64,000 bases of DNA, taken from positions 1-64,000 of IMG/VR virus record IMGVR_UViG_3300024264_000011; one strand, written 5' to 3'. The stretch comes from a virus. Within the stretch, counting starts at the first letter, position 1. Every line of letters begins with the position of its first letter. A program made the translations under genes and the position numbers. The notes under the pieces were generated by a model. The model made no database searches. It worked only from the letters and a program-made list of their open reading frames with translations, and had not been told where the DNA came from. Of the stretch, positions 1-64,000 are shown one piece after another.

Positions 1-457
1 CAGTAGTTACTGTTAAATCAACTAATCCTTGACTAGCATTAAAACTGGTAGATCCTCCAGTTACAGTTGCCGTGCTCCAAAGATTATTGTCGGCAAATCT
101 GTGTGAAGAATCAAATAAAGTTAATGGTATAGATACTCGGTTTCTTCCAAAAGCATCAGTATTTCCTTGAGTGACTATTCCAGCAACAGGAAGGGGATTT
201 GATGCTGTGTATTCATTATCATTTTCATCAAATATATGAGCATGAGTTGGTATTGGATTACCTTCTTCGTTTGAAATTTCTACAGTAGTTCCAATATTTA
301 CATCACCAGTAATGGTAACATTTTCGGAACCAAGAGTAACATGAAGTGGGTTGTTTTCATCACAAACTGTGCCATCTTTATTGGCAAGCATCATCACTTC
401 AAAAAGTGATTTACTTTGTCCGTTTAATTCTTGAGCAACTTTATTAAACTGTGCCAT
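1..457 (-). CDS. Putative virion structural protein (3' end outside window)
   Basis: The frame is open to the left edge of the window, giving at least 152 codons, so the C-terminus is missing. It starts at an ATG four bases after the stop of the preceding gene, with AGGA in front as ribosome binding site. The visible protein begins MAQFNKVAQELNGQ and is rich in Thr, Ser, Asn and Val with short beta-type segments (for example HVTLGSENVTITGDV). That is typical of phage particle proteins. It lies just after the gp13-gp16 neck/packaging genes in the transcription order, so it is probably expressed late. I recognise no domain. Structural role is inferred from composition and position. Confidence 0.6.
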   Translation of the reverse strand, partial: MAQFNKVAQELNGQSKSLFEVMMLANKDGTVCDENNPLHVTLGSENVTITGDVNIGTTVEISNEEGNPIPTHAHIFDENDNEYTASNPLPVAGIVTQGNTDAFGRNRVSIPLTLFDSSHRFADNNLWSTATVTGGSTSFNASQGLVDLTVTT

Positions 458-461
458 TTTA

Positions 462-719
462 TTATCCTGTTATTGGAGTATTGTCTTTGTCATGTCTCTG
501 GTAAACAGATGGTGTTCTGGTGGTGTTATCAGAATTTCTTGCTTGATATGCAGCTGGTGTTCTAGTTGTGTTATCAGAATTTCTTGCTTGATAGTCTGCG
601 TTCCAATTTTTATAATCTATTTGAGTCCACCCTTCATCTCCATCAAATACAGAAATATCAATAGCTGATGGTTGTGGATCTACCTGAACATTATCTTTAT
701 CGTATCTAATATATGACAT
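462..719 (-). CDS. Small protein with a tandem 13-residue repeat
   Basis: The product is 85 residues if it starts at MSYIRYDKDN, whose ATG overlaps the upstream stop codon as TGATG. A GTG four codons further upstream would also be open but lies inside the previous gene. The C-terminal half holds YQARNSDNTTRTP twice in tandem, then a weaker third copy beginning YQRHDKDNTP. No family is recognised. The repeat and the late-region position suggest a particle-associated protein, but this is inference. Confidence 0.6.
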   Translation of the reverse strand: MSYIRYDKDNVQVDPQPSAIDISVFDGDEGWTQIDYKNWNADYQARNSDNTTRTPAAYQARNSDNTTRTPSVYQRHDKDNTPITG

Positions 720-1144
720 CAGCAGTTCCACGCTCTAAGAGATTTATTGATTCTGCTATCTGGATCTTTAGCAGTTTTCTTAGATGTTAGTTTCTTTTTC
801 ATACCTTTCATTCTAGCGCAAAAGGATGCGCGACGGGGATTTCCAACCTTCTTGCTTGGTGTCTTAAGGTCAGATCCTGGATTTTCTCTTTCGTAAGATT
901 TTCGTCCCTTTTCATTGAGACCTCCTTCTTTGTTTTTGCCTGACTTTTTTGTCCAGGCTGCTTCTGTGGTGAGTTCAAAACTTTCTTTGGCAGTCCTCGC
1001 CGCCTTTTGAAAAGCATCCTTAGCGGGGTAGTCCTTACTACCTGACTTCGCTGGTGCTTCTCCTCTCTTTCGTTTAGCGTGGATATTTGCGTAGAGACCG
1101 CGCTTTGCTTCACAGAGTTCTTTAAATTCTTTATAATCTCGCAT
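719..1144 (-). CDS. DUF6321-type basic protein
   Basis: This is a lysine- and arginine-rich 141-residue protein. Its central motif (GGLNEKGRKSYERENPGSDL, then FCARMKGMKKKLT, around residues 73-120) matches what I know as the DUF6321 family, found in many marine phages and of unknown function. The gene lies between gp16 and the missing gp17 side, downstream of a GATAAATA late-promoter candidate. The basic composition suggests nucleic-acid contact, for example packaged with DNA, but this is inference. A different-frame ORF over the same bases is a shadow, because this frame carries the conserved motif. Confidence 0.8.
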   Translation of the reverse strand: MRDYKEFKELCEAKRGLYANIHAKRKRGEAPAKSGSKDYPAKDAFQKAARTAKESFELTTEAAWTKKSGKNKEGGLNEKGRKSYERENPGSDLKTPSKKVGNPRRASFCARMKGMKKKLTSKKTAKDPDSRINKSLRAWNC

Positions 1145-1170
1145 GACAACCGACGAGGGTTTTTACTAAT

Positions 1171-1620
1171 CTATTTATCTGAATTCATCTGTTTTAACAT
1201 TTTTTGAAGTTCAGATGTACTACCAACAAACATTGCATTGGTAACATTTGTAGGACCAGTTTTTTTCTCCTCTGAAATGTCCTTCATTTTTTTCTGTAGG
1301 TCAATTAACTTATCTGATATGTCCGCAACGTTCTTAATGAGGTTGCCAGCGACCTCATACGCTCTTGGATGATCAGAGCTGGCCGCAACATCCAAGATAC
1401 CTTTTATGGCTTGTTGACCGTCTTCAATCAAATCATACAATTTTTCTCTGGTATATTCATAATCGTTAGACAAATCGTCTGTCGATATTTTTTTTATTTC
1501 CGATGTTGTATCTTCTGCCTTCTCTATCGCAGATTCGATATTAAAAGCTTTGTCTAGATTTTCAAATGGTTCTGACATATCAATATTCTGTCCAAGTTTC
1601 ATTAAATCCGAAGTTGTCAT
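1171..1620 (-). CDS. gp16: Terminase small subunit gp16
   Basis: gp16 recognises phage DNA and stimulates the large terminase during headful packaging. The 149-residue product is close to the 164 of T4. It has the mostly helical make-up of the family and the cyanophage-typical segments HPRAYEVAGNLIK and GPTNVTNAMFVGSTSELQ near the C-terminus. I chose the second Met (MTTSDLMKLGQ) because GGAGGAAG stands directly before it. The earlier in-frame start adds only seven residues and has no such site. The gene overlaps the end of gp15 by 41 bases, continuing the T4-like order 13-14-15-16. The large subunit gp17 should lie beyond the left edge. Confidence 0.9.
   Translation of the reverse strand: MTTSDLMKLGQNIDMSEPFENLDKAFNIESAIEKAEDTTSEIKKISTDDLSNDYEYTREKLYDLIEDGQQAIKGILDVAASSDHPRAYEVAGNLIKNVADISDKLIDLQKKMKDISEEKKTGPTNVTNAMFVGSTSELQKMLKQMNSDK
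1172..1179 (-). promoter_or_regulatory. Late promoter candidate GATAAATA
   Basis: On the minus strand the octamer GATAAATA fits the relaxed NATAAATA late promoter of T4-like cyanophages (T4 consensus TATAAATA). It overlaps the TAG stop of gp16 and ends 28 bases before the ATG of the DUF6321 gene. Confidence 0.5.
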
Positions 1621-2644
1621 CTTCCTCCACAAAGTTATCATCCAAAGAATTAATCACTGAGAACTTGTGAGAACCACCAGTACCAGGAGAAATGATATCT
1701 AAAGAGTAACCCCTTGTAGAATTATACTTAGTTGTAGCAAGTCTGAAGTTATCATTATCAATCTTAATGATATAATACTCTTGAAGATCCGTTAATCCTC
1801 CGATTGGTGTACCATTAGCATCTGATCTATAAGTAACAAAATCATTAGTTACAAATCCATGATTTGCTAATGTGATAGTATTACTATTTACATTAATAGC
1901 TGTACCAGAAATCAGTTCTCCGTCATTGTTATAATCTTGTAACGCCTTAGGAGTTGCACTGTACCTTACATATCTAGCTCCAGTTTCAATAGCAGCACCA
2001 ATATCAACGTTAACAGTTTTGATAACGTCTTGAGTTGTAACAGGACCGTATAGATATGTCTTTGCAGTGAATGTTAGTGTATGGATTAACGCCCTTCTAG
2101 TTCTAAAATCTCCTTCATAATCATCTTGAATTCCTACACTGTTTAATACAATAGGAATATCTTTTTTCTCACTAGTCTGACTTATTAAATTTATTGTGAT
2201 ACTAAACGATGGTTGAAAGTATGGAAGAATCTGTTCTAGAATTTGAACAGAATCATCGTTGTTTTTACTAATAATACTTAATTCAAACTCCAAATTATAT
2301 GGAACTGGACTATATTGAGTATAAACTTTTTTAGTATCATCACCAACAGGAGTCTTGCATATATTAACAGGACTCATTTTTCTGCTAGGGTCATATGTAA
2401 TGCCCTTTACCTCAAAAGACATTCTTGGTAGTTGAATCTGAACCTCAGATCTACCATCTAGAGATGGTTCAGCTTCAATTCTAGTTAAGAACTTTTCTCT
2501 TGGTCCATACGACAATGGAACTTTTTGTGTATTTACAATATTACCATCCCTGTCGGATCTCCTTAATTCAACATTGTTGAATAGAGTACCAAAACCAACG
2601 ATAGTCTTTCTTATAATTTCGTGATAAAAATGTGTTCCTAGCAT
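1580..2644 (-). CDS. gp15: Tail sheath stabiliser / completion protein gp15
   Basis: gp15 caps the contracted-tail tube and sheath and links the tail to the neck. The N-terminus MLGTHFYHEIIRKTI, the PLSYGPREKFLTRIE segment, LPRMSFEV and the KDIPIVLNSVG..DDYEGDF..RRALIHTL..TAKTYLYGP stretch are characteristic of T4-like gp15. At 354 residues it is longer than T4 gp15 (272). The surplus is a module near residues 243-335 (NHGFVTNDFVTYR, LQEYYIIKIDNDNFRLATT, GGSHKF) of a kind scattered through phage fibre and baseplate proteins. It is placed before a short acidic end. Its ATG overlaps the gp14 stop as TAATG. Confidence 0.9.
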   Translation of the reverse strand: MLGTHFYHEIIRKTIVGFGTLFNNVELRRSDRDGNIVNTQKVPLSYGPREKFLTRIEAEPSLDGRSEVQIQLPRMSFEVKGITYDPSRKMSPVNICKTPVGDDTKKVYTQYSPVPYNLEFELSIISKNNDDSVQILEQILPYFQPSFSITINLISQTSEKKDIPIVLNSVGIQDDYEGDFRTRRALIHTLTFTAKTYLYGPVTTQDVIKTVNVDIGAAIETGARYVRYSATPKALQDYNNDGELISGTAINVNSNTITLANHGFVTNDFVTYRSDANGTPIGGLTDLQEYYIIKIDNDNFRLATTKYNSTRGYSLDIISPGTGGSHKFSVINSLDDNFVEEDDNFGFNETWTEY

Positions 2645-3978
2645 TAGAATACTCCCATGTCTCCATATTCACCGAAGGGATTAGTTTCAGTCCAATCAAT
2701 GATTGAATCTGCTTCTGTTTCAATATCTAGGCTATCAGAAAGTGGATCATTTTGTTGCTGAATTGTACTAAATTCATTGACTACCCACTCTGCACCACTA
2801 GACAATCCTCTCAGGGTTTCATTATCAGTAAATGTTCCGTTGATATTTATCAATTCAATTTGTCTATTTGAATAGTCAAATCTTATGACTTTACCCTGTG
2901 GTTCTGCGGGGGATGGTGATATCAATATTTCTGGAGCAGAAGTGTAACCACTACCAGCATCTGTTATAGTTACTCCAGACACTACACCATTTGTTAACGT
3001 AGCAGCTGCTGTTGCTTGTGTCCCACCAGAAGGTGGTGCAGAAATAGTAACTGTTGGGGTTGTAGTGTAACCACTACCTGATTTGTATATATTAGTATTT
3101 GATAATTCGCCATTATTCAAAATACCAATAACTTTAGCAGTTTTAGATGTACCAGAAACAGTCTCCTGAACTTCAAAGTTTTTATTGTTTGCCAATACTA
3201 TAGTAGCTGTAGCACCATTTCCAGTACCAGATATGAAAACATTGGAAGTAGTTTCAAAACCAATACCAGGTTCTATAACTGTAATATCTGAGATAACACC
3301 AGCAGTTGTAACTGCTGGTTTAATAACTGAACCAGAACCAGGAGTACTTACAGTTGTTGTTGTTGTTGCACCATATCCAGTACCTCCATTAGTTACAACC
3401 ACATCCGATAAACCACCCCTTTGTAAGTCGAAAGTGAGCGAATATCCAACTTCAGCAGGTATGAGATCAATTTCATCAATTTTAGTTTCAAGTCTTTCGT
3501 CACTAAATTCCATGAGTTCACATACCATCTGATAAGTTGGTAAATCACCCAACTGTCTCAGTGGTATTTCATTCTCTACAAACTTTATCTGAAATAACTG
3601 TTTAGTTAAGGGGAAGTAAATTGCATCTCCTTCATTTGGTCTTTCATCGCTAACTAAGTTAGAGGAAGAAGAAACCAAGTCATCCCATCTCCTTCTAGAG
3701 ACTACAAAAGTTGCTTCTTCTGCAATTCTAATTCCAAACTTAGTTAGTAATGTGCCATCACCTTCAAAACCTTCATAGTTTAACAAATAAACTTCAATTA
3801 AATAATTTTCATCAAATACAGAAACTGTATCTTCATTGAAAATTTGATCTCTATTTACAATTTCTCTAGGTAGATAATAGACATCATGTCCATAAATTTT
3901 TATAGACTCAATGATTAAATCTTCTACAAGTCTCTGTTCGGAGAATGTTCCGTGTGTAAAATAAACGTTTTTAGCCAT
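2644..3978 (-). CDS. gp14: Neck protein gp14 with an inserted glycine/threonine repeat domain
   Basis: gp14 closes the head portal and joins head to tail together with gp13. Residues 1-175 (MAKNVYFTHGTFSEQRLVEDLIIESIKIYG and on) and the last 75 residues (FDYSNRQIELI to EYGDMGVF) read as gp14. Between them lies about 200 residues of Gly/Thr/Val repeats such as GGTGYGATTTT, GSGYTTTPTVTIS and GSGYTSAPEILIS, which explains 444 residues against 256 in T4. The insert is probably a surface-exposed beta decoration (inference). Translation is coupled to gp15 by TAATG and follows gp13 closely. Confidence 0.87.
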   Translation of the reverse strand: MAKNVYFTHGTFSEQRLVEDLIIESIKIYGHDVYYLPREIVNRDQIFNEDTVSVFDENYLIEVYLLNYEGFEGDGTLLTKFGIRIAEEATFVVSRRRWDDLVSSSSNLVSDERPNEGDAIYFPLTKQLFQIKFVENEIPLRQLGDLPTYQMVCELMEFSDERLETKIDEIDLIPAEVGYSLTFDLQRGGLSDVVVTNGGTGYGATTTTTVSTPGSGSVIKPAVTTAGVISDITVIEPGIGFETTSNVFISGTGNGATATIVLANNKNFEVQETVSGTSKTAKVIGILNNGELSNTNIYKSGSGYTTTPTVTISAPPSGGTQATAAATLTNGVVSGVTITDAGSGYTSAPEILISPSPAEPQGKVIRFDYSNRQIELININGTFTDNETLRGLSSGAEWVVNEFSTIQQQNDPLSDSLDIETEADSIIDWTETNPFGEYGDMGVF

Positions 3979-3979
3979 G

Positions 3980-4807
3980 TCATCCTACAAAATCAAGAGG
4001 TGGAAGTTCGTATGTACTCAGCATTTTACCTTCGAGTTTTTCCAACTCAGCAGCTGCATCATCATAAAGTTGTCGTCCATTAAATTCAACTCCCCCCGGC
4101 ATTTTAATGCCAGAAAATTTAATTAAATTTTGACCCCATTGTTTTTTAATTAATGATGTTAGATATTCTTTTACAAATCTTTCATTATAGAGTTTAGTAA
4201 AAGTTACTGGATCTAATGCTCTATAACAATCAATTACAATATATTCATTTACATAAATTCTACTCCAGTCAATATCCAAATATAATCTATTTTGTACTTT
4301 ATTATACCTAATAGGTTTTTGACCTTCAAGCAAAAACTCCAATGTCTGGATATGCTGCATAGTCATCTCTAAAGTTAAGATGTCATATGAGTTAAAATTA
4401 TAAAAATCATTTAAAAAGAATTGATATCTAAATCCAAACATGTTTCCAACATATGTGTTGGAAATTGGTAGAACACCTTGGACACCAATAATATGATCTG
4501 GTACGGTCAAATACCCTCTACCCTCATCAAAATCTAAAGTTCTAGAAGCAGGAGTGTCACCAGCATTAGTGTCGGTTTTTTGAGTAGTTACATTTCTACC
4601 CCTACCAGTATCAATATCATCTTGAGTAATTTTATACTTTAAGTATACACGCTCAACTCCATCATAAACCCTTTCATTAAAAAGTTGAATAGTATCGTCG
4701 ATAAGATCTTCTATTTGATCATCATCGACGTTAACTTCGACAACTGGTTTACCAAGTTTACGTAAACAATATTCTTTAAGTTGAGACCTGCTGCTTGGTT
4801 TTGCCAT
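3980..4807 (-). CDS. gp13: Neck protein gp13
   Basis: gp13 is the head-completion protein that binds the portal and gp14. The product begins MAKPSSRSQLKEYCLRKLGKPVVEVNV and continues with DDTIQLFNERVYDGVERVYLKYKI. It ends with ELPPLDFVG, all familiar for T4-like gp13, and its 275 residues are near the usual size (T4 309). It overlaps the end of a small coiled-coil gene by 32 bases and is followed after one base by gp14. Confidence 0.9.
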   Translation of the reverse strand: MAKPSSRSQLKEYCLRKLGKPVVEVNVDDDQIEDLIDDTIQLFNERVYDGVERVYLKYKITQDDIDTGRGRNVTTQKTDTNAGDTPASRTLDFDEGRGYLTVPDHIIGVQGVLPISNTYVGNMFGFRYQFFLNDFYNFNSYDILTLEMTMQHIQTLEFLLEGQKPIRYNKVQNRLYLDIDWSRIYVNEYIVIDCYRALDPVTFTKLYNERFVKEYLTSLIKKQWGQNLIKFSGIKMPGGVEFNGRQLYDDAAAELEKLEGKMLSTYELPPLDFVG

Positions 4808-5000
4808 TATTTCGTCTTAAGGGTTTAGTTTCTTCATCACCAAAAGTCCCACCATCATTTTTTTCACCAGCTTCCTGAATTTGTGCCAAAACAGAATTAA
4901 GGTATGTTACCTTAGATTCCAGCATTATATTTTGTTGAGTCAGCTGATTAATCTTATTACTCATGGTTTGCATTAATATATTCGCTTCATCAGGATTCAT
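4776..5000 (-). CDS. Small coiled-coil protein upstream of gp13
   Basis: This 74-residue protein begins MNPDEANILMQTM. It has heptad-like leucine/isoleucine spacing over residues 10-45 (SNKINQLTQQNIMLESKVTY) that predicts a short coiled coil, then a polar, basic tail. The ATG follows a GAGG site and the GATAAATA late-promoter candidate. It overlaps gp13 by 32 bases in another frame. No family is recognised. It may be a small structural or assembly protein. Confidence 0.6.
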   Translation of the reverse strand: MNPDEANILMQTMSNKINQLTQQNIMLESKVTYLNSVLAQIQEAGEKNDGGTFGDEETKPLRRNNGKTKQQVST

Positions 5001-5020
5001 AATTACCTCATTGTTTTAAT

Positions 5021-5028
5021 TATTTATC
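5021..5028 (-). promoter_or_regulatory. Late promoter candidate GATAAATA
   Basis: Minus-strand GATAAATA shares its first bases with the TGA stop of the fibre-like gene (TGATAAATA). It lies about 20 bases before the start of the small gene leading into gp13-gp16. Confidence 0.5.
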
Positions 5029-7750
5029 AGTAAGAACCACCATCGATTGTTGTTGACCAAACAGGAACTCCATTTGAGTCAACAGTCAGGATTTGATTTG
5101 ATGTTGTAACATCAGAAGTACCAGCAGCAACTGTTGTAGTTAATCTTTGATATGCATCAAAGTATGGTACACCATTTTCAATACCAATTTCTAGTTTAGT
5201 AGTATTGAAGTATGCACTACCAACAGTTCCAGAGAACACATTACCAGTAGTAGTTGCATCTGGAATATATGTAAAGTAGTAAGTTGTGTCAACTCCTTCT
5301 GAAACTGCAGTTTGATCGTAACCAAAGAAACCAGTTTTAGCACTACCATTGTAGTAACCAAACTGAACACCACGATCCATGCTGTCATCAGCACCTCTTA
5401 CAATAGAAAGTTCTACTTCAGCAGGAACAATACCATTTAGAGGTTGGTTGATTGTAATCTCTTTTGATGCAGTATCAATAGCACTAATTGTACTATTAGC
5501 TTGAATATTGGCGTGACCAGTTACATCATCTCCAACATATAGACCATCAACACTATCAACAGTTAACACACCATTTGATGAACTGGTAGTAATACCGTTT
5601 ACATCAACAGTAATGTCTGTTGCGCCACCAAAGTTAGTGCTTGCAGAGAGAGTTAAAGTTTCATCATTTAAGTAGTTAGCACCACCATCATCCAGTACAA
5701 TCGTTGCATCACCATTTTCATCTACAGTAACAGTAAACGTAGCACCAGTACCAGAACCACCAGTTGCAACGATTTGATATGAACCATCCGTTCTGTCATT
5801 TGGAGATGGCGCTGTAGTACCAGTTGCATTATCAAATCCTAAGACCTGACCAGCTGGAGGTGATGCAACAGTTGTAGTTGCAGTAGAGGAAGCATCACCA
5901 ACAGCAATAACTGGATCATTGATTGTCATTACTGTAGAATCTACAGTAGTTGTAGTACCAGTGACTGTGAAGTTACCTCTTACAACAACATCACCACCCT
6001 GATCACCAGCAACTGGGTATGGGTCAATTACGATAGTACCTGCATTTGACTCACTGTATAAAGTATTACCTTTAATTAGTAAATCACCAAAGTCAATAGT
6101 GGTGGAAGCAGTACCAATATTTAAATTAGTTGTAGCTGCAAAAGCAGTGATTGTTGTAGGACTATCAAGTAAAGAGAATGTTGTAGAAGTTGAATCTAAA
6201 GTAGTACCAGCGATATCGACATCAATACCAATATCTAAATTGTTTCTGATAACGGTAGTACCAGTGGTTGCAGCCATTATAATGGTATCTGCATCACTAC
6301 CAAAATTTACAATTGTCGCATTTGCATTAAGTAAATTAAATGTTGTTGCGGTAGTACTAAGATCACCACCATCAACATTCAAATCGTTATCAATTTGTAC
6401 ATTACCTGTACCGAATGTAGATAGTACAGCACCTTCAGAAGTATCAATCTTAAATACAGTTTCTGCACTATTAGCATTATCAGTATCTACAAAGTGTATC
6501 TTATACGCTTCGGTAGCATTATCTAAAGTTTGAATATGAGTTTTAGTTAAATTATTACCAATATCAATTTGCTCTGCAGCATCAGCAGTACTAATCTTTA
6601 AATATTGATTAGTTCCTTCTAGAACTGTTAATGCACCAGTTTGATTATCTTCTACATTTACTTCTAAAACTGATAGAGTGTTACCTAGGGTAACCTTTTC
6701 GGAACCATCAGTTGTTGCAACATGAATGTAATTGTTAGCACCTTCAGATACCTTAAATGCATCTGCTTTATTGTCAGCAACAACTGTTGATATTTGACTT
6801 AAATTATTACCAAAAGTGATTTGTTCAGAAGCATTCGTAGTATCTACTAACAAATAGTTATTAGTAGATTCTTTTAATACAAAAGCAGTGGAATCATTAT
6901 CTTCTACTACAACTGCAACTCTAGTTAAATTATTACCAAGTGTTGTTGTCTCATCATCATTTGTGGTATCAATTTTTAAATAACTATCAGCACCCTGTTG
7001 AATGTCTAGTGCGCCAGCAGTGTTATCTATTAAGTTTAAATTTGTAGCAACTGATGTGAAGTTTACATCTCCACCATTAACAGTTAAATCACCTGAAATT
7101 GTTAAATCTGTAGGGGTTCCGACAGATCCAACGTTAAATGATCCACCTACATATAAATCACCACCAATACCAACACCACCAGTTACTGTTAATGCGCCAT
7201 TAGTTGAATCTGTTGATGCTGTACTATCGCTAATTGCGATCTGGACTCCATTAGTATATTCCCAATCAGCACCTTCTACCTTTACCTTATCATTGGTAGT
7301 TTCGTCGTATTTAATTTTAGCGTCTTTATCACTACCAAAAGTTAAATATGTATCATCTACAACTATTACTTCACCTGTACCATTAGGATCAAAAAGAATA
7401 TCACCATCGGTATTTGTAGAAGATAGTGTATTTAAATCTAAAGTAAGGTTATCTACATTTAAGATATTTAACTTACTATCTGAGTCTGTAATTAGAGCAC
7501 TGTTTGCGTTTAATTGACCGTGTTGGTGATCTAATAAATCAGTAAAATACTTACCGCCGATAACTTCTAGGTTTGCAGCAACACCTGCACTTTCTGTTCC
7601 AGTACCTAAGTATAACTTACCGTGAGAGGTAACTGTACCTCCTGCTTGATCTGCATACGTACTAGTACCCCAAGAATAACCCAATTCACCCTGGGCTAGA
7701 CTTGGAGTATTAGTCGTACTAGACCTTTTAATTTTGATTATAGTTGACAT
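5027..7750 (-). CDS. Tail fibre / whisker-like structural protein
   Basis: A 907-residue Thr/Asp/Asn-rich protein whose N-terminus (MSTIIKIKRSSTTNTPSLAQG) resembles the short attachment domain at the start of many phage fibres (Mtd-like N-terminal domain). Residues of about 237-450 are four to five copies of a roughly 42-residue repeat with the pattern V.VVEDN..A..V.EG.N.YL.V.T....E.I.FGNNLS. The C-terminus reads DSNGVPVWSTTIDGGSY. By position before gp13 it corresponds to the whisker/short-fibre slot (wac or gp12) of T4, but no sequence motif proves that. It is probably trimeric and beta-helical (inference). Confidence 0.7.
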   Translation of the reverse strand: MSTIIKIKRSSTTNTPSLAQGELGYSWGTSTYADQAGGTVTSHGKLYLGTGTESAGVAANLEVIGGKYFTDLLDHQHGQLNANSALITDSDSKLNILNVDNLTLDLNTLSSTNTDGDILFDPNGTGEVIVVDDTYLTFGSDKDAKIKYDETTNDKVKVEGADWEYTNGVQIAISDSTASTDSTNGALTVTGGVGIGGDLYVGGSFNVGSVGTPTDLTISGDLTVNGGDVNFTSVATNLNLIDNTAGALDIQQGADSYLKIDTTNDDETTTLGNNLTRVAVVVEDNDSTAFVLKESTNNYLLVDTTNASEQITFGNNLSQISTVVADNKADAFKVSEGANNYIHVATTDGSEKVTLGNTLSVLEVNVEDNQTGALTVLEGTNQYLKISTADAAEQIDIGNNLTKTHIQTLDNATEAYKIHFVDTDNANSAETVFKIDTSEGAVLSTFGTGNVQIDNDLNVDGGDLSTTATTFNLLNANATIVNFGSDADTIIMAATTGTTVIRNNLDIGIDVDIAGTTLDSTSTTFSLLDSPTTITAFAATTNLNIGTASTTIDFGDLLIKGNTLYSESNAGTIVIDPYPVAGDQGGDVVVRGNFTVTGTTTTVDSTVMTINDPVIAVGDASSTATTTVASPPAGQVLGFDNATGTTAPSPNDRTDGSYQIVATGGSGTGATFTVTVDENGDATIVLDDGGANYLNDETLTLSASTNFGGATDITVDVNGITTSSSNGVLTVDSVDGLYVGDDVTGHANIQANSTISAIDTASKEITINQPLNGIVPAEVELSIVRGADDSMDRGVQFGYYNGSAKTGFFGYDQTAVSEGVDTTYYFTYIPDATTTGNVFSGTVGSAYFNTTKLEIGIENGVPYFDAYQRLTTTVAAGTSDVTTSNQILTVDSNGVPVWSTTIDGGSY

Positions 7751-7768
7751 GGGTGTTTTCCTTGAGAA

Positions 7769-7984
7769 TTAGTATGAACCACAGTTTATGGTAATACCAC
7801 GGTCAATTATATTAGTTGAAGTCCAAGAACCAGTGGCAGTATCATATTGTAACAACGCCGCATCAGGTACGCCCCCATCAGGGATAGAAACGTCCGTTAG
7901 CTTACTCAAAGAATTTACATTGCCAGAACTAACAGTAATTACTTTAGGCGTGTTTGCTACAGTGACTTTTACATTATTTATCAT
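7769..7984 (-). CDS. Small fibre-tip-like protein
   Basis: This 71-residue protein has the layout of a fibre C-terminal end: LTDVSIPDGGVPDAALLQYDTATGSWTSTN, then INCGSY. Its last residues echo the end of the 907-residue protein that follows (VWSTTIDGGSY), suggesting a common origin or a shared trimer tip. It overlaps the previous gene by four bases (ATGA). The role in the particle is inferred. Confidence 0.6.
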   Translation of the reverse strand: MINNVKVTVANTPKVITVSSGNVNSLSKLTDVSIPDGGVPDAALLQYDTATGSWTSTNIIDRGITINCGSY

Positions 7985-8307
7985 ATCGTGACTCCTGGAT
8001 TAATTGTTACTATTCCTTCCAGAACTCTAGTTCTTTTTCCATCACCTGCAGTGATAACTACATCATATAAGTATCTACCTTGTTCTAGAGAAGAAGTTTG
8101 GGATGATGATAAAGACAACTGAACAATGCCACTCGCAAGTGCAGTTGCTGTAAAATCTGTAGAAGTAGCACTATAATAGGATTTTTTAATTTTAGCATCA
8201 GCAGTGTAGCCAGTCAAATCCCAGGACTGGTTTACACCATCATATACCTGGATATTGGCATCAAATGATGCTCCCTGGTCTACATATAGATTGTGAACTG
8301 CTGCCAT
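7981..8307 (-). CDS. Small Ig-like virion structural protein
   Basis: The 108-residue product (LYVDQGASFDANIQVYDG, WDLTGYTADAKIKKSYYS, GRYLYDVVITAGDGKRTRVLEGIVTI) has alternating strands and the 'LTGYTADAKI...YDV' layout of baseplate-upper-protein-type Ig domains common in phage particles. It starts after AGAGGA and a late promoter candidate and is coupled to the next gene by ATGA. A baseplate or fibre accessory role is inferred. Confidence 0.65.
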   Translation of the reverse strand: MAAVHNLYVDQGASFDANIQVYDGVNQSWDLTGYTADAKIKKSYYSATSTDFTATALASGIVQLSLSSSQTSSLEQGRYLYDVVITAGDGKRTRVLEGIVTINPGVTI

Positions 8308-8327
8308 TTTACTTCAATTCCTCTAAG

Positions 8328-8335
8328 TATTTATG
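8328..8335 (-). promoter_or_regulatory. Late promoter candidate CATAAATA
   Basis: Minus-strand CATAAATA stands about 20 bases before the Ig-like protein ATG and overlaps the stop region of the preceding small gene. It fits NATAAATA. Confidence 0.45.
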
Positions 8336-8558
8336 TTTTATTGTTGGACAAATTAATTAACAAATTTTTTATTTCATTAATTTCTTGCTTTAGATTAGAC
8401 AAATCTTTCTCAATGTTATTCATTTTATATCTTTCGTTTTGTTTCATCTTCGCAAGTTTCATGTAATTATCATAATCACTTTGACTTGTGTTTATAATAG
8501 CACCAGAACTTGAATCTCTATTCAGTTCTGGGTGCCCTTCAACTTTTATCTTTTTCAT
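8331..8558 (-). CDS. Small coiled-coil protein following the DUF4815 protein
   Basis: I choose the start at MKKIKVEGHPELNRD, whose ATG lies just past the TGA of the big upstream gene. A longer frame would extend 20 residues into that gene. The 75-residue product has an N-terminal motif (VEGHPELNRDSSSGAIIN) that I recall as recurring in marine myovirus structural blocks, then a predicted coiled coil (MNNIEKDLSNLKQEINEIKN). Function is unknown. Confidence 0.65.
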   Translation of the reverse strand: MKKIKVEGHPELNRDSSSGAIINTSQSDYDNYMKLAKMKQNERYKMNNIEKDLSNLKQEINEIKNLLINLSNNKT

Positions 8559-8559
8559 A

Positions 8560-11500
8560 TCATAAAGCGAGAGCAATTGCTCTGAAGTTTCTAATTTTTG
8601 GAGGTTCACTTTGATCATTTCCAGTCATTACTAATTTGATGGAAAACTCTTGGAATTCCTCAAGACCTTTGATATCAAAATCAAAGGCTCTGAATTGATT
8701 TTTATTATCAGAAACTGGATTATTCGTGACAGGAACTTCAATATAGTTCATATCATCAAATTCTCCAGAAGAAGAATCATATTTAATTTTAGCAAATACT
8801 TTAAGTTCTACACTAGGCATTCTGATTGCATCAAATAATACTTTGATGGATGTTGATGCAGTCTCCAAAATGACTCTCTTTGTTATATAAGAAGAATGTT
8901 TTCCTCCGAATGGAGTCAATTCACTACTGATGTCTAAATCACCATCATCGTCAACCACTTTATTTAATCTATTGGAAATGGTAACTATAGAAGAACCAGT
9001 AACGTCAACTACAGGACTTACTCTGTCAATAGGAGTAGACATTGTAATGTAAGTTTTCAACGTCGAAGTTTGAGAATTCTGGAATGCTTTTCTATTTGGT
9101 TCTGATAAAACTAACTTTGGTTCATTCATTACATTTTCAATTCCATTTTCAATGTTTTCTGCTGGTCTTGATAAGAATGATTTTTGTTTATCATTTCCGA
9201 TACTAGTTCCGCTAGTGGATACCAAAGAAATTGCTTTTGTTGATTCTACTGGAGTGAAAAGATTAATGAATGGTTCAATGCTTTCATATTGAATATTTCT
9301 TGTTGCAGTTGCAACAGTACCACCAGTTTGTTTAGTAGAATTAGCAGCAGAAGTCACAGTAATTTCATATTCATCCATACTAATGATATTCGTAATTATA
9401 TGTTCTGTATTAATTTCATTTGATGGTATGCCATTTATATTGAAGCATCTAACTACAGATCCCGCATCATGAGCAGTTGCTGTAGTTCCTAATTCGCCTC
9501 TATTAATACCAGATAATTGTCCATTATTAGTTACTCCAATATAAGAAATAATTTCATCATCTATCTTAATAAATCCTTTGTTGGCACCAGAAACTGACGC
9601 ATTACTTACATTATTCCACCCCTCAATAGAAGATAAATCAAATCCAGTATTAGTTCCAGATATGTCCAACATCAGAATATTTGAAACACTATTTGAACTT
9701 AAAGCAGTACTTATAGTGGCATTAGTAGTATCCGATGCAATTAAATTAATCGCTACTTTGTTCCCAGACTGATGCATACCATGATTAGGCTGGAAAACCT
9801 TAATAACAGAAGATCCTTCTGTAAATGTTAATGGATTCTTTGGTAATTTTTGTGGTTCTAGTGGTTTGTTTTCAAGTACGCATGTATATGTAGTATTAGT
9901 ATCAAATTGTGCTCTATTTAAAGTAAATTTAATATCCTCAAATTGGTCAGGCGTCCAAATACTTTGGTTGGATGACTTATACAATACACCAACAAATGGT
10001 TGTTTATCAATAAACAAACCAGTAGTAACATCTTCTTCACCTAATCTAGAAACCCACATATTATACTTATCAGTAACTGTTCTAACAATGAAAGCATAAT
10101 CATTGTTAGGTGATAAGTATAGAGGATTTGGGAATGTAAATCTAGTTGCTGCAGTTGCATCATTTGATAGTTTGACATCCGCAGATTCAACTGTTACCAC
10201 AGAACCAGGTAAAATTTGACCAGAAATTGCGCCATTCTCTACAGTTCTAATATCAATAGTAACTGGAGCAGAAGGGTCCTTTGTCAAGAAATATAAATCA
10301 ATAGAAGTTGCAAAAACGCCACTAATTTGACTTACAAAGAAAGATTGTGCAATAGGATCGTGGCGACCTGGTGGTGGAGGTGGGTTAGGAATAAATCTTA
10401 CTTTTTCATCCGTAATTGTAGTAGCAGTTAACTCTGGTGCTTCTAAAGTAGTAATGCTGGATGTTACTGTTAATTCAGTTCCTTGTGAATAATACGAAGA
10501 AGTCGCATATGTATCAGTAAGTCCTTTAATCTGAGTATTTTGATCCTGACTGGAGAGATTGAATTGCATCTCTCCAGTTTCATATTGTAGAGGTGGAATC
10601 AAAACAAAAGCATTAACTACACCATTTTCATTTGAAATAATATCTGTGTTATTAACTTGAGCATATGCATTAGAAGTAACACCAGTTATAAAGAACTTAG
10701 ATCCTAATTGTGTTGGATTAATGTCACTACCTGCTAGAGTACGGATGTCGTCAATACCAAGTTTCAGGTGACCTGATAGATAATTACCATTAGCAAAATC
10801 ACTACTAACTTCCTGAGAATAGTTTGTAGCAGCAACAACAGTAGCAACCAATGGCAATGGTATCATTTGTATGGTAACTTCATCGCCTTCATACATTGGA
10901 TATATGTAAACAGTTTCACCAACTGCAAAAGTTCCGTTTCTAGTAGATGATTCTAAACTCAATAACTTTGGATAAATAATGTTACCAGAATCAGTATCAT
11001 TAATGTAAAAGTACATTTTTGTGGATGGTTTCAGACTCGAAACACCCATCGTCACAACTCTAGATCGGCTATATCTCAAGTCTTGGATATCTTGAATAGT
11101 ATCACCAGATTCAATTTCAAAGTTAAGACTTCCGACATCATATTGAACACCTTCCCTAATATCTGTAATAGTTCTTCCACCACCACCAAAAACAGTTCCA
11201 CCGGCACCTAGTTGCCAGTCGTCCCAAATTTGACCAGTTGGAAGAACCAAATCAAACAGTGCTGTATATGCATCAACTAAATTAATACTTTGATTTTCAA
11301 CAATTGTTCTGTCGGTATCATACCAAATATCTTTCTGTGGGAATAATGACATGTTACCCACCCAAGAGAATACCTCATATGGAAACAAGTTTTCTACCCT
11401 ACTAGCATAAGGTTGTTCTGCATATGGAATTTCCGTATATGGAATAGTAACATAAGTAGAAGCTAAATTAGCGTCACTAAGGTCATCATTATATTGGAGG

Positions 11501-14500
11501 TCTGCATTATTTACAGCTGGATATGGTCTAACAATATTTTTTGTTAGATCTAAAGATGCAGTGTAGTCTGGATTTTGTAAATCCGATACATTTTTTGTAG
11601 TGAAATTATCAACAACAAATCCGTTCTTGAATCTATTATTACCGTTCTCATCAAGGATATTTAAATTATTTGTATTTACTTCCAGCAAAGAAAGAGTCGT
11701 ATATTCTTCTACTTTATTGAGTCTTTCATCTAACTTACCAATGTCTTGCATTGTATAATTTCTAGTCTTCTCCAAATTAATTTTTGCTTGACTTACATCC
11801 TTTAGATATGGAGGTAAATCAATAGTAGCTAAAAGTAGTCCAGCACCTGCATCTTGTTTTGATACAGGTTCAACAGAATCTGCACCTTGTACTACATTTA
11901 CTTTTCCTGTAATATATCCATACTTTTCATTACTTACAGTTAGATAAACTTTATCCTTTCTGCCCATATAAAATTCATAATCAAGACTGAATACACTTTG
12001 TGGGAAAGGTACTTTAGACGATGATGGTAAAGTACTTAAAGCAATATCAAATGCAGAACCAGTTGTTTTAGTTTCTTTGTATGGTGCGGTAGCAGTACCA
12101 GATCCAGCTGATCCACCAGTAGCAGAAGGTGTTACATAATATCTGAAGTCAATCAAATCAGCCATTGAAGACTGATTAAAAGCCAATGGAATATCTCCAT
12201 ATTCTAATGGAGAATATGATTCCGCAGTATAAAAATCATTACTCAAATTTGTATGATTAAAGTAATCAAATACGATAACAATTTTATTTTGTGGTTCTGC
12301 AGCTGATGACTTTCTTACAAGTTTTGATACTCTATAATAATCTTTAGTGTCATTCCTTACAAACTTATAATCATCTGTTAAATCAATATATCTACCATAA
12401 GTAGATGATTTAACATATAAACCAGAAATGAGCTCATTTGTAGGTACTTTGACTTTAATAACTAAATTAGTGCCACTTTGGAATTTATTTGTAGATAGAT
12501 ACTGAACCCAAACCGTATTAGAACTTCTAGAAATTACTCTACATCTGATAGTGCCAGATGTAATAATGTCACCAATAGTTATATCTGATGCGTCATTTAA
12601 TTCCAAACTATCAAACATGTTCTGAGATGTATCACTTTCTCTAACAGCTTCATGAATGGCATGAATTTTAATTACGTCAGGGAATTTTAAAGATATCTCT
12701 TTATCTGTATATCTAGTACCATACATATTGTTACTAGAATTCTTTTCTTTATCTACAATTAAAAATTGATATGATTGTTTTGTTTTAGTTCTTTTTGATG
12801 GATTTGATAATCTTAGTGAATAATATGCATATACATTAGTTCCAGCTGTTTGTCCTGTACCTAATGTGACAATATGATTAGCTTCAACAGTCCTAGAATT
12901 AATCGTTACATTTCCAGTAGAAGATAATAATGTAATTGAATAAGGATCAATTAAAGTACCATCTTGAGACTGAATTGTAATAGAACCACCAGCACCAACA
13001 GTAATGGTTTCTACAATTTGTCTGTGGTGAATGTAATCACTCTCCTCATCACCATTTACAGTAATAGTAGTTTTCTTTATTGGGTTGAGTGAAGCTTTTG
13101 TTGTGAGACCATTAGCACCAGAATATAATTTACAAATTAATTTGTCGATAGAATAATATGTACCATCTGCACTTGGATTAGATTCTAAAGTTACTGAGGT
13201 CCCACTAACAGAACCTACTTCTAGAGTGTTAGTAATTCCTGGAATAGAAATAGTTGATTTAGAACTAAGATCAAAATTAAATTCTGTTCCAATACCAGTA
13301 ATACTAGTACCACTTAATTGAAAAGATGACCCAGTTATCGCAACTCTATCTAATTCAATTGCAGCATCAAAGTCACCGCCAGATGACTGATCTATCGTTC
13401 TTACATTTTCTATTATATATTCCAGGATGGATGATACAGTTGGATTTGTATCGGTAGTATATCTACTAGAAAGAATTGAATCTGATACTAAGAACGTTCC
13501 AGTGACTTGTCTGAGAGTTAGTGTGGAACCATTCACAGCATCAACAAATGCTGTGGCGCCAGAAACATTGCCGGTAATGAAATCACCAGACGCAATATTG
13601 TTCGCGGAACTTAAAGTTAATTTCTTATAAATGTTTACATTAGTAACATATAAGAAAGATCTAACCAATCCAAGCGCAGTAGCACTACCTATAACAGTAC
13701 CATCAACATCCTTCAATTGAAGATCTTCACCAAAAGTAATAGTTCCTGAAGTTGGTGTCCCAGTATTATCTAAATCAAGTTTAAAATATGAACCAATATT
13801 TAAATAAACACCTTGGTTATTTCTTTGTTGTGTTTTTCTTGGTTTTGGTACTATTGTATATTGTTTTCTTTCATTAATTACTTCAAAACCTTCTACATAT
13901 GCTCTACCTTCAGATAGTTCTAGAGCATAATAATCTTTACCTAAAACAAACTGACTAGTTCCATCAGTATATGCATTTTCGCCAATAACTGGGGCATCTG
14001 CTCCAGCAGGAATTTCTGTTACTACAGTCTTACCATCCCAAGTAACTTCATTTGGTAAATAGACACCACCATTAACTCCATCATTTAATGCTTCTCTGAT
14101 CTTTATTGTATATGGTTTTGTGGTAAAACTACCATGGTTACTATATGTTCTTCTTGCTAAATTTTTCTCTAATTGATTATAAGCAGATGTATATGCAGCA
14201 GCCTCTTCAGTAATATTACCATCTTCAAATCTCAATAATTCAATAAAGTTTGCTTTATCTGTGAATGTGAGATCTTGTTTTGAAAATACTAATTTAAATT
14301 GTAATCTATCAGCTCCAGGAGAAGCATAGTTCGTAGAACCAATTGAATTATCGAATAAAGTACTGTCATCTTCTGAGTTGATAATAGCTTCTTCTATAGC
14401 TAGTCCAACTTTATATGATGGTCTATTACTATATTGTTCAAGAATAATGAGTTGTGGAGAAACCTCCACAAAATATCCCCTGACATAATAAACGCCAGCT

Positions 14501-15033
14501 TTAATATTACAAGTAGAACCAATATATGAACTAGCGTTCTGAACTGTTGTGAGTGCTACTGCGTCTCCATTAGCATCAATTAATGCTTCATTATTAATAA
14601 ATTCTAAATATTGAACAGTATCTACAATATTTCCACCAGAATTATATCTCAAGTATAGTGTAATAGTATCTTTTTCAGACTCCTCAGCACTGAGAGTGTC
14701 GATGACTTCAGCTTTAACACCAGAAACAAGACCAGTTAAAGTTTTACCAACTAATCCGGCTCTATAACTTTCTACAGAAACTCCATTAATAGTGTCTTGT
14801 ACCAAGACACATTTTGCACTCATATTATAATGAACGTTTCCTGGTATTACTACCGATCCATCCTTAAAAATATGAGAACCAAATCGCTCAATTTGATTCT
14901 GGAAAGTAGACTGGAGTGTATTTAACTCTCTAGTCTGTACAGAATACCCTGGTTTAAAAAGTATTTTTTGATAATTCTTTGACGAATCAAAGTCATCAAA
15001 ATACGGCGATACTGTTAAATTAGTGTCCTGCAT
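8560..15033 (-). CDS. Giant DUF4815-type baseplate/fibre-connector protein (gp10 position)
   Basis: At 2157 residues this is one of the largest virion proteins here. Residues 1-75 (VSPYFDDFD, ILFKPGYSVQTRELNTLQST, FQNQIERFGSHIFKDGSVVI) fit the DUF4815 N-terminal domain of phage baseplate proteins. Near residues 1540-1680 a proline run (FIPNPPPPPGRHDPIAQSFF) leads into a domain (GVFATSIDLYFLTKD, PVTIDIRTVENG, NDYAFIVRTVTDKYNMWVS) that recurs in such proteins. By order after gp8 it occupies the gp9/gp10 position, joining baseplate wedge to tail fibres. This is synteny-based inference. GAAGG precedes the ATG. Confidence 0.75.
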   Translation of the reverse strand: MQDTNLTVSPYFDDFDSSKNYQKILFKPGYSVQTRELNTLQSTFQNQIERFGSHIFKDGSVVIPGNVHYNMSAKCVLVQDTINGVSVESYRAGLVGKTLTGLVSGVKAEVIDTLSAEESEKDTITLYLRYNSGGNIVDTVQYLEFINNEALIDANGDAVALTTVQNASSYIGSTCNIKAGVYYVRGYFVEVSPQLIILEQYSNRPSYKVGLAIEEAIINSEDDSTLFDNSIGSTNYASPGADRLQFKLVFSKQDLTFTDKANFIELLRFEDGNITEEAAAYTSAYNQLEKNLARRTYSNHGSFTTKPYTIKIREALNDGVNGGVYLPNEVTWDGKTVVTEIPAGADAPVIGENAYTDGTSQFVLGKDYYALELSEGRAYVEGFEVINERKQYTIVPKPRKTQQRNNQGVYLNIGSYFKLDLDNTGTPTSGTITFGEDLQLKDVDGTVIGSATALGLVRSFLYVTNVNIYKKLTLSSANNIASGDFITGNVSGATAFVDAVNGSTLTLRQVTGTFLVSDSILSSRYTTDTNPTVSSILEYIIENVRTIDQSSGGDFDAAIELDRVAITGSSFQLSGTSITGIGTEFNFDLSSKSTISIPGITNTLEVGSVSGTSVTLESNPSADGTYYSIDKLICKLYSGANGLTTKASLNPIKKTTITVNGDEESDYIHHRQIVETITVGAGGSITIQSQDGTLIDPYSITLLSSTGNVTINSRTVEANHIVTLGTGQTAGTNVYAYYSLRLSNPSKRTKTKQSYQFLIVDKEKNSSNNMYGTRYTDKEISLKFPDVIKIHAIHEAVRESDTSQNMFDSLELNDASDITIGDIITSGTIRCRVISRSSNTVWVQYLSTNKFQSGTNLVIKVKVPTNELISGLYVKSSTYGRYIDLTDDYKFVRNDTKDYYRVSKLVRKSSAAEPQNKIVIVFDYFNHTNLSNDFYTAESYSPLEYGDIPLAFNQSSMADLIDFRYYVTPSATGGSAGSGTATAPYKETKTTGSAFDIALSTLPSSSKVPFPQSVFSLDYEFYMGRKDKVYLTVSNEKYGYITGKVNVVQGADSVEPVSKQDAGAGLLLATIDLPPYLKDVSQAKINLEKTRNYTMQDIGKLDERLNKVEEYTTLSLLEVNTNNLNILDENGNNRFKNGFVVDNFTTKNVSDLQNPDYTASLDLTKNIVRPYPAVNNADLQYNDDLSDANLASTYVTIPYTEIPYAEQPYASRVENLFPYEVFSWVGNMSLFPQKDIWYDTDRTIVENQSINLVDAYTALFDLVLPTGQIWDDWQLGAGGTVFGGGGRTITDIREGVQYDVGSLNFEIESGDTIQDIQDLRYSRSRVVTMGVSSLKPSTKMYFYINDTDSGNIIYPKLLSLESSTRNGTFAVGETVYIYPMYEGDEVTIQMIPLPLVATVVAATNYSQEVSSDFANGNYLSGHLKLGIDDIRTLAGSDINPTQLGSKFFITGVTSNAYAQVNNTDIISNENGVVNAFVLIPPLQYETGEMQFNLSSQDQNTQIKGLTDTYATSSYYSQGTELTVTSSITTLEAPELTATTITDEKVRFIPNPPPPPGRHDPIAQSFFVSQISGVFATSIDLYFLTKDPSAPVTIDIRTVENGAISGQILPGSVVTVESADVKLSNDATAATRFTFPNPLYLSPNNDYAFIVRTVTDKYNMWVSRLGEEDVTTGLFIDKQPFVGVLYKSSNQSIWTPDQFEDIKFTLNRAQFDTNTTYTCVLENKPLEPQKLPKNPLTFTEGSSVIKVFQPNHGMHQSGNKVAINLIASDTTNATISTALSSNSVSNILMLDISGTNTGFDLSSIEGWNNVSNASVSGANKGFIKIDDEIISYIGVTNNGQLSGINRGELGTTATAHDAGSVVRCFNINGIPSNEINTEHIITNIISMDEYEITVTSAANSTKQTGGTVATATRNIQYESIEPFINLFTPVESTKAISLVSTSGTSIGNDKQKSFLSRPAENIENGIENVMNEPKLVLSEPNRKAFQNSQTSTLKTYITMSTPIDRVSPVVDVTGSSIVTISNRLNKVVDDDGDLDISSELTPFGGKHSSYITKRVILETASTSIKVLFDAIRMPSVELKVFAKIKYDSSSGEFDDMNYIEVPVTNNPVSDNKNQFRAFDFDIKGLEEFQEFSIKLVMTGNDQSEPPKIRNFRAIALAL

Positions 15034-15078
15034 TTATTAGAACCTTCAGGTTGTTTTGTTTTCTTTTGACTATTTAGT

Positions 15079-16650
15079 TCAGAATTCAATGACCAATTTA
15101 ATATCTTCAATTTGGTCATTGGATCTATTAACTGCTTTTCTGTTTTCAACGTAAATAATATTTCCACTATTTTTCTTGATCTCTGGTGTAGAGTATCCAT
15201 TAGTGAAAGTAACTCCAAAATAATCGCCAGAAGTACCTGTATCTGGAGTCATTGTAACACTACCTTGGGAAGTTGTAGCAGTAATAGAGTTTGCGCCACT
15301 AAACAATACTAATTGATCTGCATTAGGTGAAGCTTGATCTTCATCAATAAACTCATTTTGATAATATCTCAATACTTTGGTAACAGAGTCCCAATGTATA
15401 ACTCTACCTTTTGCCTCAGTAGTAGATTGTGTGATTATATTACCAGGTTCAAAGTTGTCAGTTGTTGAAGATGGGAACTTAATTGCATAACATGCTGTAG
15501 CTGTATTTGCAGTCAAATCAGTATTACTTGTATTCTGTGGATCAGCAATCAATCCAAATCTCCTAAACTGAGAATCTACTGGAATATCACCATCACCATC
15601 AAGGAAATCTAGACTCTTGTTAATCATAACTCTATAACCACCCAATTCCAATGCAGCATCAGAACCATGTCCACCTGGAGGAGAAATAATTGCCTCTACA
15701 GTAGCAGAACTTAAGTCTGTGGTTGTTCCAGATCTACTCTTAGCATTTGCAATAGTTGTATAACCTTCAGTTAGGACTAATTTTGCTCTAGTATAACCAG
15801 TACCAACAATTTGCATTGTAGCTGTATCAATTTTATTTGCATTAGTTCCAGTAGAAGGAACAATTATTTGTGCAATTGCTCTATTTGTTTCTGTTCCATA
15901 ATCATTATCACCAACAATTGGTACATAATAAGTATTTGCAGCAATACCAGATCCTCTGTTATCAACTATCAATTGTTCAATAGAACCATCAATTGCAGCA
16001 TTTTTTACATCAGTATCATCTTTAACTGGAATGAAATCAGTTGATACAAACTTAATATATTCTGGAATTGTAATCGTATACATATACTTCCATCTATACC
16101 CATCAGATAAGGTTTCGATCTGGGTACTGGTGCTTGTTGGTTCTAATGTAGATGTAACACCATTTGGATATGTTGCACTTTCACCATTATAAATGCACTT
16201 ATACACATTAAAATTTTTATTAATCACATAAAACTGTGCATCATATAATTTTTGGTGACCATTAATAGATTGATTTAAATTTGTATAATCATTCTTGTAC
16301 ATGTCATACTTGACACCAGTCGTCCAAGTATTTCTTCTAATAACCTTTGATAAATCAGATCTAGTGACTCTCTTAACAGAGATCATATCATCATAAATTT
16401 CATTCATATCATTGAATGAATCATACTGATCGGGTGGTTCAAATTCACTCACACCTGTTTGACCATCATATCTTTCCAACGTCCATTGTTGGGATCTACC
16501 AGTAAATAGATAGATCTTACTTCTATAATTTTGTGCAGCTGAAGAACTATCAGCTTCTGGCTGGTCACTGGAATTATAGGGTTCTTCCAACGACTCAATA
16601 AACTGCTCAGCAGCAAACACCCTAAAATTATCAGTTACTAGTGAAGGCAT
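15079..16650 (-). CDS. gp8: Baseplate wedge subunit gp8
   Basis: gp8 is a wedge component between gp7 and gp10. The 523-residue product has a conserved N-terminal half: RSQQWTLERYDG, ISVKRVTRSDLSKVIRRN, TTGVKYDMYKNDYTNLN, AQFYVINKNFNVYKCIYN, DGYRWKYMYTI. These are familiar from cyanophage gp8. T4 gp8 is 334 residues. The extra length is in beta-rich inserts with 'GTGYTRAKLVL'-type repeats around residues 290-420. AGAAGA precedes the ATG. The gene lies between the giant wedge protein and the DUF4815 protein. Confidence 0.82.
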   Translation of the reverse strand: MPSLVTDNFRVFAAEQFIESLEEPYNSSDQPEADSSSAAQNYRSKIYLFTGRSQQWTLERYDGQTGVSEFEPPDQYDSFNDMNEIYDDMISVKRVTRSDLSKVIRRNTWTTGVKYDMYKNDYTNLNQSINGHQKLYDAQFYVINKNFNVYKCIYNGESATYPNGVTSTLEPTSTSTQIETLSDGYRWKYMYTITIPEYIKFVSTDFIPVKDDTDVKNAAIDGSIEQLIVDNRGSGIAANTYYVPIVGDNDYGTETNRAIAQIIVPSTGTNANKIDTATMQIVGTGYTRAKLVLTEGYTTIANAKSRSGTTTDLSSATVEAIISPPGGHGSDAALELGGYRVMINKSLDFLDGDGDIPVDSQFRRFGLIADPQNTSNTDLTANTATACYAIKFPSSTTDNFEPGNIITQSTTEAKGRVIHWDSVTKVLRYYQNEFIDEDQASPNADQLVLFSGANSITATTSQGSVTMTPDTGTSGDYFGVTFTNGYSTPEIKKNSGNIIYVENRKAVNRSNDQIEDIKLVIEF

Positions 16651-16678
16651 TCTTCTAATTTCGTTTTATTTGTACTTT

Positions 16679-16686
16679 TATTTATC
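16679..16686 (-). promoter_or_regulatory. Late promoter candidate GATAAATA
   Basis: Minus-strand TGATAAATA fuses the TGA stop of the giant wedge gene with a NATAAATA octamer, 29 bases before the gp8 ATG. Confidence 0.5.
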
Positions 16687-19600
16687 AGAGATAACTGTCG
16701 AAATATACAAGATCCGAACTTGTGTGTGATCTTGCAGTTCCTACAGCACCTCTAGTGCAACCATCCAGTGTATATGTTGGATATCCAAGGAAGGAAATAC
16801 TCAAAATACCATAATGGTCATAATCTGATCCACTATTATCATCCTGAATTAACCTGAAATACACATGTTCACCCTGAACTGCAGTTGGAAGGTTGAAATC
16901 ATAATTGTCTAGAACACCAGTGCCAGATCCATTAGGAACTGCATCAATTACAATACCAAGATCCACCCAAGAATTACCATCTGGTGCTGCACCAGATGAT
17001 GTAGATTGATATTGTATTCTAAGATCTTCATCACCAACAACATCTGGTGTCTCACCACCATTAGAATCGTTACCTCTAACAGCATAAACACGAACAGAAT
17101 TTACACCTCTAGAATCAATGGGGTCAAAAGTGACAAATCTAGTTCCACTAGTATCACCAAATCTCAAGTGAGTACCAATATCAAAACCACCAGTTGAACC
17201 AACTCCAGTTCCCCCACTAACAATTGCTGTGCCATTACCAAATTCATAAATTCCATCTGAATTTGTTGTATCAAAACCAACTGAAGAAATTGAATTTTCA
17301 GTTACATATGTATATTCAACACCTTCAGCTTCAACTTCGCCAGATACTTCTTTATAGAAGAATACTCTATTGGTATCATAACCAACACCAGGATTTTGAA
17401 TAATGACACTAGTAATTGTACCAGAACTGTTTAATACACCCTCAAGAACACAACCATCTCCACCGCCACCAGTAATTCCGATAGTAAAGTCACGGTCATC
17501 ATAACCACTACCACCATTCAAGAGATCAATCTTTCTTATTTCACCACCAGATACATAAACTTTAAAGTTTGCTCCAGACCCACTAGAAGAAGTAACTGTA
17601 ACTGTTGGTGGATTTGATGGCAAACCAGTTCCATTACCAACATCAAAAGTCTCTACAGAATTATTAATATTCTGAAGTAACTTTGTAGCTTTTCTAATTT
17701 CCGACTTATTAAGTGGTTGTAATTTATAAACACTTGCATATTGAGTTGCAACTACAGTTGGATTTGTATAAATGTTATACCCACCATATTGAATATCAAT
17801 AGAACTTTCCTCTACTCTATTTCCATAGATAGTCTCAACCAAAGCGGTTGCTTTAGCACCAGTACCAGTTCCTTTTGTTCTAATTACCACTGGGGTATCA
17901 TAACCACCACCTTTATTAGATACCGTAAATCCAGTAACTTTACCACTAGAGTAAGTTGCTGTTGCAGCAAATCCTGAAGGACCGTCACCACTGTAAGATG
18001 CAGTGGTTAATATTGTTGGTGAAAGAACCGCAGTGACAGTTCTTTCTTCTTCCTCACCAGGAATCTGTATCTTATCACCAGTGTTAACTTCACTTATTCT
18101 ATTGAATACTCTTACATCACCATAAGTTCCCCTGAAGTCCATGATGAATAATCTACTGAAGGAAACAGAACTAGTAAATCTAATTTTTTCATTATCAATA
18201 TAATAGTCATATAGAGGACTTTGTACTTCACCATCTTTAACAACCAATAATTGATTTTCTAGTTTTCTTGGTCTATCAATATCATAATTTGGATAGTAGA
18301 CGTTTCCACTCTTTGTTAACTCAAATACTGTTCCAGATGAACTGGTCTTAGTATCAAGTTTATCGAAAGATCCAACACTTCTTACCGAAATCACATCCGA
18401 AGCAACTGGTGCTGTAGTGAATACAATCTGAGTTTCGTTATCAGTAATTGGTTCAATATCAAAATCATGACCAGGTTCTAGTATATCTCCATTTTTGACA
18501 ACCAATAGACTTGTTGGATCTGGAGTGTCGTCATCAGATACTGTTCCGACAGGAACAAAGTTTTCTTCACCATCAAACAAATTGAATCTGGTGATAGAAC
18601 CATTGAAAGGAGTATTGATTTGATCTAGCAAATTGAATACACCGAAGAACTTAATAGCAAATAAAGTTCCTGTAGTATGATTTTCTGATAAAGTAACAGT
18701 ATTATCATTATTCCATGTGAAGTGTCCAAGTTCAGCAAATCTCCACTTATTATTGGAGAATATTACAACATTTTCCCTCTGTAAAGATTCGGAATAACTA
18801 TTACCAAAATTGTATCTTCTAGTATTACTGCTACCTGGATCATCCACAAGAGTTAATGCAGTATTCTCACTCATTCTAATCAACATAATAGTATCATTGT
18901 GAGCAGGAGCGTCAGTGAACGTTATGAGACCTCTGCTGGTTGATATACTATACTCCGTGGAAGGATCTAGTACAATTCCATTTTTAACTGCTAAAATATC
19001 AGCATCGGTAAGAATATTTGCAGCAATAAGATTTGCTTGATTGTAGAATAACTTAAATATAGTTCTCTCACCATTTGGACAATACTGAAACTCATCAATT
19101 AACTGTACATTTGGATACTTAACAACAAATACTTGAGTTGGAGCAAATCCATCTGAGTGAGTTAGTCTAATTGTATTATTATTGTATACAGTGAAATCAC
19201 CTCTTCTCTTAAATCTAGGAACACCATCTGCATAAATTATAATCTTATCTTCATCACTAGAAGAAATAGTTGATGAAACCACGTAATCAGTTTGGTTTGT
19301 AGATACAGTTGAACCACCAGTAATAGTTAATTCGTCTCTTCCATGGGCATGTAAAACGTAAATATCTTCTGTTTCTTCAACATTAGTTGTAAATTCAATA
19401 TAACCAGGTCCTACAACATAATCTTGAGTTGGATTCTGGACTACACCAGCCCTAATAATAAGTAAATCTGCAGGATCACTTATAGAGGGATTGAAACTCT
19501 GGAAACCATTTCCAGCAGTATATACTAGTTTATATCTAGTTGGGAGAATAGAAACTCCATTTTCTGTTCTAGTTACCTTAGTATAATTATCATCAATGAA

Positions 19601-22600
19601 GTCTAAGTATTCTACTGGATTTGAAACACCTGGTATATCATCACCAATTCTAATAATTGTAATTTTAGCACCAACAGATGTTAATGCGGTTGAATTGAAT
19701 ATAATTCTGTCTGTTACACTATTAACACTATATGGAGAAACTGTGTATGCAAAACCTGCTTTTTGTACAACACCATCAATTGCCACCATAATTTCATTTG
19801 CATCACTTAATGCATCAGTTGCACTACCACTAAATCGTAAGTCATATGTTAATGTTGATGTATTAGAAACTGTCAATACATCATACTCTTGACCTAGAGT
19901 TGTTTGATCAGCAAATGCAATAATATAAAGATCACTAATATCTACATCTTCAGCGAAAGTGAATGTAAATGTCTGTGAACCAGATCCAGAAGGAACATTT
20001 ACACTGTATGCACTAGATAATCTTGTTTGTAAAATACCATTATTAAATACAAGGAATTTATTAGATGTTGTAGCATCCGCAGTAGCAGTTATTGTGGTAG
20101 AATTAGTTTGAGATAATGTAGATGTAATATTAACTAAATTAGAATCACCACTACCAATAATATTCAACATGAAGATGTCTTCTGTTGTTTGTGGTGCAGT
20201 AGTAAATCTAATGAATGGGAATGTGTTATTATCTTGGATCGAATAGTCAACACCAACTTCTTGAAAGACACCATTTCTGAGTACAAGAACATTTACATCA
20301 TTATCTACAGTAGTATTAGTGTAATTTGTAGTTAATGCAAAATCTGTTTGTGTGCCATTTATATAATTAGCAAACTCTAATGTTTCATTCTGATTAATTC
20401 CATCATATGCATAGAAAGCGAATATAGTACCATCTTCATCTGGTGATGGAGCATCAGAGAAAGTTATATTACCACTAGTAATAGTATAATCTATACTTGG
20501 TTTTTGTAGTACTCCGTTTCTAACAACAAAGAAGTTATTTGTGACAAAACTAGACTGTAATATGCCATCAATCGTGATTGGGAAAGTTGTTCTTGAATCA
20601 TCAAAACATACAAATGGATCCAATACAACATTCTTTGTTGATAATGGTGATAACTGTCTATTAAAGAATACAAGATTAATATCATCAGAAGCTTCTGGAG
20701 CATCTACAAAAGTAATTTTATTGTCATTTACCGTATGACCATTAAAAGTTCTAACTTTATGGTCTGTGTAAGAAGATACAGGATATTGTAGTTCATCATT
20801 TTTTATAACAAAAATATCACCGACATTATTAACATACTTTGGAACACCTCTATCAGAAAGATTAAACTTAGTTCTAGTACCATTCTGGACTACTCCTAAT
20901 CTATCAATAATAGTACCATTTTCATTATTTGTATTTGATAAAAATTCACTCACATAATCAATCAACGTACAATTAATAGACGAGGCGTAAGCTGTAGAGA
21001 AAGTGATATTAGAACCACTAACACTATATTGATCATGGTCTAGTACTTGATTATCAATGTATACTACAAGACTTTCTTCTCCATTGCTTGGAGTGTAATT
21101 TTTACCATCTCTCTTAATAGAGAAGGTAGTAGTTGAACCATTGAAAGATAACTTATCCAGGACTTCTACATAACTGCTGGAATATCTTGGACTTGTATAT
21201 GTAAATCTAGTATCAAAACCTTCAACTCTTGTAGCAGAAGCTGGGTAGACAGTACCATCTATAAGTTCATTTCTTGATTCATAAAATGATTGTGCATTTT
21301 TAACTGCATTTGACTCAATAAATTGTTGTTTCTCATTAGCAGAAGTACAATGTAAGATCGATTGGATTCTGTTTTGATTTAATAAAGCAGTATCAATACT
21401 TTCACAAGTGATAGTTTCATTTTGAATATACCAACCAAATACCAAACTTGGATCTACAGAAGACTCAAAAGTTATCTGGTTTCCACTGATAGTAAAATCT
21501 TGTGCAGGGACTAATTGAGTTTGGAATACTCCCAAATAGAAAATTAAAAGCTCGCAATGATCAGAAGGAGTATGATTTAAAGTAAATACAGTATTATTTG
21601 TTTGTGGGTTTGTGAATGATAATTTTCTAAGATTCTCATGTCTTACTGCACAGACTTTGGTATTGTCAAATCCAATATTAACACCTAAACCAACTGTATT
21701 ATTGGATACAGTTAATAAATTAGGATTTTGTACTACTCCAGCAACAGATATAATAAATTGTTCCAGTGTGGAAGATGTCACAGAATAAGAAACACTATCT
21801 TTAGTGAATGAAATAGCGTTACTATTTGTAGATAATGTACTGGTATCCAATACATCAAAATTATTAATTATATTTGTTGGATCTGTAGAATCATATCTTG
21901 GTGAAATTCTATAGAGATAAATTTCATCTGTGGATAAGAAATCAAAATTTGGTACAAAATAATATTCATTATTGTTTGTAGTTGACGCTGCTACTTCAAA
22001 GGAAGTATCATGTTCCTGGTATATTCCACTAAAGAAAGCCAGAGATAAATCTGTAGAATCAAAATTAGCAAAAGCAAAATCTTGAGTAATTCTTACAATA
22101 ATTTCACGAAGTTGGAATTCTTTTTTACTTCTAATTTCTACATATATGAAGTACTCAGTAACTTTAACAACTTGTGCAATAGCACCACTAATAGTTCCAT
22201 AAATGTAATTGCCAACAGAATATAGAGAAGTATCTTGTAAAAGAAGTCTTCTCTGATAACATGGAGATAACTTGACATTCAAGTTAATATCACTAGAAAT
22301 TGCTGCGGTGAAGATGACACTGCTCTTGAAAACCTGATCCGAGAAGAATTTCTTTCTTCTCTCAATAACTTTTTTACCAAACTGTTTGAATCCAGCTGGG
22401 TGTGTATTAATATCTTGTGTTTTTTTCCACTCCTTAGTGTCTCTGGAAGAGACTATAGAATATGACCAATTTTGATAATAATTACTATCAGTTACTCTTT
22501 GGGAGTAGTCACTAACGTTACCTCTAGTATCAGTAATTTTTCTAGGAAGATCAACTTTAGATTCTATTCCAGCAGACACTTTAGATCTCTTTGTAGAAAC

Positions 22601-25600
22601 TAAATTGCCATAAATTTGACCATTAGATGTTTTAATTACGTCATTATCAATAAAGAATCCAGAAGTTTCATTTATTTGAATAGTAGATGATAATGGATCA
22701 AATCCAGTAACAAGTCCTTCAATTGCAACTGGATATTTCTTGGATACTCTATCTGTAGTGATAGGAGCATTTGGGAGAAGATTCTTTCTCTTAATATTTA
22801 CTTTAAAAGATGCACCACTACCTTCCTGAGAAGATACTGTTATAATTGGTACTTCAGAAAAATTTGAACCACCATCAATTACTTCCACTTTAGTAATAGT
22901 ACCGACACTAACGGTTGCTTTTAAGTTTGCTCTTGCAGAATCTCCATTAACTAAAAGAGTGACAACATTATCATACAAAGAACCACCCGATAAAACTTCG
23001 ACACTATCAATTTCAAAATTATTGGTAACTTTTGCAGTTACTGGAGTTTTTACTTTATGTCTTACATTAATATTTTCAGTAAAAGAAGATACTGCAGAAT
23101 AGTTGAAATTTTTTAATTTTCCAATACTTGTAGAATCTAATTGAACAATTGCCTTACCGTCTCCTGCTATTTGATTGTCTGAAGCAATAGTACCTTTCTT
23201 TACAATAGAGGAAATTGATGGAAGTCGTCTATAACCAGAACCCTTATTGGATATAGTAATATCAACTATCGGTCCAGTAGCACCTGCAGATTTTGCAGAA
23301 TATCTTAATCTTTCATCATAATAATTTTCTACAGATTCAATAAAATTAATTACAAATTTTGTTGGACTTACATATCTGGCGACTCTATATTTACCAGAAT
23401 AATCTCTAGTTTTTTGAACAATAAAGACTTTTGTAATAGTACTACTGTGTACAAAGAAAGTATCTGGTAATTTTCTTGGATCGATTATAATATAATTAGA
23501 TTCAACTTCACTTATTTCAAATAGAGGTTGTTGCTTCTCTAAATCTGCATATAATTCAATATTATCACCAACAATTTTATAGATTAAAAATGCATTTATA
23601 TTAATATTTTCCAATTTTGTTCCAGATAATCCAGCACTGGTTACAGCGACAAACTGAGATTCTGATCCACTTGGTGATGACAAATTAATTGTTTCATTAA
23701 AATAACCATCACCTATTAAAGATTCATTTACTTTATCATATTCAAAAAATACATAATCTCCATATATTAATCCATGAGAAGAGTCTGTTGTAAACTCTAC
23801 TGATTTATTATCAGTATTTGGTAAAATTTTGATATTTGTTATTTTTTTACCACCAACTCTAGAAACAAAAGCAGAAGCTCCAGATCCTCCAGTTAAATTA
23901 TTATCAAAAATTAATTTATCACCAACTTTGTAATTATTACCAGCATTTTCAATTATGCATGAATCAACAGAACCACTCGATAAACTATATCCACCATAAG
24001 ATGAAGTAAATGATTTATCAAATTGAGAATTTGGAATCCTTTGTGATATAACACTCTTTGTTCTTGATGTATCTTCTGATGGATAATAATCATTACCCTC
24101 ATAACCAGAATAATTCAGATCATCAGATTTAGACTGTGGTCCTTCGTAGGCTCTTTCAAATACTTTTGGAATTCTATCGGAAGTTCTACACTTATTATTG
24201 TTATAGTCGTCGTAAGTAGAAGCAAATTCGTCACCAACAACAAATGGGAAGCCAGTTGGTATAGATGCACTACTTGGATTTCCAGCAGTACTATTGGTCA
24301 AGAGAGAATTTGTTACACTATCGTATGAAGATGTAGTAGCTACATAATAATATTTTCCATCTGGGAATTCTGGTGTAACAGCATACCTACCATTGAATTT
24401 ATCTAACGAACCTAAAGTAGTATCAGCAGAATATTCGTAATCCTCAATAAAACTACCAATTGGATAATCACTTATATCTGGTCCACCATCTCTACTTACC
24501 CAATATGTTGTACTACTAATAGATACAGATAATCTATTTGTTGTGCTGGGTTGAGATGTACTATACTTTAATTTATATCTTGATTTAACTTCCTCGAGCG
24601 AAGAATTACCTCTAGGATCACTATAGTGTTTATTTGATGCATAAATTGGAATACCGTCACAACTAAAACCAACTACAGGTGAATGGTATTCAGCAGATAC
24701 GATGTTATTTACATTTGAGTTTAAATTTGGATATGTTGATCTAATTGCAGAGTTTCTCTGATGTATATCATATGCAACCAACTTATCAGCAAATGTTAAA
24801 ATATAATATTCTTTTGAATCTAATGATTTAGCAAAATCAAGATTCTGATCAACTACTTTAAAAGTTGCTTCATTATTTGCAGAAGGTACTACATCATCTG
24901 TATTAAAAACATAACCACCATATTCATCAATTCTACCATTCCTAGACAACATGGAAGGTAAGTTAAATGTCCACTCTTTTAATTTTACAGATACTACTGC
25001 TTTCCTCTTCTCTGCAGATTTAAAAGTTAATCTAGGAGATGCAGTATAACCTTCACCACCATTTTCTATAATAACTTCTTTCAACCCTGATTTACTATTT
25101 CCAGTAATATCCAACACTGATGTTAGTGTAGCCTTTTCAGTACCGCCGGCGCCAACTTCAATAATAGGAGGTACACTATAGTTTTGTCCAATATTTGTAA
25201 TCGACACAGAAGAAACTTCACCATCAGAAACATAAGCAACACCTTCTACATTACTACCAAAATCTAGTATTGCTGATGGTCTACTATCATACGTAGTAGA
25301 TACATTAGGATTTTCAATTTCATTATAATTTGACTTATAAAAATTCTTGTTGGAAACTAAAGGACCTTCTGCTTCAATATATCTATCAGTACCTTTTCCA
25401 AATGGAATTTTAAATTCTGTAGTTTTTCCACCACCTCTAATATAAATTGATGGTAACGCAACATACCCAAAACCTTCGTCTAAAACAATTATATTATCAA
25501 TATTACCATTAACATAACTAATGTCCAATACAGCATCTCTATGATTTGGGTGTAGAAGAGGATCAGCAACTAGTTTGAAGTTTACCGAAGAATATCCAGC

Positions 25601-28600
25601 AGAAAGAGTTAAAGTAATAGGATCCTTTGATAATAAAGCATCAGACTTTGTTGTATGTAACTTAATTACAATAGGATCTGTAGTGGAATTTACTACACTG
25701 ACATAATAATATGTGCCATTTGATAAGTTATCAAATGATTGTAAATTATTGGTATAATTAAATAAAACTCTATCACCAGAATTTAGACTCTCTACGTCAT
25801 CAGCATCAATATTTAATGAATCTACTCCTGACCCAAAAATATCGTTCTCATCTAAAACAAACTTTTGTGTGATAGAAGGTGAGTCATTTACCAATTCGAT
25901 AGTTGGTTTTGATGTAAATCCAGTTAATTCGGATTGGTAATCTTCGTATAATGTTGTAAAATTAACTTTTTTAATTGATGCAGCAATTCTTAATAATGAT
26001 CCAGTATTTCTATTAGTAACAGATCCACTTTGGGATGTTATCTGGAATCTGGGCATACCACCAGCCCAAACATCGTATCTAGCTGCTGTACCATCTAATC
26101 GTAATGGTACTGGATAAATTCCTCCATCAGCTATAACAATTTTAGATATTTCACCGTATTCTATAGTATTTCCTCTATATGAATTAATTTGAATACCATT
26201 TACATCTAGACCAACAGATTTTTTGTTTTTTCTACCAGTACCAACAAAATTTGCTCCACCAGGTCTTAAAGATCTTTTGTTGATCCTATAAACGGAGTTT
26301 TGGTTTGTAAAATTAACTAATTTTCCAGCAGCATTACTTGGATTTTTGTTGGAATCGAAAAGATTTCCAGATTGTGTGGTAATATCATTCCACCAAGGTG
26401 GAATTGCTGTAGATGCAACATATACATGATCACCAAATTCATATTTTGATTGAATACCAGTTGTATGATAATATATGTTGACAAATCTAGAATCATCAAC
26501 ATAATTTACTTGTGGATTTGGAAATATTGTTGTAAATATATCTGAAGTTTCGGAATCTGATTGATTAAATGTTGATATATTTTTATCATCATTATCAATG
26601 AATCTGTATGTGGAATCAAAATTTAAAGCTCCACCGTCTTCTACAGATAGAGTAGAAGGAACTCCTAATATTCTGAATGATGGGTCAATTACAGTAGAAT
26701 CACTGTTTTTTATATAAAAAGAATAGTTGTATCTATTTTTGACTACATATTTCCATTCTACTGGGGTCGAATTTATGATTGTACCATCATAAGCACTACC
26801 AGAAGTATGTGTTGGAGCAGTAGATCCAGAAGTACCAGAATTTAATGCACGATATAGTGAAATTCCATTATATCTTAAATCATCTTTAGTAATAGATTCC
26901 CCACTAGTCCACTTATTTAAAGTTTCCATTCTTCCATAGGAAACAACTTCATTTTCAACATCAAGTGTTATATTTTCAGTCTGAATTCCAGCAATTTGTG
27001 GATATTCACAACCAAAGAACTGTTTCATAGTTCTTGATTTATAATATATTTCTACACCATCAACAAATATAACTCCATTGTTTAGTGGAAATCTACTAGC
27101 GTCATCCACAGAGATAATAAAATCTGTATCACCGATTATAATCGATTGTTCTCTTATGATAATTGTTGTTGGTTGTAAATAGATATGATTTATATCAGTT
27201 TCTCTACTAATATCTACCTGATATACATTATTTTCTAATGAGAATGATGTATCAATACCAATAGTAGCTCCTGGTATTTTATACTTCCTATCTGCATCTT
27301 GTACGAGAGTAACTACTTGAGGTAAAAAACCACCTTCCAAATCGCCAGTTAAGTACTTAAACTTTGTAATTACTGGACTTATACTGGAAGCACTAGAAGG
27401 ACTGAATGTATAGTTTCTAGGGAATTCTATATTTTGTTCTTCACCATCAACCTGGAATCCATTTCTACTAGCTACGGGAGATGTAAATGACTTTGCAACG
27501 AAAGCTCTTGCTTTTTCTCCATCATCGGTAAATAATTCATCATTTGGAGCAAAATAACCAACTACATCATAAAGTAATAATTCATCAGTAAAAGAATCAT
27601 AATACTCTACTCTACCACTTCCAGTTCTTGATTCATTATAAACAACTTGGTCTTCTAAAAATTTTCTATTTCTTACAACTGCACTGATTGGTCCTCTATA
27701 ATTTTCTCCTTCATCACTAACAGTAATAGAAGTTATAACTCCATCAGAATTTATTCCACTTACGTCAATAACTGCAGTAGTATTTTCTCTAATACCATTA
27801 GATACTACACCAGTACCACTACCAATAATTGATATTATTGGTGGATTGACTAATGTCCCATTTTCAATTCTATTATCATAGTTAACACCACCAGAAACAA
27901 TTTGAGGTGGTGGTGAAGAATCTACTTTACCTCTGGTATTATTAATCTTTAATTTAGCACCAAAACCTCTTCTTTTTAGAATAATATTAAATCTTCTATC
28001 GTTAAAAAGAATTCTGAATAAAATTCTATGAGAATTTAAACTTCCTTTAGAAGCATAAAAAGATCTAATTCTGCTAATGAAAGAACCAAGATCAATGTCA
28101 TCTACTAAAACTTCTGGTAATAATGGAACTAACTCAGATTTAATTCTACTAAAGAATTCATTAGCATAAAAATAAGCAATATTAACTACTTCTGATTTGT
28201 CAAGATGTTCCGCAGTTTTACTAGAAGTTAAGACTATATCAGTAGTAACTTCTCTATCAAGAACTAAAGCTGTTGTGCCCCTTACACAATCCTCAAAAGT
28301 AGTTTTTGTTGTTGTTCTATAAAATATAATTTCATCATTTATCTTGATATATCCATCCTTCTCTGGAAATCCATCAGTGCTATCAACAGTAATAACCTCA
28401 GCAGTTTTGCTAAGGTTTGAAGACATATTTAACTTAGTTTTTTGAACTAAGTTATTTGGTCTAAAATAAGATATATTATAGTACTCCGTTAAATTGGAGG
28501 CTATATCAAGAGGTTTAAATTTTAACTCTTGAGACTGATAGTAGCTAGTTACGAAGTTTACGAACCGTTCATTATTTTCCTGAACAAAATCAGGAAACTG

Positions 28601-28651
28601 ATTCTCAATTAAAGTGGAGAGAATTGAGTCTTTTTGATCGAGGTATATCAT
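16685..28651 (-). CDS. Giant baseplate wedge protein in the gp7 position
   Basis: One uninterrupted frame of 3988 codons, the largest gene in the window. It lies between gp6 and gp8, the place of gp7 in T4 (1032 residues). Residues 1-230 look like a wedge core (MIYLDQKDSILSTLIENQFP, VNIAYFYANEFFSRIKSELV, SFISRIRSFYASKGS). Further on are G-G-GY beta repeats, a YHYH-like stretch near residue 1310 (HSPVVGFSCDGIPIYASNKH), and about 14 repeats of 75-95 residues over roughly 2300-3480 with the core '[VI]..NGV.Q.P..DY.I......ITFT.AP...D.I'. The C-terminus has a galactose-binding-like part and ends TARSHTSSDLVYFDSYL. It overlaps the gp6 stop by four bases. Confidence 0.75.
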   Translation of the reverse strand: MIYLDQKDSILSTLIENQFPDFVQENNERFVNFVTSYYQSQELKFKPLDIASNLTEYYNISYFRPNNLVQKTKLNMSSNLSKTAEVITVDSTDGFPEKDGYIKINDEIIFYRTTTKTTFEDCVRGTTALVLDREVTTDIVLTSSKTAEHLDKSEVVNIAYFYANEFFSRIKSELVPLLPEVLVDDIDLGSFISRIRSFYASKGSLNSHRILFRILFNDRRFNIILKRRGFGAKLKINNTRGKVDSSPPPQIVSGGVNYDNRIENGTLVNPPIISIIGSGTGVVSNGIRENTTAVIDVSGINSDGVITSITVSDEGENYRGPISAVVRNRKFLEDQVVYNESRTGSGRVEYYDSFTDELLLYDVVGYFAPNDELFTDDGEKARAFVAKSFTSPVASRNGFQVDGEEQNIEFPRNYTFSPSSASSISPVITKFKYLTGDLEGGFLPQVVTLVQDADRKYKIPGATIGIDTSFSLENNVYQVDISRETDINHIYLQPTTIIIREQSIIIGDTDFIISVDDASRFPLNNGVIFVDGVEIYYKSRTMKQFFGCEYPQIAGIQTENITLDVENEVVSYGRMETLNKWTSGESITKDDLRYNGISLYRALNSGTSGSTAPTHTSGSAYDGTIINSTPVEWKYVVKNRYNYSFYIKNSDSTVIDPSFRILGVPSTLSVEDGGALNFDSTYRFIDNDDKNISTFNQSDSETSDIFTTIFPNPQVNYVDDSRFVNIYYHTTGIQSKYEFGDHVYVASTAIPPWWNDITTQSGNLFDSNKNPSNAAGKLVNFTNQNSVYRINKRSLRPGGANFVGTGRKNKKSVGLDVNGIQINSYRGNTIEYGEISKIVIADGGIYPVPLRLDGTAARYDVWAGGMPRFQITSQSGSVTNRNTGSLLRIAASIKKVNFTTLYEDYQSELTGFTSKPTIELVNDSPSITQKFVLDENDIFGSGVDSLNIDADDVESLNSGDRVLFNYTNNLQSFDNLSNGTYYYVSVVNSTTDPIVIKLHTTKSDALLSKDPITLTLSAGYSSVNFKLVADPLLHPNHRDAVLDISYVNGNIDNIIVLDEGFGYVALPSIYIRGGGKTTEFKIPFGKGTDRYIEAEGPLVSNKNFYKSNYNEIENPNVSTTYDSRPSAILDFGSNVEGVAYVSDGEVSSVSITNIGQNYSVPPIIEVGAGGTEKATLTSVLDITGNSKSGLKEVIIENGGEGYTASPRLTFKSAEKRKAVVSVKLKEWTFNLPSMLSRNGRIDEYGGYVFNTDDVVPSANNEATFKVVDQNLDFAKSLDSKEYYILTFADKLVAYDIHQRNSAIRSTYPNLNSNVNNIVSAEYHSPVVGFSCDGIPIYASNKHYSDPRGNSSLEEVKSRYKLKYSTSQPSTTNRLSVSISSTTYWVSRDGGPDISDYPIGSFIEDYEYSADTTLGSLDKFNGRYAVTPEFPDGKYYYVATTSSYDSVTNSLLTNSTAGNPSSASIPTGFPFVVGDEFASTYDDYNNNKCRTSDRIPKVFERAYEGPQSKSDDLNYSGYEGNDYYPSEDTSRTKSVISQRIPNSQFDKSFTSSYGGYSLSSGSVDSCIIENAGNNYKVGDKLIFDNNLTGGSGASAFVSRVGGKKITNIKILPNTDNKSVEFTTDSSHGLIYGDYVFFEYDKVNESLIGDGYFNETINLSSPSGSESQFVAVTSAGLSGTKLENININAFLIYKIVGDNIELYADLEKQQPLFEISEVESNYIIIDPRKLPDTFFVHSSTITKVFIVQKTRDYSGKYRVARYVSPTKFVINFIESVENYYDERLRYSAKSAGATGPIVDITISNKGSGYRRLPSISSIVKKGTIASDNQIAGDGKAIVQLDSTSIGKLKNFNYSAVSSFTENINVRHKVKTPVTAKVTNNFEIDSVEVLSGGSLYDNVVTLLVNGDSARANLKATVSVGTITKVEVIDGGSNFSEVPIITVSSQEGSGASFKVNIKRKNLLPNAPITTDRVSKKYPVAIEGLVTGFDPLSSTIQINETSGFFIDNDVIKTSNGQIYGNLVSTKRSKVSAGIESKVDLPRKITDTRGNVSDYSQRVTDSNYYQNWSYSIVSSRDTKEWKKTQDINTHPAGFKQFGKKVIERRKKFFSDQVFKSSVIFTAAISSDINLNVKLSPCYQRRLLLQDTSLYSVGNYIYGTISGAIAQVVKVTEYFIYVEIRSKKEFQLREIIVRITQDFAFANFDSTDLSLAFFSGIYQEHDTSFEVAASTTNNNEYYFVPNFDFLSTDEIYLYRISPRYDSTDPTNIINNFDVLDTSTLSTNSNAISFTKDSVSYSVTSSTLEQFIISVAGVVQNPNLLTVSNNTVGLGVNIGFDNTKVCAVRHENLRKLSFTNPQTNNTVFTLNHTPSDHCELLIFYLGVFQTQLVPAQDFTISGNQITFESSVDPSLVFGWYIQNETITCESIDTALLNQNRIQSILHCTSANEKQQFIESNAVKNAQSFYESRNELIDGTVYPASATRVEGFDTRFTYTSPRYSSSYVEVLDKLSFNGSTTTFSIKRDGKNYTPSNGEESLVVYIDNQVLDHDQYSVSGSNITFSTAYASSINCTLIDYVSEFLSNTNNENGTIIDRLGVVQNGTRTKFNLSDRGVPKYVNNVGDIFVIKNDELQYPVSSYTDHKVRTFNGHTVNDNKITFVDAPEASDDINLVFFNRQLSPLSTKNVVLDPFVCFDDSRTTFPITIDGILQSSFVTNNFFVVRNGVLQKPSIDYTITSGNITFSDAPSPDEDGTIFAFYAYDGINQNETLEFANYINGTQTDFALTTNYTNTTVDNDVNVLVLRNGVFQEVGVDYSIQDNNTFPFIRFTTAPQTTEDIFMLNIIGSGDSNLVNITSTLSQTNSTTITATADATTSNKFLVFNNGILQTRLSSAYSVNVPSGSGSQTFTFTFAEDVDISDLYIIAFADQTTLGQEYDVLTVSNTSTLTYDLRFSGSATDALSDANEIMVAIDGVVQKAGFAYTVSPYSVNSVTDRIIFNSTALTSVGAKITIIRIGDDIPGVSNPVEYLDFIDDNYTKVTRTENGVSILPTRYKLVYTAGNGFQSFNPSISDPADLLIIRAGVVQNPTQDYVVGPGYIEFTTNVEETEDIYVLHAHGRDELTITGGSTVSTNQTDYVVSSTISSSDEDKIIIYADGVPRFKRRGDFTVYNNNTIRLTHSDGFAPTQVFVVKYPNVQLIDEFQYCPNGERTIFKLFYNQANLIAANILTDADILAVKNGIVLDPSTEYSISTSRGLITFTDAPAHNDTIMLIRMSENTALTLVDDPGSSNTRRYNFGNSYSESLQRENVVIFSNNKWRFAELGHFTWNNDNTVTLSENHTTGTLFAIKFFGVFNLLDQINTPFNGSITRFNLFDGEENFVPVGTVSDDDTPDPTSLLVVKNGDILEPGHDFDIEPITDNETQIVFTTAPVASDVISVRSVGSFDKLDTKTSSSGTVFELTKSGNVYYPNYDIDRPRKLENQLLVVKDGEVQSPLYDYYIDNEKIRFTSSVSFSRLFIMDFRGTYGDVRVFNRISEVNTGDKIQIPGEEEERTVTAVLSPTILTTASYSGDGPSGFAATATYSSGKVTGFTVSNKGGGYDTPVVIRTKGTGTGAKATALVETIYGNRVEESSIDIQYGGYNIYTNPTVVATQYASVYKLQPLNKSEIRKATKLLQNINNSVETFDVGNGTGLPSNPPTVTVTSSSGSGANFKVYVSGGEIRKIDLLNGGSGYDDRDFTIGITGGGGDGCVLEGVLNSSGTITSVIIQNPGVGYDTNRVFFYKEVSGEVEAEGVEYTYVTENSISSVGFDTTNSDGIYEFGNGTAIVSGGTGVGSTGGFDIGTHLRFGDTSGTRFVTFDPIDSRGVNSVRVYAVRGNDSNGGETPDVVGDEDLRIQYQSTSSGAAPDGNSWVDLGIVIDAVPNGSGTGVLDNYDFNLPTAVQGEHVYFRLIQDDNSGSDYDHYGILSISFLGYPTYTLDGCTRGAVGTARSHTSSDLVYFDSYL

Positions 28652-30741
28652 GAGCAGCTGTATGGATCTTCTTCTGGTACAAAGTCATCTAAATCAATTG
28701 GTGGTCCGATAATACCTTCACCGTCTCCGTCACCTGGAGTATCAATATCTGGTGGTATTGCTGGGATGTCGGGAACACCGCCGCCAGGACCCTGAGTAAT
28801 TGGTGGAGTTCCTGGTGGGTCTATAGTACCACCACTGTCATCACCTGGTGGTGGATCACTAGTTATAAGACCAGGATATTCGTATCTTGGTTCATCATCA
28901 GAACCTGGTGGTGGATCACCATCATCACCTTCATTAATAGATGGAGGTAATACTGTAATTTCTGGTATTGTCCCAGGACCTGTTGGTATCTCTATAACTT
29001 CAGGGATAACTATAGTATTTATTGTAACATTATCACAGGCCTGAACTTGGAATTCTACCTCTCCTGTTAACGGATCAACAGAGCCGACTTCTTTGATTGG
29101 TTGCAACGTGTCTGCATTATACAGATAAAGAATATTGTCTGTATCACAACCAGATAGAGCTCCAACAAATACTGGACTTGGTATACCAACATGACAAAAA
29201 GGATCCGTGATAACATAAAATGGATCTTTTGTATCAGTTTTTAATTTTGTATAGAAATTTGGATCATAGTTTCTGTTAATTAATCCTTGTAAATCAACAG
29301 GTTGCTGCAAATAGACTGGTAATTCTACATACTGAATTGCATCATCAAGTCCTTTAATTTTACATCTCAATGAAAGATCAGAGTAAATACCACCAAACTT
29401 ATTAAAGTCTGTAGAATTTACATATTCACCAACTACACCATTTATTAAACTTACTAAATCAGAAGATCTATTTCTAGTTTTATCTGGATCGTATTGAATT
29501 ACAGGTTTAACTACAAAATTCAAGTATTCAGGATCAACAACACTGACTTTTACAGAACCAACTTTATACTTATCCATTTCACCAGCAATTCTGTCTTTTT
29601 CATAATCACTGACAAATTGACCAACTGTAGGTTTAATTGCAATAAAAACTTCTCCAAATCTTGGTGGTTTTAAGTTTTCGCCACCGATAACACGTACTAA
29701 GTCAGCATTTGGGTAAATCTGTTGAATAATTGATTCATAATCAGAAAGTGTTACTGCTCTTTCTTGAGATGCATAATATCTTGGAGCTCTATATTTAATT
29801 GACTTAATTGTCTCATAGTCAGATCCACCATCAGATCTATCCACACCATCACTTAGTTCAAAATCAATTTTTGATAAATTTAGAAGTGTACCTTCAGTTG
29901 TTGTACTAGAATCTGCAGGACTGCCGGTATATCCTCTTATCTTTCCGTTATATTTGAATTCTTTAATACCGTTCGCTTGACCACCACCAGTTACTACGTA
30001 AGATATTCTTATAATTTCACCATCTCGTACTTTTCTACCGATTACATCATCACCAAATACAATTTCATATTTTTGATCTTGTACTTCTTCGACAAAGAAA
30101 ACAGTATCAGCGTTATTTACATCTACAATAGTATCTTTTTTGGTATATTCAATTTCAATATTATTTGTAGGATCTGGAATAACAAATACTCTAAAAGTTT
30201 CTGAATCTACAAAATTATTAGGCACAAAGAATCTTTGGTGTTCATTTGAACTATCTACAACATAAGAAATACTATATTCAGTACCTTCAACTAATGCAAT
30301 ATCACGTAATGTTGTTTTGGACTTACCTTTTACATTTGCTTCAATATCATTTCTCGTCAAAAAGGTATAATTTTTACCATTATTATTCGCTGTAAGAACA
30401 GAACCTGCTGTTAATAAAATATAATCGTAATCTTCAATACCAGTTACAGTCAAATTTACAGATACCTTAGAAGAGGTATAGGAATTTGCAGTATATCCTA
30501 GTCTCTTTGCAATAGAAACAACATTGTCTCTGAGTACAGCAGTATCGAGATTTAACTCGTTAGATGCCATATTCAAATTATAGTTAGTATATAATGTATT
30601 ATATGCTAGTACATCAACCAGCATAGAAAGGTTAGAACCTTCAAAGTCATAGTCTTTGAAGTCTGTTTTTGTTTTTATATACTCTTTGATCGAACTTTTT
30701 ACCTGATCAAATTCTAACGCTGATACTATTGGTAATTCCAT
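28648..30741 (-). CDS. gp6: Baseplate wedge subunit gp6
   Basis: gp6 forms the dimeric ring core of the baseplate wedge and belongs to the baseplate-J-like family. Diagnostic stretches are YDFEGSNLSMLVDVLAYNT, NYNLNMASNELNLDTAVLR, SIAKRLGYTANS and YEIVFGDDVIGR...ISYVVTGG, over residues 30-270. AYVRVIGGENLKPPRFGEV-type segments follow. Length (697) is close to T4 (660). The last 120 residues are an unusual Pro/Gly/Asp-rich tail (PPGSDDEPRYEYPG, GPGGGVPDIPAIPPDIDTPG), probably disordered or fibrous. It follows gp25 with no gap. Confidence 0.9.
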   Translation of the reverse strand: MELPIVSALEFDQVKSSIKEYIKTKTDFKDYDFEGSNLSMLVDVLAYNTLYTNYNLNMASNELNLDTAVLRDNVVSIAKRLGYTANSYTSSKVSVNLTVTGIEDYDYILLTAGSVLTANNNGKNYTFLTRNDIEANVKGKSKTTLRDIALVEGTEYSISYVVDSSNEHQRFFVPNNFVDSETFRVFVIPDPTNNIEIEYTKKDTIVDVNNADTVFFVEEVQDQKYEIVFGDDVIGRKVRDGEIIRISYVVTGGGQANGIKEFKYNGKIRGYTGSPADSSTTTEGTLLNLSKIDFELSDGVDRSDGGSDYETIKSIKYRAPRYYASQERAVTLSDYESIIQQIYPNADLVRVIGGENLKPPRFGEVFIAIKPTVGQFVSDYEKDRIAGEMDKYKVGSVKVSVVDPEYLNFVVKPVIQYDPDKTRNRSSDLVSLINGVVGEYVNSTDFNKFGGIYSDLSLRCKIKGLDDAIQYVELPVYLQQPVDLQGLINRNYDPNFYTKLKTDTKDPFYVITDPFCHVGIPSPVFVGALSGCDTDNILYLYNADTLQPIKEVGSVDPLTGEVEFQVQACDNVTINTIVIPEVIEIPTGPGTIPEITVLPPSINEGDDGDPPPGSDDEPRYEYPGLITSDPPPGDDSGGTIDPPGTPPITQGPGGGVPDIPAIPPDIDTPGDGDGEGIIGPPIDLDDFVPEEDPYSCS

Positions 30742-31203
30742 TTAACTTTCTCTTACTAGTATGAATGATAGATTTTGAACTTCTGGTGGTGAACCAACTA
30801 TTTCATACTCAATAATTACCTCAAATCCAGAGTCAATTGTAGCATCTGGTGTTGGTGGATTTACTTCAATAGCTACCAGTTTGATTCTTGGTTCATAGGT
30901 TACAAGTACCTTTTCAATTTGTTCAATTAATGCATTTGATGAGACCCCAGTATTTAATTCAAACAAATATGAAGTAGTATCAGTTCCTACAAGTGGATTA
31001 AATGGTCGTTCATTTACTTTGGTCAAAACTAAATTTTTGACCGACTGTTTTATCGATTCTTCATTCTTTAACACAACAATATCACCAGTCACAGGATTAC
31101 GAGCAAAATTTAAACTAAGGTCTTTAAAGGCCCTAGAAATTTTGCCAAGGTAATTAGACTGTAAAGTCCTCTTTCCAGTTACTGAACCTAGATACTGCGG
31201 CAT
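30742..31203 (-). CDS. gp25: Baseplate wedge subunit gp25
   Basis: gp25 is the lysozyme-like-fold wedge component that contacts gp6 and the sheath. The 153-residue product has the family layout: SRAFKDLSLNFARNPVTGDI, VKNLVLTKVNERPFNPLVGTD, LIEQIEKVLVTYEPRIKLVAIEV. These include the conserved 'ERPF.P..G' turn. T4 gp25 is 132 residues. GTAATG start follows a short leader with a possible but weak TATAAAGA promoter. It is directly followed by gp6. Confidence 0.92.
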   Translation of the reverse strand: MPQYLGSVTGKRTLQSNYLGKISRAFKDLSLNFARNPVTGDIVVLKNEESIKQSVKNLVLTKVNERPFNPLVGTDTTSYLFELNTGVSSNALIEQIEKVLVTYEPRIKLVAIEVNPPTPDATIDSGFEVIIEYEIVGSPPEVQNLSFILVRES

Positions 31204-31247
31204 TACCTATAAAAGAATCTTTATATACTATATATGTGACTTTTACT

Positions 31248-31388
31248 TCATTTTTTCGTATTCCGCAAAATAGGTTTATTTGCACTCTTCAGATAGTAAT
31301 CTGATTTCGGATTTGTGATGAGAATTACTGTTCCAAAGTCTTTTTTCATAAGTTCTGGTGCATAATCCGGGTTTGGTGAATTAGCCAT
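31248..31388 (-). CDS. Small hypothetical protein MANSPNPDYAPEL
   Basis: This is a 46-codon ORF with a good ribosome site (AGAGG, five bases before ATG) and an ordinary composition (MKKDFGTVILITNPKSDYYL). It ends 44 bases before gp25. It overlaps the end of the broken gene described next in another frame. It is either a real small gene or a new frame exposed by that gene's decay. No family is recognised. Confidence 0.5.
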   Translation of the reverse strand: MANSPNPDYAPELMKKDFGTVILITNPKSDYYLKSANKPILRNTKK

Positions 31389-31707
31389 TTTACCTCTAGA
31401 ATCATTTCCAGAACTTTTTTGGAGGTTCTATCTCCGATATAGTCCATACAGTTCCAAAACTGTAGGTTAGGTAAGTCTAAATCAGGTTCAGGGGTCTCTG
31501 GGCGGTCCAGGAACGCACTGATTGGGAGTTTGTCATACATTGACCCATATTCAGGAAGATAAGTCTCAAAATAAAAGCGCGTCCAGGTATAGACTTTGCC
31601 GATACCCAGACGCCCTCAACAAATTCGCCAAAACCAGATTGATGATCAGTGAGATATTCTTTTCTCACATAGACTTTTCTTGCTGGTAAATTGACGACTA
31701 AACTCAT
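31346..31707 (-). pseudogene. Frameshifted, probably truncated conserved cyanophage structural-region gene
   Basis: The start MSLVVNLPARKVYVRKEY runs in one frame to ...KSIPGRAF. The natural continuation (YFETYLPEYGSMYDKLPIS, LPNLQFWNCMDY) is in the -1 frame. One extra T in the run TTTTATTTT would join them. After CMDY the sequence no longer resembles the family, and the C-terminal half that I recall in other cyanophages is absent. The ATG overlaps the stop of the 48-residue gene upstream (ATGA). Alternatives are a sequencing error in a T run or -1 ribosomal slippage on TTTT, though the site is not a canonical slippery heptamer. Confidence 0.7.
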
Positions 31708-31850
31708 TTTCCTTGACCGCGATATGCTTTTCTAGCTTTGTTACGAGACGTTGCAGCGTACTTAGTAAATTTACCTTTACCCTGACGAGTCATTTTGGGC
31801 TTACCCTCAATGAAAGTACCACCAGACAATCCGATTCGTGATTTAGCCAT
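31704..31850 (-). CDS. Conserved small basic protein (48 residues)
   Basis: This reads MAKSRIGLSGGTFIEGKP, then KMTRQGKGKFTKYAATSRN, KARKAYRGQGK. It is strongly basic with Gly/Lys/Arg turns and resembles a short protein found in many T4-like cyanophages of unknown function. Its stop overlaps the start of the broken gene (ATGA). A nucleic-acid or baseplate role cannot be decided from sequence. Confidence 0.75.
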   Translation of the reverse strand: MAKSRIGLSGGTFIEGKPKMTRQGKGKFTKYAATSRNKARKAYRGQGK

Positions 31851-31908
31851 TTGATTTCTTAAGAACTGACGTAATTATACCAGTGACAACTGGTGGTGTC
31901 AACAGATT

Positions 31909-32181
31909 CTAGAACAAAACTCTTGGAGCTCCAGTCACTCTGAAGTGAAAACAGGTATCTGGTGCGCCAACAGTTGTCACTGGAGTGCCAGTAATTAAAA
32001 CTGTTGGAGATATAGTAGTTGTTACTGATACGTGAGTTGGTTTTTCGTCGTGTGGTGCTACTGGACTTCCAGCAACTGCTACTGGACTTCCAGCAACAAT
32101 CACATTGACTGCTTTAGTACCAATAATTGGAGCTCCATAAGAGTTAATGTCTCCAATTCTTGCAACTGGTCTAAATGACAT
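31909..32181 (-). CDS. PAAR-type baseplate spike tip protein
   Basis: This 90-residue protein has the PAAR family pattern: MSFRPVARIGDINSYGAPII, repeated V(I/A)VAGSPVA turns, PHDEKPTHVSVTTTISPTVL, then GTPVTTVGAPDTCFHFR and VTGAPRVLF. PAAR proteins form the sharpened metal-binding cone on the central spike of contractile tails. The His and Cys near the end (H45, C81, H83 by rough count) are plausible ligands. It follows the 1414-residue protein after two bases. Confidence 0.85.
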   Translation of the reverse strand: MSFRPVARIGDINSYGAPIIGTKAVNVIVAGSPVAVAGSPVAPHDEKPTHVSVTTTISPTVLITGTPVTTVGAPDTCFHFRVTGAPRVLF

Positions 32182-32183
32182 GA

Positions 32184-35100
32184 TTAAACCTCCCTGAGTC
32201 TATCGATCCAATATTGTGAAATACTGAATCCTTTGTCATAACTAGTTATAATAGTTTCTCTTGGATTATCTGACGCTCCAAACTTCTTATCTTCATCTGG
32301 AGTATTATCAGAGTTTGTTGCAAAAATTTCTACTTCACCACTACCATTACCACCATTCTTATTGGCAACAAAAACATCACCAACAGCAGGTGTACCTTTA
32401 ATGTCATCCGTTAACTTTTTCCAATCAGTCGTTCCGATGTGAATAATTTTATATCTAACATCTTTACTAATTTCTTTGGCGGAAATTATTTGAACCTGAT
32501 CTGAAGAAGAACTTACAGCTTCTCTAACACAATTTTGGAATTTTCTATCAGTTTTACTATCATAATAGATAATTTCTTCACCAGAATATGAGAAATAAAC
32601 AGTATTATTACCAGTTTGATCGGTAACTATTTTTTTCTGATATTTTAGAATAGAAAGATATCCAGACTCCAAGAACCCTGATGTACTTTCTACTAAAATT
32701 TCAGTATCAGAACTTCCAATACTTCTTCTAATCTTAGCTAAAACTGGTTTGTCCATATATGGATTACCAAAGTTGGCAAGAGTTTCACCAATTAACTCAG
32801 TGAGTTCATTTAGTCTAAACCAGAACATTTTATAAAAATCTTGTTGATAACTTACATTCCTTTCCCATAGAACTCTTGGATATACAGTTGGAATTGGTGG
32901 TAAGATATCATCATCACTGCTACGATCTTTATAATCAAGATCTCTTAATTGTGGTGGTAATGAATTGTTTGTAGCTTCATAATACGCACCATCACCATAC
33001 TGTTCTGCTCTCTCACCAAAGTAAATATTATTCTTTGCATCTTTTGGACCAATTCTCCATCCGGCACTATAGTTACATCCTGATGATGAAATTCCAGCAG
33101 TATAACCAGGTTGTCCTTCTGTTCCTGATGATGGAGTTCCTGCAACAAATGAAGATGCTTGTGCAGTTACAGCACCTGTAGATGAAGTAATGGTATCTAA
33201 GTAACCCTCAGAATCTAAATTCACAGTGATTATAATAGAAGATGTAGATCCTCCTGCTGTTACTGTAGTAGTTTGTGTGGTAGCTCCACCAGTCCAAGTC
33301 AAACGTGGTTTAGATCTAAACACAAGTCTTGGTTGATTAATTGTAGTCTCTGGTGATAGATCAAGAACTGGATTCACAAACTTATCATCTGTAATAACTA
33401 AGTCCTCAATAAAATACTTACATCTATCCATTGATGGGGGTAATTCTCTATAAGAATCAGAAATATTAATTCTACCAGAATTATCAGAACCTTCAACCTG
33501 AGGTGGTAGATTCTCAATTTTTGTATCTGGTGTAGAATTTTTAATATTTCCAGTTCCAGATTTAATTTTATTTAAAATTGAGTCTTCATCACCAACTAAT
33601 CTATTATAATAGTCTTCACTTAAAAATGAAGATTGTGAAATAGTATTTGTTATAATTTCTTCAAATCTATCAACTACCTTATCAAAATCATCATATTTAC
33701 CTTGTTTTTTTCGCTGTCGTTCAACTTCTTCAATAGTACGTCTAATACATGCATCTTTGACGCCTTCATCAATAGTATTACCACCTTCACCCAAATCATC
33801 AAGTTCAAGTTCAGGAATATATGATTGGAAATACTCTAACCTAACATCATTTCTACAAATAGAGTCAAAAGTTATTGCAGATTTCAATCCCTTAAGTTCT
33901 GTCTTACAAAAATCACCGACAACTCCATACATTCTGATTATGTTAGAATCTTTTTTGTAATCTCTGTAAAATTTTCTTAGAAGATATCTTGGAATAGGAG
34001 AATTCGTAAGTCCAAAATATAGAGAAGCAATCTGATATATGATTGGTATCTCAATACTTGGTTTTCTCAACACATATACATCTTCAAAATCATAACCAGA
34101 AATTATTTGATTGTCTCTCCATATAGTAGTTGCAAGTACATATTCTCCAAGTTCATCAACATCAGTTTCTTCTTGACACTGAGCATCTGCAGCATAGAAG
34201 ATTGGACTATACTGAAGTTTTTTCTTACCACTTGAATAATATGTACCAACAACAGCAGATCTATTAATGACACCTTTACCCGCTCTAACAGTAATTTGTA
34301 TACCATCACCACTTGTATAATCGCCATCTGCAGTAAAATCACTACCAGATCCATTAATCTCTGCATAACAAAGAGTATGTTTGCTAATTCTATTCACAGA
34401 GTTATCTGCAAATCTTACTGATTTTGGACGATCACCTACGAGAGGTTTAGTAATAAAAATTCTATTTCCTGCAGTATCAACGGCAGTTATTTTAGTACCT
34501 TCAGAAATACTGTCATCATCAACTGGACCAAAAACCTGCATATCTTCTGCTAGATCAGCAACAGTGTCTAACTTTAACCAACCTTGAGTTCTTGAATATC
34601 CATCATCACTACCACCATATACATCTTTAAATGTATCCTTACTGACACCAGGTTGACTTAGATTCTTTGGTGAAGATGATGCAACTGTTCTCTTGAGAGC
34701 AATATCAACAACATAGTTAACAATATTGGTGATGGTATGACCATTGATAGTATCACCAATCTTCATTGGTCTACTTGTAGAACCAGACTTACTATTTGAT
34801 TTTTCCCCTAAAGATATTTTCCAACTACGCATGTACGTGTTAACATTATTATCCGCCTTAAACCAAACTTTAAACTTACTGGTTGATAATAATTGTATTC
34901 TAGACACAACTACATTACCACTATCTCGTAATCCAGATGCACTTAAACCAGATAAAAAAGAGATATTGATATCTGCAGGAGTACGAATATTAAATCCACT
35001 TACAGTAACTTCATAATGTTTTCTTGCATTGGAATTATCCCCACCACCGAGATCAGCAGGTGAAATTTCTTGAATTGTAAAACTGGTAGAAGAACTAGTT

Positions 35101-36428
35101 AAACTATTAGTTACATTTGCTGGGTCATTAAAAACATGATTAACAGTAGTTTCTACTGGATTAGTACCTTGCAAATTTTCTGGTTGATAATTAAAGAAAA
35201 TTTTATTATCATCAGTGCCACCATGATAAATTATTGGATCACCAATCTTACTTGTCAAATAAGACGACTTATTACTTTGCGTAGATGTTGCACTATAATT
35301 AGTAGTACCTTTAACAACTAAATTACCTTTATCATCAAACTTTGCAGTTACGCTAGAACCATTGGTATTAGTAACATTTAAATCAACTTGTGCGTTTGTA
35401 TCTGATCCGCCGCCATCATATAATATAATTCGAGTTCCATTATTTGTTACATCAAATCCACCAGCATTTCGAGTCAAATTCAACAAATAATCACCATCAG
35501 ATAATGTTACTGATGAACTAGTACTACCTTTTTCTCCACTCTGTGTAAAACTTACACCACTTCCATTCCATCCAATCGTACCAACAGCAACACCTGCAGT
35601 ATCTGGATCATCATCCCACTCAAATGAAATATTGATAGATGCTGAAATATCAGAAGGAACAGCAGAACCTGCTCCTTCATCACCATTAATTCTTCCTGTA
35701 GTCGGACTAAAACTTAGTTTTCTGTAATTATAATTCTCATCAATCCATAAAATTTCACTCTCAACTTTATCAAGTTCCGTAGTGCCAGTAAAGGTGACAC
35801 ATGGAGTAGCTACTGTATAAGTAGTTGATTGACCAGCGCCTTCTCCACACTCACAAACTGCTTGTTCTTCAAAAAATCCACAGACTTTCCGTGTTACTAC
35901 AGTATGATCTGTCGGCCAATTGAAGACATGTTGAAAATATTCCTCATCATATGTAATAAAAGGTCTACATTGAATCTCCCATCGCGGAACTTGATTCTTT
36001 AATTTCTCTACTTCATCAACATCTTGTTCATAATAATACTGACCAGATGTAATTGAATTGATATATGATTTATCTTCATCATCAACATAGTCATCGACTT
36101 CATTGATGTAATTATATCGGAAATATAATGGTTCTCTTTCCGCAAAAGTAATTGCTTTTATATCGTTACCGTAACTGTCTGTACCAGAAAAAGAGCTATT
36201 TTGGTTGCCAACTTCATTATGGTTGTAACGAATCAACCCACTAATGGTTTTTTCAGTGCCAGGAGTTGATGTACCCGCTACTGCTGGTGTATAACCTGAT
36301 TGACCTGGTGTACCAGATGCAGGTGTACCACAAGAAAAGTTTGGTGGGGGCGTATACGATATCGTACGCTCCCTATACTTACGTGTAGGTTTACAATTAT
36401 GAATCCTTGCTTTATCTTTCTTCGCCAT
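32184..36428 (-). CDS. Large virion structural protein next to the PAAR tip
   Basis: A 1414-residue protein at the front of the structural block. The N-terminus is basic (MAKKDKARIHNCKPTRKYRER), then a Pro/Gly/Thr linker and beta-rich repeats. Near residues 810-990 is a helical part (YFGLTNSPIPRYLLRKFYRD, DACIRRTIEEVERQRKKQGK) and near 1215-1260 FYKMFWFRLNELTELIGETL. A C-terminal module (YKIIHIGTTDWKKLTDDIKG) is common in phage particle proteins. It occupies the place of baseplate hub/wedge genes beside PAAR and gp25, but I see no gp5 lysozyme or gp53 signature. A baseplate role is inferred. Confidence 0.7.
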   Translation of the reverse strand: MAKKDKARIHNCKPTRKYRERTISYTPPPNFSCGTPASGTPGQSGYTPAVAGTSTPGTEKTISGLIRYNHNEVGNQNSSFSGTDSYGNDIKAITFAEREPLYFRYNYINEVDDYVDDEDKSYINSITSGQYYYEQDVDEVEKLKNQVPRWEIQCRPFITYDEEYFQHVFNWPTDHTVVTRKVCGFFEEQAVCECGEGAGQSTTYTVATPCVTFTGTTELDKVESEILWIDENYNYRKLSFSPTTGRINGDEGAGSAVPSDISASINISFEWDDDPDTAGVAVGTIGWNGSGVSFTQSGEKGSTSSSVTLSDGDYLLNLTRNAGGFDVTNNGTRIILYDGGGSDTNAQVDLNVTNTNGSSVTAKFDDKGNLVVKGTTNYSATSTQSNKSSYLTSKIGDPIIYHGGTDDNKIFFNYQPENLQGTNPVETTVNHVFNDPANVTNSLTSSSTSFTIQEISPADLGGGDNSNARKHYEVTVSGFNIRTPADINISFLSGLSASGLRDSGNVVVSRIQLLSTSKFKVWFKADNNVNTYMRSWKISLGEKSNSKSGSTSRPMKIGDTINGHTITNIVNYVVDIALKRTVASSSPKNLSQPGVSKDTFKDVYGGSDDGYSRTQGWLKLDTVADLAEDMQVFGPVDDDSISEGTKITAVDTAGNRIFITKPLVGDRPKSVRFADNSVNRISKHTLCYAEINGSGSDFTADGDYTSGDGIQITVRAGKGVINRSAVVGTYYSSGKKKLQYSPIFYAADAQCQEETDVDELGEYVLATTIWRDNQIISGYDFEDVYVLRKPSIEIPIIYQIASLYFGLTNSPIPRYLLRKFYRDYKKDSNIIRMYGVVGDFCKTELKGLKSAITFDSICRNDVRLEYFQSYIPELELDDLGEGGNTIDEGVKDACIRRTIEEVERQRKKQGKYDDFDKVVDRFEEIITNTISQSSFLSEDYYNRLVGDEDSILNKIKSGTGNIKNSTPDTKIENLPPQVEGSDNSGRINISDSYRELPPSMDRCKYFIEDLVITDDKFVNPVLDLSPETTINQPRLVFRSKPRLTWTGGATTQTTTVTAGGSTSSIIITVNLDSEGYLDTITSSTGAVTAQASSFVAGTPSSGTEGQPGYTAGISSSGCNYSAGWRIGPKDAKNNIYFGERAEQYGDGAYYEATNNSLPPQLRDLDYKDRSSDDDILPPIPTVYPRVLWERNVSYQQDFYKMFWFRLNELTELIGETLANFGNPYMDKPVLAKIRRSIGSSDTEILVESTSGFLESGYLSILKYQKKIVTDQTGNNTVYFSYSGEEIIYYDSKTDRKFQNCVREAVSSSSDQVQIISAKEISKDVRYKIIHIGTTDWKKLTDDIKGTPAVGDVFVANKNGGNGSGEVEIFATNSDNTPDEDKKFGASDNPRETIITSYDKGFSISQYWIDRLREV

Positions 36429-36450
36429 ATTTCAGAGAAATTCGCGCTGT

Positions 36451-36654
36451 TTACTCACCTATCTTATGTAGGCGGAGGCCTGGAAGGCCATTGTAGTCAT
36501 GATATTCCCACTCTAAAACATCCCCTTCTTCCCACTGCAGTTCATCGACAAGTGACGGGGGGATTGTTATAAAATATTCATCCTTGTCTGAATCATACTG
36601 AACTTCAGTACTAAATTCATTGATATTCATTTGATTGGTATTACAAGTCTTCAT
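36451..36654 (-). CDS. AbrB/MazE-like small DNA-binding protein
   Basis: The 67-residue product has the SpoVT-AbrB fold pattern: DEYFITIPPSLVDELQW, then EEGDVLEWEYHD and LRLHKIGE ('ITIP..L...L...GD.L.W'). Such swapped-hairpin domains bind DNA as dimers in transition-state regulators and antitoxins. No toxin partner is adjacent. The start follows the upstream stop by six bases. A second Met eight residues on is possible. It is a candidate phage regulator for the small-gene region. Confidence 0.65.
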   Translation of the reverse strand: MKTCNTNQMNINEFSTEVQYDSDKDEYFITIPPSLVDELQWEEGDVLEWEYHDYNGLPGLRLHKIGE

Positions 36655-36660
36655 TATATA

Positions 36661-36828
36661 TCAGTTTTCATACGTAGGATCGTTATATTTTAGATATTCT
36701 CTGAATATATGTTTCATCTCCCTCTGAGTCATTCCACAGTGTTCTGCAGCTAATGGTAGATTCATTGTTGCACAAAATAATCCTTCATTCGCTTCTTTCA
36801 CATTCTCGGGAGTCGTCTTTTTCGTCAT
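36661..36828 (-). CDS. Small conserved early protein (55 residues)
   Basis: MTKKTTPENVKEANEGLFCA, then LAAEHCGMTQREMKHIFREY. The second half resembles a helix-turn-helix-like helical pair. The gene overlaps the previous one by 44 bases in another frame. Composition and codon use match the neighbours. The family is unknown to me by name. Confidence 0.65.
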   Translation of the reverse strand: MTKKTTPENVKEANEGLFCATMNLPLAAEHCGMTQREMKHIFREYLKYNDPTYEN

Positions 36829-36967
36829 ATGCATAAGTGTAAAGTTCGTTTAAAATTTCTCGGAGTTCTTCATATTCTTTCATATAATCACCACGAAGTC
36901 TGCCAAAACTTTCCTTCTGATGTTTACGTACAATTGAAAATACTTCCTGCCATTGTCTCTGTGTCAT
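36785..36967 (-). CDS. Small helical early protein (60 residues)
   Basis: MTQRQWQEVFSIVRKHQKES, then GDYMKEYEELREILNELY, is strongly helical and charged. ATG overlaps the upstream stop as TAATG. It is a typical member of the short cyanophage early set. Function is unknown. Confidence 0.7.
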   Translation of the reverse strand: MTQRQWQEVFSIVRKHQKESFGRLRGDYMKEYEELREILNELYTYAYDEKDDSRECERSE

Positions 36968-37122
36968 TACGTTAGTCTCACTCTGTAAAATTTGAGTTTT
37001 TGTACAAGTTCTTCATGATCTCCTCCAACTCTGATTCCTTCCCTAATCTGTGATTGGTGATACGATGGTAGTTTTTCGAGTGCTAGTAAAAGATGGTCTA
37101 CTTCCTGAAGTGAAAATTTCAT
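36967..37122 (-). CDS. Small early protein (51 residues)
   Basis: MKFSLQEVDHLLLALEKLPS, then HQSQIREGIRVGGDHEELVQ. The ATG overlaps the preceding stop (ATGA) and the stop overlaps the next ATG (TAATG), which together strongly support a real gene. It is predicted helical. No function is recognised. Confidence 0.7.
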   Translation of the reverse strand: MKFSLQEVDHLLLALEKLPSYHQSQIREGIRVGGDHEELVQKLKFYRVRLT

Positions 37123-37328
37123 TTGATACTATCGATGTTTTTGTAAAAAATTCTTGTCAGATTGTCGAGTGAATTGGACATTTGTCTATATCCAGTCCCG
37201 ACATAAATCTGACCGACCAGTACAGTTAAAGTCGCGGCTCCCCAGAACCAGTAATACCATCTCGTCTTTATTTGATGTCCTCTGATGTCATCTGGACTAT
37301 CTGTGTATATGTCAATGGAGTTTTTCAT
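37119..37328 (-). CDS. Single-span membrane protein (69 residues)
   Basis: MKNSIDIYTDSPDDIRGHQI is followed by a hydrophobic stretch YYWFWGAATLTVLVGQIYVG (residues 25-44) and a polar C-terminus. One transmembrane helix with an N-in orientation is likely from the Lys/Arg before it. The family is common in cyanophages but has no known role. Confidence 0.75.
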   Translation of the reverse strand: MKNSIDIYTDSPDDIRGHQIKTRWYYWFWGAATLTVLVGQIYVGTGYRQMSNSLDNLTRIFYKNIDSIK

Positions 37329-37483
37329 GGCAAAAGGTCTCTGAAGAGTTTTTTGGCTTGAGAATTTTTTTATATATGAGATATTGAGAGGTCGGATTTG
37401 GTCCGTTATAGATTAGGGTAGTGACCCGTTTTCGCTCACGGACGGGGGACCAGAGGCCAGGCCCTCCCGTTTCCTCTCTTGAC
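37329..37483. other. Intergenic region without a recognised gene
   Basis: This gap of 155 bases marks the change from AT-rich to GC-richer DNA. I see a small inverted repeat (CGGACCAAATCCG) and a TATATAAAA run on the minus strand that could be part of a promoter for the membrane-protein gene. No convincing -35 box is present. Confidence 0.4.
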
Positions 37484-37723
37484 TCAGCCGGATGTCTTGA
37501 AGTAAGATGAGGCGTTGCCGGCGACGACTGAACGGGTCGCTGTCACAGCAGAGGGCGATGTCTGTCCTCGGCGGTTGGTGTTGGAGCGACTGCCCTTTGT
37601 CATGCTCATGGGTGTCTCTCCCTTACGTGGTCCACGTTGCTTGAGCACTGTGACCTTGACTGTCTTGCCGTTTGCCTGTAGGGCAGTGGCGATGTCGAGC
37701 AGGTTTTGAGTGGAGCTTGTCAT
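37484..37723 (-). CDS. Basic small protein in GC-rich island
   Basis: A 79-residue Ser/Thr/Arg-rich protein: MTSSTQNLLDIATALQANGK, VKVTVLKQRGPRKGETPMSM, TKGSRSNTNRRG. It follows a sigma70-like promoter. GC content is visibly higher than in the surroundings. No family is recognised. The N-terminal 50 residues look foldable, while the rest is probably disordered. Confidence 0.6.
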   Translation of the reverse strand: MTSSTQNLLDIATALQANGKTVKVTVLKQRGPRKGETPMSMTKGSRSNTNRRGQTSPSAVTATRSVVAGNASSYFKTSG

Positions 37724-37745
37724 GTGTTTGGTTTCGTATGTGGCT

Positions 37746-37774
37746 ATTGTACAGGGTCAGGAGTCAGGCGTCAA
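37746..37774 (-). promoter_or_regulatory. Sigma70-type promoter
   Basis: Minus-strand TTGACG, 17-base spacer, TACAAT, followed by a leader AGCCACATACGAAACC shared with the next promoter upstream. It serves the basic 79-residue protein gene. Confidence 0.7.
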
Positions 37775-37991
37775 CCCCAAAGAGCAGGTCAGCGATCTGC
37801 TCTACCTGATCCACACCAGCACGGCACCACTTGTAAGCAGCACCGTTGTGTGGCACACACCAGACGACACAGGGTTCGCCGAATGCATCAGCAAGGCGGT
37901 AAGCGTGGTTGATGTCGGTTGCCCACTCACAACCCCACTCATCAAAGGTGCCGTAGGAAGCAGGTTGAACGGCGAAGTTTGAAGTGAGCAT
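37764..37991 (-). CDS. Hypothetical protein in GC-rich island (75 residues)
   Basis: MLTSNFAVQPASYGTFDEWG, then CEWATDINHAYRLADAFGEP and CVVWCVPHNGAAYKWCRAG. Well-formed alpha/beta-looking sequence with four Cys. AAGGA stands before the ATG. GC content is higher than in flanking genes, suggesting acquisition. The frame on the opposite strand is also open but has no promoter or ribosome site. Confidence 0.65.
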   Translation of the reverse strand: MLTSNFAVQPASYGTFDEWGCEWATDINHAYRLADAFGEPCVVWCVPHNGAAYKWCRAGVDQVEQIADLLFGVDA

Positions 37992-38015
37992 GTGTCCTTT
38001 GTTTCGTATGTGGCT

Positions 38016-38021
38016 ATTGTA
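38016..38021 (-). promoter_or_regulatory. Probable promoter -10 box (TACAAT) with shared leader
   Basis: TACAATAGCCACATACGAAAC is identical over 21 bases to the leader of the next operon at 37731-37751. No good -35 is seen. A short inverted repeat (CCCTC, six bases, GAGGG) lies just upstream. Confidence 0.45.
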
Positions 38022-38060
38022 GTCTCTAGCCCCCTCCTCTGAGAGGGCCGTTGTGCCAGT

Positions 38061-38222
38061 TCAGAAATCGATCTCGTCTGAGCGTCCATAAGCAGCAAGT
38101 CCTGTAGTCTGGTCTGGCATAGCACCTAGTTGCTGCAGCATGCTGAGATCCTCCAAACGTGTCAGCAGTTCGCTGGTGTCGGTGGCGTCACGAAGCAGGG
38201 CGATGAGTTGTTCTTTGTTCAT
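38061..38222 (-). CDS. Small helical protein (53 residues)
   Basis: MNKEQLIALLRDATDTSELL, then TRLEDLSMLQQLGAMPD. Amphipathic helices. Start and stop are clean and the frame carries normal codon use. It is the third gene of the operon led by the paralogous 108-residue protein. Function is unknown. Confidence 0.65.
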   Translation of the reverse strand: MNKEQLIALLRDATDTSELLTRLEDLSMLQQLGAMPDQTTGLAAYGRSDEIDF

Positions 38223-38257
38223 GGTGTTGTGTGAGTGAGTGAGTGGATGAGTAAGGG

Positions 38258-38395
38258 TTAGAAATTATCGTCATAATCGTTCTCTCTGATGTCATCTTCA
38301 GAGAGTTTGGGAGCATCATCGTCCCATCGTGGTTCCTCTTGTAGGAACACATCGGCGCAGTCTAAGTATGCGATCTCGTTGATTTCGTCGTTCAT
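38258..38395 (-). CDS. Small acidic protein (45 residues)
   Basis: MNDEINEIAYLDCADVFLQE, then EPRWDDDAPKLSEDDIREND. Very acidic, with a C-terminal run of Asp. Such short acidic early proteins in phages sometimes act as DNA mimics or inhibitors, but nothing here shows that. It lies in the same operon as the preceding 108-residue protein. Confidence 0.6.
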   Translation of the reverse strand: MNDEINEIAYLDCADVFLQEEPRWDDDAPKLSEDDIRENDYDDNF

Positions 38396-38437
38396 GTGAT
38401 TTAAAAGGATGATGTGATTAAGTGGGGGGATTGACCC

Positions 38438-38764
38438 CTATGCGAGACGCATACCGGAACGAAACTCAGTGGTGAAAAACTCTGTACCGTTCCACAATCT
38501 GATGAACCACTCAAAGTTTTTCTGGAATACACCCTCTCCAGTGACACCGTGTTCTGAAAGAATTGCATTCAAACGTGACTTAGTGGTGTTTGACTGATAA
38601 CCCCCATCATACAGTTTGATCGAATCGTCTGTGATTTCTGCGATCAGATTGTTGTGAAGATAGACAGAGGAGACACCCTCGACGGTCTCAACGCGAGTGT
38701 TTGCAGTTCTCCAGTCTGTACCCTCTGAGATTGCATTGTTCATGAGGGTTTCGATTTTACGCAT
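38438..38764 (-). CDS. Paralogous early protein, copy 1 (108 residues)
   Basis: MRKIETLMNNAISEGTDWRT opens the protein. A core LYDGGYQSNTTKSRLNAIL and an ending GEGVFQKNFEWFIRLWNG follow. The gene 39377-39703 encodes a second copy of the same length. This family is frequent in the early regions of marine T4-like phages. The conserved basic core with Ser/Thr/Arg suggests nucleic-acid or protein binding, but no function is established. It is driven by an operator-type promoter. Confidence 0.75.
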   Translation of the reverse strand: MRKIETLMNNAISEGTDWRTANTRVETVEGVSSVYLHNNLIAEITDDSIKLYDGGYQSNTTKSRLNAILSEHGVTGEGVFQKNFEWFIRLWNGTEFFTTEFRSGMRLA

Positions 38765-38823
38765 GATGAAAGAAGAGAGAAGGTCTGAGAGGTGTGGTGA
38801 GGTGTGATCCCCTCCACTCCTTT

Positions 38824-38882
38824 AATATACACGATTTTAGGGGTCTGTGGGGGTTTAGTGGACACTTTGGTGAACTGTCCAC
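38824..38882 (-). promoter_or_regulatory. Operator-type promoter A
   Basis: Minus strand: GTGGACA, 11 bases, TGTCCAC (perfect 7-bp inverted repeat). Then 26 bases from GTCCAC to TG and the -10 TATATT. No -35 hexamer. It serves the 108-residue paralog and two small genes after it. Confidence 0.65.
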
Positions 38883-38920
38883 CTCAGGATCGATTTCGCT
38901 ACATTTTGTGCAATACTGAT

Positions 38921-39052
38921 TTACCTTGATTTTTGAATCGTTGAATCATAGTAATTCATCATCTTACTATCACGTTCCGCAAGGAATAACAGATAGCAAG
39001 TCATACCCATGATAACACAGATTCCACTCAGTAAGTATTGCGTAACTCTCAT
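38921..39052 (-). CDS. Small membrane protein (43 residues)
   Basis: MRVTQYLLSGICVIMGMTCY and LLFLAERDSKMMNYYDSTI. One transmembrane helix covers residues 5-25. Its ATG overlaps the upstream stop (ATGA), so translation is coupled. Role unknown. Confidence 0.7.
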   Translation of the reverse strand: MRVTQYLLSGICVIMGMTCYLLFLAERDSKMMNYYDSTIQKSR

Positions 39053-39339
39053 TGTACCTCTACTAATTCTTGTTGATATGACATGAATTGCTCCTCTGTA
39101 ACCTCATCCACACACTCTTGAATCACCTGATAGATGTAATCAATGTTTCCAACATCATCAAAGATACGTCTAATCAATGCAGTATTTTCTACCTGATGAT
39201 CATAATCAACCTCACCATTTTCATCCTTTACATGTATATCATTCTTGGTATAAATCCATGCGGCACATTCTGCATCCTCCCCCTGTTGTGCAATCATTTC
39301 ATTCACACGGTCTTGGAGTTGTTTGAGAGTGTAGTTCAT
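39049..39339 (-). CDS. Acidic early protein (96 residues)
   Basis: MNYTLKQLQDRVNEMIAQQG, EDAECAAWIYTKNDIHVKDE, then VENTALIRRIFDDVGNIDYI. Mixed alpha/beta look, net acidic. Recognisable to me as a recurring cyanophage early protein without assigned function. It lies in an operon with copy 2 of the paralogous protein before it and a membrane peptide after it. Confidence 0.75.
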   Translation of the reverse strand: MNYTLKQLQDRVNEMIAQQGEDAECAAWIYTKNDIHVKDENGEVDYDHQVENTALIRRIFDDVGNIDYIYQVIQECVDEVTEEQFMSYQQELVEVQ

Positions 39340-39376
39340 GAGTTTGTGTTAGATAGTGTGAATGGGTGAGTGTAAC

Positions 39377-39703
39377 TTAAGCAAACTCAGCGAATGTGTA
39401 ACCATCAACGAAATCATGGATGACTTTGTTGTCACGAATGAACCACTGAAAATCCTTCTGAAAGACACCATCAGTGAACGCACAACAGAACTCGTTGATG
39501 ATAGCGTTGAGACGTGATTTAGTTGTGTTTGATTGATACCCACCATCAAAGATGGTAACAAAGTCATCACCAACCTTTGCAATCAAGTTACCATGCAAAC
39601 GCACCTCAGACACACCGTCTTCAGTGGTAACACTAGTGTTTGCGTTAGTCCAGTTCTTGTTTGACTTGATCGCGTTGTTCATCTGGGTTTCGATCTTACG
39701 CAT
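39377..39703 (-). CDS. Paralogous early protein, copy 2 (108 residues)
   Basis: MRKIETQMNNAIKSNKNWTN, core IFDGGYQSNTTKSRLNAIIN, then DGVFQKDFQWFIRDNK. The core GGYQSNTTKSRLNAI is identical to copy 1. The C-termini diverge, as expected after an old duplication. It is the first gene of its own operator-type promoter, so both copies share the same control. Confidence 0.78.
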   Translation of the reverse strand: MRKIETQMNNAIKSNKNWTNANTSVTTEDGVSEVRLHGNLIAKVGDDFVTIFDGGYQSNTTKSRLNAIINEFCCAFTDGVFQKDFQWFIRDNKVIHDFVDGYTFAEFA

Positions 39704-39731
39704 GGTTTGACTCCGTTTGGTTGATGTAGCT

Positions 39732-39789
39732 ACAATACACGATTTTGAGGTCAGTGACGAAACCGTGTGACACTAGTCTGACTGTCACA
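39732..39789 (-). promoter_or_regulatory. Operator-type promoter B
   Basis: TGTGACA, 10 bases, TGTCACA (perfect 7-bp inverted repeat). 26 bases then separate GTCACA from TG and the -10 TATTGT. The outer half overlaps the TGA stop of the preceding gene. Confidence 0.65.
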
Positions 39790-39973
39790 GACCGTTCAGA
39801 TAGTCTGCAAGTTCCTGATCATACTGTTCTTTCGTGTCAAAGGTGCGACCATAGATGACACAGGGGAACGTCTTGTCGAGACCTGCAGACGCGACCATCT
39901 CGCAGTCTTGTCGATCGTATCCCATCTCGACAAGGGTGTTCACGTAGGGGTTGTTTGAAAGGGTTTTGTTCAT
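39785..39973 (-). CDS. Small early protein (62 residues)
   Basis: MNKTLSNNPYVNTLVEMGYD, RQDCEMVASAGLDKTFPCVI, then GRTFDTKEQYDQELADYLNG. The N-terminal part resembles a small three-helix (UBA-like) layout ('VEMGYDRQDCEMVAS'). A protein-binding role is a guess. Single-gene unit between two operator-type promoters. Confidence 0.7.
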   Translation of the reverse strand: MNKTLSNNPYVNTLVEMGYDRQDCEMVASAGLDKTFPCVIYGRTFDTKEQYDQELADYLNGL

Positions 39974-39979
39974 GTAGCT

Positions 39980-40036
39980 ACAATACAGGATCAGGGGACG
40001 AAATCAATTGATCGTGGACGGTTCACCGATTGTCCA
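39980..40036 (-). promoter_or_regulatory. Operator-type promoter C
   Basis: TGGACA and an inner GTCCAC half-site, 26 bases, then TG and the -10 TATTGT. It lies directly before the 62-residue gene and overlaps the end of the gene upstream. Confidence 0.6.
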
Positions 40037-40241
40037 TTCGTTTTACTCCGTGATTAACAAACTTCCATCCATCTTCGATCGCATCGATGCGAGACACATA
40101 ACTTTCGTACCGATTCATCATTTTAAAATGGTGTCTGGGTTCTTGGTTCCTGTTGACGGTAGTTTTATCGAAAATCCAGACGTTGTACCCATACTTTCCT
40201 TTTCTGACTAGAACAGGTGAAACAGAACCTTTTTTAATCAT
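40023..40241 (-). CDS. Small basic early protein (72 residues)
   Basis: MIKKGSVSPVLVRKGKYGYN, then FDKTTVNRNQEPRHHFKMM and SRIDAIEDGWKFVNHGVKRM. Basic, beta-like N-terminus. The ATG overlaps the stop of a 15-codon mini-gene (ATGA). The opposite-strand frame is a shadow. No family is recognised. Confidence 0.65.
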   Translation of the reverse strand: MIKKGSVSPVLVRKGKYGYNVWIFDKTTVNRNQEPRHHFKMMNRYESYVSRIDAIEDGWKFVNHGVKRMDNR

Positions 40242-40285
40242 GAGAACAATTCAGTGATTTTTGATTGGACTGACTGATGACTCAT
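40238..40285 (-). CDS. 15-residue mini-gene, probable deletion remnant
   Basis: MSHQSVQSKITELFS, with ATG overlapping the upstream stop and stop overlapping the next ATG, so it is translationally linked on both sides. QSVQSKITELF is identical to the C-terminus of the 49-residue protein at 40568-40717. The underlying 28-bp DNA is an exact direct repeat. It reads as an internally deleted duplicate kept for coupling, or a recombination scar. Confidence 0.5.
   Translation of the reverse strand: MSHQSVQSKITELFS
40250..40277. repeat. 28-bp exact direct repeat, copy 1
   Basis: Identical to 40580-40607 (begins TTCAGTGATTTTTGATTGG). The two copies are 330 bases apart and enclose the 91-residue gene and its surroundings. 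Confidence 0.85.
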
Positions 40286-40557
40286 AGTATAACTGGAGGA
40301 GTAGAACAGATTAAATCCCAATCATATTCACCTCTACGATATAACATTGACTCACTACGTATACCATACTTACTGTCTTGTTCTTTATACACATTCTCTA
40401 GAGATGGGAGGACTTGATTATACATCCAGTCCTTAGCATTATCATTTTGACCTTTCTGAAGATAACCGATTGTTGTCAATAAATCACTAATAGTTTGACG
40501 AAGATGTTCCTCATGAGTCTCAGGACCGACACCCATTTTGATCATGTAGTCTGACAT
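40282..40557 (-). CDS. Early protein (91 residues)
   Basis: I choose MSDYMIKMGVGPETHEEHLR as start. A longer open frame would run into the previous gene. The rest reads QTISDLLTTIGYLQKGQND, WMYNQVLPSLENVYKEQDSK, EYDWDLICSTPPVIL. Mostly helical. The stop overlaps the mini-gene ATG. Function unknown. Confidence 0.65.
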   Translation of the reverse strand: MSDYMIKMGVGPETHEEHLRQTISDLLTTIGYLQKGQNDNAKDWMYNQVLPSLENVYKEQDSKYGIRSESMLYRRGEYDWDLICSTPPVIL

Positions 40558-40567
40558 AGTTTGAAAT

Positions 40568-40717
40568 TCAGTTAAACAGTTCAGTGATTTTTGATTGGAC
40601 TGACTGAGACAATTCGGTCTCAGTCTCTCCATGATCTTGATAGTCTGCAAGTGCATCGTAGATCGCATTCCACTCATCTTCAGTGAAAAACTCTTTGATG
40701 ATGTTGTACATTGACAT
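40568..40717 (-). CDS. Small acidic early protein (49 residues)
   Basis: Start at MSMYNIIKEFFTEDEWNAIY, followed by DALADYQDHGETETELSQ and QSKITELFN. Helical and acidic. Its 3' end contains the 28-bp direct repeat. It lies ten bases after the preceding stop within the operon of promoter D. Confidence 0.65.
   Translation of the reverse strand: MSMYNIIKEFFTEDEWNAIYDALADYQDHGETETELSQSVQSKITELFN
40580..40607. repeat. 28-bp exact direct repeat, copy 2
   Basis: Second copy of the repeat at 40250-40277. Here it encodes part of the C-terminus of the 49-residue protein. Confidence 0.85.
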
Positions 40718-40727
40718 TGTGTTTGAT

Positions 40728-40922
40728 TCAGTCAAGGGTGAATGTTTTCTCAGAGATGACATTGAATTCATCGTCCATGGTCACATAATTCCATTCGTTG
40801 TCGTCCTCTCCCTCTTGGTAGAGGTGCAGAACACCCTCTGAATCGGTCTTGACGTAACAGTCATCAAAGTTCTCAGTGTCGAGAACGTAACCTGATGCGA
40901 TGAGTCCTTGAGTGAAATCCAT
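40728..40922 (-). CDS. Acidic early protein (64 residues)
   Basis: MDFTQGLIASGYVLDTENFD, YVKTDSEGVLHLYQEGED and EFNVISEKTFTLD. The start is set by the promoter: a longer frame would begin at or before the -10 box. Acidic beta-like protein of unknown function, first gene after promoter D. Confidence 0.65.
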   Translation of the reverse strand: MDFTQGLIASGYVLDTENFDDCYVKTDSEGVLHLYQEGEDDNEWNYVTMDDEFNVISEKTFTLD

Positions 40923-40943
40923 GTGGTTTTTTGACTTGAAACT

Positions 40944-41000
40944 ACAATACACGATTTTGACCCCCATATGGGGGTCAGTGGACACCTTCTAGACTGTCAC
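40944..41000 (-). promoter_or_regulatory. Operator-type promoter D with a 20-bp palindrome
   Basis: GTGACA, 10 bases, TGTCCAC, then 26 bases, TG and the -10 TATTGT. The spacer holds a perfect 20-base palindrome (40958-40977). The outer half lies in the last codons of the preceding gene. Confidence 0.65.
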
Positions 41001-41126
41001 AGGACAAAGTGAATCAAATGCATCGCAAAGTTCATCGATCAAAATGTCATTTGGTTTCTTTGGAAAGTGAGAATCAACAATCTCATAGATTTTTTCAATC
41101 ATTTGATCCTTTTGAGTTTGTGTCAT
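40989..41126 (-). CDS. Small acidic protein (45 residues)
   Basis: MTQTQKDQMIEKIYEIVDSH, then FPKKPNDILIDELCDAFDSL. Helical and acidic. Its final codons (PVTV, stop) are part of the operator of the following promoter. Unknown function. Confidence 0.6.
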   Translation of the reverse strand: MTQTQKDQMIEKIYEIVDSHFPKKPNDILIDELCDAFDSLCPVTV

Positions 41127-41153
41127 TTTGGTCCAAATCTTGACTACCAACTA

Positions 41154-41193
41154 ACAATACAGGATCTAGATCTAAAATCAAGTGATAATGGAC
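41154..41193 (-). promoter_or_regulatory. Operator-type promoter E (half-site only)
   Basis: Inner half GTCCAT, exactly 26 bases, TG, -10 TATTGT. An outer half is not clear. A GTGACAGTC motif occurs further upstream inside the 68-residue gene. Confidence 0.5.
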
Positions 41194-41196
41194 AGT

Positions 41197-41403
41197 TCAT
41201 GAATTGGTTGCAGGCCCACTGTCAATCTTCTGACTGTCACATAACTTCTTTACATTTTTGTATTCACAGTTGTATACTACTAGACGAGTTTGTTGTTGTT
41301 TAGGAAACTCATCACCTAAAAGTATACTTAATGACCATTCACAAATGAATATAACCTTTCCTGTATTGTTCTTGTAGTTTACTAGATCTCCAATTTTAAA
41401 CAT
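41197..41403 (-). CDS. SH3-like small protein (68 residues)
   Basis: MFKIGDLVNYKNNTGKVIFI, then CEWSLSILLGDEFPKQQQTR and LVVYNCEYKNVKKLC. A short beta-barrel (KOW/SH3-like) pattern 'GD.V....G.V..I' fits. The C-terminus contains an operator-like GTGACAGTC at DNA level. Overlaps the preceding gene by eight bases. Confidence 0.6.
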   Translation of the reverse strand: MFKIGDLVNYKNNTGKVIFICEWSLSILLGDEFPKQQQTRLVVYNCEYKNVKKLCDSQKIDSGPATNS

Positions 41404-41647
41404 TATTGATCCTCTTATTATAGTGATTACGAATTATTTCCATTAATGATTGCTGTAACTTAGGATCAGATGTTTCATTATATGCTTGTATATACAATGC
41501 CATTGCATCATCTGGCCGTGGTATTGTCATACCTTTCTTTGACAAACTATACTTACTAAGTTCATATGTGCCTGGGCGTGTCTTTATCTTTTGTCTTCCA
41601 AAGTTGCCAGTGACAGCACCTTTCATCCTGGGCATCTTTGAAGCCAT
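41396..41647 (-). CDS. Small basic early protein (83 residues)
   Basis: MASKMPRMKGAVTGNFGRQK, IKTRPGTYELSKYSLSKKGM, then DAMALYIQAYNETSDPKLQQ. Basic N-terminus, helical C-terminus. AGGA stands six bases before ATG. It is the first gene after the putative origin and has the only perfect consensus sigma70 promoter of the window, so high, early expression is likely. Position suggests a link with replication, but that is inference. Confidence 0.7.
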   Translation of the reverse strand: MASKMPRMKGAVTGNFGRQKIKTRPGTYELSKYSLSKKGMTIPRPDDAMALYIQAYNETSDPKLQQSLMEIIRNHYNKRINNV

Positions 41648-41676
41648 AGAGCATCCTTTGAACGTCTGACAGAGCT

Positions 41677-41705
41677 ATTATACAGAGTTTCTGTCATGCT
41701 GTCAA
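41677..41705 (-). promoter_or_regulatory. Perfect consensus sigma70 promoter
   Basis: TTGACA, 17 bases, TATAAT, with TG just before the -10. It reads away from the origin-like region into the 83-residue protein gene. Confidence 0.85.
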
Positions 41706-42177
41706 GGGGTTGTGGAAAAGTAGTTTTCCACACGTACATATTACATATGATAATAATTTCACATGTCATGTATATGCATATATCATATGTTAATAATTTA
41801 GTAAACTATCCAAGTATACTCAGAAGACCTTAGAGGGGTCTTAGAGGTCCTTCTAGGGGTCTCTGAGAGCACATATACACACATATCATATGTTAATAAT
41901 ATGCATACATATGATAATAATTTAAATCTCTGAGTTTTCCACAGGGCCTCGGAGGTTTTCTGAGCTTGGCGACCTTGACATTTTCATAGATTGCGGGTAA
42001 AGGTAACAACAACTCAGAGGATTACCAGAGGTTTATCATAGATTACCACACACATATGATAATAATCCCCTCTTACATACACATATGATAATAATTACAA
42101 AACTCTCAGCCACATTTAATTAACCATTCTTTTTCCACAGGTTTTTCCACAATTTATGCGGAACTTGTGGATAAAGG
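41705..42177. other. Putative replication origin (DnaA boxes plus iterons)
   Basis: No gene is seen in about 470 bases. Six exact DnaA boxes are present: TTTTCCACA at 41711-41719 (minus), 41724-41732, 41935-41943, 42131-42139 and 42143-42151, and TTATCCACA at 42166-42174 (minus). Six copies of CATATGWTAATAAT lie between them, all in one orientation. A GC-richer run at 41826-41868 repeats the pattern TTAGAGG/GGTC about every 10-11 bases. TTTTCCACA is the DnaA-box form known from cyanobacteria. Origin or DnaA-titration function is inferred. Confidence 0.65.
41744..42095 (+). repeat. Six iterons CATATGWTAATAAT
   Basis: Copies at 41744-41757, 41784-41797, 41887-41900, 41908-41921, 42053-42066 and 42082-42095. 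Position 7 is A in four and T in two. All other positions are invariant. Each contains the palindrome CATATG followed by TAATAAT. Confidence 0.9.
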
Positions 42178-42753
42178 TCAAGCATACCATCCAACTAATG
42201 TTATTCTCTGACCTTTCTTCAATGGTTTGACTCTATGTGGCACAGTCGATGGGAACACAATGAAATCACCATAGTTAAACTTATGAGTAAAGATTGAATC
42301 ATCTTGTTGTATTTGAAACTCTCCACCTACATAATCTTTCTTATGAGATAGACAATACACAATACTGATTCTTCTTATACCCATGTTATGTTTTTCATTT
42401 AGAGCAGTACACTCTGGGTAGTAATCTTTATGCCAACCATAGTGATGTCCTTTATCAGTATATCTTGTATATTGAATATGACTTTCCCATTTGTTATCTA
42501 ATGGCAGTTTCCATTGTTGATCATTACAATGGCGAATGATGTTAGCGAATCCTTCATTGATGAAATTAACTGAATCTGTTGGAATCCAGTTTGTATGACA
42601 CTTTCGGAGTTTACCATTGACACCATCAAGTAACGAACCTTCACCTGGTTGTTCATCTTTGAAACAGAGATTACATGTGTCTTGTACTTCATCAGTTGCT
42701 TTATCATTACCTAAGTTACCAATAATGAATTCAGGTCGGATGAGTTGTTTCAT
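42178..42753 (-). CDS. 2OG-Fe(II) oxygenase
   Basis: Fe(II)/2-oxoglutarate-dependent dioxygenase fold: YGWHKDYY gives the H-x-D pair (about residues 108 and 110), VPHRVKP the distal His (about 173), and KGQRITLVGWY the 2OG-binding Arg. Segments RRISIVYCLSHKKDYVGGEF and NYGDFIVFPS fit prolyl-hydroxylase-type enzymes. Substrate is unknown. I choose the ATG overlapping the previous stop (ATGA). An ATG three codons earlier is possible. It is the last gene before the origin-like region. Confidence 0.85.
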   Translation of the reverse strand: MKQLIRPEFIIGNLGNDKATDEVQDTCNLCFKDEQPGEGSLLDGVNGKLRKCHTNWIPTDSVNFINEGFANIIRHCNDQQWKLPLDNKWESHIQYTRYTDKGHHYGWHKDYYPECTALNEKHNMGIRRISIVYCLSHKKDYVGGEFQIQQDDSIFTHKFNYGDFIVFPSTVPHRVKPLKKGQRITLVGWYA

Positions 42754-43106
42754 TGTCTCCATTTAGGTTGTTTGTCCCATGATTGTTCAATCAGTTGTGA
42801 TACCAATTGATCACGCAAGTTGTTGATCTTATCTTCAGTGAATTGAGCGAAGTTATCTCTCTTGTCCACTTTCTTGTAATAATGCAAAGCATTCAGTATT
42901 ATTGTTTGTTCAGTCATTGTAAGTTGGTACTGATGTGTTTCATGAATCAAGAAACAATCAATTGGAAATAATCCTTCCTTATTCTTAACCTTAACTTTCT
43001 TTTCTTGAATGTTCTCAAGTGTGTAAGTATAACCAAGAATCAACGTCGATCGATTTGGTGCTGGTCCTGGTTGTTTAATGAGTTCAATACGATCGCCTGG
43101 TTTCAT
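42750..43106 (-). CDS. SH3-like early protein MKPGDRIEL (118 residues)
   Basis: MKPGDRIELIKQPGPAPNRS, TLILGYTYTLENIQEKKVKV, then LTMTEQTIILNALHYYKK. The first 60 residues parallel the 65-residue protein at 44342-44539 (both 'M.PGDR..FI/LI..... Y.L....V....V'), suggesting a small beta-barrel module with an added helical tail. The upstream TTG extension is not used in my call. Function unknown. Confidence 0.65.
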   Translation of the reverse strand: MKPGDRIELIKQPGPAPNRSTLILGYTYTLENIQEKKVKVKNKEGLFPIDCFLIHETHQYQLTMTEQTIILNALHYYKKVDKRDNFAQFTEDKINNLRDQLVSQLIEQSWDKQPKWRQ

Positions 43107-43180
43107 TTCTTTACGGGCCAACTAAATTCTAATGTGATTGTAAGTAGAATAATGAAGAAAAATATAAAAACACTAGACAT
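43103..43180 (-). CDS. Tiny hydrophobic peptide (25 residues)
   Basis: MSSVFIFFFIILLTITLEFS, then WPVKK. One membrane span with a basic end. ATG lies in the last codons of the preceding gene and its stop overlaps the ATG of the next (ATGA). The double coupling makes it a plausible real micro-protein, perhaps membrane-active. Confidence 0.5.
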   Translation of the reverse strand: MSSVFIFFFIILLTITLEFSWPVKK

Positions 43181-43436
43181 GTTCTTGTAACTTATACTCT
43201 TTCTTATCTAGTTGATATCGACGAATATACTTTTCTGCATGTTCATAACATTGAAAATGACATACTTTATTCTCTTTACGATCCTCTAATCTCCATGGAA
43301 ATGTAGAATACGGAAACAACTTAGTATCCTTTGATTTTGTCCATTTGATCTCCGTCTCTTTGACTTTACGTTTCCGTGTTGTCTTTTCTGTGAGTTTGGC
43401 AATATTACGTGCAAGAGCATTTTGTGTCTTAGACAT
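43173..43436 (-). CDS. Basic small protein (87 residues)
   Basis: I choose MSKTQNALARNIAKLTEKTT. It continues RKRKVKETEIKWTKSKDTKL, then CHFQCYEHAEKYIRRYQLDK. AAGG precedes. Strongly basic in the first half. A Cys/His cluster (CHFQCYEH) could bind metal but is incomplete for a zinc finger. Operon member, function unknown. Confidence 0.6.
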   Translation of the reverse strand: MSKTQNALARNIAKLTEKTTRKRKVKETEIKWTKSKDTKLFPYSTFPWRLEDRKENKVCHFQCYEHAEKYIRRYQLDKKEYKLQEHV

Positions 43437-44043
43437 AAGGACCTTCCTTGATTGCATTCTTATCAAAGACATACTCATCATACATTACATAATCATCCTT
43501 ATCATAATCACATTGGAATACTGGATCTTGTTTAAACTCTTCCATCTCCTTGTAGAACTCATCTAGATCATCATACAATCCTTGATAGTATGAATCAAAG
43601 TGAACTAATTGATCAACTGGGAAGTGTTGAAGAAATACATTCACTGCATCATTAGAATATGTTGATGAATACCCTTGATAGTCATCATAATACTTTTGAA
43701 ACTGATCTAATGGTAGATTTTCTGTTGCTGCATCAAAGATATCATCAATGATCCAATTATGATTCTCTTTAAACGTTTGTAGATCAGTTAGATATATGAG
43801 AAGATCAGTTTCTTGTTTATCACATGATGCTTCTTCAGCAACTTCTTCAAACTTATTCTCTCCAACATCAGAAATAATACTATTCACAATCTCATGAAAG
43901 ATACTGATCTTTTCATATTCTTCAGTGAGATGTTCAAATAGAATTTCATTCTTTTCTGCATCAGACATATGTTCTAATCTATACCATGTTGCAGCGGAGA
44001 TGAGATCATACTCCTTAGAATCAATTTCAGAAAATACAGTCAT
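43429..44043 (-). CDS. Acidic protein, weakly ArdA-like (204 residues)
   Basis: Start MTVFSEIDSKEYDLISAATW with GGAGAACTC before it and ATGA overlap. Very acidic, helical. HFDSYYQGLYDDLDEFYKEM near residue 155 recalls the 'Y.G.Y.S.EDF' motif of ArdA antirestriction DNA mimics, and the acidity fits. The match is weak and my identification is tentative. The smaller upstream gene has a similar ending (YVFNP against YVFDKN), so the pair may be related. Confidence 0.55.
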   Translation of the reverse strand: MTVFSEIDSKEYDLISAATWYRLEHMSDAEKNEILFEHLTEEYEKISIFHEIVNSIISDVGENKFEEVAEEASCDKQETDLLIYLTDLQTFKENHNWIIDDIFDAATENLPLDQFQKYYDDYQGYSSTYSNDAVNVFLQHFPVDQLVHFDSYYQGLYDDLDEFYKEMEEFKQDPVFQCDYDKDDYVMYDEYVFDKNAIKEGPYV

Positions 44044-44342
44044 GAGTTCTCCCAATAAGGATTAAATACATACTTACCACAAATAAAGTAATCACATTCA
44101 AGTTCTTCTAGATTCACATCATTAATCTCATCAATGATTGCAAGATCAAAACAGTTGGCAAGATCACCAAATGCAGCATCATATGAATCTTCCGCACATA
44201 TGGTTTTCATATGATCTAAGAATTCATCAATTGTATTCTCATCATATGAATCAACATACCGTTCATACAAATCAAAATAGTAATCAGTCTCAAATGAACA
44301 TTCTCCATACAAAGAACGATAATGATCTAAAAGTTCAGTCAT
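44040..44342 (-). CDS. Acidic small protein (100 residues)
   Basis: MTELLDHYRSLYGECSFETD, YYFDLYERYVDSYDENTIDE, then CDYFICGKYVFNPYWENS. Rich in Asp, Glu and Tyr. ATG overlaps the previous stop (TGATG). Together with the following acidic gene it may form a pair of DNA-mimic-like proteins, which is inference only. Confidence 0.6.
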   Translation of the reverse strand: MTELLDHYRSLYGECSFETDYYFDLYERYVDSYDENTIDEFLDHMKTICAEDSYDAAFGDLANCFDLAIIDEINDVNLEELECDYFICGKYVFNPYWENS

Positions 44343-44539
44343 CAGTGAGTTACCTTGAAACAAACAGAATTGAATTTACCTGTGATACCTTCTAATGATA
44401 CCTTTGTGTGTTGTCGATGAACTTCTACATCAGTGAGAATGTATACTTCATTCAGTATACATGGTGGCCAATCATTGTTACCCCACTGTTGTTGTTCCTT
44501 GGTACAACCTATAAACTGTACACGATCACCTGGGTTCAT
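44342..44539 (-). CDS. SH3-like small protein MNPGDRVQF (65 residues)
   Basis: MNPGDRVQFIGCTKEQQQWG, then PPCILNEVYILTDVEVHRQH and EGITGKFNSVCFKVTH. Small all-beta pattern, paralogous in its layout to the 118-residue protein in the same operon. Confidence 0.6.
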   Translation of the reverse strand: MNPGDRVQFIGCTKEQQQWGNNDWPPCILNEVYILTDVEVHRQHTKVSLEGITGKFNSVCFKVTH

Positions 44540-44717
44540 TTCGATATTCCTCTAATATATCTACGTCGTTTCCATACAGTCCCATGTTCATGTAAACACA
44601 ATCAAGAAATCTTAAATCATCAATCGATGCACCTAATGTAAACTCATCACAATAACGAATGATTGCTGGTGGAACTGGAATTTCTTGGTAATTCATTTCA
44701 ATAAAAAATGGAATCAT
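44526..44717 (-). CDS. Small protein (63 residues)
   Basis: MIPFFIEMNYQEIPVPPAII, then RYCDEFTLGASIDDLRFLDC. A strong GGAGGG site precedes the first ATG, which overlaps the previous stop (ATGA). Ordinary codon use. No family is recognised. Confidence 0.6.
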   Translation of the reverse strand: MIPFFIEMNYQEIPVPPAIIRYCDEFTLGASIDDLRFLDCVYMNMGLYGNDVDILEEYRNEPR

Positions 44718-44872
44718 TTCCCTCCTGTGTCATAGTTGAGTTTGTCATCATCTGATTTTAGATTTGCAATTTTAACTCGATTGTGCAATTGATTTAATGC
44801 TGCAATCACTTCTGGAGTTTCTTCCCATTCCCAAGTTTCTCCACCTTTCTTAGTAAATTCTTTCTTTGTCAT
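44714..44872 (-). CDS. Small WEWEETPEV protein (52 residues)
   Basis: MTKKEFTKKGGETWEWEETP, then EVIAALNQLHNRVKIANLKS. Start supported by AGGAGAG and ATGA overlap. A paralog at 51819-51962 has the same start and WEEt.EV core followed by a coiled-coil-like helix. Role unknown. Confidence 0.65.
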   Translation of the reverse strand: MTKKEFTKKGGETWEWEETPEVIAALNQLHNRVKIANLKSDDDKLNYDTGGK

Positions 44873-45045
44873 TTGCGACTCTCCTGTAGTATTTGATTGA
44901 CTTGAGTTTTTTCCTCGAAAGTCATAGCCTTCCAAAGACTATCTATCTTATCATACAATGGTTGTTTATGTCGAGTGTCTGTCCAGAGTGTAAACCAGAT
45001 GTCCAAATACTCTTCCACCAATGATACTTTGAGTTTTTCTTGCAT
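44869..45045 (-). CDS. Small helical protein (58 residues)
   Basis: MQEKLKVSLVEEYLDIWFTL, then DKIDSLWKAMTFEEKTQVNQ. It is the first gene of the long operon that ends with the 2OG oxygenase. Helical, amphipathic. An earlier open frame is ignored because of its composition. Confidence 0.6.
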   Translation of the reverse strand: MQEKLKVSLVEEYLDIWFTLWTDTRHKQPLYDKIDSLWKAMTFEEKTQVNQILQESRK

Positions 45046-45130
45046 TTCTAGAGGTGAGCAGGGTGCAATGGGTCGGAAAGAGGGAAAATATGGAAAAAAC
45101 ACGTCTTCCCTCTAGTGGTGGACTGGGTTC
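45046..45130. other. Intergenic region with an inverted repeat
   Basis: AGAGGGAA and TTCCCTCT (45079-45086 and 45106-45113) can pair around a 19-base loop after the helicase stop. A GTCCAC half-site lies just upstream but no good -10 stands at 26 bases, so the operon promoter here is uncertain. Confidence 0.4.
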
Positions 45131-46537
45131 TCAGTACGTCCCGATCCAAGACCGACCCCGTACCACCGATGAACAGTATTGTTTGGTGAATACTTCTGTT
45201 GCACATTTCCACGTAGAAGTATTGGGCAAATAAACATCAAAAGAGTTATTTGCAACCAACTGATTAATTAATGTAGGGTTATCTTTGATAGACCTTGCAT
45301 AATCAGTAAGATCATAATCATCAAGTTCAACACCAGGATTTAAACGCACAAGACGACCAAGTTGTTGAAGAAAACTGATGATGATTTCTTCACCACTAGA
45401 ATCACGTTTGATATTACTGCGGAATGACATATAAGATGACAAGTTCTTGATATCCATTCCACATTTACCTTTCTCAACTGTCAGTAGAAATGTCAGTGGA
45501 TGTTCTGGATCACGAAGATTTTCTTTGATTTCATCGTCACCATCATCACACACAATACGAGATCCATTGATAGAATACATTGCTTTTTCTTCAGCTGACA
45601 TAATTGCAAGAATAGGTTCATCACGATCAAACCAAGGATTCTGTTCCAGATAGTCTAGAATTTGTTTTTTTGTATATTCAATAGTCCAGGGATTTGCATT
45701 TTTACTGTCAATATTTGGAGCACACTGAATCATCATAGTTTGTTTTTTGTTTGCAAGTCCACGACGATTAGTGAATTTTGACAGTGCATTTTGCAGTGCA
45801 AAAACTGCATCTGACATGTCAAATAACTCACAATTATCTAACCATGCACTCCTACCAATCAAGAGTTCCTTTGGACAAAATTGATTTACAATACAGAACT
45901 CCATACCAGGAGCTGGGTTAATCTTATTCAGATGTTCTGCATTGGGTGTTGCAGTGATACCAAAAATCTTTGATGTAATTTTAGATACATTCATACACCA
46001 CTTAAACAAGACTGCATTATAGTCCGATGGAGTGTTACCAGTTACATTCTTGTAATTCTCAAAACAGGAAACAGTCCACAAATGTGCTTCGTCAATGATC
46101 ACTGCACAATCTGTATTGGTTTTAACCAACCATTCACCAAACTCTTTTCCTGCAGTTCCACCAGACAGAGAAGCATGATTAATTGTCAAAAGAACTGGAA
46201 TACCTTTGTTGATTTCTTTTTTTACTTTTGCAAACAAACGTTTGTTGTTTTTATGTCCACGAGTGCTTTCAAATTTTGCACCACACTCGAATGCAATATC
46301 TTCAAACAGATCATCCTCACGAACAGAATCTTCTGGTACTGAGTATATGGTTAACTTAGTTTTTTTGTTACGAATAAGTTCAGGAATCCAATCATATACA
46401 CAAGAGTGAGTTTTACCCTGACCAGTCACACCAGTGAAGATGTGCATTTTATTCCTGAGAGTATCAAAATTATTACGATCTACTAGTTCCATGAAAGGAT
46501 TAACTAGGTAGTCAATGCGTGGATCAGTCATGGACAT
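45131..46537 (-). CDS. SF2 DEAD-like helicase/ATPase
   Basis: 468 residues with Walker A GVTGQGKTHS (residues 36-45), Walker B/DEAH VIIDEAHLW (147-154), motif III FGITATP (about 192) and motif VI QQLGRLVR (about 400). This places it in helicase superfamily 2 near the type III restriction/UvsW group. Such phage enzymes unwind or remodel DNA during recombination and replication. The gene has its own sigma70 promoter and lies next to a second SF2 helicase. Confidence 0.85.
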   Translation of the reverse strand: MSMTDPRIDYLVNPFMELVDRNNFDTLRNKMHIFTGVTGQGKTHSCVYDWIPELIRNKKTKLTIYSVPEDSVREDDLFEDIAFECGAKFESTRGHKNNKRLFAKVKKEINKGIPVLLTINHASLSGGTAGKEFGEWLVKTNTDCAVIIDEAHLWTVSCFENYKNVTGNTPSDYNAVLFKWCMNVSKITSKIFGITATPNAEHLNKINPAPGMEFCIVNQFCPKELLIGRSAWLDNCELFDMSDAVFALQNALSKFTNRRGLANKKQTMMIQCAPNIDSKNANPWTIEYTKKQILDYLEQNPWFDRDEPILAIMSAEEKAMYSINGSRIVCDDGDDEIKENLRDPEHPLTFLLTVEKGKCGMDIKNLSSYMSFRSNIKRDSSGEEIIISFLQQLGRLVRLNPGVELDDYDLTDYARSIKDNPTLINQLVANNSFDVYLPNTSTWKCATEVFTKQYCSSVVRGRSWIGTY

Positions 46538-46555
46538 TTGATTGATTACTTGGCT

Positions 46556-46584
46556 AATATACAGGTTATGGGGTCGGAAGTCAA
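46556..46584 (-). promoter_or_regulatory. Sigma70-type promoter for helicase
   Basis: TTGACT, 17 bases, TATATT, preceded by TG. Leader begins AGCC as in the other early promoters. Confidence 0.8.
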
Positions 46585-46611
46585 GGGGTTGTGACCAGTT
46601 CGTAAACTGGA

Positions 46612-47850
46612 CTAAGCAAATACCTCAACCGACTTACCTTCCTTAAAAATAGAGTCAACAACATACTGGAGACGTTTTGCAACAGCACCACCATGATTCT
46701 TATGAACTGGGACAGTCACAAACCCAGTAGATTTGCGATAGAGTTGACACTGACCTGCAGGAATCTTACCGGATTGAATATCTTTGATATCGTCAATATG
46801 CAGACGGATAACACGACCGATAGTCTGTGCCATCTCAATCAATGGAAGATTACGCAGCAAAATGCAGTGAGTCAAACCAGGTACGTTGATACCCTCAGAC
46901 AGAATGGAATAGTGAAACAACAGGAATTTCTTGTTGTCATCTTTACCATAACGAGTCAGAGTGTCAAAGAATACCTCACGACTCACTTTTGTTTTGTTGA
47001 CATATGCACCGTGTTTAGAGGTGATATGCATGATCTCAAAACCACGTTCTGTGAGTTGTTGAATCACATCAGATTGTGTCAACATGTTCCACAGAACGCG
47101 AGTCGATGGTGCAGCAACTAATACTTTGGATGCATTAGTTTCATCAAGTGTGTCAAGAATACTCAGGACAGTTTCACTATCAACCTGTGCAGCAGTATCC
47201 TTCTGACGTACAATGTCAGTCTCGTGAGTATGAATAGTGGGAGGAATGATCGAACCAGACTCAATCAGTTCTTGTGCAGGTACTTTTTCAATCACATCTC
47301 CGTACACAAAAGTATTATTCATACCGTTTGCATGTGGGTCGCGATTGTTACGCGGAGTCGCAGTGAAGTAATACGAACGACGCGCAATCATGGACGCAGA
47401 TGCAACAGACTTGAAGAAATCTCTGCGGGTAGAGTTATGTGCTTCATCACAATACATCACGTCAATGTCAATACCTGCACTCACAACCTTGTTCAAAGAG
47501 TTGTAAGTAGTGAAGATGATGCAGGACTCAGATGCAGCACGCGCAACGTTGTTGAACATTGCGATCTTGTCAGATTTGGTGGAAGAGAAATACTCAGTCT
47601 CACCACTGTGAACATGACAAACATGCACCCATGTGCGAGAGATTTGTTCCATGAACTCACTGCAAAGTTGGTTTGCAAGGAGAATACGTGGAGAAACAAC
47701 TACGATGGTCTTAGGACCACTCTTAAGAGCGTTGATTGCATCAACAATCATGCACAGAGTCTTACCACCACCAGTAGGAACAAAGATGCGACCTTTGTTG
47801 AATTCCTGCATCTTGTTAGTGATGCGGGTTTGGTGGGAACGAAGAATCAT
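46612..47850 (-). CDS. SF2 DEAH helicase (UvsW-like group)
   Basis: 412 residues: VPTGGGKT (24-31) for motif I, VVVVSPRILLANQL for Ia, MYCDEAHNS (132-140) for DEAH, YYFTATP for III, ILSEGINVPG (about 316) for V, MAQTIGRVIR for VI. A UvsW-like role in branch migration, origin R-loop removal and recombination-dependent replication would be expected. T4 UvsW is longer (about 500), so orthology is not certain. It stands before the second helicase with separate promoters. Confidence 0.85.
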   Translation of the reverse strand: MILRSHQTRITNKMQEFNKGRIFVPTGGGKTLCMIVDAINALKSGPKTIVVVSPRILLANQLCSEFMEQISRTWVHVCHVHSGETEYFSSTKSDKIAMFNNVARAASESCIIFTTYNSLNKVVSAGIDIDVMYCDEAHNSTRRDFFKSVASASMIARRSYYFTATPRNNRDPHANGMNNTFVYGDVIEKVPAQELIESGSIIPPTIHTHETDIVRQKDTAAQVDSETVLSILDTLDETNASKVLVAAPSTRVLWNMLTQSDVIQQLTERGFEIMHITSKHGAYVNKTKVSREVFFDTLTRYGKDDNKKFLLFHYSILSEGINVPGLTHCILLRNLPLIEMAQTIGRVIRLHIDDIKDIQSGKIPAGQCQLYRKSTGFVTVPVHKNHGGAVAKRLQYVVDSIFKEGKSVEVFA

Positions 47851-47873
47851 GCAGTACGTCTCTCAATGTGGCT

Positions 47874-47902
47874 AATATACGCGAAAACCCCCTTGGGGTC
47901 AA
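47874..47902 (-). promoter_or_regulatory. Sigma70-type promoter for UvsW-like helicase
   Basis: TTGACC, 17 bases, TATATT. The -35 lies inside a terminator-like hairpin. Confidence 0.8.
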
Positions 47903-47907
47903 GGGGG
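47884..47907 (-). terminator. Terminator-like hairpin overlapping a promoter
   Basis: CCCCCTT, loop GACCCC, AAGGGGG, then TTTT on the minus strand. It ends the operon that stops at 47928, and the same bases form the -35 and spacer of the helicase promoter. Confidence 0.65.
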
Positions 47908-47927
47908 CGAACGATCAGTCTCTCTTA

Positions 47928-48170
47928 TCAGTCTACTTGTTCTGTATTAGATATTCTTTCCAACCACAAAAAGGCATAGTCGTCTCCTTCTTTTGCTGTT
48001 CCCCATTCTTTATACTCTTGCACCAAAGCGTATATGTCTCTCCACTTATTTTGTCTTTCTAGTTTGCACATCCGTTCTTCAACTATTTCTAGTTGAGTGT
48101 CAATGATTTCCTCTGCATTTGTATCAATGTCTTCAAACAGGATGAAGAACTTACTCAGTTGGTCACTCAT
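47928..48170 (-). CDS. Helical early protein (80 residues)
   Basis: MSDQLSKFFILFEDIDTNAE, EIIDTQLEIVEERMCKLERQ, then NKWRDIYALVQEYKEWGTAK. Long amphipathic helices, probably coiled coil. ATGA overlap with the membrane protein upstream. Last gene before the terminator-like hairpin. Confidence 0.7.
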   Translation of the reverse strand: MSDQLSKFFILFEDIDTNAEEIIDTQLEIVEERMCKLERQNKWRDIYALVQEYKEWGTAKEGDDYAFLWLERISNTEQVD

Positions 48171-48487
48171 TTTAGTTTCTTGAAGAATTTATAAGCACAG
48201 TATACTGCGCCGCCTACCAGAAGGAAAGGCCAGAAAGTTACAACCAGTAAAATTGTACCTCCTAGGACAATCCAGAAGAAAGTTACATCACTTGTGTTGT
48301 TTGAAACAAAGTTTACAGCGTTAGAAGCACCAGATCGGAATGAATCACTCACAGATCTGGTAGAAAGAACTTTGCCAGCATATTGTGCTGAACCTTGTTC
48401 ACGTGCTTCTTTGTGAGTGATACAATCATCTACAGGTTTCCAACTAAGTCTACCTGAAGGTGTCCTAACTAATACTTCAAATGCCAT
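48167..48487 (-). CDS. Membrane protein (106 residues)
   Basis: An N-terminal soluble part (MAFEVLVRTPSGRLSWKPVD, HKEAREQGSAQYAG) precedes a hydrophobic region FFWIVLGGTILLVVTFWPFL to GGAVYCAYKFF (about 70-102) that could form one long or two short membrane spans, with a basic end KKLK. No family is recognised. It may alter the host membrane. Confidence 0.7.
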   Translation of the reverse strand: MAFEVLVRTPSGRLSWKPVDDCITHKEAREQGSAQYAGKVLSTRSVSDSFRSGASNAVNFVSNNTSDVTFFWIVLGGTILLVVTFWPFLLVGGAVYCAYKFFKKLK

Positions 48488-48729
48488 TAAAGTGTGCCTG
48501 CGTTGTTGATGAACTCTTTAGCGTCACTTACAGTATTGAAATTCCCAACAAACTGATACTCAGGTCCGCTGTCTGTTTCAATAACTTTTTTGATCGAGAA
48601 ACCACCGTTCTCTTTATCTTCGTAGATAGCACCGATGATTTCACCATTGTTGTAGACGACCTCATTGTAAAGAACAAACTTGAGATTGCGGTGGTATTTA
48701 ATACCAGTAGTGTCTTCGATGTGCATCAT
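48487..48729 (-). CDS. Small beta-rich early protein (80 residues)
   Basis: MMHIEDTTGIKYHRNLKFVL, YNEVVYNNGEIIGAIYEDKE, then DSGPEYQFVGNFNTVSDAKE. Start chosen after the previous TGA (an upstream TTG is less likely). TAATG overlap with the next gene. Function unknown. Confidence 0.65.
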   Translation of the reverse strand: MMHIEDTTGIKYHRNLKFVLYNEVVYNNGEIIGAIYEDKENGGFSIKKVIETDSGPEYQFVGNFNTVSDAKEFINNAGTL

Positions 48730-48731
48730 AA

Positions 48732-49013
48732 TCAAACGAATTGAAGATCGGGAACGTTAGTTACAGAGAAGTTATTGAGTTGTTTAGGATTCTGTCCCAC
48801 GGATACGTTAGGGGGCAAGATGCTGAATTGATCATACAGAACCCAGTCATCTTCATGTTCTGCAATAACAGCAAAACCGAAAACTCCTGCGGTTGGCAAC
48901 ATGTAAAGACCATGTTTTTCTGCCTGTTTGAGTGATGCAAACCCACGAGCAGTGATGGTCCAGGTGATACCTGACTGATCACCACCGAAGTAAGCGCAGA
49001 TGAAGTCGGTCAT
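48732..49013 (-). CDS. Early protein (93 residues)
   Basis: MTDFICAYFGGDQSGITWTI, ARGFASLKQAEKHGLYMLPT, then FSILPPNVSVGQNPKQLNN. Start supported by GAGGA and by promoter F just upstream. An earlier start would lie at the transcription start. Mixed alpha/beta. Function unknown. Confidence 0.7.
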   Translation of the reverse strand: MTDFICAYFGGDQSGITWTITARGFASLKQAEKHGLYMLPTAGVFGFAVIAEHEDDWVLYDQFSILPPNVSVGQNPKQLNNFSVTNVPDLQFV

Positions 49014-49035
49014 TCGTGTTCCTCTCAACATGGCT

Positions 49036-49093
49036 AATATACACCAGATCAGGGTCTGATGGGGAGATGGTGGACACTTCCCTGACTGTCACC
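49036..49093 (-). promoter_or_regulatory. Operator-type promoter F
   Basis: GGTGACA, 10 bases, TGTCCACC, 26 bases from GTCCAC, then TG and the -10 TATATT. The outer half contains the TGA stop of the 55-residue gene. The leader AGCCATGTT resembles that of promoter G. Confidence 0.65.
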
Positions 49094-49256
49094 AGATCTC
49101 AGTCCATCGTTTGTGGTTTGATTTGCTGATTCTACCTTGATTAAGCATGTTATCACACACTCTCACGAACACTTGAAACTTTTCCTCGCGAGTGAGAGTA
49201 TCTGCACCGTCACATTTTGACATGACGTTGATCATTTGTGTTTTGGAAGTAATCAT
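49089..49256 (-). CDS. Small basic protein (55 residues)
   Basis: MITSKTQMINVMSKCDGADT, LTREEKFQVFVRVCDNMLNQ, GRISKSNHKRWTEIW. Helical and basic, a plausible small DNA-binding fold. Its stop lies in the next operator. Confidence 0.65.
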   Translation of the reverse strand: MITSKTQMINVMSKCDGADTLTREEKFQVFVRVCDNMLNQGRISKSNHKRWTEIW

Positions 49257-49283
49257 CAGTCGAGAACAGAAATTAGCTAATAA

Positions 49284-49436
49284 TTAACCTCCAAACATGT
49301 CGTCGAATAGTTGTTGTCCAGAACGCTCATCATTTTCGTATTTCTTTGCATATTGCGCCATGCGTTCTAGTGCTTCATCGCGAGAGATTGACTCGGGGAA
49401 GAAATACTCACGGCCTGATGGAGTTGTGTAGCGCAT
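49284..49436 (-). CDS. Small early protein MRYTTPSGREY (50 residues)
   Basis: MRYTTPSGREYFFPESISRD, EALERMAQYAKKYENDERSG, QQLFDDMFGG. I place the start at MRYTT. The longer frame upstream has poor composition and a better gene runs there in another frame. Recurring cyanophage early protein of unknown function. Confidence 0.7.
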   Translation of the reverse strand: MRYTTPSGREYFFPESISRDEALERMAQYAKKYENDERSGQQLFDDMFGG

Positions 49437-49464
49437 TGGGTTTGTTCCCTTGAGTACCTTGTAA

Positions 49465-49614
49465 TTATAAACCCTCCGACAACTCGCCGAGGGCCTCCTG
49501 TAGACAGTTCTGCAAGTGGTTGTAGAGACCACTGTCGTCAACGTCGTGATGGGCAGCAAGGTTTCTGGTGTCATTTAATGAAATGATGTGGATTATTTTT
49601 ATTATGTAGTGCAT
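49465..49614 (-). CDS. Small HHDVDDSG protein (up to 49 residues)
   Basis: The credible part is DTRNLAAHHDVDDSGLYNHL, then QNCLQEALGELSEGL. The only in-frame ATG (MHYIIKIIHI) lies 44 bases inside the preceding gene, so the true start is uncertain. Helical, acidic. It overlaps the poor N-terminal extension of the neighbouring frame. Confidence 0.5.
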   Translation of the reverse strand: MHYIIKIIHIISLNDTRNLAAHHDVDDSGLYNHLQNCLQEALGELSEGL

Positions 49615-50122
49615 CAAACATGAGTGAAATGCCTACGGTATTACCAACATTTACAATACCATATGGTAAATGATGATTGAACCAATATAACACACCAGGA
49701 TCCAAACGGAGTAAGTTCCCACCAATAAGCATATGGTAGGTTGACTGTAATGGCAAAAAATATCTATCTCTCGTCTTATAATAATTACCGTCATCAACGT
49801 TTGGTTTGACAACAGCACCTGGGTTCATCTTAATAAAACCAGTTCTACATGGTTTTTTTACTTTTATATCTCTAAAGAAGTCTTTTACTTCACTATATTT
49901 TTCTAAAAACTCGGTACTTACTTGTTTGTCATTATCTTTTACATTACAACTAAATGAGTTTTTAACAGTAATTAAGGGTACAATTTTAGTTTGTTCTAAA
50001 TTGTGCCCAAATATAATACGATCTTGATCATTCATATAGTTCCAATCTTTCCAGTTATCATATAACTTAGAAACGAAAGGACTTACATCAATATTATTTT
50101 TTACTACTACTATACTATTCAT
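49571..50122 (-). CDS. AspH-like (cupin-fold) protein with altered metal site
   Basis: Residues 90-170 follow the aspartyl/asparaginyl beta-hydroxylase layout: CRTGFIKMNPGAVVKPNVDD, RDRYFLPLQSTYHMLIGG, LDPGVLYWFNHHLPYGIVN, VGISLMFD. In active family members I would expect H-x-D and a distal His. Here the first position reads N-V-D-D (108-111) and the distal one is Tyr, so the enzyme may be inactive or bind metal differently. Substrate unknown. Lies in the operon after promoter G. Confidence 0.65.
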   Translation of the reverse strand: MNSIVVVKNNIDVSPFVSKLYDNWKDWNYMNDQDRIIFGHNLEQTKIVPLITVKNSFSCNVKDNDKQVSTEFLEKYSEVKDFFRDIKVKKPCRTGFIKMNPGAVVKPNVDDGNYYKTRDRYFLPLQSTYHMLIGGNLLRLDPGVLYWFNHHLPYGIVNVGNTVGISLMFDALHNKNNPHHFIK

Positions 50123-50127
50123 TTGTG

Positions 50128-50289
50128 TTACGATGTCATAATTTTTTCGTAAAGTGAATCAAACATCTCTTTGTCGTAATTAGTGCGACCACCAGCAATT
50201 CCATGCTCCCACACATCCATCATAATTTCTTGCAACAAAACTATTTCCTCGTAAGAAAGATTTTCAATAGAAAGATTGTTAATTGACAT
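50128..50289 (-). CDS. Small helical protein (53 residues)
   Basis: MSINNLSIENLSYEEIVLLQ, EIMMDVWEHGIAGGRTNYDK, EMFDSLYEKIMTS. Acidic and helical with clean start and stop, second gene of the operon. No family is recognised. Confidence 0.65.
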   Translation of the reverse strand: MSINNLSIENLSYEEIVLLQEIMMDVWEHGIAGGRTNYDKEMFDSLYEKIMTS

Positions 50290-50291
50290 AA

Positions 50292-50543
50292 TTAGCATGA
50301 ACAAGCGAGGGCAGAGTTAAAAAATTGTGGATCTGTGTGAATGTCGGTCACTTCGTAACCATAACCATAAACACGGGAATCAATCTCACGTTGCATATCT
50401 TTTTTGTTGATGTAACGCATGGATTGTTTATCTTTCATGAAAGTAACAATTTTGAGCATGTGACGGTTGTTGGTAGTTCCATCAGCATATTTGACGGGAT
50501 AGAAATCAACAACCATGGAAGAATCTTTAGATGTGAGTTGCAT
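50292..50543 (-). CDS. Early protein (83 residues)
   Basis: MQLTSKDSSMVVDFYPVKYA, DGTTNNRHMLKIVTFMKDKQ, then RVYGYGYEVTDIHTDPQFFN. The first ATG in the frame would coincide with the transcription start, so I use the second. Ends in ACSC. Beta-rich. First gene after promoter G. Confidence 0.7.
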   Translation of the reverse strand: MQLTSKDSSMVVDFYPVKYADGTTNNRHMLKIVTFMKDKQSMRYINKKDMQREIDSRVYGYGYEVTDIHTDPQFFNSALACSC

Positions 50544-50571
50544 CGTTTGGGGTGTTTCTCTTAACATGGCT

Positions 50572-50613
50572 AATATACATCACATGAGAGGGGTCTACAA
50601 GCGTCTGTGGGAC
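50572..50613 (-). promoter_or_regulatory. Operator-type promoter G (variant spacing)
   Basis: Inner half GTCCCAC (one base inserted), 27 bases, TG, -10 TATATT. The leader after the -10 matches that of promoter F. Confidence 0.5.
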
Positions 50614-50616
50614 ACT

Positions 50617-51021
50617 TCAACCACCGTCTACCTGACAACCTACCATAGCACCACTAACTACACCTAAAGGAATCGACCAGATCCAATTCTTTTTAGTAGC
50701 AAGAGTGCCACCTGCTGCACCACCTAGAATACCACCAACAACAGTACCCTCAACGCAAGAATTGTCATCAACATGTTTCTTAGAGTTATGATTATGGTGT
50801 GGGTGTGGATGAATAAACTTCACCTTTTTCTTACAAGGAATTTCTTTTTTGTCTGTATATGTGCGAACATAACCAGGATTTCTTCTAGTTCCTGGGATAT
50901 ATTCCTCACGATATACAGTCTTGTAACACTTCACATCTCTAGAATAGCCAGAACGTGATCCAGCAATGACATTAGTCGGGAGTAAGAGAATCGTTAGCAA
51001 TAATAGAATCGATTTTTTCAT
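50617..51021 (-). CDS. Exported glycine-zipper protein
   Basis: Start MKKSILLLLTILLLPTNVIA is a classic signal peptide, with cleavage likely after NVIA. Mature part: basic, Tyr-rich (RSGYSRDVKCYKTVYREEYI), a His-rich patch (HPHPHHNHN, 71-79), then a glycine-zipper double segment GTVVGGILGGAAGGTLA (92-108) and IPLGVVSGAMVGC (117-129). It resembles 17-kDa-antigen-type 2TM glycine-zipper proteins of the outer membrane. No lipobox Cys is seen. It may act in the periplasm, for example against superinfection or in lysis (inference). It overlaps the upstream gene by 50 bases. Confidence 0.75.
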   Translation of the reverse strand: MKKSILLLLTILLLPTNVIAGSRSGYSRDVKCYKTVYREEYIPGTRRNPGYVRTYTDKKEIPCKKKVKFIHPHPHHNHNSKKHVDDNSCVEGTVVGGILGGAAGGTLATKKNWIWSIPLGVVSGAMVGCQVDGG

Positions 51022-51202
51022 TTTGGAGTACCTTGTCGGTATAGTTGTGAATAATTTCAGTAATTTCATCCTCTGTCATTGTATTTAACCATGACCACAC
51101 TGGATCATCTGGATCCCACTCCATTGTAAAAGATCCATCATCATTCTCACTAACTTTCAGAGTATCAATCGGTGGGGATTCTGGGGTTTCTGAATGTTCC
51201 AT
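50972..51202 (-). CDS. Acidic early protein with WDPDDPVW motif (76 residues)
   Basis: MEHSETPESPPIDTLKVSEN, DDGSFTMEWDPDDPVWSWLN, then TEDEITEIIHNYTDKVLQNE. The DGS.TMEWDP.DP.WSWLN core is a recurring cyanophage early motif. Function unknown. It overlaps both neighbouring genes. Confidence 0.7.
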   Translation of the reverse strand: MEHSETPESPPIDTLKVSENDDGSFTMEWDPDDPVWSWLNTMTEDEITEIIHNYTDKVLQNEKIDSIIANDSLTPD

Positions 51203-51323
51203 AATAATTTACATATGCTAAAAATCTATTGATGTTTGGTGTTACTCCCAACGAAAGACAACACTCATACCAGGATTGAAAATCTTCATTGACATCCTCC
51301 CCCAATTTAAAGTTGATGATCAT
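51165..51323 (-). CDS. Small protein (52 residues)
   Basis: MIINFKLGEDVNEDFQSWYE, CCLSLGVTPNINRFLAYVNY, YGTFRNPRIPTD. ATG overlaps the previous stop (ATGA), and the 3' end overlaps the next gene by 38 bases. Composition is gene-like over its full length. Confidence 0.65.
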   Translation of the reverse strand: MIINFKLGEDVNEDFQSWYECCLSLGVTPNINRFLAYVNYYGTFRNPRIPTD

Positions 51324-51613
51324 AATTTACCATCAACAATAGCAGATCCTACTACTCTACTATATTGTTCTAATGTACCATCTTGTTCACACTTAAGATG
51401 CCATCGTGTCATATTGATAACAATTTCTTTTGTTAATCCAAACAGGAAATCTTTTCCTGTATCTTTTCTGACACTTTTCCATAGAAACCTAGTTTCTTCT
51501 ACATAAAAAGCATCATCAATCCAATCAACTTCAGCAATCTTGGGATGTTCGTTTGTTTTTTCTCTACGTTGTGCTTCGTCAAACATTTCGTCTGGATAAG
51601 GTTCGATGTCCAT
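51320..51613 (-). CDS. Acidic early protein (97 residues)
   Basis: MDIEPYPDEMFDEAQRREKT, EVDWIDDAFYVEETRFLWKS, then GLTKEIVINMTRWHLKCEQD. TAATG overlap with the upstream gene. Alpha/beta mixture. No family is recognised. Confidence 0.7.
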   Translation of the reverse strand: MDIEPYPDEMFDEAQRREKTNEHPKIAEVDWIDDAFYVEETRFLWKSVRKDTGKDFLFGLTKEIVINMTRWHLKCEQDGTLEQYSRVVGSAIVDGKL

Positions 51614-51822
51614 TATTCTTTGTTTTTATTAAATCCAAAAGGTCCTACTTTGTTCTTTACCCTATCTTTCATTACAGCACCAGTCATTGCTTCCATGACT
51701 TTTAAAACATCTTCTGCTTTGGGTGGAACAGGACCAAGTCTTTCAGAAACAAAATTATATTTCTTAAAGAATTCATCTGCTACTAGTTTGTAGTCTTCAA
51801 CTGTAATTGGTTCATTACTCAT
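51613..51822 (-). CDS. Small helical protein (69 residues)
   Basis: MSNEPITVEDYKLVADEFFK, KYNFVSERLGPVPPKAEDVL, KVMEAMTGAVMKDRVKNKVG. Helical with a basic C-terminus. ATGA overlap with the 47-residue gene upstream. Confidence 0.7.
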   Translation of the reverse strand: MSNEPITVEDYKLVADEFFKKYNFVSERLGPVPPKAEDVLKVMEAMTGAVMKDRVKNKVGPFGFNKNKE

Positions 51823-51962
51823 TTACCTACTCCATAATCAGGTGCTTTCTTTTCAAGATCTCGAATAGTTTGATGCAGTCGTTCAACTGACTTACGAACC
51901 TCGTCGGTTTCTTCCCACTCAAAAATGTCACCAGACTTAGTTACATGTGTTTTTTTAGTCAT
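51819..51962 (-). CDS. Small WEEtdEV protein, paralog (47 residues)
   Basis: MTKKTHVTKSGDIFEWEETD, then EVRKSVERLHQTIRDLEKKA. Same plan as the protein at 44714-44872: MTKK, a short beta part, EWEET.EV, then a coiled-coil-like helix. GGAGATTAAC precedes the start. Confidence 0.7.
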   Translation of the reverse strand: MTKKTHVTKSGDIFEWEETDEVRKSVERLHQTIRDLEKKAPDYGVGK

Positions 51963-51963
51963 G

Positions 51964-52197
51964 TTAATCTCCAGGTAGATTTTGTTCTTTACGATATTTT
52001 TTGATAAATCGTTTTATCTTCCACTGATCATACTTTATCCTTGGCCACATTGTCAAGATCATCCATCTACGACGAATCCCAATCATTAGTTCTAAGAATC
52101 TTACATTAACTAATCTTGCGGCATTTTCATCAGTAACAATAAAATAAACTGCGATTGAAAAGATTACTAATACTGTGTAGTAAGATCCTGTATACAT
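51964..52197 (-). CDS. Membrane protein (77 residues)
   Basis: MYTGSYYTVLVIFSIAVYFI (membrane span about 6-22), then VTDENAARLVNVRFLELMIG and a very basic C-terminus (WKIKRFIKKYRKEQN). One-span membrane protein with a cytoplasmic basic tail. Function unknown. Confidence 0.7.
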   Translation of the reverse strand: MYTGSYYTVLVIFSIAVYFIVTDENAARLVNVRFLELMIGIRRRWMILTMWPRIKYDQWKIKRFIKKYRKEQNLPGD

Positions 52198-52199
52198 TC

Positions 52200-52376
52200 T
52201 CAGAACTCCTGATTTCTTTTAAAGTCTAGGTAAGCAAGAATTTCACTTCTCCACTCCATTAATTCATTAAAACAGAGTTGTTCATGAGCATCTCTCCTAA
52301 GATCTGGATCTGGTTTCAAAACACTCTCATAAAATAAATTAAATGCGTCTTTACGTTTAAGATGTTTTTCATCCAT
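52200..52376 (-). CDS. Small helical protein (58 residues)
   Basis: MDEKHLKRKDAFNLFYESVL, KPDPDLRRDAHEQLCFNELM, EWRSEILAYLDFKRNQEF. Charged and helical, with the stop two bases from the next start. Unknown function. Confidence 0.65.
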   Translation of the reverse strand: MDEKHLKRKDAFNLFYESVLKPDPDLRRDAHEQLCFNELMEWRSEILAYLDFKRNQEF

Positions 52377-52407
52377 GATAGTCTTGCGAATATGGTGATA
52401 TCATAAC

Positions 52408-52584
52408 CTATGTAGGATCATTTTTGTGTTTTTTACGGTATTTTTTAAGAATTCCGTACCCTTCCTTTATCCGTTGATAAGCTTCTTCACTTGATAGTTT
52501 ATCAGCAATTTCCATATTTACTGCATTAGTTACTACCATTTCAAATTGTCTCAGTTGTAAATCATAATTATCAAAATTATACAT
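52408..52584 (-). CDS. Small basic-ended protein (58 residues)
   Basis: MYNFDNYDLQLRQFEMVVTN, AVNMEIADKLSSEEAYQRIK, then YGILKKYRKKHKNDPT. Strong GGAGG site. First gene after the terminator at 52614-52642. Helical, unknown. Confidence 0.65.
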   Translation of the reverse strand: MYNFDNYDLQLRQFEMVVTNAVNMEIADKLSSEEAYQRIKEGYGILKKYRKKHKNDPT

Positions 52585-52613
52585 AATTATCCTCCTTATA
52601 CTACACAGTAGCT

Positions 52614-52642
52614 ATAAAAAAACCACCCCAAAGGGTGGTTTA
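52614..52642 (-). terminator. Rho-independent terminator
   Basis: AAACCACCC, loop TTTG, GGGTGGTTT, followed by a T run and TATAG on the minus strand. Ends the unit of the 61-residue gene. Confidence 0.85.
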
Positions 52643-52649
52643 ATCGTTA

Positions 52650-52740
52650 TTGGGGATAATTTAATCTCAAAGACCAATTAATATAGAACGTTCATGCGAA
52701 CATTTTAGGTAATTAAACCACTCGCAGGATTTATCCCCAA
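52650..52740 (-). other. Structured 3' region closed by a 10-bp inverted repeat
   Basis: TTGGGGATAA and TTATCCCCAA at the two ends pair perfectly over 10 bases around about 71 bases. The 5' arm (minus strand) includes the last codons and stop of the 61-residue gene. A small GTTC-ATGC-GAAC hairpin lies inside. It stands directly before the terminator, so it may be a stabilising 3' structure or a small RNA. It does not fold as a tRNA. Confidence 0.5.
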
Positions 52741-52916
52741 TCATCTTTAGTATCAAAATCTGGATCAGATTTTCGATTCCACCTCTTTTTACCTGAGATT
52801 TTATATCCACTAGCAAGTTCGTCATATTCATAGTCAGTGTTCATTGCATAATTAAGTTTTTCTTCCTTAGAAGTATTGTACTTTTTAGCGGAATACTTGC
52901 GATGAGTTCGTGCCAT
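52731..52916 (-). CDS. Small basic protein (61 residues)
   Basis: MARTHRKYSAKKYNTSKEEK, LNYAMNTDYEYDELASGYKI, then KKRWNRKSDPDFDTKDDWG. Basic N-terminus, acidic end. Tyr-rich. Possibly nucleic-acid binding. Last gene of the unit started by the promoter at 53141-53169. Confidence 0.65.
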   Translation of the reverse strand: MARTHRKYSAKKYNTSKEEKLNYAMNTDYEYDELASGYKISGKKRWNRKSDPDFDTKDDWG

Positions 52917-52945
52917 TGTAGTTTAGTTTCTCCGTTAATAAAAAA

Positions 52946-53113
52946 TTACTCGTAATAAGAGTCGAAAGCGAATTCGTATTCAGATTGTGGATCATCATAG
53001 AAATCACAATCTTCTTTATCATTTATTTCAAACTTGCGATAATATTCGTCAAGTTGAATTTCATCCCTAATTTCGTCAATGATTGAACGTTTGTGGATGG
53101 GTGTTGAGAACAT
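52946..53113 (-). CDS. Small acidic protein (55 residues)
   Basis: MFSTPIHKRSIIDEIRDEIQ, LDEYYRKFEINDKEDCDFYD, DPQSEYEFAFDSYYE. Acidic, Tyr-rich C-terminus. First gene after a strong sigma70 promoter. Unknown function. Confidence 0.7.
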   Translation of the reverse strand: MFSTPIHKRSIIDEIRDEIQLDEYYRKFEINDKEDCDFYDDPQSEYEFAFDSYYE

Positions 53114-53140
53114 TGTCAGATTCCTCTGATGTACCTGGCT

Positions 53141-53169
53141 ATAATATAGGCAAGTTCCCTCCTTGTCAA
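53141..53169 (-). promoter_or_regulatory. Sigma70-type promoter
   Basis: TTGACA, 17 bases, TATTAT. Leader begins AGCC. Reads into the 55-residue acidic gene. Confidence 0.8.
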
Positions 53170-53187
53170 GGGCCGGAACGAAAAAAA

Positions 53188-53334
53188 TTATTTATCTATC
53201 AATAGAGTACGAATCCACTCATCAAATTCTTCTCCGATGGAGATTGCATCTTCAAATTGTCCCTGATTTATCAGGGACTCAAGTCTCTCCATTCTCTCCT
53301 TGAGAATAAGTTTGATGTTTTCTTCAGTGATCAT
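53188..53334 (-). CDS. Small helical protein (48 residues)
   Basis: MITEENIKLILKERMERLES, LINQGQFEDAISIGEEFDEW, IRTLLIDK. ATGA overlap with the zinc-ribbon gene. Long amphipathic helices. A GATAAATA in its last codons resembles a late promoter but no late gene follows. Confidence 0.65.
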   Translation of the reverse strand: MITEENIKLILKERMERLESLINQGQFEDAISIGEEFDEWIRTLLIDK

Positions 53335-53612
53335 ATTTCTTTAGACCATTTTCCAATTGGACATGAGGAGTGTTTCAATCTTGTTTTAGCTGACATAAAG
53401 CACCCACAACGTTTACATTGTGTAGTAGATGAATTAAATTCATCACATGATCTACAAATTCTTAATCTGTTATCTACAGTTTCTTTCGGGACAAATGCAG
53501 ATCTACCTTTAGATATTTCACCAATAGAATCTGTAATATTTTCAGAGAGACCTTTCATTTTGTTGATAAGGTCTCTCTTCATTTTGTCCCTAATTTCTCG
53601 GGACTTAGACAT
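53331..53612 (-). CDS. Zinc-ribbon protein (93 residues)
   Basis: N-terminal helix (MSKSREIRDKMKRDLINKMK) followed by two C-x-x-C pairs, CRSC (53-56) and CKRC (66-69), plus C71 and C84 (RICRSCDEFNSSTTQCKRCG, then SSCPIGKW). This is a four-Cys zinc ribbon of a kind common in cyanophages. It probably binds DNA, RNA or a polymerase subunit, but no partner is visible. TAATG and ATGA overlaps with neighbours. Confidence 0.75.
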   Translation of the reverse strand: MSKSREIRDKMKRDLINKMKGLSENITDSIGEISKGRSAFVPKETVDNRLRICRSCDEFNSSTTQCKRCGCFMSAKTRLKHSSCPIGKWSKEI

Positions 53613-53848
53613 TATTCTTCAACAGTTCCAGAAGCGTCAGAAGTGGTTTCTGGAAGAGTTACTTGTTCACCTTCAGTAGGTGGTTCCAAGATATTCATGC
53701 TTTCAATAGCACCTTGGAGTTTCAGGAAAAGTTCTTTCCTCCTTGCAAGTTCAGCATCGAGTTGTTGAATTTCCTCTGCACACTTTTTCTGTTGTTCGAG
53801 GAAGTTTGCACGAAGTTCTGCGGGAGTTTGTGTAGGAGTTGCTGTCAT
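53612..53848 (-). CDS. Coiled-coil protein (78 residues)
   Basis: MTATPTQTPAELRANFLEQQ, KKCAEEIQQLDAELARRKEL, FLKLQGAIESMNILEPP. Heptads over residues 10-52 indicate a coiled coil, with an acidic disordered tail. It heads the unit with the zinc-ribbon gene. Confidence 0.7.
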   Translation of the reverse strand: MTATPTQTPAELRANFLEQQKKCAEEIQQLDAELARRKELFLKLQGAIESMNILEPPTEGEQVTLPETTSDASGTVEE

Positions 53849-53875
53849 TGTTGATAAAAGTTGATTACGATAACA

Positions 53876-53904
53876 ATCATAGATTATTTAGACGTGTTTG
53901 TCAA
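53876..53904 (-). promoter_or_regulatory. Sigma70-type promoter
   Basis: TTGACA, 17 bases, TATGAT, 28 bases before the coiled-coil protein start. Confidence 0.8.
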
Positions 53905-53969
53905 GGGTATTGACACGGTTAACCGAACTCAGTAGAATAACTCTGTCAGGGTTCAAAAGAGAAGCTATA

Positions 53970-54668
53970 TTACTTATCAAATGCATGGTGTGATTTTAAT
54001 CCATTAGCTCTTACATAATGAAAGAATATTTGGTGATGATATTCTGGTTCTCGTATTAATTTTCTTAGATTACTAAAGACAAAGTTATATTTGGATTTTA
54101 AAGGAGTTCTCCAGTGTTCAACATCACAACCCATATAGACAATACCATCACCATCTTTTAAATTAGCATAAACTTCTTTTCCACCTAAAGTTTTTAAACA
54201 AAAACTCCATGGTTTATGAGAAGCTTTGCTAATTTGTATTGATACTGAAATTTCACAAGCATCTCTATCTACATGTCTCTCTAGTTTTTGACCTAAAAAA
54301 TAAAATCGTTCATAGTAATAGGTATTATATAATTCGTCATTCAATATTTTTTCTAAAATAGTTTTTACTTTAGAATGAGTTGTTTTATATTTTGGATAAC
54401 CATATCTTGCTAAAGAACCAGATACTTGAACTTCATCTGGTTCATGCGAGTATTTGTCATATGAACCATAATAACTAAGTTTACCTCTTTCTCTTGGAAC
54501 TTTAGTATAAAGTTCTTCTGGATCTACTAAATTACGAATAATTAGAAACCCATGTCTTTTTAAAAATTGTTGAGCACCAATAGGCACAGTATCATCTCCT
54601 GGGTCTATTGATATACTCATATCTCTGTATTCTCTATAATCTTCAAAGATACGTGCTGCAATTTCCAT
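53970..54668 (-). CDS. 2OG-Fe(II) oxygenase-like protein, second of the fibre region
   Basis: Start MEIAARIFEDYREYRDMSIS fixed by GGAGG six bases before. Shorter than the longest frame, which begins inside the preceding gene. GQKLERHVDRDACEISVSIQ gives H-x-D (132, 134), and GDGIVYMGCDVEHWRTPL gives the distal His (185). These fit the Fe(II)/2-oxoglutarate dioxygenase fold seen in phage proteins of this type. HHQIFFHYVRANG ends the core. Likely a hydroxylase of a protein or sugar. Substrate unknown. Confidence 0.8.
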   Translation of the reverse strand: MEIAARIFEDYREYRDMSISIDPGDDTVPIGAQQFLKRHGFLIIRNLVDPEELYTKVPRERGKLSYYGSYDKYSHEPDEVQVSGSLARYGYPKYKTTHSKVKTILEKILNDELYNTYYYERFYFLGQKLERHVDRDACEISVSIQISKASHKPWSFCLKTLGGKEVYANLKDGDGIVYMGCDVEHWRTPLKSKYNFVFSNLRKLIREPEYHHQIFFHYVRANGLKSHHAFDK

Positions 54669-54670
54669 AA

Positions 54671-55294
54671 TTACCTCCAACGGGGTCCTACAACCCAACC
54701 AACTAATGATTTACGTAAACCAGATTTAACTTTTAAAACTCTATGTTTTGTTCTAGAATCAAATATAATTATTGTTCCTTTCTTTCTAGGGGCAAAATAA
54801 CTTTGATCAGTTTCGTCGAGTAACTGGAGATTACCACCAGTATAATTTTCCGAATCAGATAACTGCAAGACAAAAGATAACTTTCTTACCATTTCACATT
54901 TTTCACTTACATAGTCTTCATTAGATTTAAATTTACCGTCTTCCAAAATATTAGTTGGAGAATAACAAGAAGCAATACCAGCATCTATATGCCATTTATA
55001 GAACTCACCTGGATTATAATGTGTATACTGAATATTTTCTCCATCTACATTAGATATATCATAGAGAAAATTTTCTCTATTTGCTTTTTGTACATAGTGC
55101 CACAAAAAACCAGAAACCCAATGCGTAGTTGGTATCCACGCATTGTATGAGTTTCTTTTAGATTCATCTATTACATCATTCTGTAGTTTTGATTTCTGCA
55201 CGTGCTCATCAAAATTCTTAGATAAATCTTTTCCTAATACATCTACAATATCTTCTGGTAGGTTGGTATCAAACCAAATACTTTGATATGACAT
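54671..55294 (-). CDS. 2OG-Fe(II) oxygenase (prolyl-4-hydroxylase type)
   Basis: Clear pattern: YNPGEFYKWHIDAG gives H102 and D104, RKLSFVLQLSDSENYTGGNL the middle strands, KKGTIIIFDSRTKHRVLKV the distal His 184 and SGLRKSLVGWVVGP the 2OG Arg 194. Enzyme family that hydroxylates prolines or other residues. In tail-fibre neighbourhoods it could modify phage fibres or host targets (inference). Start is the ATG of MSYQSIWFD. Confidence 0.88.
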   Translation of the reverse strand: MSYQSIWFDTNLPEDIVDVLGKDLSKNFDEHVQKSKLQNDVIDESKRNSYNAWIPTTHWVSGFLWHYVQKANRENFLYDISNVDGENIQYTHYNPGEFYKWHIDAGIASCYSPTNILEDGKFKSNEDYVSEKCEMVRKLSFVLQLSDSENYTGGNLQLLDETDQSYFAPRKKGTIIIFDSRTKHRVLKVKSGLRKSLVGWVVGPRWR

Positions 55295-55314
55295 AAACAA
55301 ACATCAAATGTACA

Positions 55315-55695
55315 TTATATATGCTCAAACTTTAACCACGAATCAGTATCCTCATCCCAAAAATAGTTATATTCATTATAATCATCTGGATATGGTATTG
55401 GAGGTTCCCATACCAAAGATTCCATATTTAATGTCCAAGATTCGTGTGGTTTGTTTTCAATGAAACAATCTCTATCTGGTACGTATAAATTACCTATACC
55501 AGCAAATTTACTTCTAATATTTGAATTAAATGATGTCTGTAACCATGTAGAATTTGGATCACTTACAATTTGTCTACAAAGTTCAATACCCGTAGATTCA
55601 CTTTCATTACCATTCTCATCTAAAATTTCTTCATTTGCAATAACTATAGTTTTAATAACTATGTTATTTTCATCCAATTGTGTAAAATGTGCCAT
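55315..55695 (-). CDS. Fibre-associated accessory protein (126 residues)
   Basis: MAHFTQLDENNIVIKTIVIA, then STWLQTSFNSNIRSKFAGIG, NLYVPDRDCFIENKPHESWT and WEPPIPYPDD. It belongs to a recognisable small family found beside marine phage fibre genes (pattern 'Q.SYN...R.K.AGIG..Y......F....P..SW.L'). Possibly a fibre tip or assembly protein, role not established. Confidence 0.7.
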   Translation of the reverse strand: MAHFTQLDENNIVIKTIVIANEEILDENGNESESTGIELCRQIVSDPNSTWLQTSFNSNIRSKFAGIGNLYVPDRDCFIENKPHESWTLNMESLVWEPPIPYPDDYNEYNYFWDEDTDSWLKFEHI

Positions 55696-55701
55696 AATAG
55701 T

Positions 55702-56772
55702 TTACTGATACTTGTAAATAAATCTAACTAAACCTGATCCACCGTTACCACCAGCGCCTCTATATTGTGGGGCATCTCTTTGACCTCCTCCACCTCCACC
55801 TGCTCCTCTATTAGCACTTCCAGCACCAGCATTAGCGGTATTAATGGATCCAGCACCACCTCCACCCGATCCACCCGATCCTGCTTGAGTTTGCGCTGGT
55901 GCATAAGCACCACCAGGTCTAGAACAACCTCCGCCACCTCCAGCTCCATATCTTATCGTTACCTGCATATTAGTTTGTTCAACTGACCACACAAGGCCAT
56001 TGCCACCAGGGCCTCCTCTAAAAACACGTCCATCCTGAGTTGGATAAGGACCAGGGCAATTTCTTCCAGTTTGTTCAGCACCTCCGCCTCCACCTCCAGC
56101 GCCATTTCCTGGAATTGTATAAGATCCTGTACCACCATTTTTTCCTTGTGGTGGAGAAACAGCAGGAGTATTACCATTTCCACCAGGCCAACCGCTAACT
56201 GGATTTCCTCTTACAGATCCACCTCCACCAGATCCTCCAGCATTACCAGCAGAAAATCTTCCACCTCTTCCACCACCAGCAGATGTAATTCCATTAAAAG
56301 ATGATGAACTTCCATTAGATCCATTACCAGAGTTTGGTCCTCCTGGACCACCAGATCCTCCAGCACCTACAACAACTGGATAACTACCAGGTGATATATT
56401 CATAGTGCCGGTTCTCATACCACCTCCGCCTCCACCTCCAGAGATTCCGCCGCCTCCTCCACCGCCGCCACCGACGACGCAATAATATAATTCGGGTGCA
56501 TCATCAGGTGCATGATTTATAGTTAACGTACCACTACTACTAAATTCAACTCTTCTCCAATTACCATTAGTAGCATTTGGTGAATTTCCAGGATATGATA
56601 CTGACATATAAGTCCTATTAAGACCCCTAAAACTATTCATAGATATTGCACCTGTTGCAATTCCAATAGCTGCTCTCATTGCAGCATCACCAAGACTACG
56701 AGTTGCACCACTAGCATGTCCCACGTATGATTGAATTTGGTTTATACTAATAGATCCAGTAGGTAAAGGCAT
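55702..56772 (-). CDS. Glycine-rich adhesin-like protein
   Basis: MPLPTGSISINQIQSYVGHA leads, followed by about 250 residues of glycine runs (for example VVGGGGGGGGGISGGGGGG, SPGSYPVVVGAGGSGGPGGP, GAGSANRGAGGGGGGQRD) and an end GNGGSGLVRFIYKYQ. The layout fits the phage glycine-rich domain forming polyglycine-II type sandwiches in receptor-binding tips such as gp38-like adhesins. It lies after the S74 fibre, so a receptor-binding role is likely (inference). Start ATG shares its last bases with the fibre stop. Confidence 0.8.
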   Translation of the reverse strand: MPLPTGSISINQIQSYVGHASGATRSLGDAAMRAAIGIATGAISMNSFRGLNRTYMSVSYPGNSPNATNGNWRRVEFSSSGTLTINHAPDDAPELYYCVVGGGGGGGGGISGGGGGGGMRTGTMNISPGSYPVVVGAGGSGGPGGPNSGNGSNGSSSSFNGITSAGGGRGGRFSAGNAGGSGGGGSVRGNPVSGWPGGNGNTPAVSPPQGKNGGTGSYTIPGNGAGGGGGGAEQTGRNCPGPYPTQDGRVFRGGPGGNGLVWSVEQTNMQVTIRYGAGGGGGCSRPGGAYAPAQTQAGSGGSGGGGAGSINTANAGAGSANRGAGGGGGGQRDAPQYRGAGGNGGSGLVRFIYKYQ

Positions 56773-59700
56773 TAGTTATCTCCTTTAAGTAATTTAATTT
56801 CTTCTTTGAGTATATTTATTTGTTCTTGTTGGTCTTTAATTGCTTCAATTAGCAGACCCACCATGTTGCCATAAGCAACAGATTTAGTTCCCTCCTCATC
56901 GGTAGAAACAAGTTCGGGGCAGACTTTTTCGACATCTTGAGCGATAACTCCCATCTGTCTTCCGAGTTCTGGAGTATCTATTCTGTCAAATGTTACGCCA
57001 TTGATCTGATTGACCTTATCAAGAGGGTTTGCAATAGGTTCAATGTTCTCTTTTAATTTAATGTCAGAGTATGCAGTAACGTTTCCAGTTGCTGTAAAGC
57101 TTCCATTGTCATCGAATGTGTATCTAGTTGTTGAACCATCACGGATGTAGAAGTTACCGATTCCGCTGTTAAGGTCCATATACATATGTGAACCATTACA
57201 GAAAAACTCAACATCATCACCACTTCCAAAATAGAGATATTCGTTATCTGGTAAATCTAGATGATTATTGATAGTTACTCGACCATTAAATGTCGAGGCT
57301 TTCGCAAAAGTAAGTGTACTAGCTGTCCATGAGGCAACTTCGGCGTTGTTACACCAAAACTTCAAATTACCGTCAGAGGGGCATTGAAATCCAGTATCGT
57401 TATCAGCACCTAAACAAATATCTACGTTAGTTCCTGGGTTAGAAGCTGTTCCAGCAGCAAGTTTTGTGCAATGGATGTTTCCGTTGACATCTAATTTTGC
57501 AACTGGGGCAGTCGAGCCAATTCCCACATTGCCAGAGAAATAATTCTTTGTCTCGCCGGTAATATATGTACCCCATTTAGTACCTACAGTTCCAGCATAT
57601 GATCCGAAGAATAAGTATCCGGTTGTCACAGTACCAGCATTACGGTCAATGTGTGAATAAACTCCTTTTGCATCTCCAATAGTATCTTCATCACACTGAA
57701 CCTCAAAATATCCACCAACGGCATTACCAGACTTACCAGAACCATTATCTGTGTTCTGTGCTCTACCATATACTGCGTATAAAGTACCTCCTGATGTATT
57801 GCCGCCTCTATATGCTATAGAGTGGATACCATAAGCATTAACCGCACCGCCTGCAGCATATGCTTGTGCATATGTATATGCACCAAAGACGCTTTGCGTG
57901 CCTATTCCAGATCCATTACCTGTAACTTTGGCAAAACTATAAAGACCTCGATTGTCGTGAGTATATCCAGTAGAGTCTGAAGAAGTGTAAATGCCGTACA
58001 TATTATGACGGTTGCCGTTAGTGCTTGTAGTGTTTGACTTTGAATTATCCACATCGACTCTAAGGCCAACTTGGGCTCTATTAGCAGTAAAAGCGGCAGT
58101 ACCAGACCAGTCCGCATCGATATATACGGTGTTATAACTACTATTTTGTCCTGTTTGCCAAGTATTATCTACGTGCAATGGATGATCATGCCATCCAGTA
58201 TCGGTTTCACCAGTACCTGTGTTAATACCTCTCGATACTGCAAGACCACCATCAGTTGATAGTGACATAGCACCACCAGACGCATCATGAGCAGTATCTC
58301 TCCACAAGAATCCACGATCAGATTCATTATTGAATGTAAATGTCATTGCATAATCATTCAATCTACCATGAGTTCTGCCTGACATCATACCAATAGTATA
58401 TGAACTACTATCCCAAACTCTTATTTTGTCTGCCGTATTAGTAGTATGGTGATTGATAATAGAACTACCCGTTAAAGTAATAGTACCACTTGTTGATAAC
58501 CCACCAGCAATAGTTTGACCATTGTTTGAATGGAGTCTTCCAGTTCCAGTGTTAATATAGAATGGTCTTAAACCATTCCAAGTATCACTAGCAGCTGCAC
58601 CTGTATTAGATAAAAGAATATAATAATTAGTACCATCATTTCTATGAATAACAGTTTCATCTGCATCGTTGTATAAAAGAAGTTGATTGTTACTGCCGCT
58701 AATTTTACAAGATGTACTTCCAACAGTGAGATTAAATGCAGGTCCAATTAAACTACCATCTCCATTAATACCTTTAGACGTTCCATCAACAAAGAAACCG
58801 CCATCTGCACGAATATATCGCGGGGTGTAAATGTTTTTAGCAGTGTTCTGATTAATTCTCAGCCAAGTAGTATCAGATGTGGTAATCTCACCCATCGCGG
58901 TTGTATTACGGTGGAAGAAAATACCACCACCTGTGATATTTGTTCGTTGCTCTACATAACCGCTGCCCCAGTTAGAGACTGATGGTGTGGATATGCGAAG
59001 ACCTCCCTCAGCGTTTACATAGACCAATTCACCAGTTTGGCTTGCGATCTTCCCAGCAGACTCGCCAGCATTTAAGACCAACTCAGTACCATTAGAGGTT
59101 CTAATTTCTTTGGTTTCTACACGAGTTGCTGGAGTAATTGTGTCAGGTATGCGGGCATCATTAATTGTTCCAGTTAGGTTAGCAGAATTAAGATTAGTCA
59201 AACCAGAACCATTACCACTAAACGAAATTCCAGATTCAGCAGTAATTGCCGAAGTTGTCAGCGTCATTATTGTGGAAAGTGATCTGGCTGTATTTGCAGT
59301 TGAACTATTACCTAGTTCAAAATACATATTAGCAGTAGTGCTATCAACAGAACATTCAATTCTTCCAGAAGAACCAGTTACATCTGGTACACCACCAAGA
59401 TGATTAAATGCTAGGTTTGCATTACCATAACCATCATTAATTGTTAATGCAACACTTCCACTACCTTTTCCGGCTTCAATATAAGAGGCACTAGTTCTAA
59501 AGGTTCCAGTTGCGCTATCATTGTTTGCATTTGATCTCAGATATGCAGAACCCTGTTGACCATCAAGTAAATCAGCATTTAGATTAGTAACTACTTGAGT
59601 ACTATCTACAGTAAATGGTGACGATGTTCCAGATGCACCACCATCAAATGCAGGTCTATTGCTAAATGTTAATGTACTTCCAGATGCACTATTAACAATA

Positions 59701-62363
59701 CAAGTACCAAATGTAACCATTTCGTTATTGTCAAAAGACCATCCAAGTGATGAAGTTCCAATTCTTAAATAACCATTCGCAAAATTTGATCCAGCAATTG
59801 TTCCAGGACTGCCAGTAATTGCAATACCGTTAGTTGACAACAATGTATCTGTTTCAGTTTGTCCAGTAACATTAACACCACCAGATGTTGTTGCTATTTT
59901 TGCGGCATCATCATAATAAAGAGTAGTTGCGGCATTGTGAGTTACTCTAACACCTAGTGTACCACTATTATTTGCATATAATAGTAGATCCTCATTATAT
60001 GAGCTAACAATTCCTTCATCAACAATAATTCTTTTATTGAAGTAAAATCTACTACGGTCAGTTTCAACGTGAGCATACGTAGTATTACTTGGACCAATTT
60101 TAATCCACCCATTTCCAGTATTTGCAGTTACATGTCCAGCTGTAGTATTAATACCACCAGTTCCAGTAACTGTTAAGTTACTCTGGACTTCAGTACCACC
60201 AACAAAATCACCAGCATAGTTAACGACTAGTTTAGCACCAGCATTTTTTACAAGAGCTCTTGAAGTACCAGAGTTTCCTCTAGATGTCTGGTTTGATGCA
60301 CCAAGTCTAAAATCAAATCCACCATTATTGACATTTCCTGTTACAAATGCTTCTCCAGAAACATGTAATTTATACGTTGGTGTAACACCGATACCAAAAT
60401 TACCATCTTTATCTAATGTTACTTTTGTGGAATATCCACTACCATTGTAAGTTCTGAAAAATACGCCACCTGCAGCTGCACCATATGTAAGATAAGTACT
60501 ATACTGCGTACCATGATGGAAATGAGTGTTTCCATATCTGGTTATGTTAATCTCATTACTAAAAGTAATTGCGCCAGTAGCAGTATCAGTAGCGTCAGAT
60601 CTTAAAAATGAAGATGCATGTAATCCATCAACTTGGTCCACATTTAGAGAACTTTCGTCGTTTGTGTTTAATACTCTGTACTTAGTTGAACTACTATATC
60701 TACCACCAGTGTATAAATCTCCAGTAACATAAACATTAGTATCACCACGAACATCAAAAATCGTATCTGCGCTATTACTTGTAGCACTTAAGTCTGCTGT
60801 ACTTTGAGCTGTTCTTCCCCTAACATCAAAAATACTTTCAGTTCCACTATCTGCATCACTAGAAATAATGACTGCAGGAACATCATTTGCATCATCATTT
60901 TTGTAAAATACTGCAACTGGATCAGCATTTTGAGAATTATTAGTTACAAATAATCCTACACCAGCATCTCCATCTACTCTAAGTGCAGCAGTACTATCAT
61001 AGGTTGCGTGACCACCATTATCATCATTACCAATAACAAGATCTTTATTGAATTTCCAGTTATCTCCAGCAGAAACATAAGTCAATGTTGCACTAGCACC
61101 ATCAATAGTAATACCAGCACCATTTGCAGCTGCAGCATTAGCAGCACCAGATGCTAGAGTAATATTGAGATCATCTACATTTACTGTAGTTGAATTGATT
61201 GTAGTTGTAGTACCATCAACCTGTAAATCACCAGCGATGACAAGAGTTCCTGTATTGTTGCCAACTCCTGCTGGATCGATTGTAAGAGTTGCTGGACCAC
61301 TAATTGTATTAGTTGAAATATTAATACCTGTACCAGAAGCACCTGTTGATAGTGTTGTTGCTGATGCAGTTCCAGTTACAGTAACACCACTACCATTTGT
61401 CTGGAGTTTTATATTATCTGATGTGCCAGAGTGATGTAATTTTACAGCACCAGTATTACCAGGTTTTAACTCAATATCAGTAATTAGTGCTGTATTATGT
61501 TGACCAATGGTAATGTCATCACCGTTTTTACCAATTAAAACTCTTAAATATCCACCATCATCAGTATAGATGGTACTTGATTCTGGAATTACAAGAGCAG
61601 CATTGGTTACAGTATGTGATGCTGCTGCATAAGTACCACCGTCAGACTGGAAAACATCTGCGTTTGATAGTCCAGTTGTACTTGTTCCTAAAGTGGTAGT
61701 ATTAAATTTTTGTACATTATCATAGTAGAGTTGAACATCAGCATTTGTGTTAAACACCGCCATATTTTCGGCATTAAATCTCACAACAACTTGATTACCT
61801 ACAAGTCTTAGAGCTCCATCTCCAGTATCATTAATGTAACTATTACTGCCATCATGATAAATTTGTAAGTCGTTACCAGTTCCAAAATTGGCAGTTTGGT
61901 TATCACCAAAATATTGATTACCAGATAGTGTAATATTACCAGTGAAAGATGCACCAGTTGTTGTGGTCTCAAATTTCTTGGAGTTGTTGTAGTAGAGTTC
62001 TACTGATCCATTTGGATTTGCGGCAACCATTTGATCGCCAGTAGTTTTAGTTATGAAAACTCCACCAACACTTGATCTCAAATAAAGTTTTCCAACTCCA
62101 TTATCATCAATAAAACTATTAGATCCATTATGGTAAAGTTTTAAATCTTCACTATCACCAATACTCAAATGATCATTGTCACCTAAATTGACATTACTAT
62201 CAAATATAACATCGCCAGTAAATCTACCAGTACCACCAACATCCAAATCATAAGAAGGGGTGGAATCTTTAATTCCAACCCTATTATTTGTGGGGTCAAC
62301 AAACAGTGTATCGCCATCAACTTCTAAACCGTTTTTGACAATAAAATTTCTATTAGTTGCCAT
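56772..62363 (-). CDS. Long tail fibre with S74 intramolecular chaperone
   Basis: 1863 residues of beta-rich repeats, many with LYHNGSNSFI/YYDN..KF motifs in the first 320 residues, then Thr/Gly-rich shaft. Near 1764-1863 the C-terminus reads AYSDIKLKENIEPIANPLDK, VTFDRIDTPELGRQMGVIAQ and DVEKVCPELV. This is the S74 endosialidase-type chaperone, which trimerises the fibre and then cuts itself off, probably before the Ser of SDIKLKEN. The Ser and the Lys residues needed are present. It follows a TATAAATA late promoter. Confidence 0.87.
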   Translation of the reverse strand: MATNRNFIVKNGLEVDGDTLFVDPTNNRVGIKDSTPSYDLDVGGTGRFTGDVIFDSNVNLGDNDHLSIGDSEDLKLYHNGSNSFIDDNGVGKLYLRSSVGGVFITKTTGDQMVAANPNGSVELYYNNSKKFETTTTGASFTGNITLSGNQYFGDNQTANFGTGNDLQIYHDGSNSYINDTGDGALRLVGNQVVVRFNAENMAVFNTNADVQLYYDNVQKFNTTTLGTSTTGLSNADVFQSDGGTYAAASHTVTNAALVIPESSTIYTDDGGYLRVLIGKNGDDITIGQHNTALITDIELKPGNTGAVKLHHSGTSDNIKLQTNGSGVTVTGTASATTLSTGASGTGINISTNTISGPATLTIDPAGVGNNTGTLVIAGDLQVDGTTTTINSTTVNVDDLNITLASGAANAAAANGAGITIDGASATLTYVSAGDNWKFNKDLVIGNDDNGGHATYDSTAALRVDGDAGVGLFVTNNSQNADPVAVFYKNDDANDVPAVIISSDADSGTESIFDVRGRTAQSTADLSATSNSADTIFDVRGDTNVYVTGDLYTGGRYSSSTKYRVLNTNDESSLNVDQVDGLHASSFLRSDATDTATGAITFSNEINITRYGNTHFHHGTQYSTYLTYGAAAGGVFFRTYNGSGYSTKVTLDKDGNFGIGVTPTYKLHVSGEAFVTGNVNNGGFDFRLGASNQTSRGNSGTSRALVKNAGAKLVVNYAGDFVGGTEVQSNLTVTGTGGINTTAGHVTANTGNGWIKIGPSNTTYAHVETDRSRFYFNKRIIVDEGIVSSYNEDLLLYANNSGTLGVRVTHNAATTLYYDDAAKIATTSGGVNVTGQTETDTLLSTNGIAITGSPGTIAGSNFANGYLRIGTSSLGWSFDNNEMVTFGTCIVNSASGSTLTFSNRPAFDGGASGTSSPFTVDSTQVVTNLNADLLDGQQGSAYLRSNANNDSATGTFRTSASYIEAGKGSGSVALTINDGYGNANLAFNHLGGVPDVTGSSGRIECSVDSTTANMYFELGNSSTANTARSLSTIMTLTTSAITAESGISFSGNGSGLTNLNSANLTGTINDARIPDTITPATRVETKEIRTSNGTELVLNAGESAGKIASQTGELVYVNAEGGLRISTPSVSNWGSGYVEQRTNITGGGIFFHRNTTAMGEITTSDTTWLRINQNTAKNIYTPRYIRADGGFFVDGTSKGINGDGSLIGPAFNLTVGSTSCKISGSNNQLLLYNDADETVIHRNDGTNYYILLSNTGAAASDTWNGLRPFYINTGTGRLHSNNGQTIAGGLSTSGTITLTGSSIINHHTTNTADKIRVWDSSSYTIGMMSGRTHGRLNDYAMTFTFNNESDRGFLWRDTAHDASGGAMSLSTDGGLAVSRGINTGTGETDTGWHDHPLHVDNTWQTGQNSSYNTVYIDADWSGTAAFTANRAQVGLRVDVDNSKSNTTSTNGNRHNMYGIYTSSDSTGYTHDNRGLYSFAKVTGNGSGIGTQSVFGAYTYAQAYAAGGAVNAYGIHSIAYRGGNTSGGTLYAVYGRAQNTDNGSGKSGNAVGGYFEVQCDEDTIGDAKGVYSHIDRNAGTVTTGYLFFGSYAGTVGTKWGTYITGETKNYFSGNVGIGSTAPVAKLDVNGNIHCTKLAAGTASNPGTNVDICLGADNDTGFQCPSDGNLKFWCNNAEVASWTASTLTFAKASTFNGRVTINNHLDLPDNEYLYFGSGDDVEFFCNGSHMYMDLNSGIGNFYIRDGSTTRYTFDDNGSFTATGNVTAYSDIKLKENIEPIANPLDKVNQINGVTFDRIDTPELGRQMGVIAQDVEKVCPELVSTDEEGTKSVAYGNMVGLLIEAIKDQQEQINILKEEIKLLKGDN
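56813..56820 (-). promoter_or_regulatory. Late promoter candidate AATAAATA
   Basis: Within the last codons of the long fibre, 41 bases before the glycine-rich gene. The distance is almost the same as for the promoter at 62405-62412. Confidence 0.4.
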
Positions 62364-62404
62364 AAGACTCCTTGGGGTTCACTTTCCCCCCATATTTGTC
62401 TAAT

Positions 62405-62412
62405 TATTTATA
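62405..62412 (-). promoter_or_regulatory. Late promoter TATAAATA
   Basis: Exact T4 late consensus on the minus strand, 42 bases before the long fibre ATG and immediately after the stop of the partial fibre gene. Confidence 0.7.
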
Positions 62413-62414
62413 AA

Positions 62415-64000
62415 TCAATACTTGATTGCAGTAGCAACAACTTTATAGGTAGTGGTGTTAGTAGACGATGCAGTTGCAAGCAGTCTGATTACGTTAGAAA
62501 CAATATTAGTGTCAAATGTAGCAAGAACAGAACCAGAATGAACAGTACCATATGCAGTCATGTATGCAGTTGTTCCATCATGAACTACCAATACTTTTTC
62601 CATATGGAAGTTTGCATTTTCTGATACTTGAATCAAGAATTCGACAGATCTGTAAGTAGAACCATTAATAGAAGCAATTAGTGTTGCAGAAGTTGATGTT
62701 GTTGTAGCAGTGAATGACTTTTGTAGTGAATTTGCATCTGCAATTTCAGTTCCAGTAGTAACTATATCCCCAGTTACAGTAACACCAGATGTAGTGGTTT
62801 CAAATTTCTTAGAATCGTCATAATAAAGATCAACTGAACCATTAGTAGTAAATGTTGCTTTTACTTCATTTCCAGATGAATCATATACAACAATATTGTC
62901 ACCCCAAATATTTAAGTCACCAGTTCCATTTTCTCTAATATTAGATGAGGAACCTGAATGATAAATCTGCAAATCATTACTAGATCCAAAATTTATTCCA
63001 ATAGAATCTGGTAAACTAATGTTATTTTGGAATTCTGAAGTGCCACTGACTTTAATACTACCAGAAACATCCAGAGCAACAGTAGGAGCAGAAACACCAA
63101 TACCAACTCTATTGTTATCACCATCTACATATAAAGTATCTCTACCAAGAATATTTTTATAATATTTGATATCATCTGTACCAATAGTATGCCCAGTGGT
63201 TTCAATATTAGATCTCCAGAGAGTTGTATTTGATGGGAGACCGTTTGAAACTAGAACATAACCAAGAGACATCTCAGCAACAGTATCATAATCACTAACT
63301 CTTGTCGCTGTAAATGCAGAGTTTGCACTACCTACAGTGGTAATTTGATACAGACCATTCTCTTCTGCATTTGTCTGACCATTGACCAGAACAATATCAT
63401 TATTTCCGAATGTGACTCCATCTGCTGATGGGAATACACCATTTACAGAACCAGTTAGTGTAGCACCTACACCAGCAGTACCATTATTATAAGTTGCAGA
63501 AATATTAGATGTATGAATACCTTTAGCAATTGCAATACCAAAATTTACCCATGAAGGAACACCATTACTTACTGCAAGTACATTAGATTGATTACCAATA
63601 CCCAACTTAGAAATGGTTGCACTACTGTTACCATATAAAATATCACCTTGAGCGTAAGTTGTGATATTAGTACCACCTTTACCGACAGGTACAGTAGCAA
63701 CAAGATTACCTGGGTTTAGATAATATTGATCGTTATTACCATTTAAAGTTAGAGCATCAACAGTACCACCAGAAGATGCTGCCTTAATTGTAACATCACC
63801 AATAGAAGAAACATCAAATTGTTGATGGTTGTAAGCAGAAACACCTAATCTAGTATAACCAGAAGTACCAGTACTGCTACCAGTTACTGTTTGAATACCT
63901 ATTTTAACTCTATTATAGTGTACAGTTTCATTCGGATTTACTGTGTTATCTACAAAACTATCACCAACTAAAGTAAGAGGAGAATCACCATCTTCCACAA
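62415..64000 (-). CDS. Tail fibre-like structural protein (5' end outside window)
   Basis: The frame runs to the right edge. The GTG at 63998 is unlikely to be the real start, so the gene is partial. Visible part: VPVGKGGTNITTYAQGDILY, LAVSNGVPSWVNFG, NGLYQITTVGSANSAFTATR, DNNRVGIGVSAPTVALDVSG, LQIYHSGSSSNIRENGTG, LYYDDSKKFETTTSGVTVTG. These repeats match those in the N-terminal part of the following long fibre. It ends ASSTNTTTYKVVATAIKY. A fibre or shaft protein. Confidence 0.75.
   Translation of the reverse strand, partial: VEDGDSPLTLVGDSFVDNTVNPNETVHYNRVKIGIQTVTGSSTGTSGYTRLGVSAYNHQQFDVSSIGDVTIKAASSGGTVDALTLNGNNDQYYLNPGNLVATVPVGKGGTNITTYAQGDILYGNSSATISKLGIGNQSNVLAVSNGVPSWVNFGIAIAKGIHTSNISATYNNGTAGVGATLTGSVNGVFPSADGVTFGNNDIVLVNGQTNAEENGLYQITTVGSANSAFTATRVSDYDTVAEMSLGYVLVSNGLPSNTTLWRSNIETTGHTIGTDDIKYYKNILGRDTLYVDGDNNRVGIGVSAPTVALDVSGSIKVSGTSEFQNNISLPDSIGINFGSSNDLQIYHSGSSSNIRENGTGDLNIWGDNIVVYDSSGNEVKATFTTNGSVDLYYDDSKKFETTTSGVTVTGDIVTTGTEIADANSLQKSFTATTTSTSATLIASINGSTYRSVEFLIQVSENANFHMEKVLVVHDGTTAYMTAYGTVHSGSVLATFDTNIVSNVIRLLATASSTNTTTYKVVATAIKY

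Follow-up and report, generated by a model that had tools for sequence, protein, structure and literature searches.

A probable pseudogene of PHROG 3704 and a conserved RNA leader next to the baseplate genes of a cyanophage-like virus

Introduction

Among the baseplate genes of the viral DNA studied here, a conserved coding sequence changes frame and then stops short, and the question is what has happened to it. The DNA, hereafter the window, is a stretch of 64,000 nucleotides (positions 1 to 64,000 of IMG/VR virus record IMGVR_UViG_3300024264_000011). An earlier note, made from the letters alone, had read two overlapping frames as one protein short of one T and lacking its C-terminal half, and had offered three explanations: a dying gene, an error in the sequence or a -1 ribosomal slip. 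We confirmed that the frameshifted and truncated gene is real. Here we identify the gene, weigh the explanations and describe a conserved RNA element that follows it.

Results and Discussion

Organization of the locus

The gene order on the minus strand is PHROG 516, the broken PHROG 3704 gene, the RNA element, PHROG 1414, gp25 and gp6. The features are as follows.

31704..31850, minus: small gene, intact, 48 aa, PHROG 516 (E = 3e-24); left border of the slot
31707-31439, minus: PHROG 3704 fragment, codons 1-90 in both frames, recognized by homology; the family is about 218 aa long
31573..31707, minus: codons 1-45 in the start-codon frame; 93-98% amino acid identity to L096, L102 and others
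31568..31576, minus: frame break TTTTATTTT, a -1 change relative to all relatives seen
31439..31576, minus: codons 45-90 in the second frame, ending ...FWNCMDY
31435..31439, minus: deletion junction
31410..31435, minus: RNA element GGAGATAGAACCTCCAAAAAAGTTCT, with stem S1 (GGAG:CTCC), predicted pseudoknot S2 (AGAAC:GTTCT) and an A-rich linker
31394..31413, minus: competing hairpin P2, TTCTGGAA:TTCTAGAG, predicted by RNA folding; TTCT is common to S2 and P2
31248..31388, minus: small gene, intact, 46 aa, PHROG 1414 (E = 2.3e-18)
30742..31203, minus: gp25-like baseplate wedge gene, intact, homologous to annotated gp25 in conserved order; right border of the slot
30741-28648, minus: gp6, beyond gp25

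The PHROG 516 gene keeps its place in the gene order of relatives, and PHROG 1414 is found at the equivalent position, with 67-70% identity between the window and its counterpart in L095-L104. The 46-codon frame, earlier ascribed to the damage, is a separate, conserved and intact gene. Its match to PHROG 1414 also rules out that it is a C-terminal remnant of PHROG 3704. The baseplate block is flanked by very long structural genes, which in the window lie at 16685-28651 (3988 aa) and 32184-36428 (1414 aa).

Two lesions in the PHROG 3704 gene

The frame that begins at the start codon spans 31707-31477 (76 aa); past codon 45 it no longer follows the family and terminates at a stop at 31477. Both this frame and the second one match PHROG 3704 above chance (E = 9e-20 and 2e-22, respectively), and amino acid identity to L096 is 96% on either side of the break. 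In a BLASTP comparison with the homologue of phage S-MS29, the second frame is 83% identical over 46 aa and the match ends at MDY. Homology to the family thus ends at codon 90, three bases (31436-31438) before the RNA element. Comparison with relatives that hold both the full gene and the element indicates that codons 91 to the stop, about 128 codons, and part of the spacer are gone. No C-terminal half, second copy or relocated piece of PHROG 3704 occurs anywhere in the whole 107,375-base record, and a search of IMG/VR contigs, near-identical records apart, for the 26-mer across the junction gave no match elsewhere. The fragment is therefore homologous to an intact family and carries lesions that block a full product, namely the frame break and the loss after codon 90.

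Intact copies in related phages

Alignment with full-length relatives, a check that the earlier note had named, displays both the break and the truncation at codon 90. In the 80 closest IMG/VR homologues the frame stays open for 214-240 codons, except where a contig end truncates it. A pattern scan of the T run, with zero to two extra bases allowed, matched at least 119 IMG/VR stretches, and all 80 of those listed are one base longer than the form in the window. The other loci compared, which were collected through the PHROG 3704 gene, gp25 and the RNA element and are not a random sample, hold about 220 distinct copies: 203 are full length and 18 are divergent but align over nearly their whole length without interruption. 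A divergent version (about 32% identical) occupies the same slot in L297, L323, L332, L342, L407 and others, including the freshwater phage DSL-LC02.

Only one other broken copy was found among these loci, in Synechococcus phage S-B43 (MN018232). It too is interrupted after the N-terminal part, but the two halves are parted by an inversion of about 9 kb and both remain in the record. The halves lie at L408 1097-1321 (+) and L012 2501-2893 (+), and the inversion, which is either real or an assembly error, carries gp25, gp6 and the large structural gene. The window gene resembles the PHROG 3704 genes of T4-like cyanophages in its codons 1-90 (up to 96-98% amino acid identity) and in its slot, which in many phages lies between PHROG 516 and PHROG 1414/gp25. 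It differs in its broken frame and in the loss of its C-terminal half.

Clade and selection

A tree built from gp25, gp6 and the first part of the structural gene that follows, which fixes the clade of the window but not the branching within it, places the window in a clade of 13 rows (support 100/100). Eight of these carry PHROG 3704 intact, and four, in two lineages, lack it in the slot. The four records are fragments, and no other PHROG 3704 copy was found in them.

Between the fragment and the intact genes of the clade, the proportion of synonymous sites changed is 0.30-0.47 and that of nonsynonymous sites 0.014-0.047. These values are close to those among the intact genes, and nonsynonymous change is low, in some comparisons slightly above that of intact copies. 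Change that is mostly synonymous suggests that the fragment has spent most of its history under selection, so that the break looks recent. Low nonsynonymous change can alternatively mean that the 90-residue piece is still in use. Synonymous divergence is higher in the flanking genes (0.36-0.81, with most values above 0.55) than in the fragment, which hints at exchange of PHROG 3704 between lineages.

Origin of the broken gene

Given the analyses above, we consider it very probable that this is a pseudogene, an optional gene of T4-like cyanophages recently inactivated by a 3' deletion of about 400 bp and a 1-bp frameshift. Two lesions, intact copies in relatives, clade members without the gene and undamaged neighbours on both sides all favour the dying gene among the three earlier explanations. 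PHROG 3704 would be dispensable and both lesions would be recent; the deletion may have been able to spread because it spared the RNA leader and the start of PHROG 1414. A different account of the junction, which we regard as unlikely, is that recombination, natural or as an assembly chimera, joined a gene-bearing phage upstream to an element-bearing, gene-less phage downstream. Such a junction is conceivable because the clade members with an intact gene (L095-L099, L102-L104) lack the element and L101, L105 and L119 have the element without the gene; the lower synonymous divergence of the fragment from its relatives, compared with the flanking genes, points the same way. However, the PHROG 1414 protein of the window is closer to those of gene-bearing phages (67-70%) than to those of gene-less ones (42-45%), gene and element commonly occur together elsewhere (147 of 236 element occurrences), and the junction holds no long shared sequence that could mislead an assembler.

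The remaining accounts concern the frame. If the deletion were genuine and only the single-base shift an error of sequencing or assembly, the gene would be truncated yet open, with a frame running through the RNA element to a stop at 31346. The break does lie within a short T run, a usual site of indel errors. However, across the 62.6 kb of the record spanned by relatives' open reading frames, the break in PHROG 3704 is the only frameshift detected, which disfavours sequencing error and puts the chance of a stray error in the 270-bp fragment at about 0.4%. The open frame would also remain 128 codons short and extend into the next gene, a loss for which a sequence error is an insufficient explanation, and we hold this account to be improbable. 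The programmed -1 slip at TTTTATTTT, yielding a functional protein of only about 120 residues, is scarcely credible. A slip at the TTT codon would regain the homologous frame, but the zero frame GCT TTT ATT TTG contains no canonical X XXY YYZ heptamer, every other copy seen reads in one frame, so that recoding is not conserved in relatives, and the product would still be without the C-terminal half, its last 30 residues being unrelated to the family. We also find it highly improbable that the first 90 residues fold and function alone, which would make this a working short gene and not a dead one. In the structure predicted for the intact protein, confidence is highest for residues 1-70; the change of frame at codon 46 disrupts this segment as well, and no other shortened version of the gene was found among the loci compared.

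Names and placement of PHROG 3704

Records name PHROG 3704 genes variously as PurM, ferredoxin, transcriptional regulator and virion structural protein. In a Pfam search of three intact members no family scored above the cut-off, and the PurM (AIR synthetase) and ferredoxin families were not matched. We found no relatives in the PDB by sequence, and none by fold with E <= 0.001 in a search that used a predicted model of medium confidence (pLDDT 73, pTM 0.73). A viral fold library gave four matches with E <= 0.001, whose names are uninformative. The names PurM, ferredoxin and transcriptional regulator are thus unsupported.

The gene does lie in the baseplate block here, as had been supposed, but its place among the baseplate genes is not constant. 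P-SSM2 carries it beside purM (L009 2495-3163) and S-CAM22 beside mazG (L262 10073-10759), placements which indicate that PHROG 3704 has moved between genome regions. The name PurM may have been taken from the neighbouring purM of P-SSM2. The slot lacks PHROG 3704 in many phages, which suggests an accessory role.

A conserved RNA element upstream of PHROG 1414

The leader of PHROG 1414 (31435-31389, minus strand) comprises the RNA element and the competing hairpin. We identified the element also in L006, L010, L079, L090, L101, L106, L195 and many other loci. The sequence compared contains 236 occurrences, including repeats of one contig, and gp25 lies close downstream in 231 of them. Upstream is PHROG 3704 in 147 and PHROG 516 instead in 71. 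In most relatives PHROG 3704 precedes the element and the small gene follows it; in ACG-2014a and S-SSM4, where the slot lacks PHROG 3704, the element directly follows PHROG 516, and in syn9 one extra small gene separates it from PHROG 516. The element is kept both with and without an upstream PHROG 3704 gene, and also next to the half-deleted copy in the window. Matches to it occur in 117 phage records, almost all of Synechococcus phages, and most of those listed have no annotated feature under it. Six further matches in prokaryote genome bins are all in phage context and are therefore probably phage contigs.

In an alignment of 58 sequences, two of the four pairs of S1 show two-sided changes, and none of 500 shuffles equalled the covariation score. 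The outer pair is AU in 32, CG in 15, GC in 6 and UA in 2 sequences, and the third pair is GC in 48 and AU in 9. This covariation supports a conserved structured RNA, as judged from the alignment. S2 is nearly invariant in the same alignment, with one two-sided change (L090) and two G-U pairs. Rfam scans of eight loci returned nothing at the gathering threshold, and three permissive scans gave only matches far below it. No description of the element was found in the open-access literature, and the folded RNA before PHROG 1414 is apparently undescribed.

The predicted hairpin P2 overlaps AGAGG, the ribosome-binding site of PHROG 1414. Of 148 distinct leaders, 144 pair the CU of GUUCU in a downstream hairpin, compared with about 65 in shuffles, and in 112 leaders the partner of that C falls at the ribosome-binding site, compared with about 32. 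This pattern suggests two exclusive states, one that exposes the ribosome-binding site and one that covers it. Specifically, pairing of GUUCU with the hairpin loop, which forms the predicted pseudoknot, would leave the site free, and pairing of GUUCU with the site itself would close it. The choice of state might answer to a ligand, a protein or the state of infection. We tentatively propose, at somewhat short of even confidence, that T4-like cyanophages use the element as a translational switch of a sort not described before. The window retains S1, S2 and P2.

Known RNAs provide points of comparison. The preQ1-I riboswitch is a small H-type pseudoknot with an A-rich strand. The cyanophage element is likewise predicted to be a small H-type pseudoknot with an A-rich strand 5' of a start codon, but differs in that none of the loci scanned matched Rfam at the gathering threshold, the matches of the permissive scans lying far below it. 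The leader of phage T4 gene 32 also has a pseudoknot, and gp32 is an mRNA-specific translational repressor of its own gene (PMC535899, PMC3014915). Both are thus leaders of genes of T4-type phages, but the gene and the sequence differ, and in the cyanophage element the third strand of the pseudoknot could pair with the ribosome-binding site instead. T4-like cyanophages also carry the cis-regulatory RNAs wcaG, manA, PhotoRC-II and glnA, which are Rfam families (PMC2864571, PMC9964418). The role predicted for the present element would be of the same kind in the same phages, but the element of the window matches none of these families.

Implications

The finding is largely ordinary, a probably dispensable gene that is dying. 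The broken gene offers a snapshot of gene loss in phages, a stage between relatives in which the gene survives and relatives that lack it, and it shows that the PHROG 3704 family is optional and that the public names PurM and ferredoxin are unsupported. The RNA leader outweighs the broken gene and is the part worth following, as it is widespread in cyanophages and holds a fixed place before a baseplate gene.

Follow-up and report, generated by a model that had tools for sequence, protein, structure and literature searches.

The box and repeat array of the window

The locus analysed here raises the question of why a seemingly T4-like virus carries a dense array of DnaA boxes and direct repeats between two of its genes, and whether the copying of its DNA might start there. 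The window, that is, the whole stretch of DNA under analysis, is the first 64 kb of a virus record with a total of 107,375 bases. According to the first-pass annotation, the region is gene-free and contains five exact copies of one DnaA box, one exact copy of another and six iterons in the same orientation. All of this holds for the window. The ORF-free gap between the flanking ORFs measures 530 bp (41648-42177), and the whole array, composed of six exact boxes on both strands (five TTTTCCACA and one TTATCCACA) and six exact copies of CATATGWTAATAAT, all on the plus strand, spans 41711-42174. The TTTTCCACA boxes are located at 41711-41719 (-), 41724-41732 (+), 41935-41943 (+), 42131-42139 (+) and 42143-42151 (+), and the TTATCCACA box at 42166-42174 (-). 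The three rightmost boxes make up a cluster (42131..42174, both strands) that also encloses a degenerate TTCCGCAT (42156-42163, -). Iterons 1-4 occupy 41744..41921 (starts 41744, 41784, 41887 and 41908) and iterons 5-6 occupy 42053..42095 (starts 42053 and 42082). Directly beside the cluster lies an A+T-rich segment (42096..42130) that contains ATTTAATTAACCATT, is conserved in alignments and represents a candidate unwinding element.

The pattern TTWTCCACA occurs at ten sites in the 107,375-base record, six of them in the array and four elsewhere, and all six exact iterons of the record fall within the array. The low box density outside the array leaves the origin proposed in the first-pass annotation standing. 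In the window, TTTTCCACA is present five times vs 1.38 times (sd 1.17) in shuffled sequences, of which one in 100 reaches five. Among 300 letter permutations of TTTTCCACA (itself included), TTTTCCACA alone exceeds two copies per 470 bases anywhere in the record, reaching five. The Rfam search over 40000-44000 produced no match at the gathering threshold.

Identity of the virus and its close relatives

To the left of the gap lies an 83-aa ORF (41396..41647, -), which is transcribed away from the array and has neither a PHROG family nor a Pfam match above the cut-off. The gene to the right codes for a 2OG-Fe(II) oxygenase (42178..42762, -). As a BLASTN search of the phage collection with the gap returned no match, a uvsW-like helicase gene (46612..47850, -) was used as an anchor; the box cluster is 4.4 kb downstream of it. 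The helicase is matched by 427 phage records, the best being S-BM3 (64.5%). By name, 413 of these are Synechococcus phages, cyanophages or Prochlorococcus phages, nine are Acinetobacter phages and five are marine phages. Given the 413 cyanophage-type names, we take the window virus to be a T4-like cyanophage of the Kyanoviridae type.

The helicase gene is common to nine viral loci. DNA homologous to the gap, as well as to the 83-aa ORF, is present in three of them (L137, L139 and L142), and the other six have no gap homology in the stretch compared. A fourth close relative, L088, comes from pattern scans, among the matches listed. All four relatives have a perfect (12/12) leftward promoter (P1, see below), 5-6 copies of the repeat core ATATGWTAATAA, the A+T-rich block and the three right-end boxes; L137, L139 and L088 are very alike and therefore not independent. 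The two leftmost boxes and the middle box of the window are missing in all four. Conservation of boxes and repeats among close relatives is thus also consistent with the proposed origin.

Outside this lineage the repeats are rare. The core ATATGWTAATAA was found in none of the 16 box-bearing reference stretches (2.0-2.6 kb each) and in one of the 71 loci retrieved with the P2 core (see below). As a search pattern, the 15-mer iteron proved too common (at least 120 stretches), and the scan for two iterons 5-35 bases apart gave no hits. The iterons therefore look like a lineage-specific addition, which would perhaps enlarge the stretch of easily melted DNA or be bound by a protein specific to this lineage.

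A box cluster downstream of uvsW across Kyanoviridae

We compared 21 Kyanoviridae genome records (168-252 kb), chosen by hand for different names, together with T4. The 21 records contain 124 TTWTCCACA sites, and 16 of them have two or more exact boxes no further than 100 bp apart. The corresponding number for random placement is 0.38 records on average, with a maximum of four in 20,000 trials. The reversed word, with 74 sites, forms no pair within 100 bp in any of the 21 records, and no exact box pair at this distance is present in T4. All 16 clusters are located downstream of uvsW, at distances from 2.2 kb (syn9, cluster at 52.57-52.60 kb) to 10.9 kb (S-SZBM1). In S-RIM8 the cluster is at about 41.72 kb and in S-CAM8 at about 47.83 kb. 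The number of boxes is usually small, as most reference phages have 2-3 clustered boxes.

An exact pair is absent from five records (S-WAM2, S-SCSM1, P-RSM3, ACG-2014f and P-SSM2). In P-RSM3, a P2 core and an A+T-rich stretch with a degenerate box are found 6.3 kb downstream of uvsW (L302, about 35.2 kb). In S-SCSM1, whose record is circular, one exact box is found at 0.9 kb together with TTGACA and a box with one mismatch; this site is some 19 kb downstream of uvsW.

The gene-free state of the box region is true for the window and S-RIM44 and untrue under some other annotations: in four of the five annotated reference stretches (S-RIM2, syn9, S-ShM2 and S-SM1) a small hypothetical ORF that overlaps the boxes has been annotated. 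A search with the 161-bp module of S-RIM2 matched 202 of 50,697 phage records, all of them named as Synechococcus phages, cyanophages or Prochlorococcus phages.

Promoter-like elements and module anatomy

Two oppositely directed promoter-like elements accompany the boxes. P1 (41677..41705, -; TTGACA-N17-TATAAT) agrees with the consensus in 12 of 12 positions and reads left into the 83-aa ORF. It had been regarded as the only perfect consensus promoter of the window, which is wrong, since TTGACA-N16..18-TATAAT occurs twice, at 41705 and at 31902 (both -). Among the reference phages, P1 is present in 13 of 16 with at least 10 of 12 consensus positions and 17-18 spacing; it was unseen in S-WAM1, S-SZBM1 and S-RIM44.

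P2 (41975..42003, +; TTGACA-N17-TAAAGG) is directed at the boxes and is antisense to the gene on the right. Its family form is TTGACA-N17-TAAGA(C/G)TACAA, the -10 being mostly TAAGAC/G; the -10 of the window is weak. TTGACA is intact in 12 of the 16 reference phages, and is replaced by TTGACT in S-RIM8 and S-H35 and by TTGTGT in syn9; P-TIM68 has no recognisable P2 -35. The four close relatives have TTGCGT or TTGCGA at this position. In all five annotated reference stretches the genes shown run against P2, as does the oxygenase gene of the window, an arrangement that suits a non-coding transcript. In S-BM3, two genes run with P2. S-BM3 (L284, 5800-7800) also has a long CTAGA/TAG-rich repeat array beside P1 and P2, in place of the iterons.

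In the orientation of the window, the module thus consists of P1 reading leftward, P2 reading rightward, the A+T-rich segment and the boxes. In the reference phages, TTTTCCACA is commonly paired with an inverted copy at a distance of about 23 bp, often with TTCCGCAT between the two, which in its extended form is one base off a box. The inter-box core of the window is the reference core turned round (ATGCGGAA, 42156-42163).

We also searched IMG/VR with the P2 core alone, that is, with no box in the pattern. Of the 71 loci obtained, five with fewer than 150 bases rightward and 23 duplicates were dropped. Among the 43 distinct loci left, many of which are related and therefore not independent events, and some of which are as long as reference phage genomes and therefore not fully separate from the 21 records, 40 carry at least one exact box in the 200 bp to the right of P2, and 39 carry two or more. 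To the left of P2, an exact box occurs within 200 bp in two of the 42 loci with enough sequence. Two of the three box-less loci, L389 and L398, are near-identical and keep the A+T-rich stretch, and the third, L432, looks like a chance match. In L302 (P-RSM3), L389 and L398, the promoter-like core and the A+T-rich stretch persist where exact boxes are missing, which would fit a loss of the boxes in some lineages.

DNA melting and GC skew

Melting propensity was estimated from nearest-neighbour energy in seven sequences, in each of which the weakest segment within 70 bp of the boxes was ranked against the sequence itself. The weakest 20-bp segment was at the 99.3-99.98 percentile in all seven (99.3 in the record of the window), with the best of 50 neighbouring segments typically expected at about the 90 percentile. 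At this length, an easily unwound segment is therefore found beside the boxes in every case, on the P2 side in six sequences and on the far side of the boxes in S-BM3. With 40-bp segments, five of the seven sequences were above the 99 percentile; the record of the window was at 95.7, and S-RIM44 was at 78, no better than expected.

The minimum of the cumulative GC skew is nowhere near the cluster in any of the seven sequences, so that in this respect the locus does not resemble an oriC. A minimum at the origin is the usual bacterial sign and not a strict requirement. The maximum is located 6-8 kb from the cluster in four of six reference genomes.

DnaA in the phages and their hosts

The accessible text of PMC4674748 names TTTTCCACA as the species-specific cyanobacterial DnaA box, in line with the first-pass annotation. 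Clusters of host-type DnaA boxes are thus present in the window and in 16 of the 21 records. Neither the DnaA AAA+ domain nor the DnaA C-terminal domain was detected in any of 22 phages (21 cyanophages and T4), and the AAA+ domain was also absent from the record of the window, which is probably incomplete. DnaA is encoded by Synechococcus WH7803 and RCC307, the former being the recorded host of S-BM3, S-RIM8 and S-CAM8.

In these host genomes, exact TTWTCCACA is in no excess over the reversed word (15 v 18 in WH7803, 14 v 15 in RCC307). No exact boxes lie beside dnaN in either genome, where one-mismatch forms alone were found, such as TTTTCCACG and TTTTCCCCA in the dnaN region of WH7803. As far as the available part of PMC4674748 goes, Prochlorococcus is described as being without a DnaA box near dnaA, and dnaA of Synechocystis as deletable without a phenotype.

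Far from dnaN and dnaA, each host genome has one close exact TTTTCCACA pair. The WH7803 pair (1819368-1819420, L522) is inverted, 44 bp apart and beside a DUF1818 gene; the RCC307 pair (474410-474451, L523) is direct and 33 bp apart. These pairs are possibly candidate host DnaA sites.

The array as a putative replication origin

In our reading, the array of the window represents a replication origin which T4-like cyanophages share across the family and which would recruit host DnaA; we assign this reading a probability of about 0.68. The module is probably the start site of DNA copying in these viruses. Behind this are the clustered boxes, which are conserved jointly with P2 and the A+T-rich segment, the fixed address downstream of uvsW, the negative search for DnaA domains in the phages and the DnaA genes of two Synechococcus genomes. 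Of the interpretations offered in the first-pass annotation, a bacterial-type origin has gained strong comparative support, as the boxes, the A+T-rich segment and the promoter-like core are found together across the family, as a single module with a single address.

In the proposed mechanism, host RNA polymerase would transcribe from P2 into the A+T-rich segment, and host DnaA on the adjoining boxes would open this segment or hold it open. The phage replisome would then enter the opened segment, and the P2 transcript might serve as primer for leading-strand synthesis, in the manner of T4 oriF. All of these steps are inferred, from the binding of DnaA, the melting of the segment and the activity of P2 to the initiation of replication; transcription from P2 is the weakest of them.

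Several observations speak against an origin: the GC skew, the five of 21 records without an exact pair, the poor -10 of P2 and the loss of its -35 in the four closest relatives, syn9 and P-TIM68, the lack of an excess of exact boxes in WH7803 and RCC307 and their absence beside dnaN in both, and the overlap of boxes with small annotated ORFs in four of five stretches. The dnaA observations on Prochlorococcus and Synechocystis, as given in the accessible text of PMC4674748, are further points against this reading.

The origin may also be a hybrid, in which a T4-style transcript-fed unwinding element is under host DnaA, with boxes lost or degraded in P-RSM3, S-SCSM1, L389 and L398 and with iterons added in the lineage of the window. 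We put this forward tentatively, at somewhat less than even odds. If true, the virus would read the host's own initiation signal.

A different role, that of a transcription switch through which box-bound host DnaA controls two divergent early promoters, P1 and P2, with no replication start, would fit the opposite directions of P1 and P2 beside the boxes and the preservation of P1 (at least 10 of 12 consensus positions) in the lineage of the window as well as in 13 of the 16 reference phages. We regard it as unlikely, since the boxes are downstream of P2 and far from P1, the genes in the five annotated reference stretches oppose P2 so that no obvious mRNA would arise there (S-BM3 excepted), and the easily melted segment would be left unexplained.

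It is less probable still that a phage initiator, and not host DnaA, reads the boxes and/or the iterons. The 5-6 copies of the iteron core in each of the four close relatives, the module parts retained in two of the five box-poor lineages and the many nearby genes without known function are in keeping with such a protein. On the other hand, the box sequence is identical to that of the cyanobacterial DnaA box (PMC4674748, accessible part), the 22 phages have no DnaA AAA+ or C-terminal domain, and the genes adjoining the array are an 83-aa ORF of no known family and an oxygenase. An iteron-reading initiator, also proposed in the first-pass annotation, is weak as a general explanation, since the repeat core is found in the four close relatives and in 0 of 16 box-bearing reference stretches.

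A host-DnaA sink, in which many phage copies would titrate DnaA and halt host replication, is very improbable: six boxes in the window phage and the lack of a DnaA domain in the 22 phages searched agree with it, but in most reference phages the cluster consists of just 2-3 boxes next to a segment that melts easily, and a sink would need no conserved position, P2 core or A+T-rich segment.

Having a conserved, base-precise candidate for the origin makes the start of cyanophage replication directly testable. Dependence on host DnaA, if true, would mean that a large marine virus group is tied to the replication control of its host, unlike T4.

Comparison with known origins

According to the accessible text of the T4 review (PMC3016281), oriF and oriG depend on a stretch of about 100 bp in which a promoter precedes an A+T-rich unwinding element. 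Transcription gives rise to an R-loop from which synthesis is primed, and UvsW unwinds this R-loop at a later stage. T4 uses MotA-dependent middle promoters, and 'DnaA' occurs nowhere in that text. In the cyanophage module, too, an A+T-rich segment comes after a promoter-like site over a span of about 100 bp, and the replisome is T4-like, with the gp59 loader family present in 17 of 21 cyanophages and T4. The module differs in that it adds DnaA boxes, which are not clustered in T4, and in that P2 is a putative promoter. RNase H homologues are reported, in the part of PMC2984593 available, as missing from cyanomyoviruses except S-PM2; primer processing would therefore differ from that of T4.

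With cyanobacterial oriC the module shares TTTTCCACA boxes beside A+T-rich DNA (PMC4674748, accessible part), but the phage cluster has far fewer boxes and is not beside dnaN.

Iteron origins with DnaA boxes are also known, such as oriR of plasmid P1. Like oriR, the lineage of the window combines direct repeats (a 12-mer core kept in all four close relatives) with DnaA boxes. The differences are that no initiator gene adjoins the array, the neighbours being the two genes described above, and that the repeats are absent from all 16 reference stretches.

For Syn9, a member of the same virus family, a single theta origin was predicted in a 2007 paper, which we compare only through the accessible text of PMC2984593; whether other cyanomyoviruses are alike is given there as not known. 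The Syn9 prediction could already point to the syn9 box cluster.

Clustered DnaA boxes in other viruses

Among titles and abstract openings (most subscription papers were beyond reach), we found no description of DnaA boxes in T4-like cyanophages. The text of PMC3037559 mentions neither DnaA nor a replication origin, and DnaA is not mentioned in the available text of PMC2984593. As far as the literature was searched, the new part is the conserved, mapped DnaA-box cluster in T4-like cyanophages. Boxes in phages are of a known kind, and viral contigs often contain them in clusters: the tandem-box pattern was found in at least 120 viral stretches, and 73 of the 120 listed, which were selected by this pattern irrespective of phage type, have at least three boxes in 600 bp. 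Some viral contigs, including L158, L169, L218 and L227, carry 8-12 exact DnaA boxes within 600 bp.
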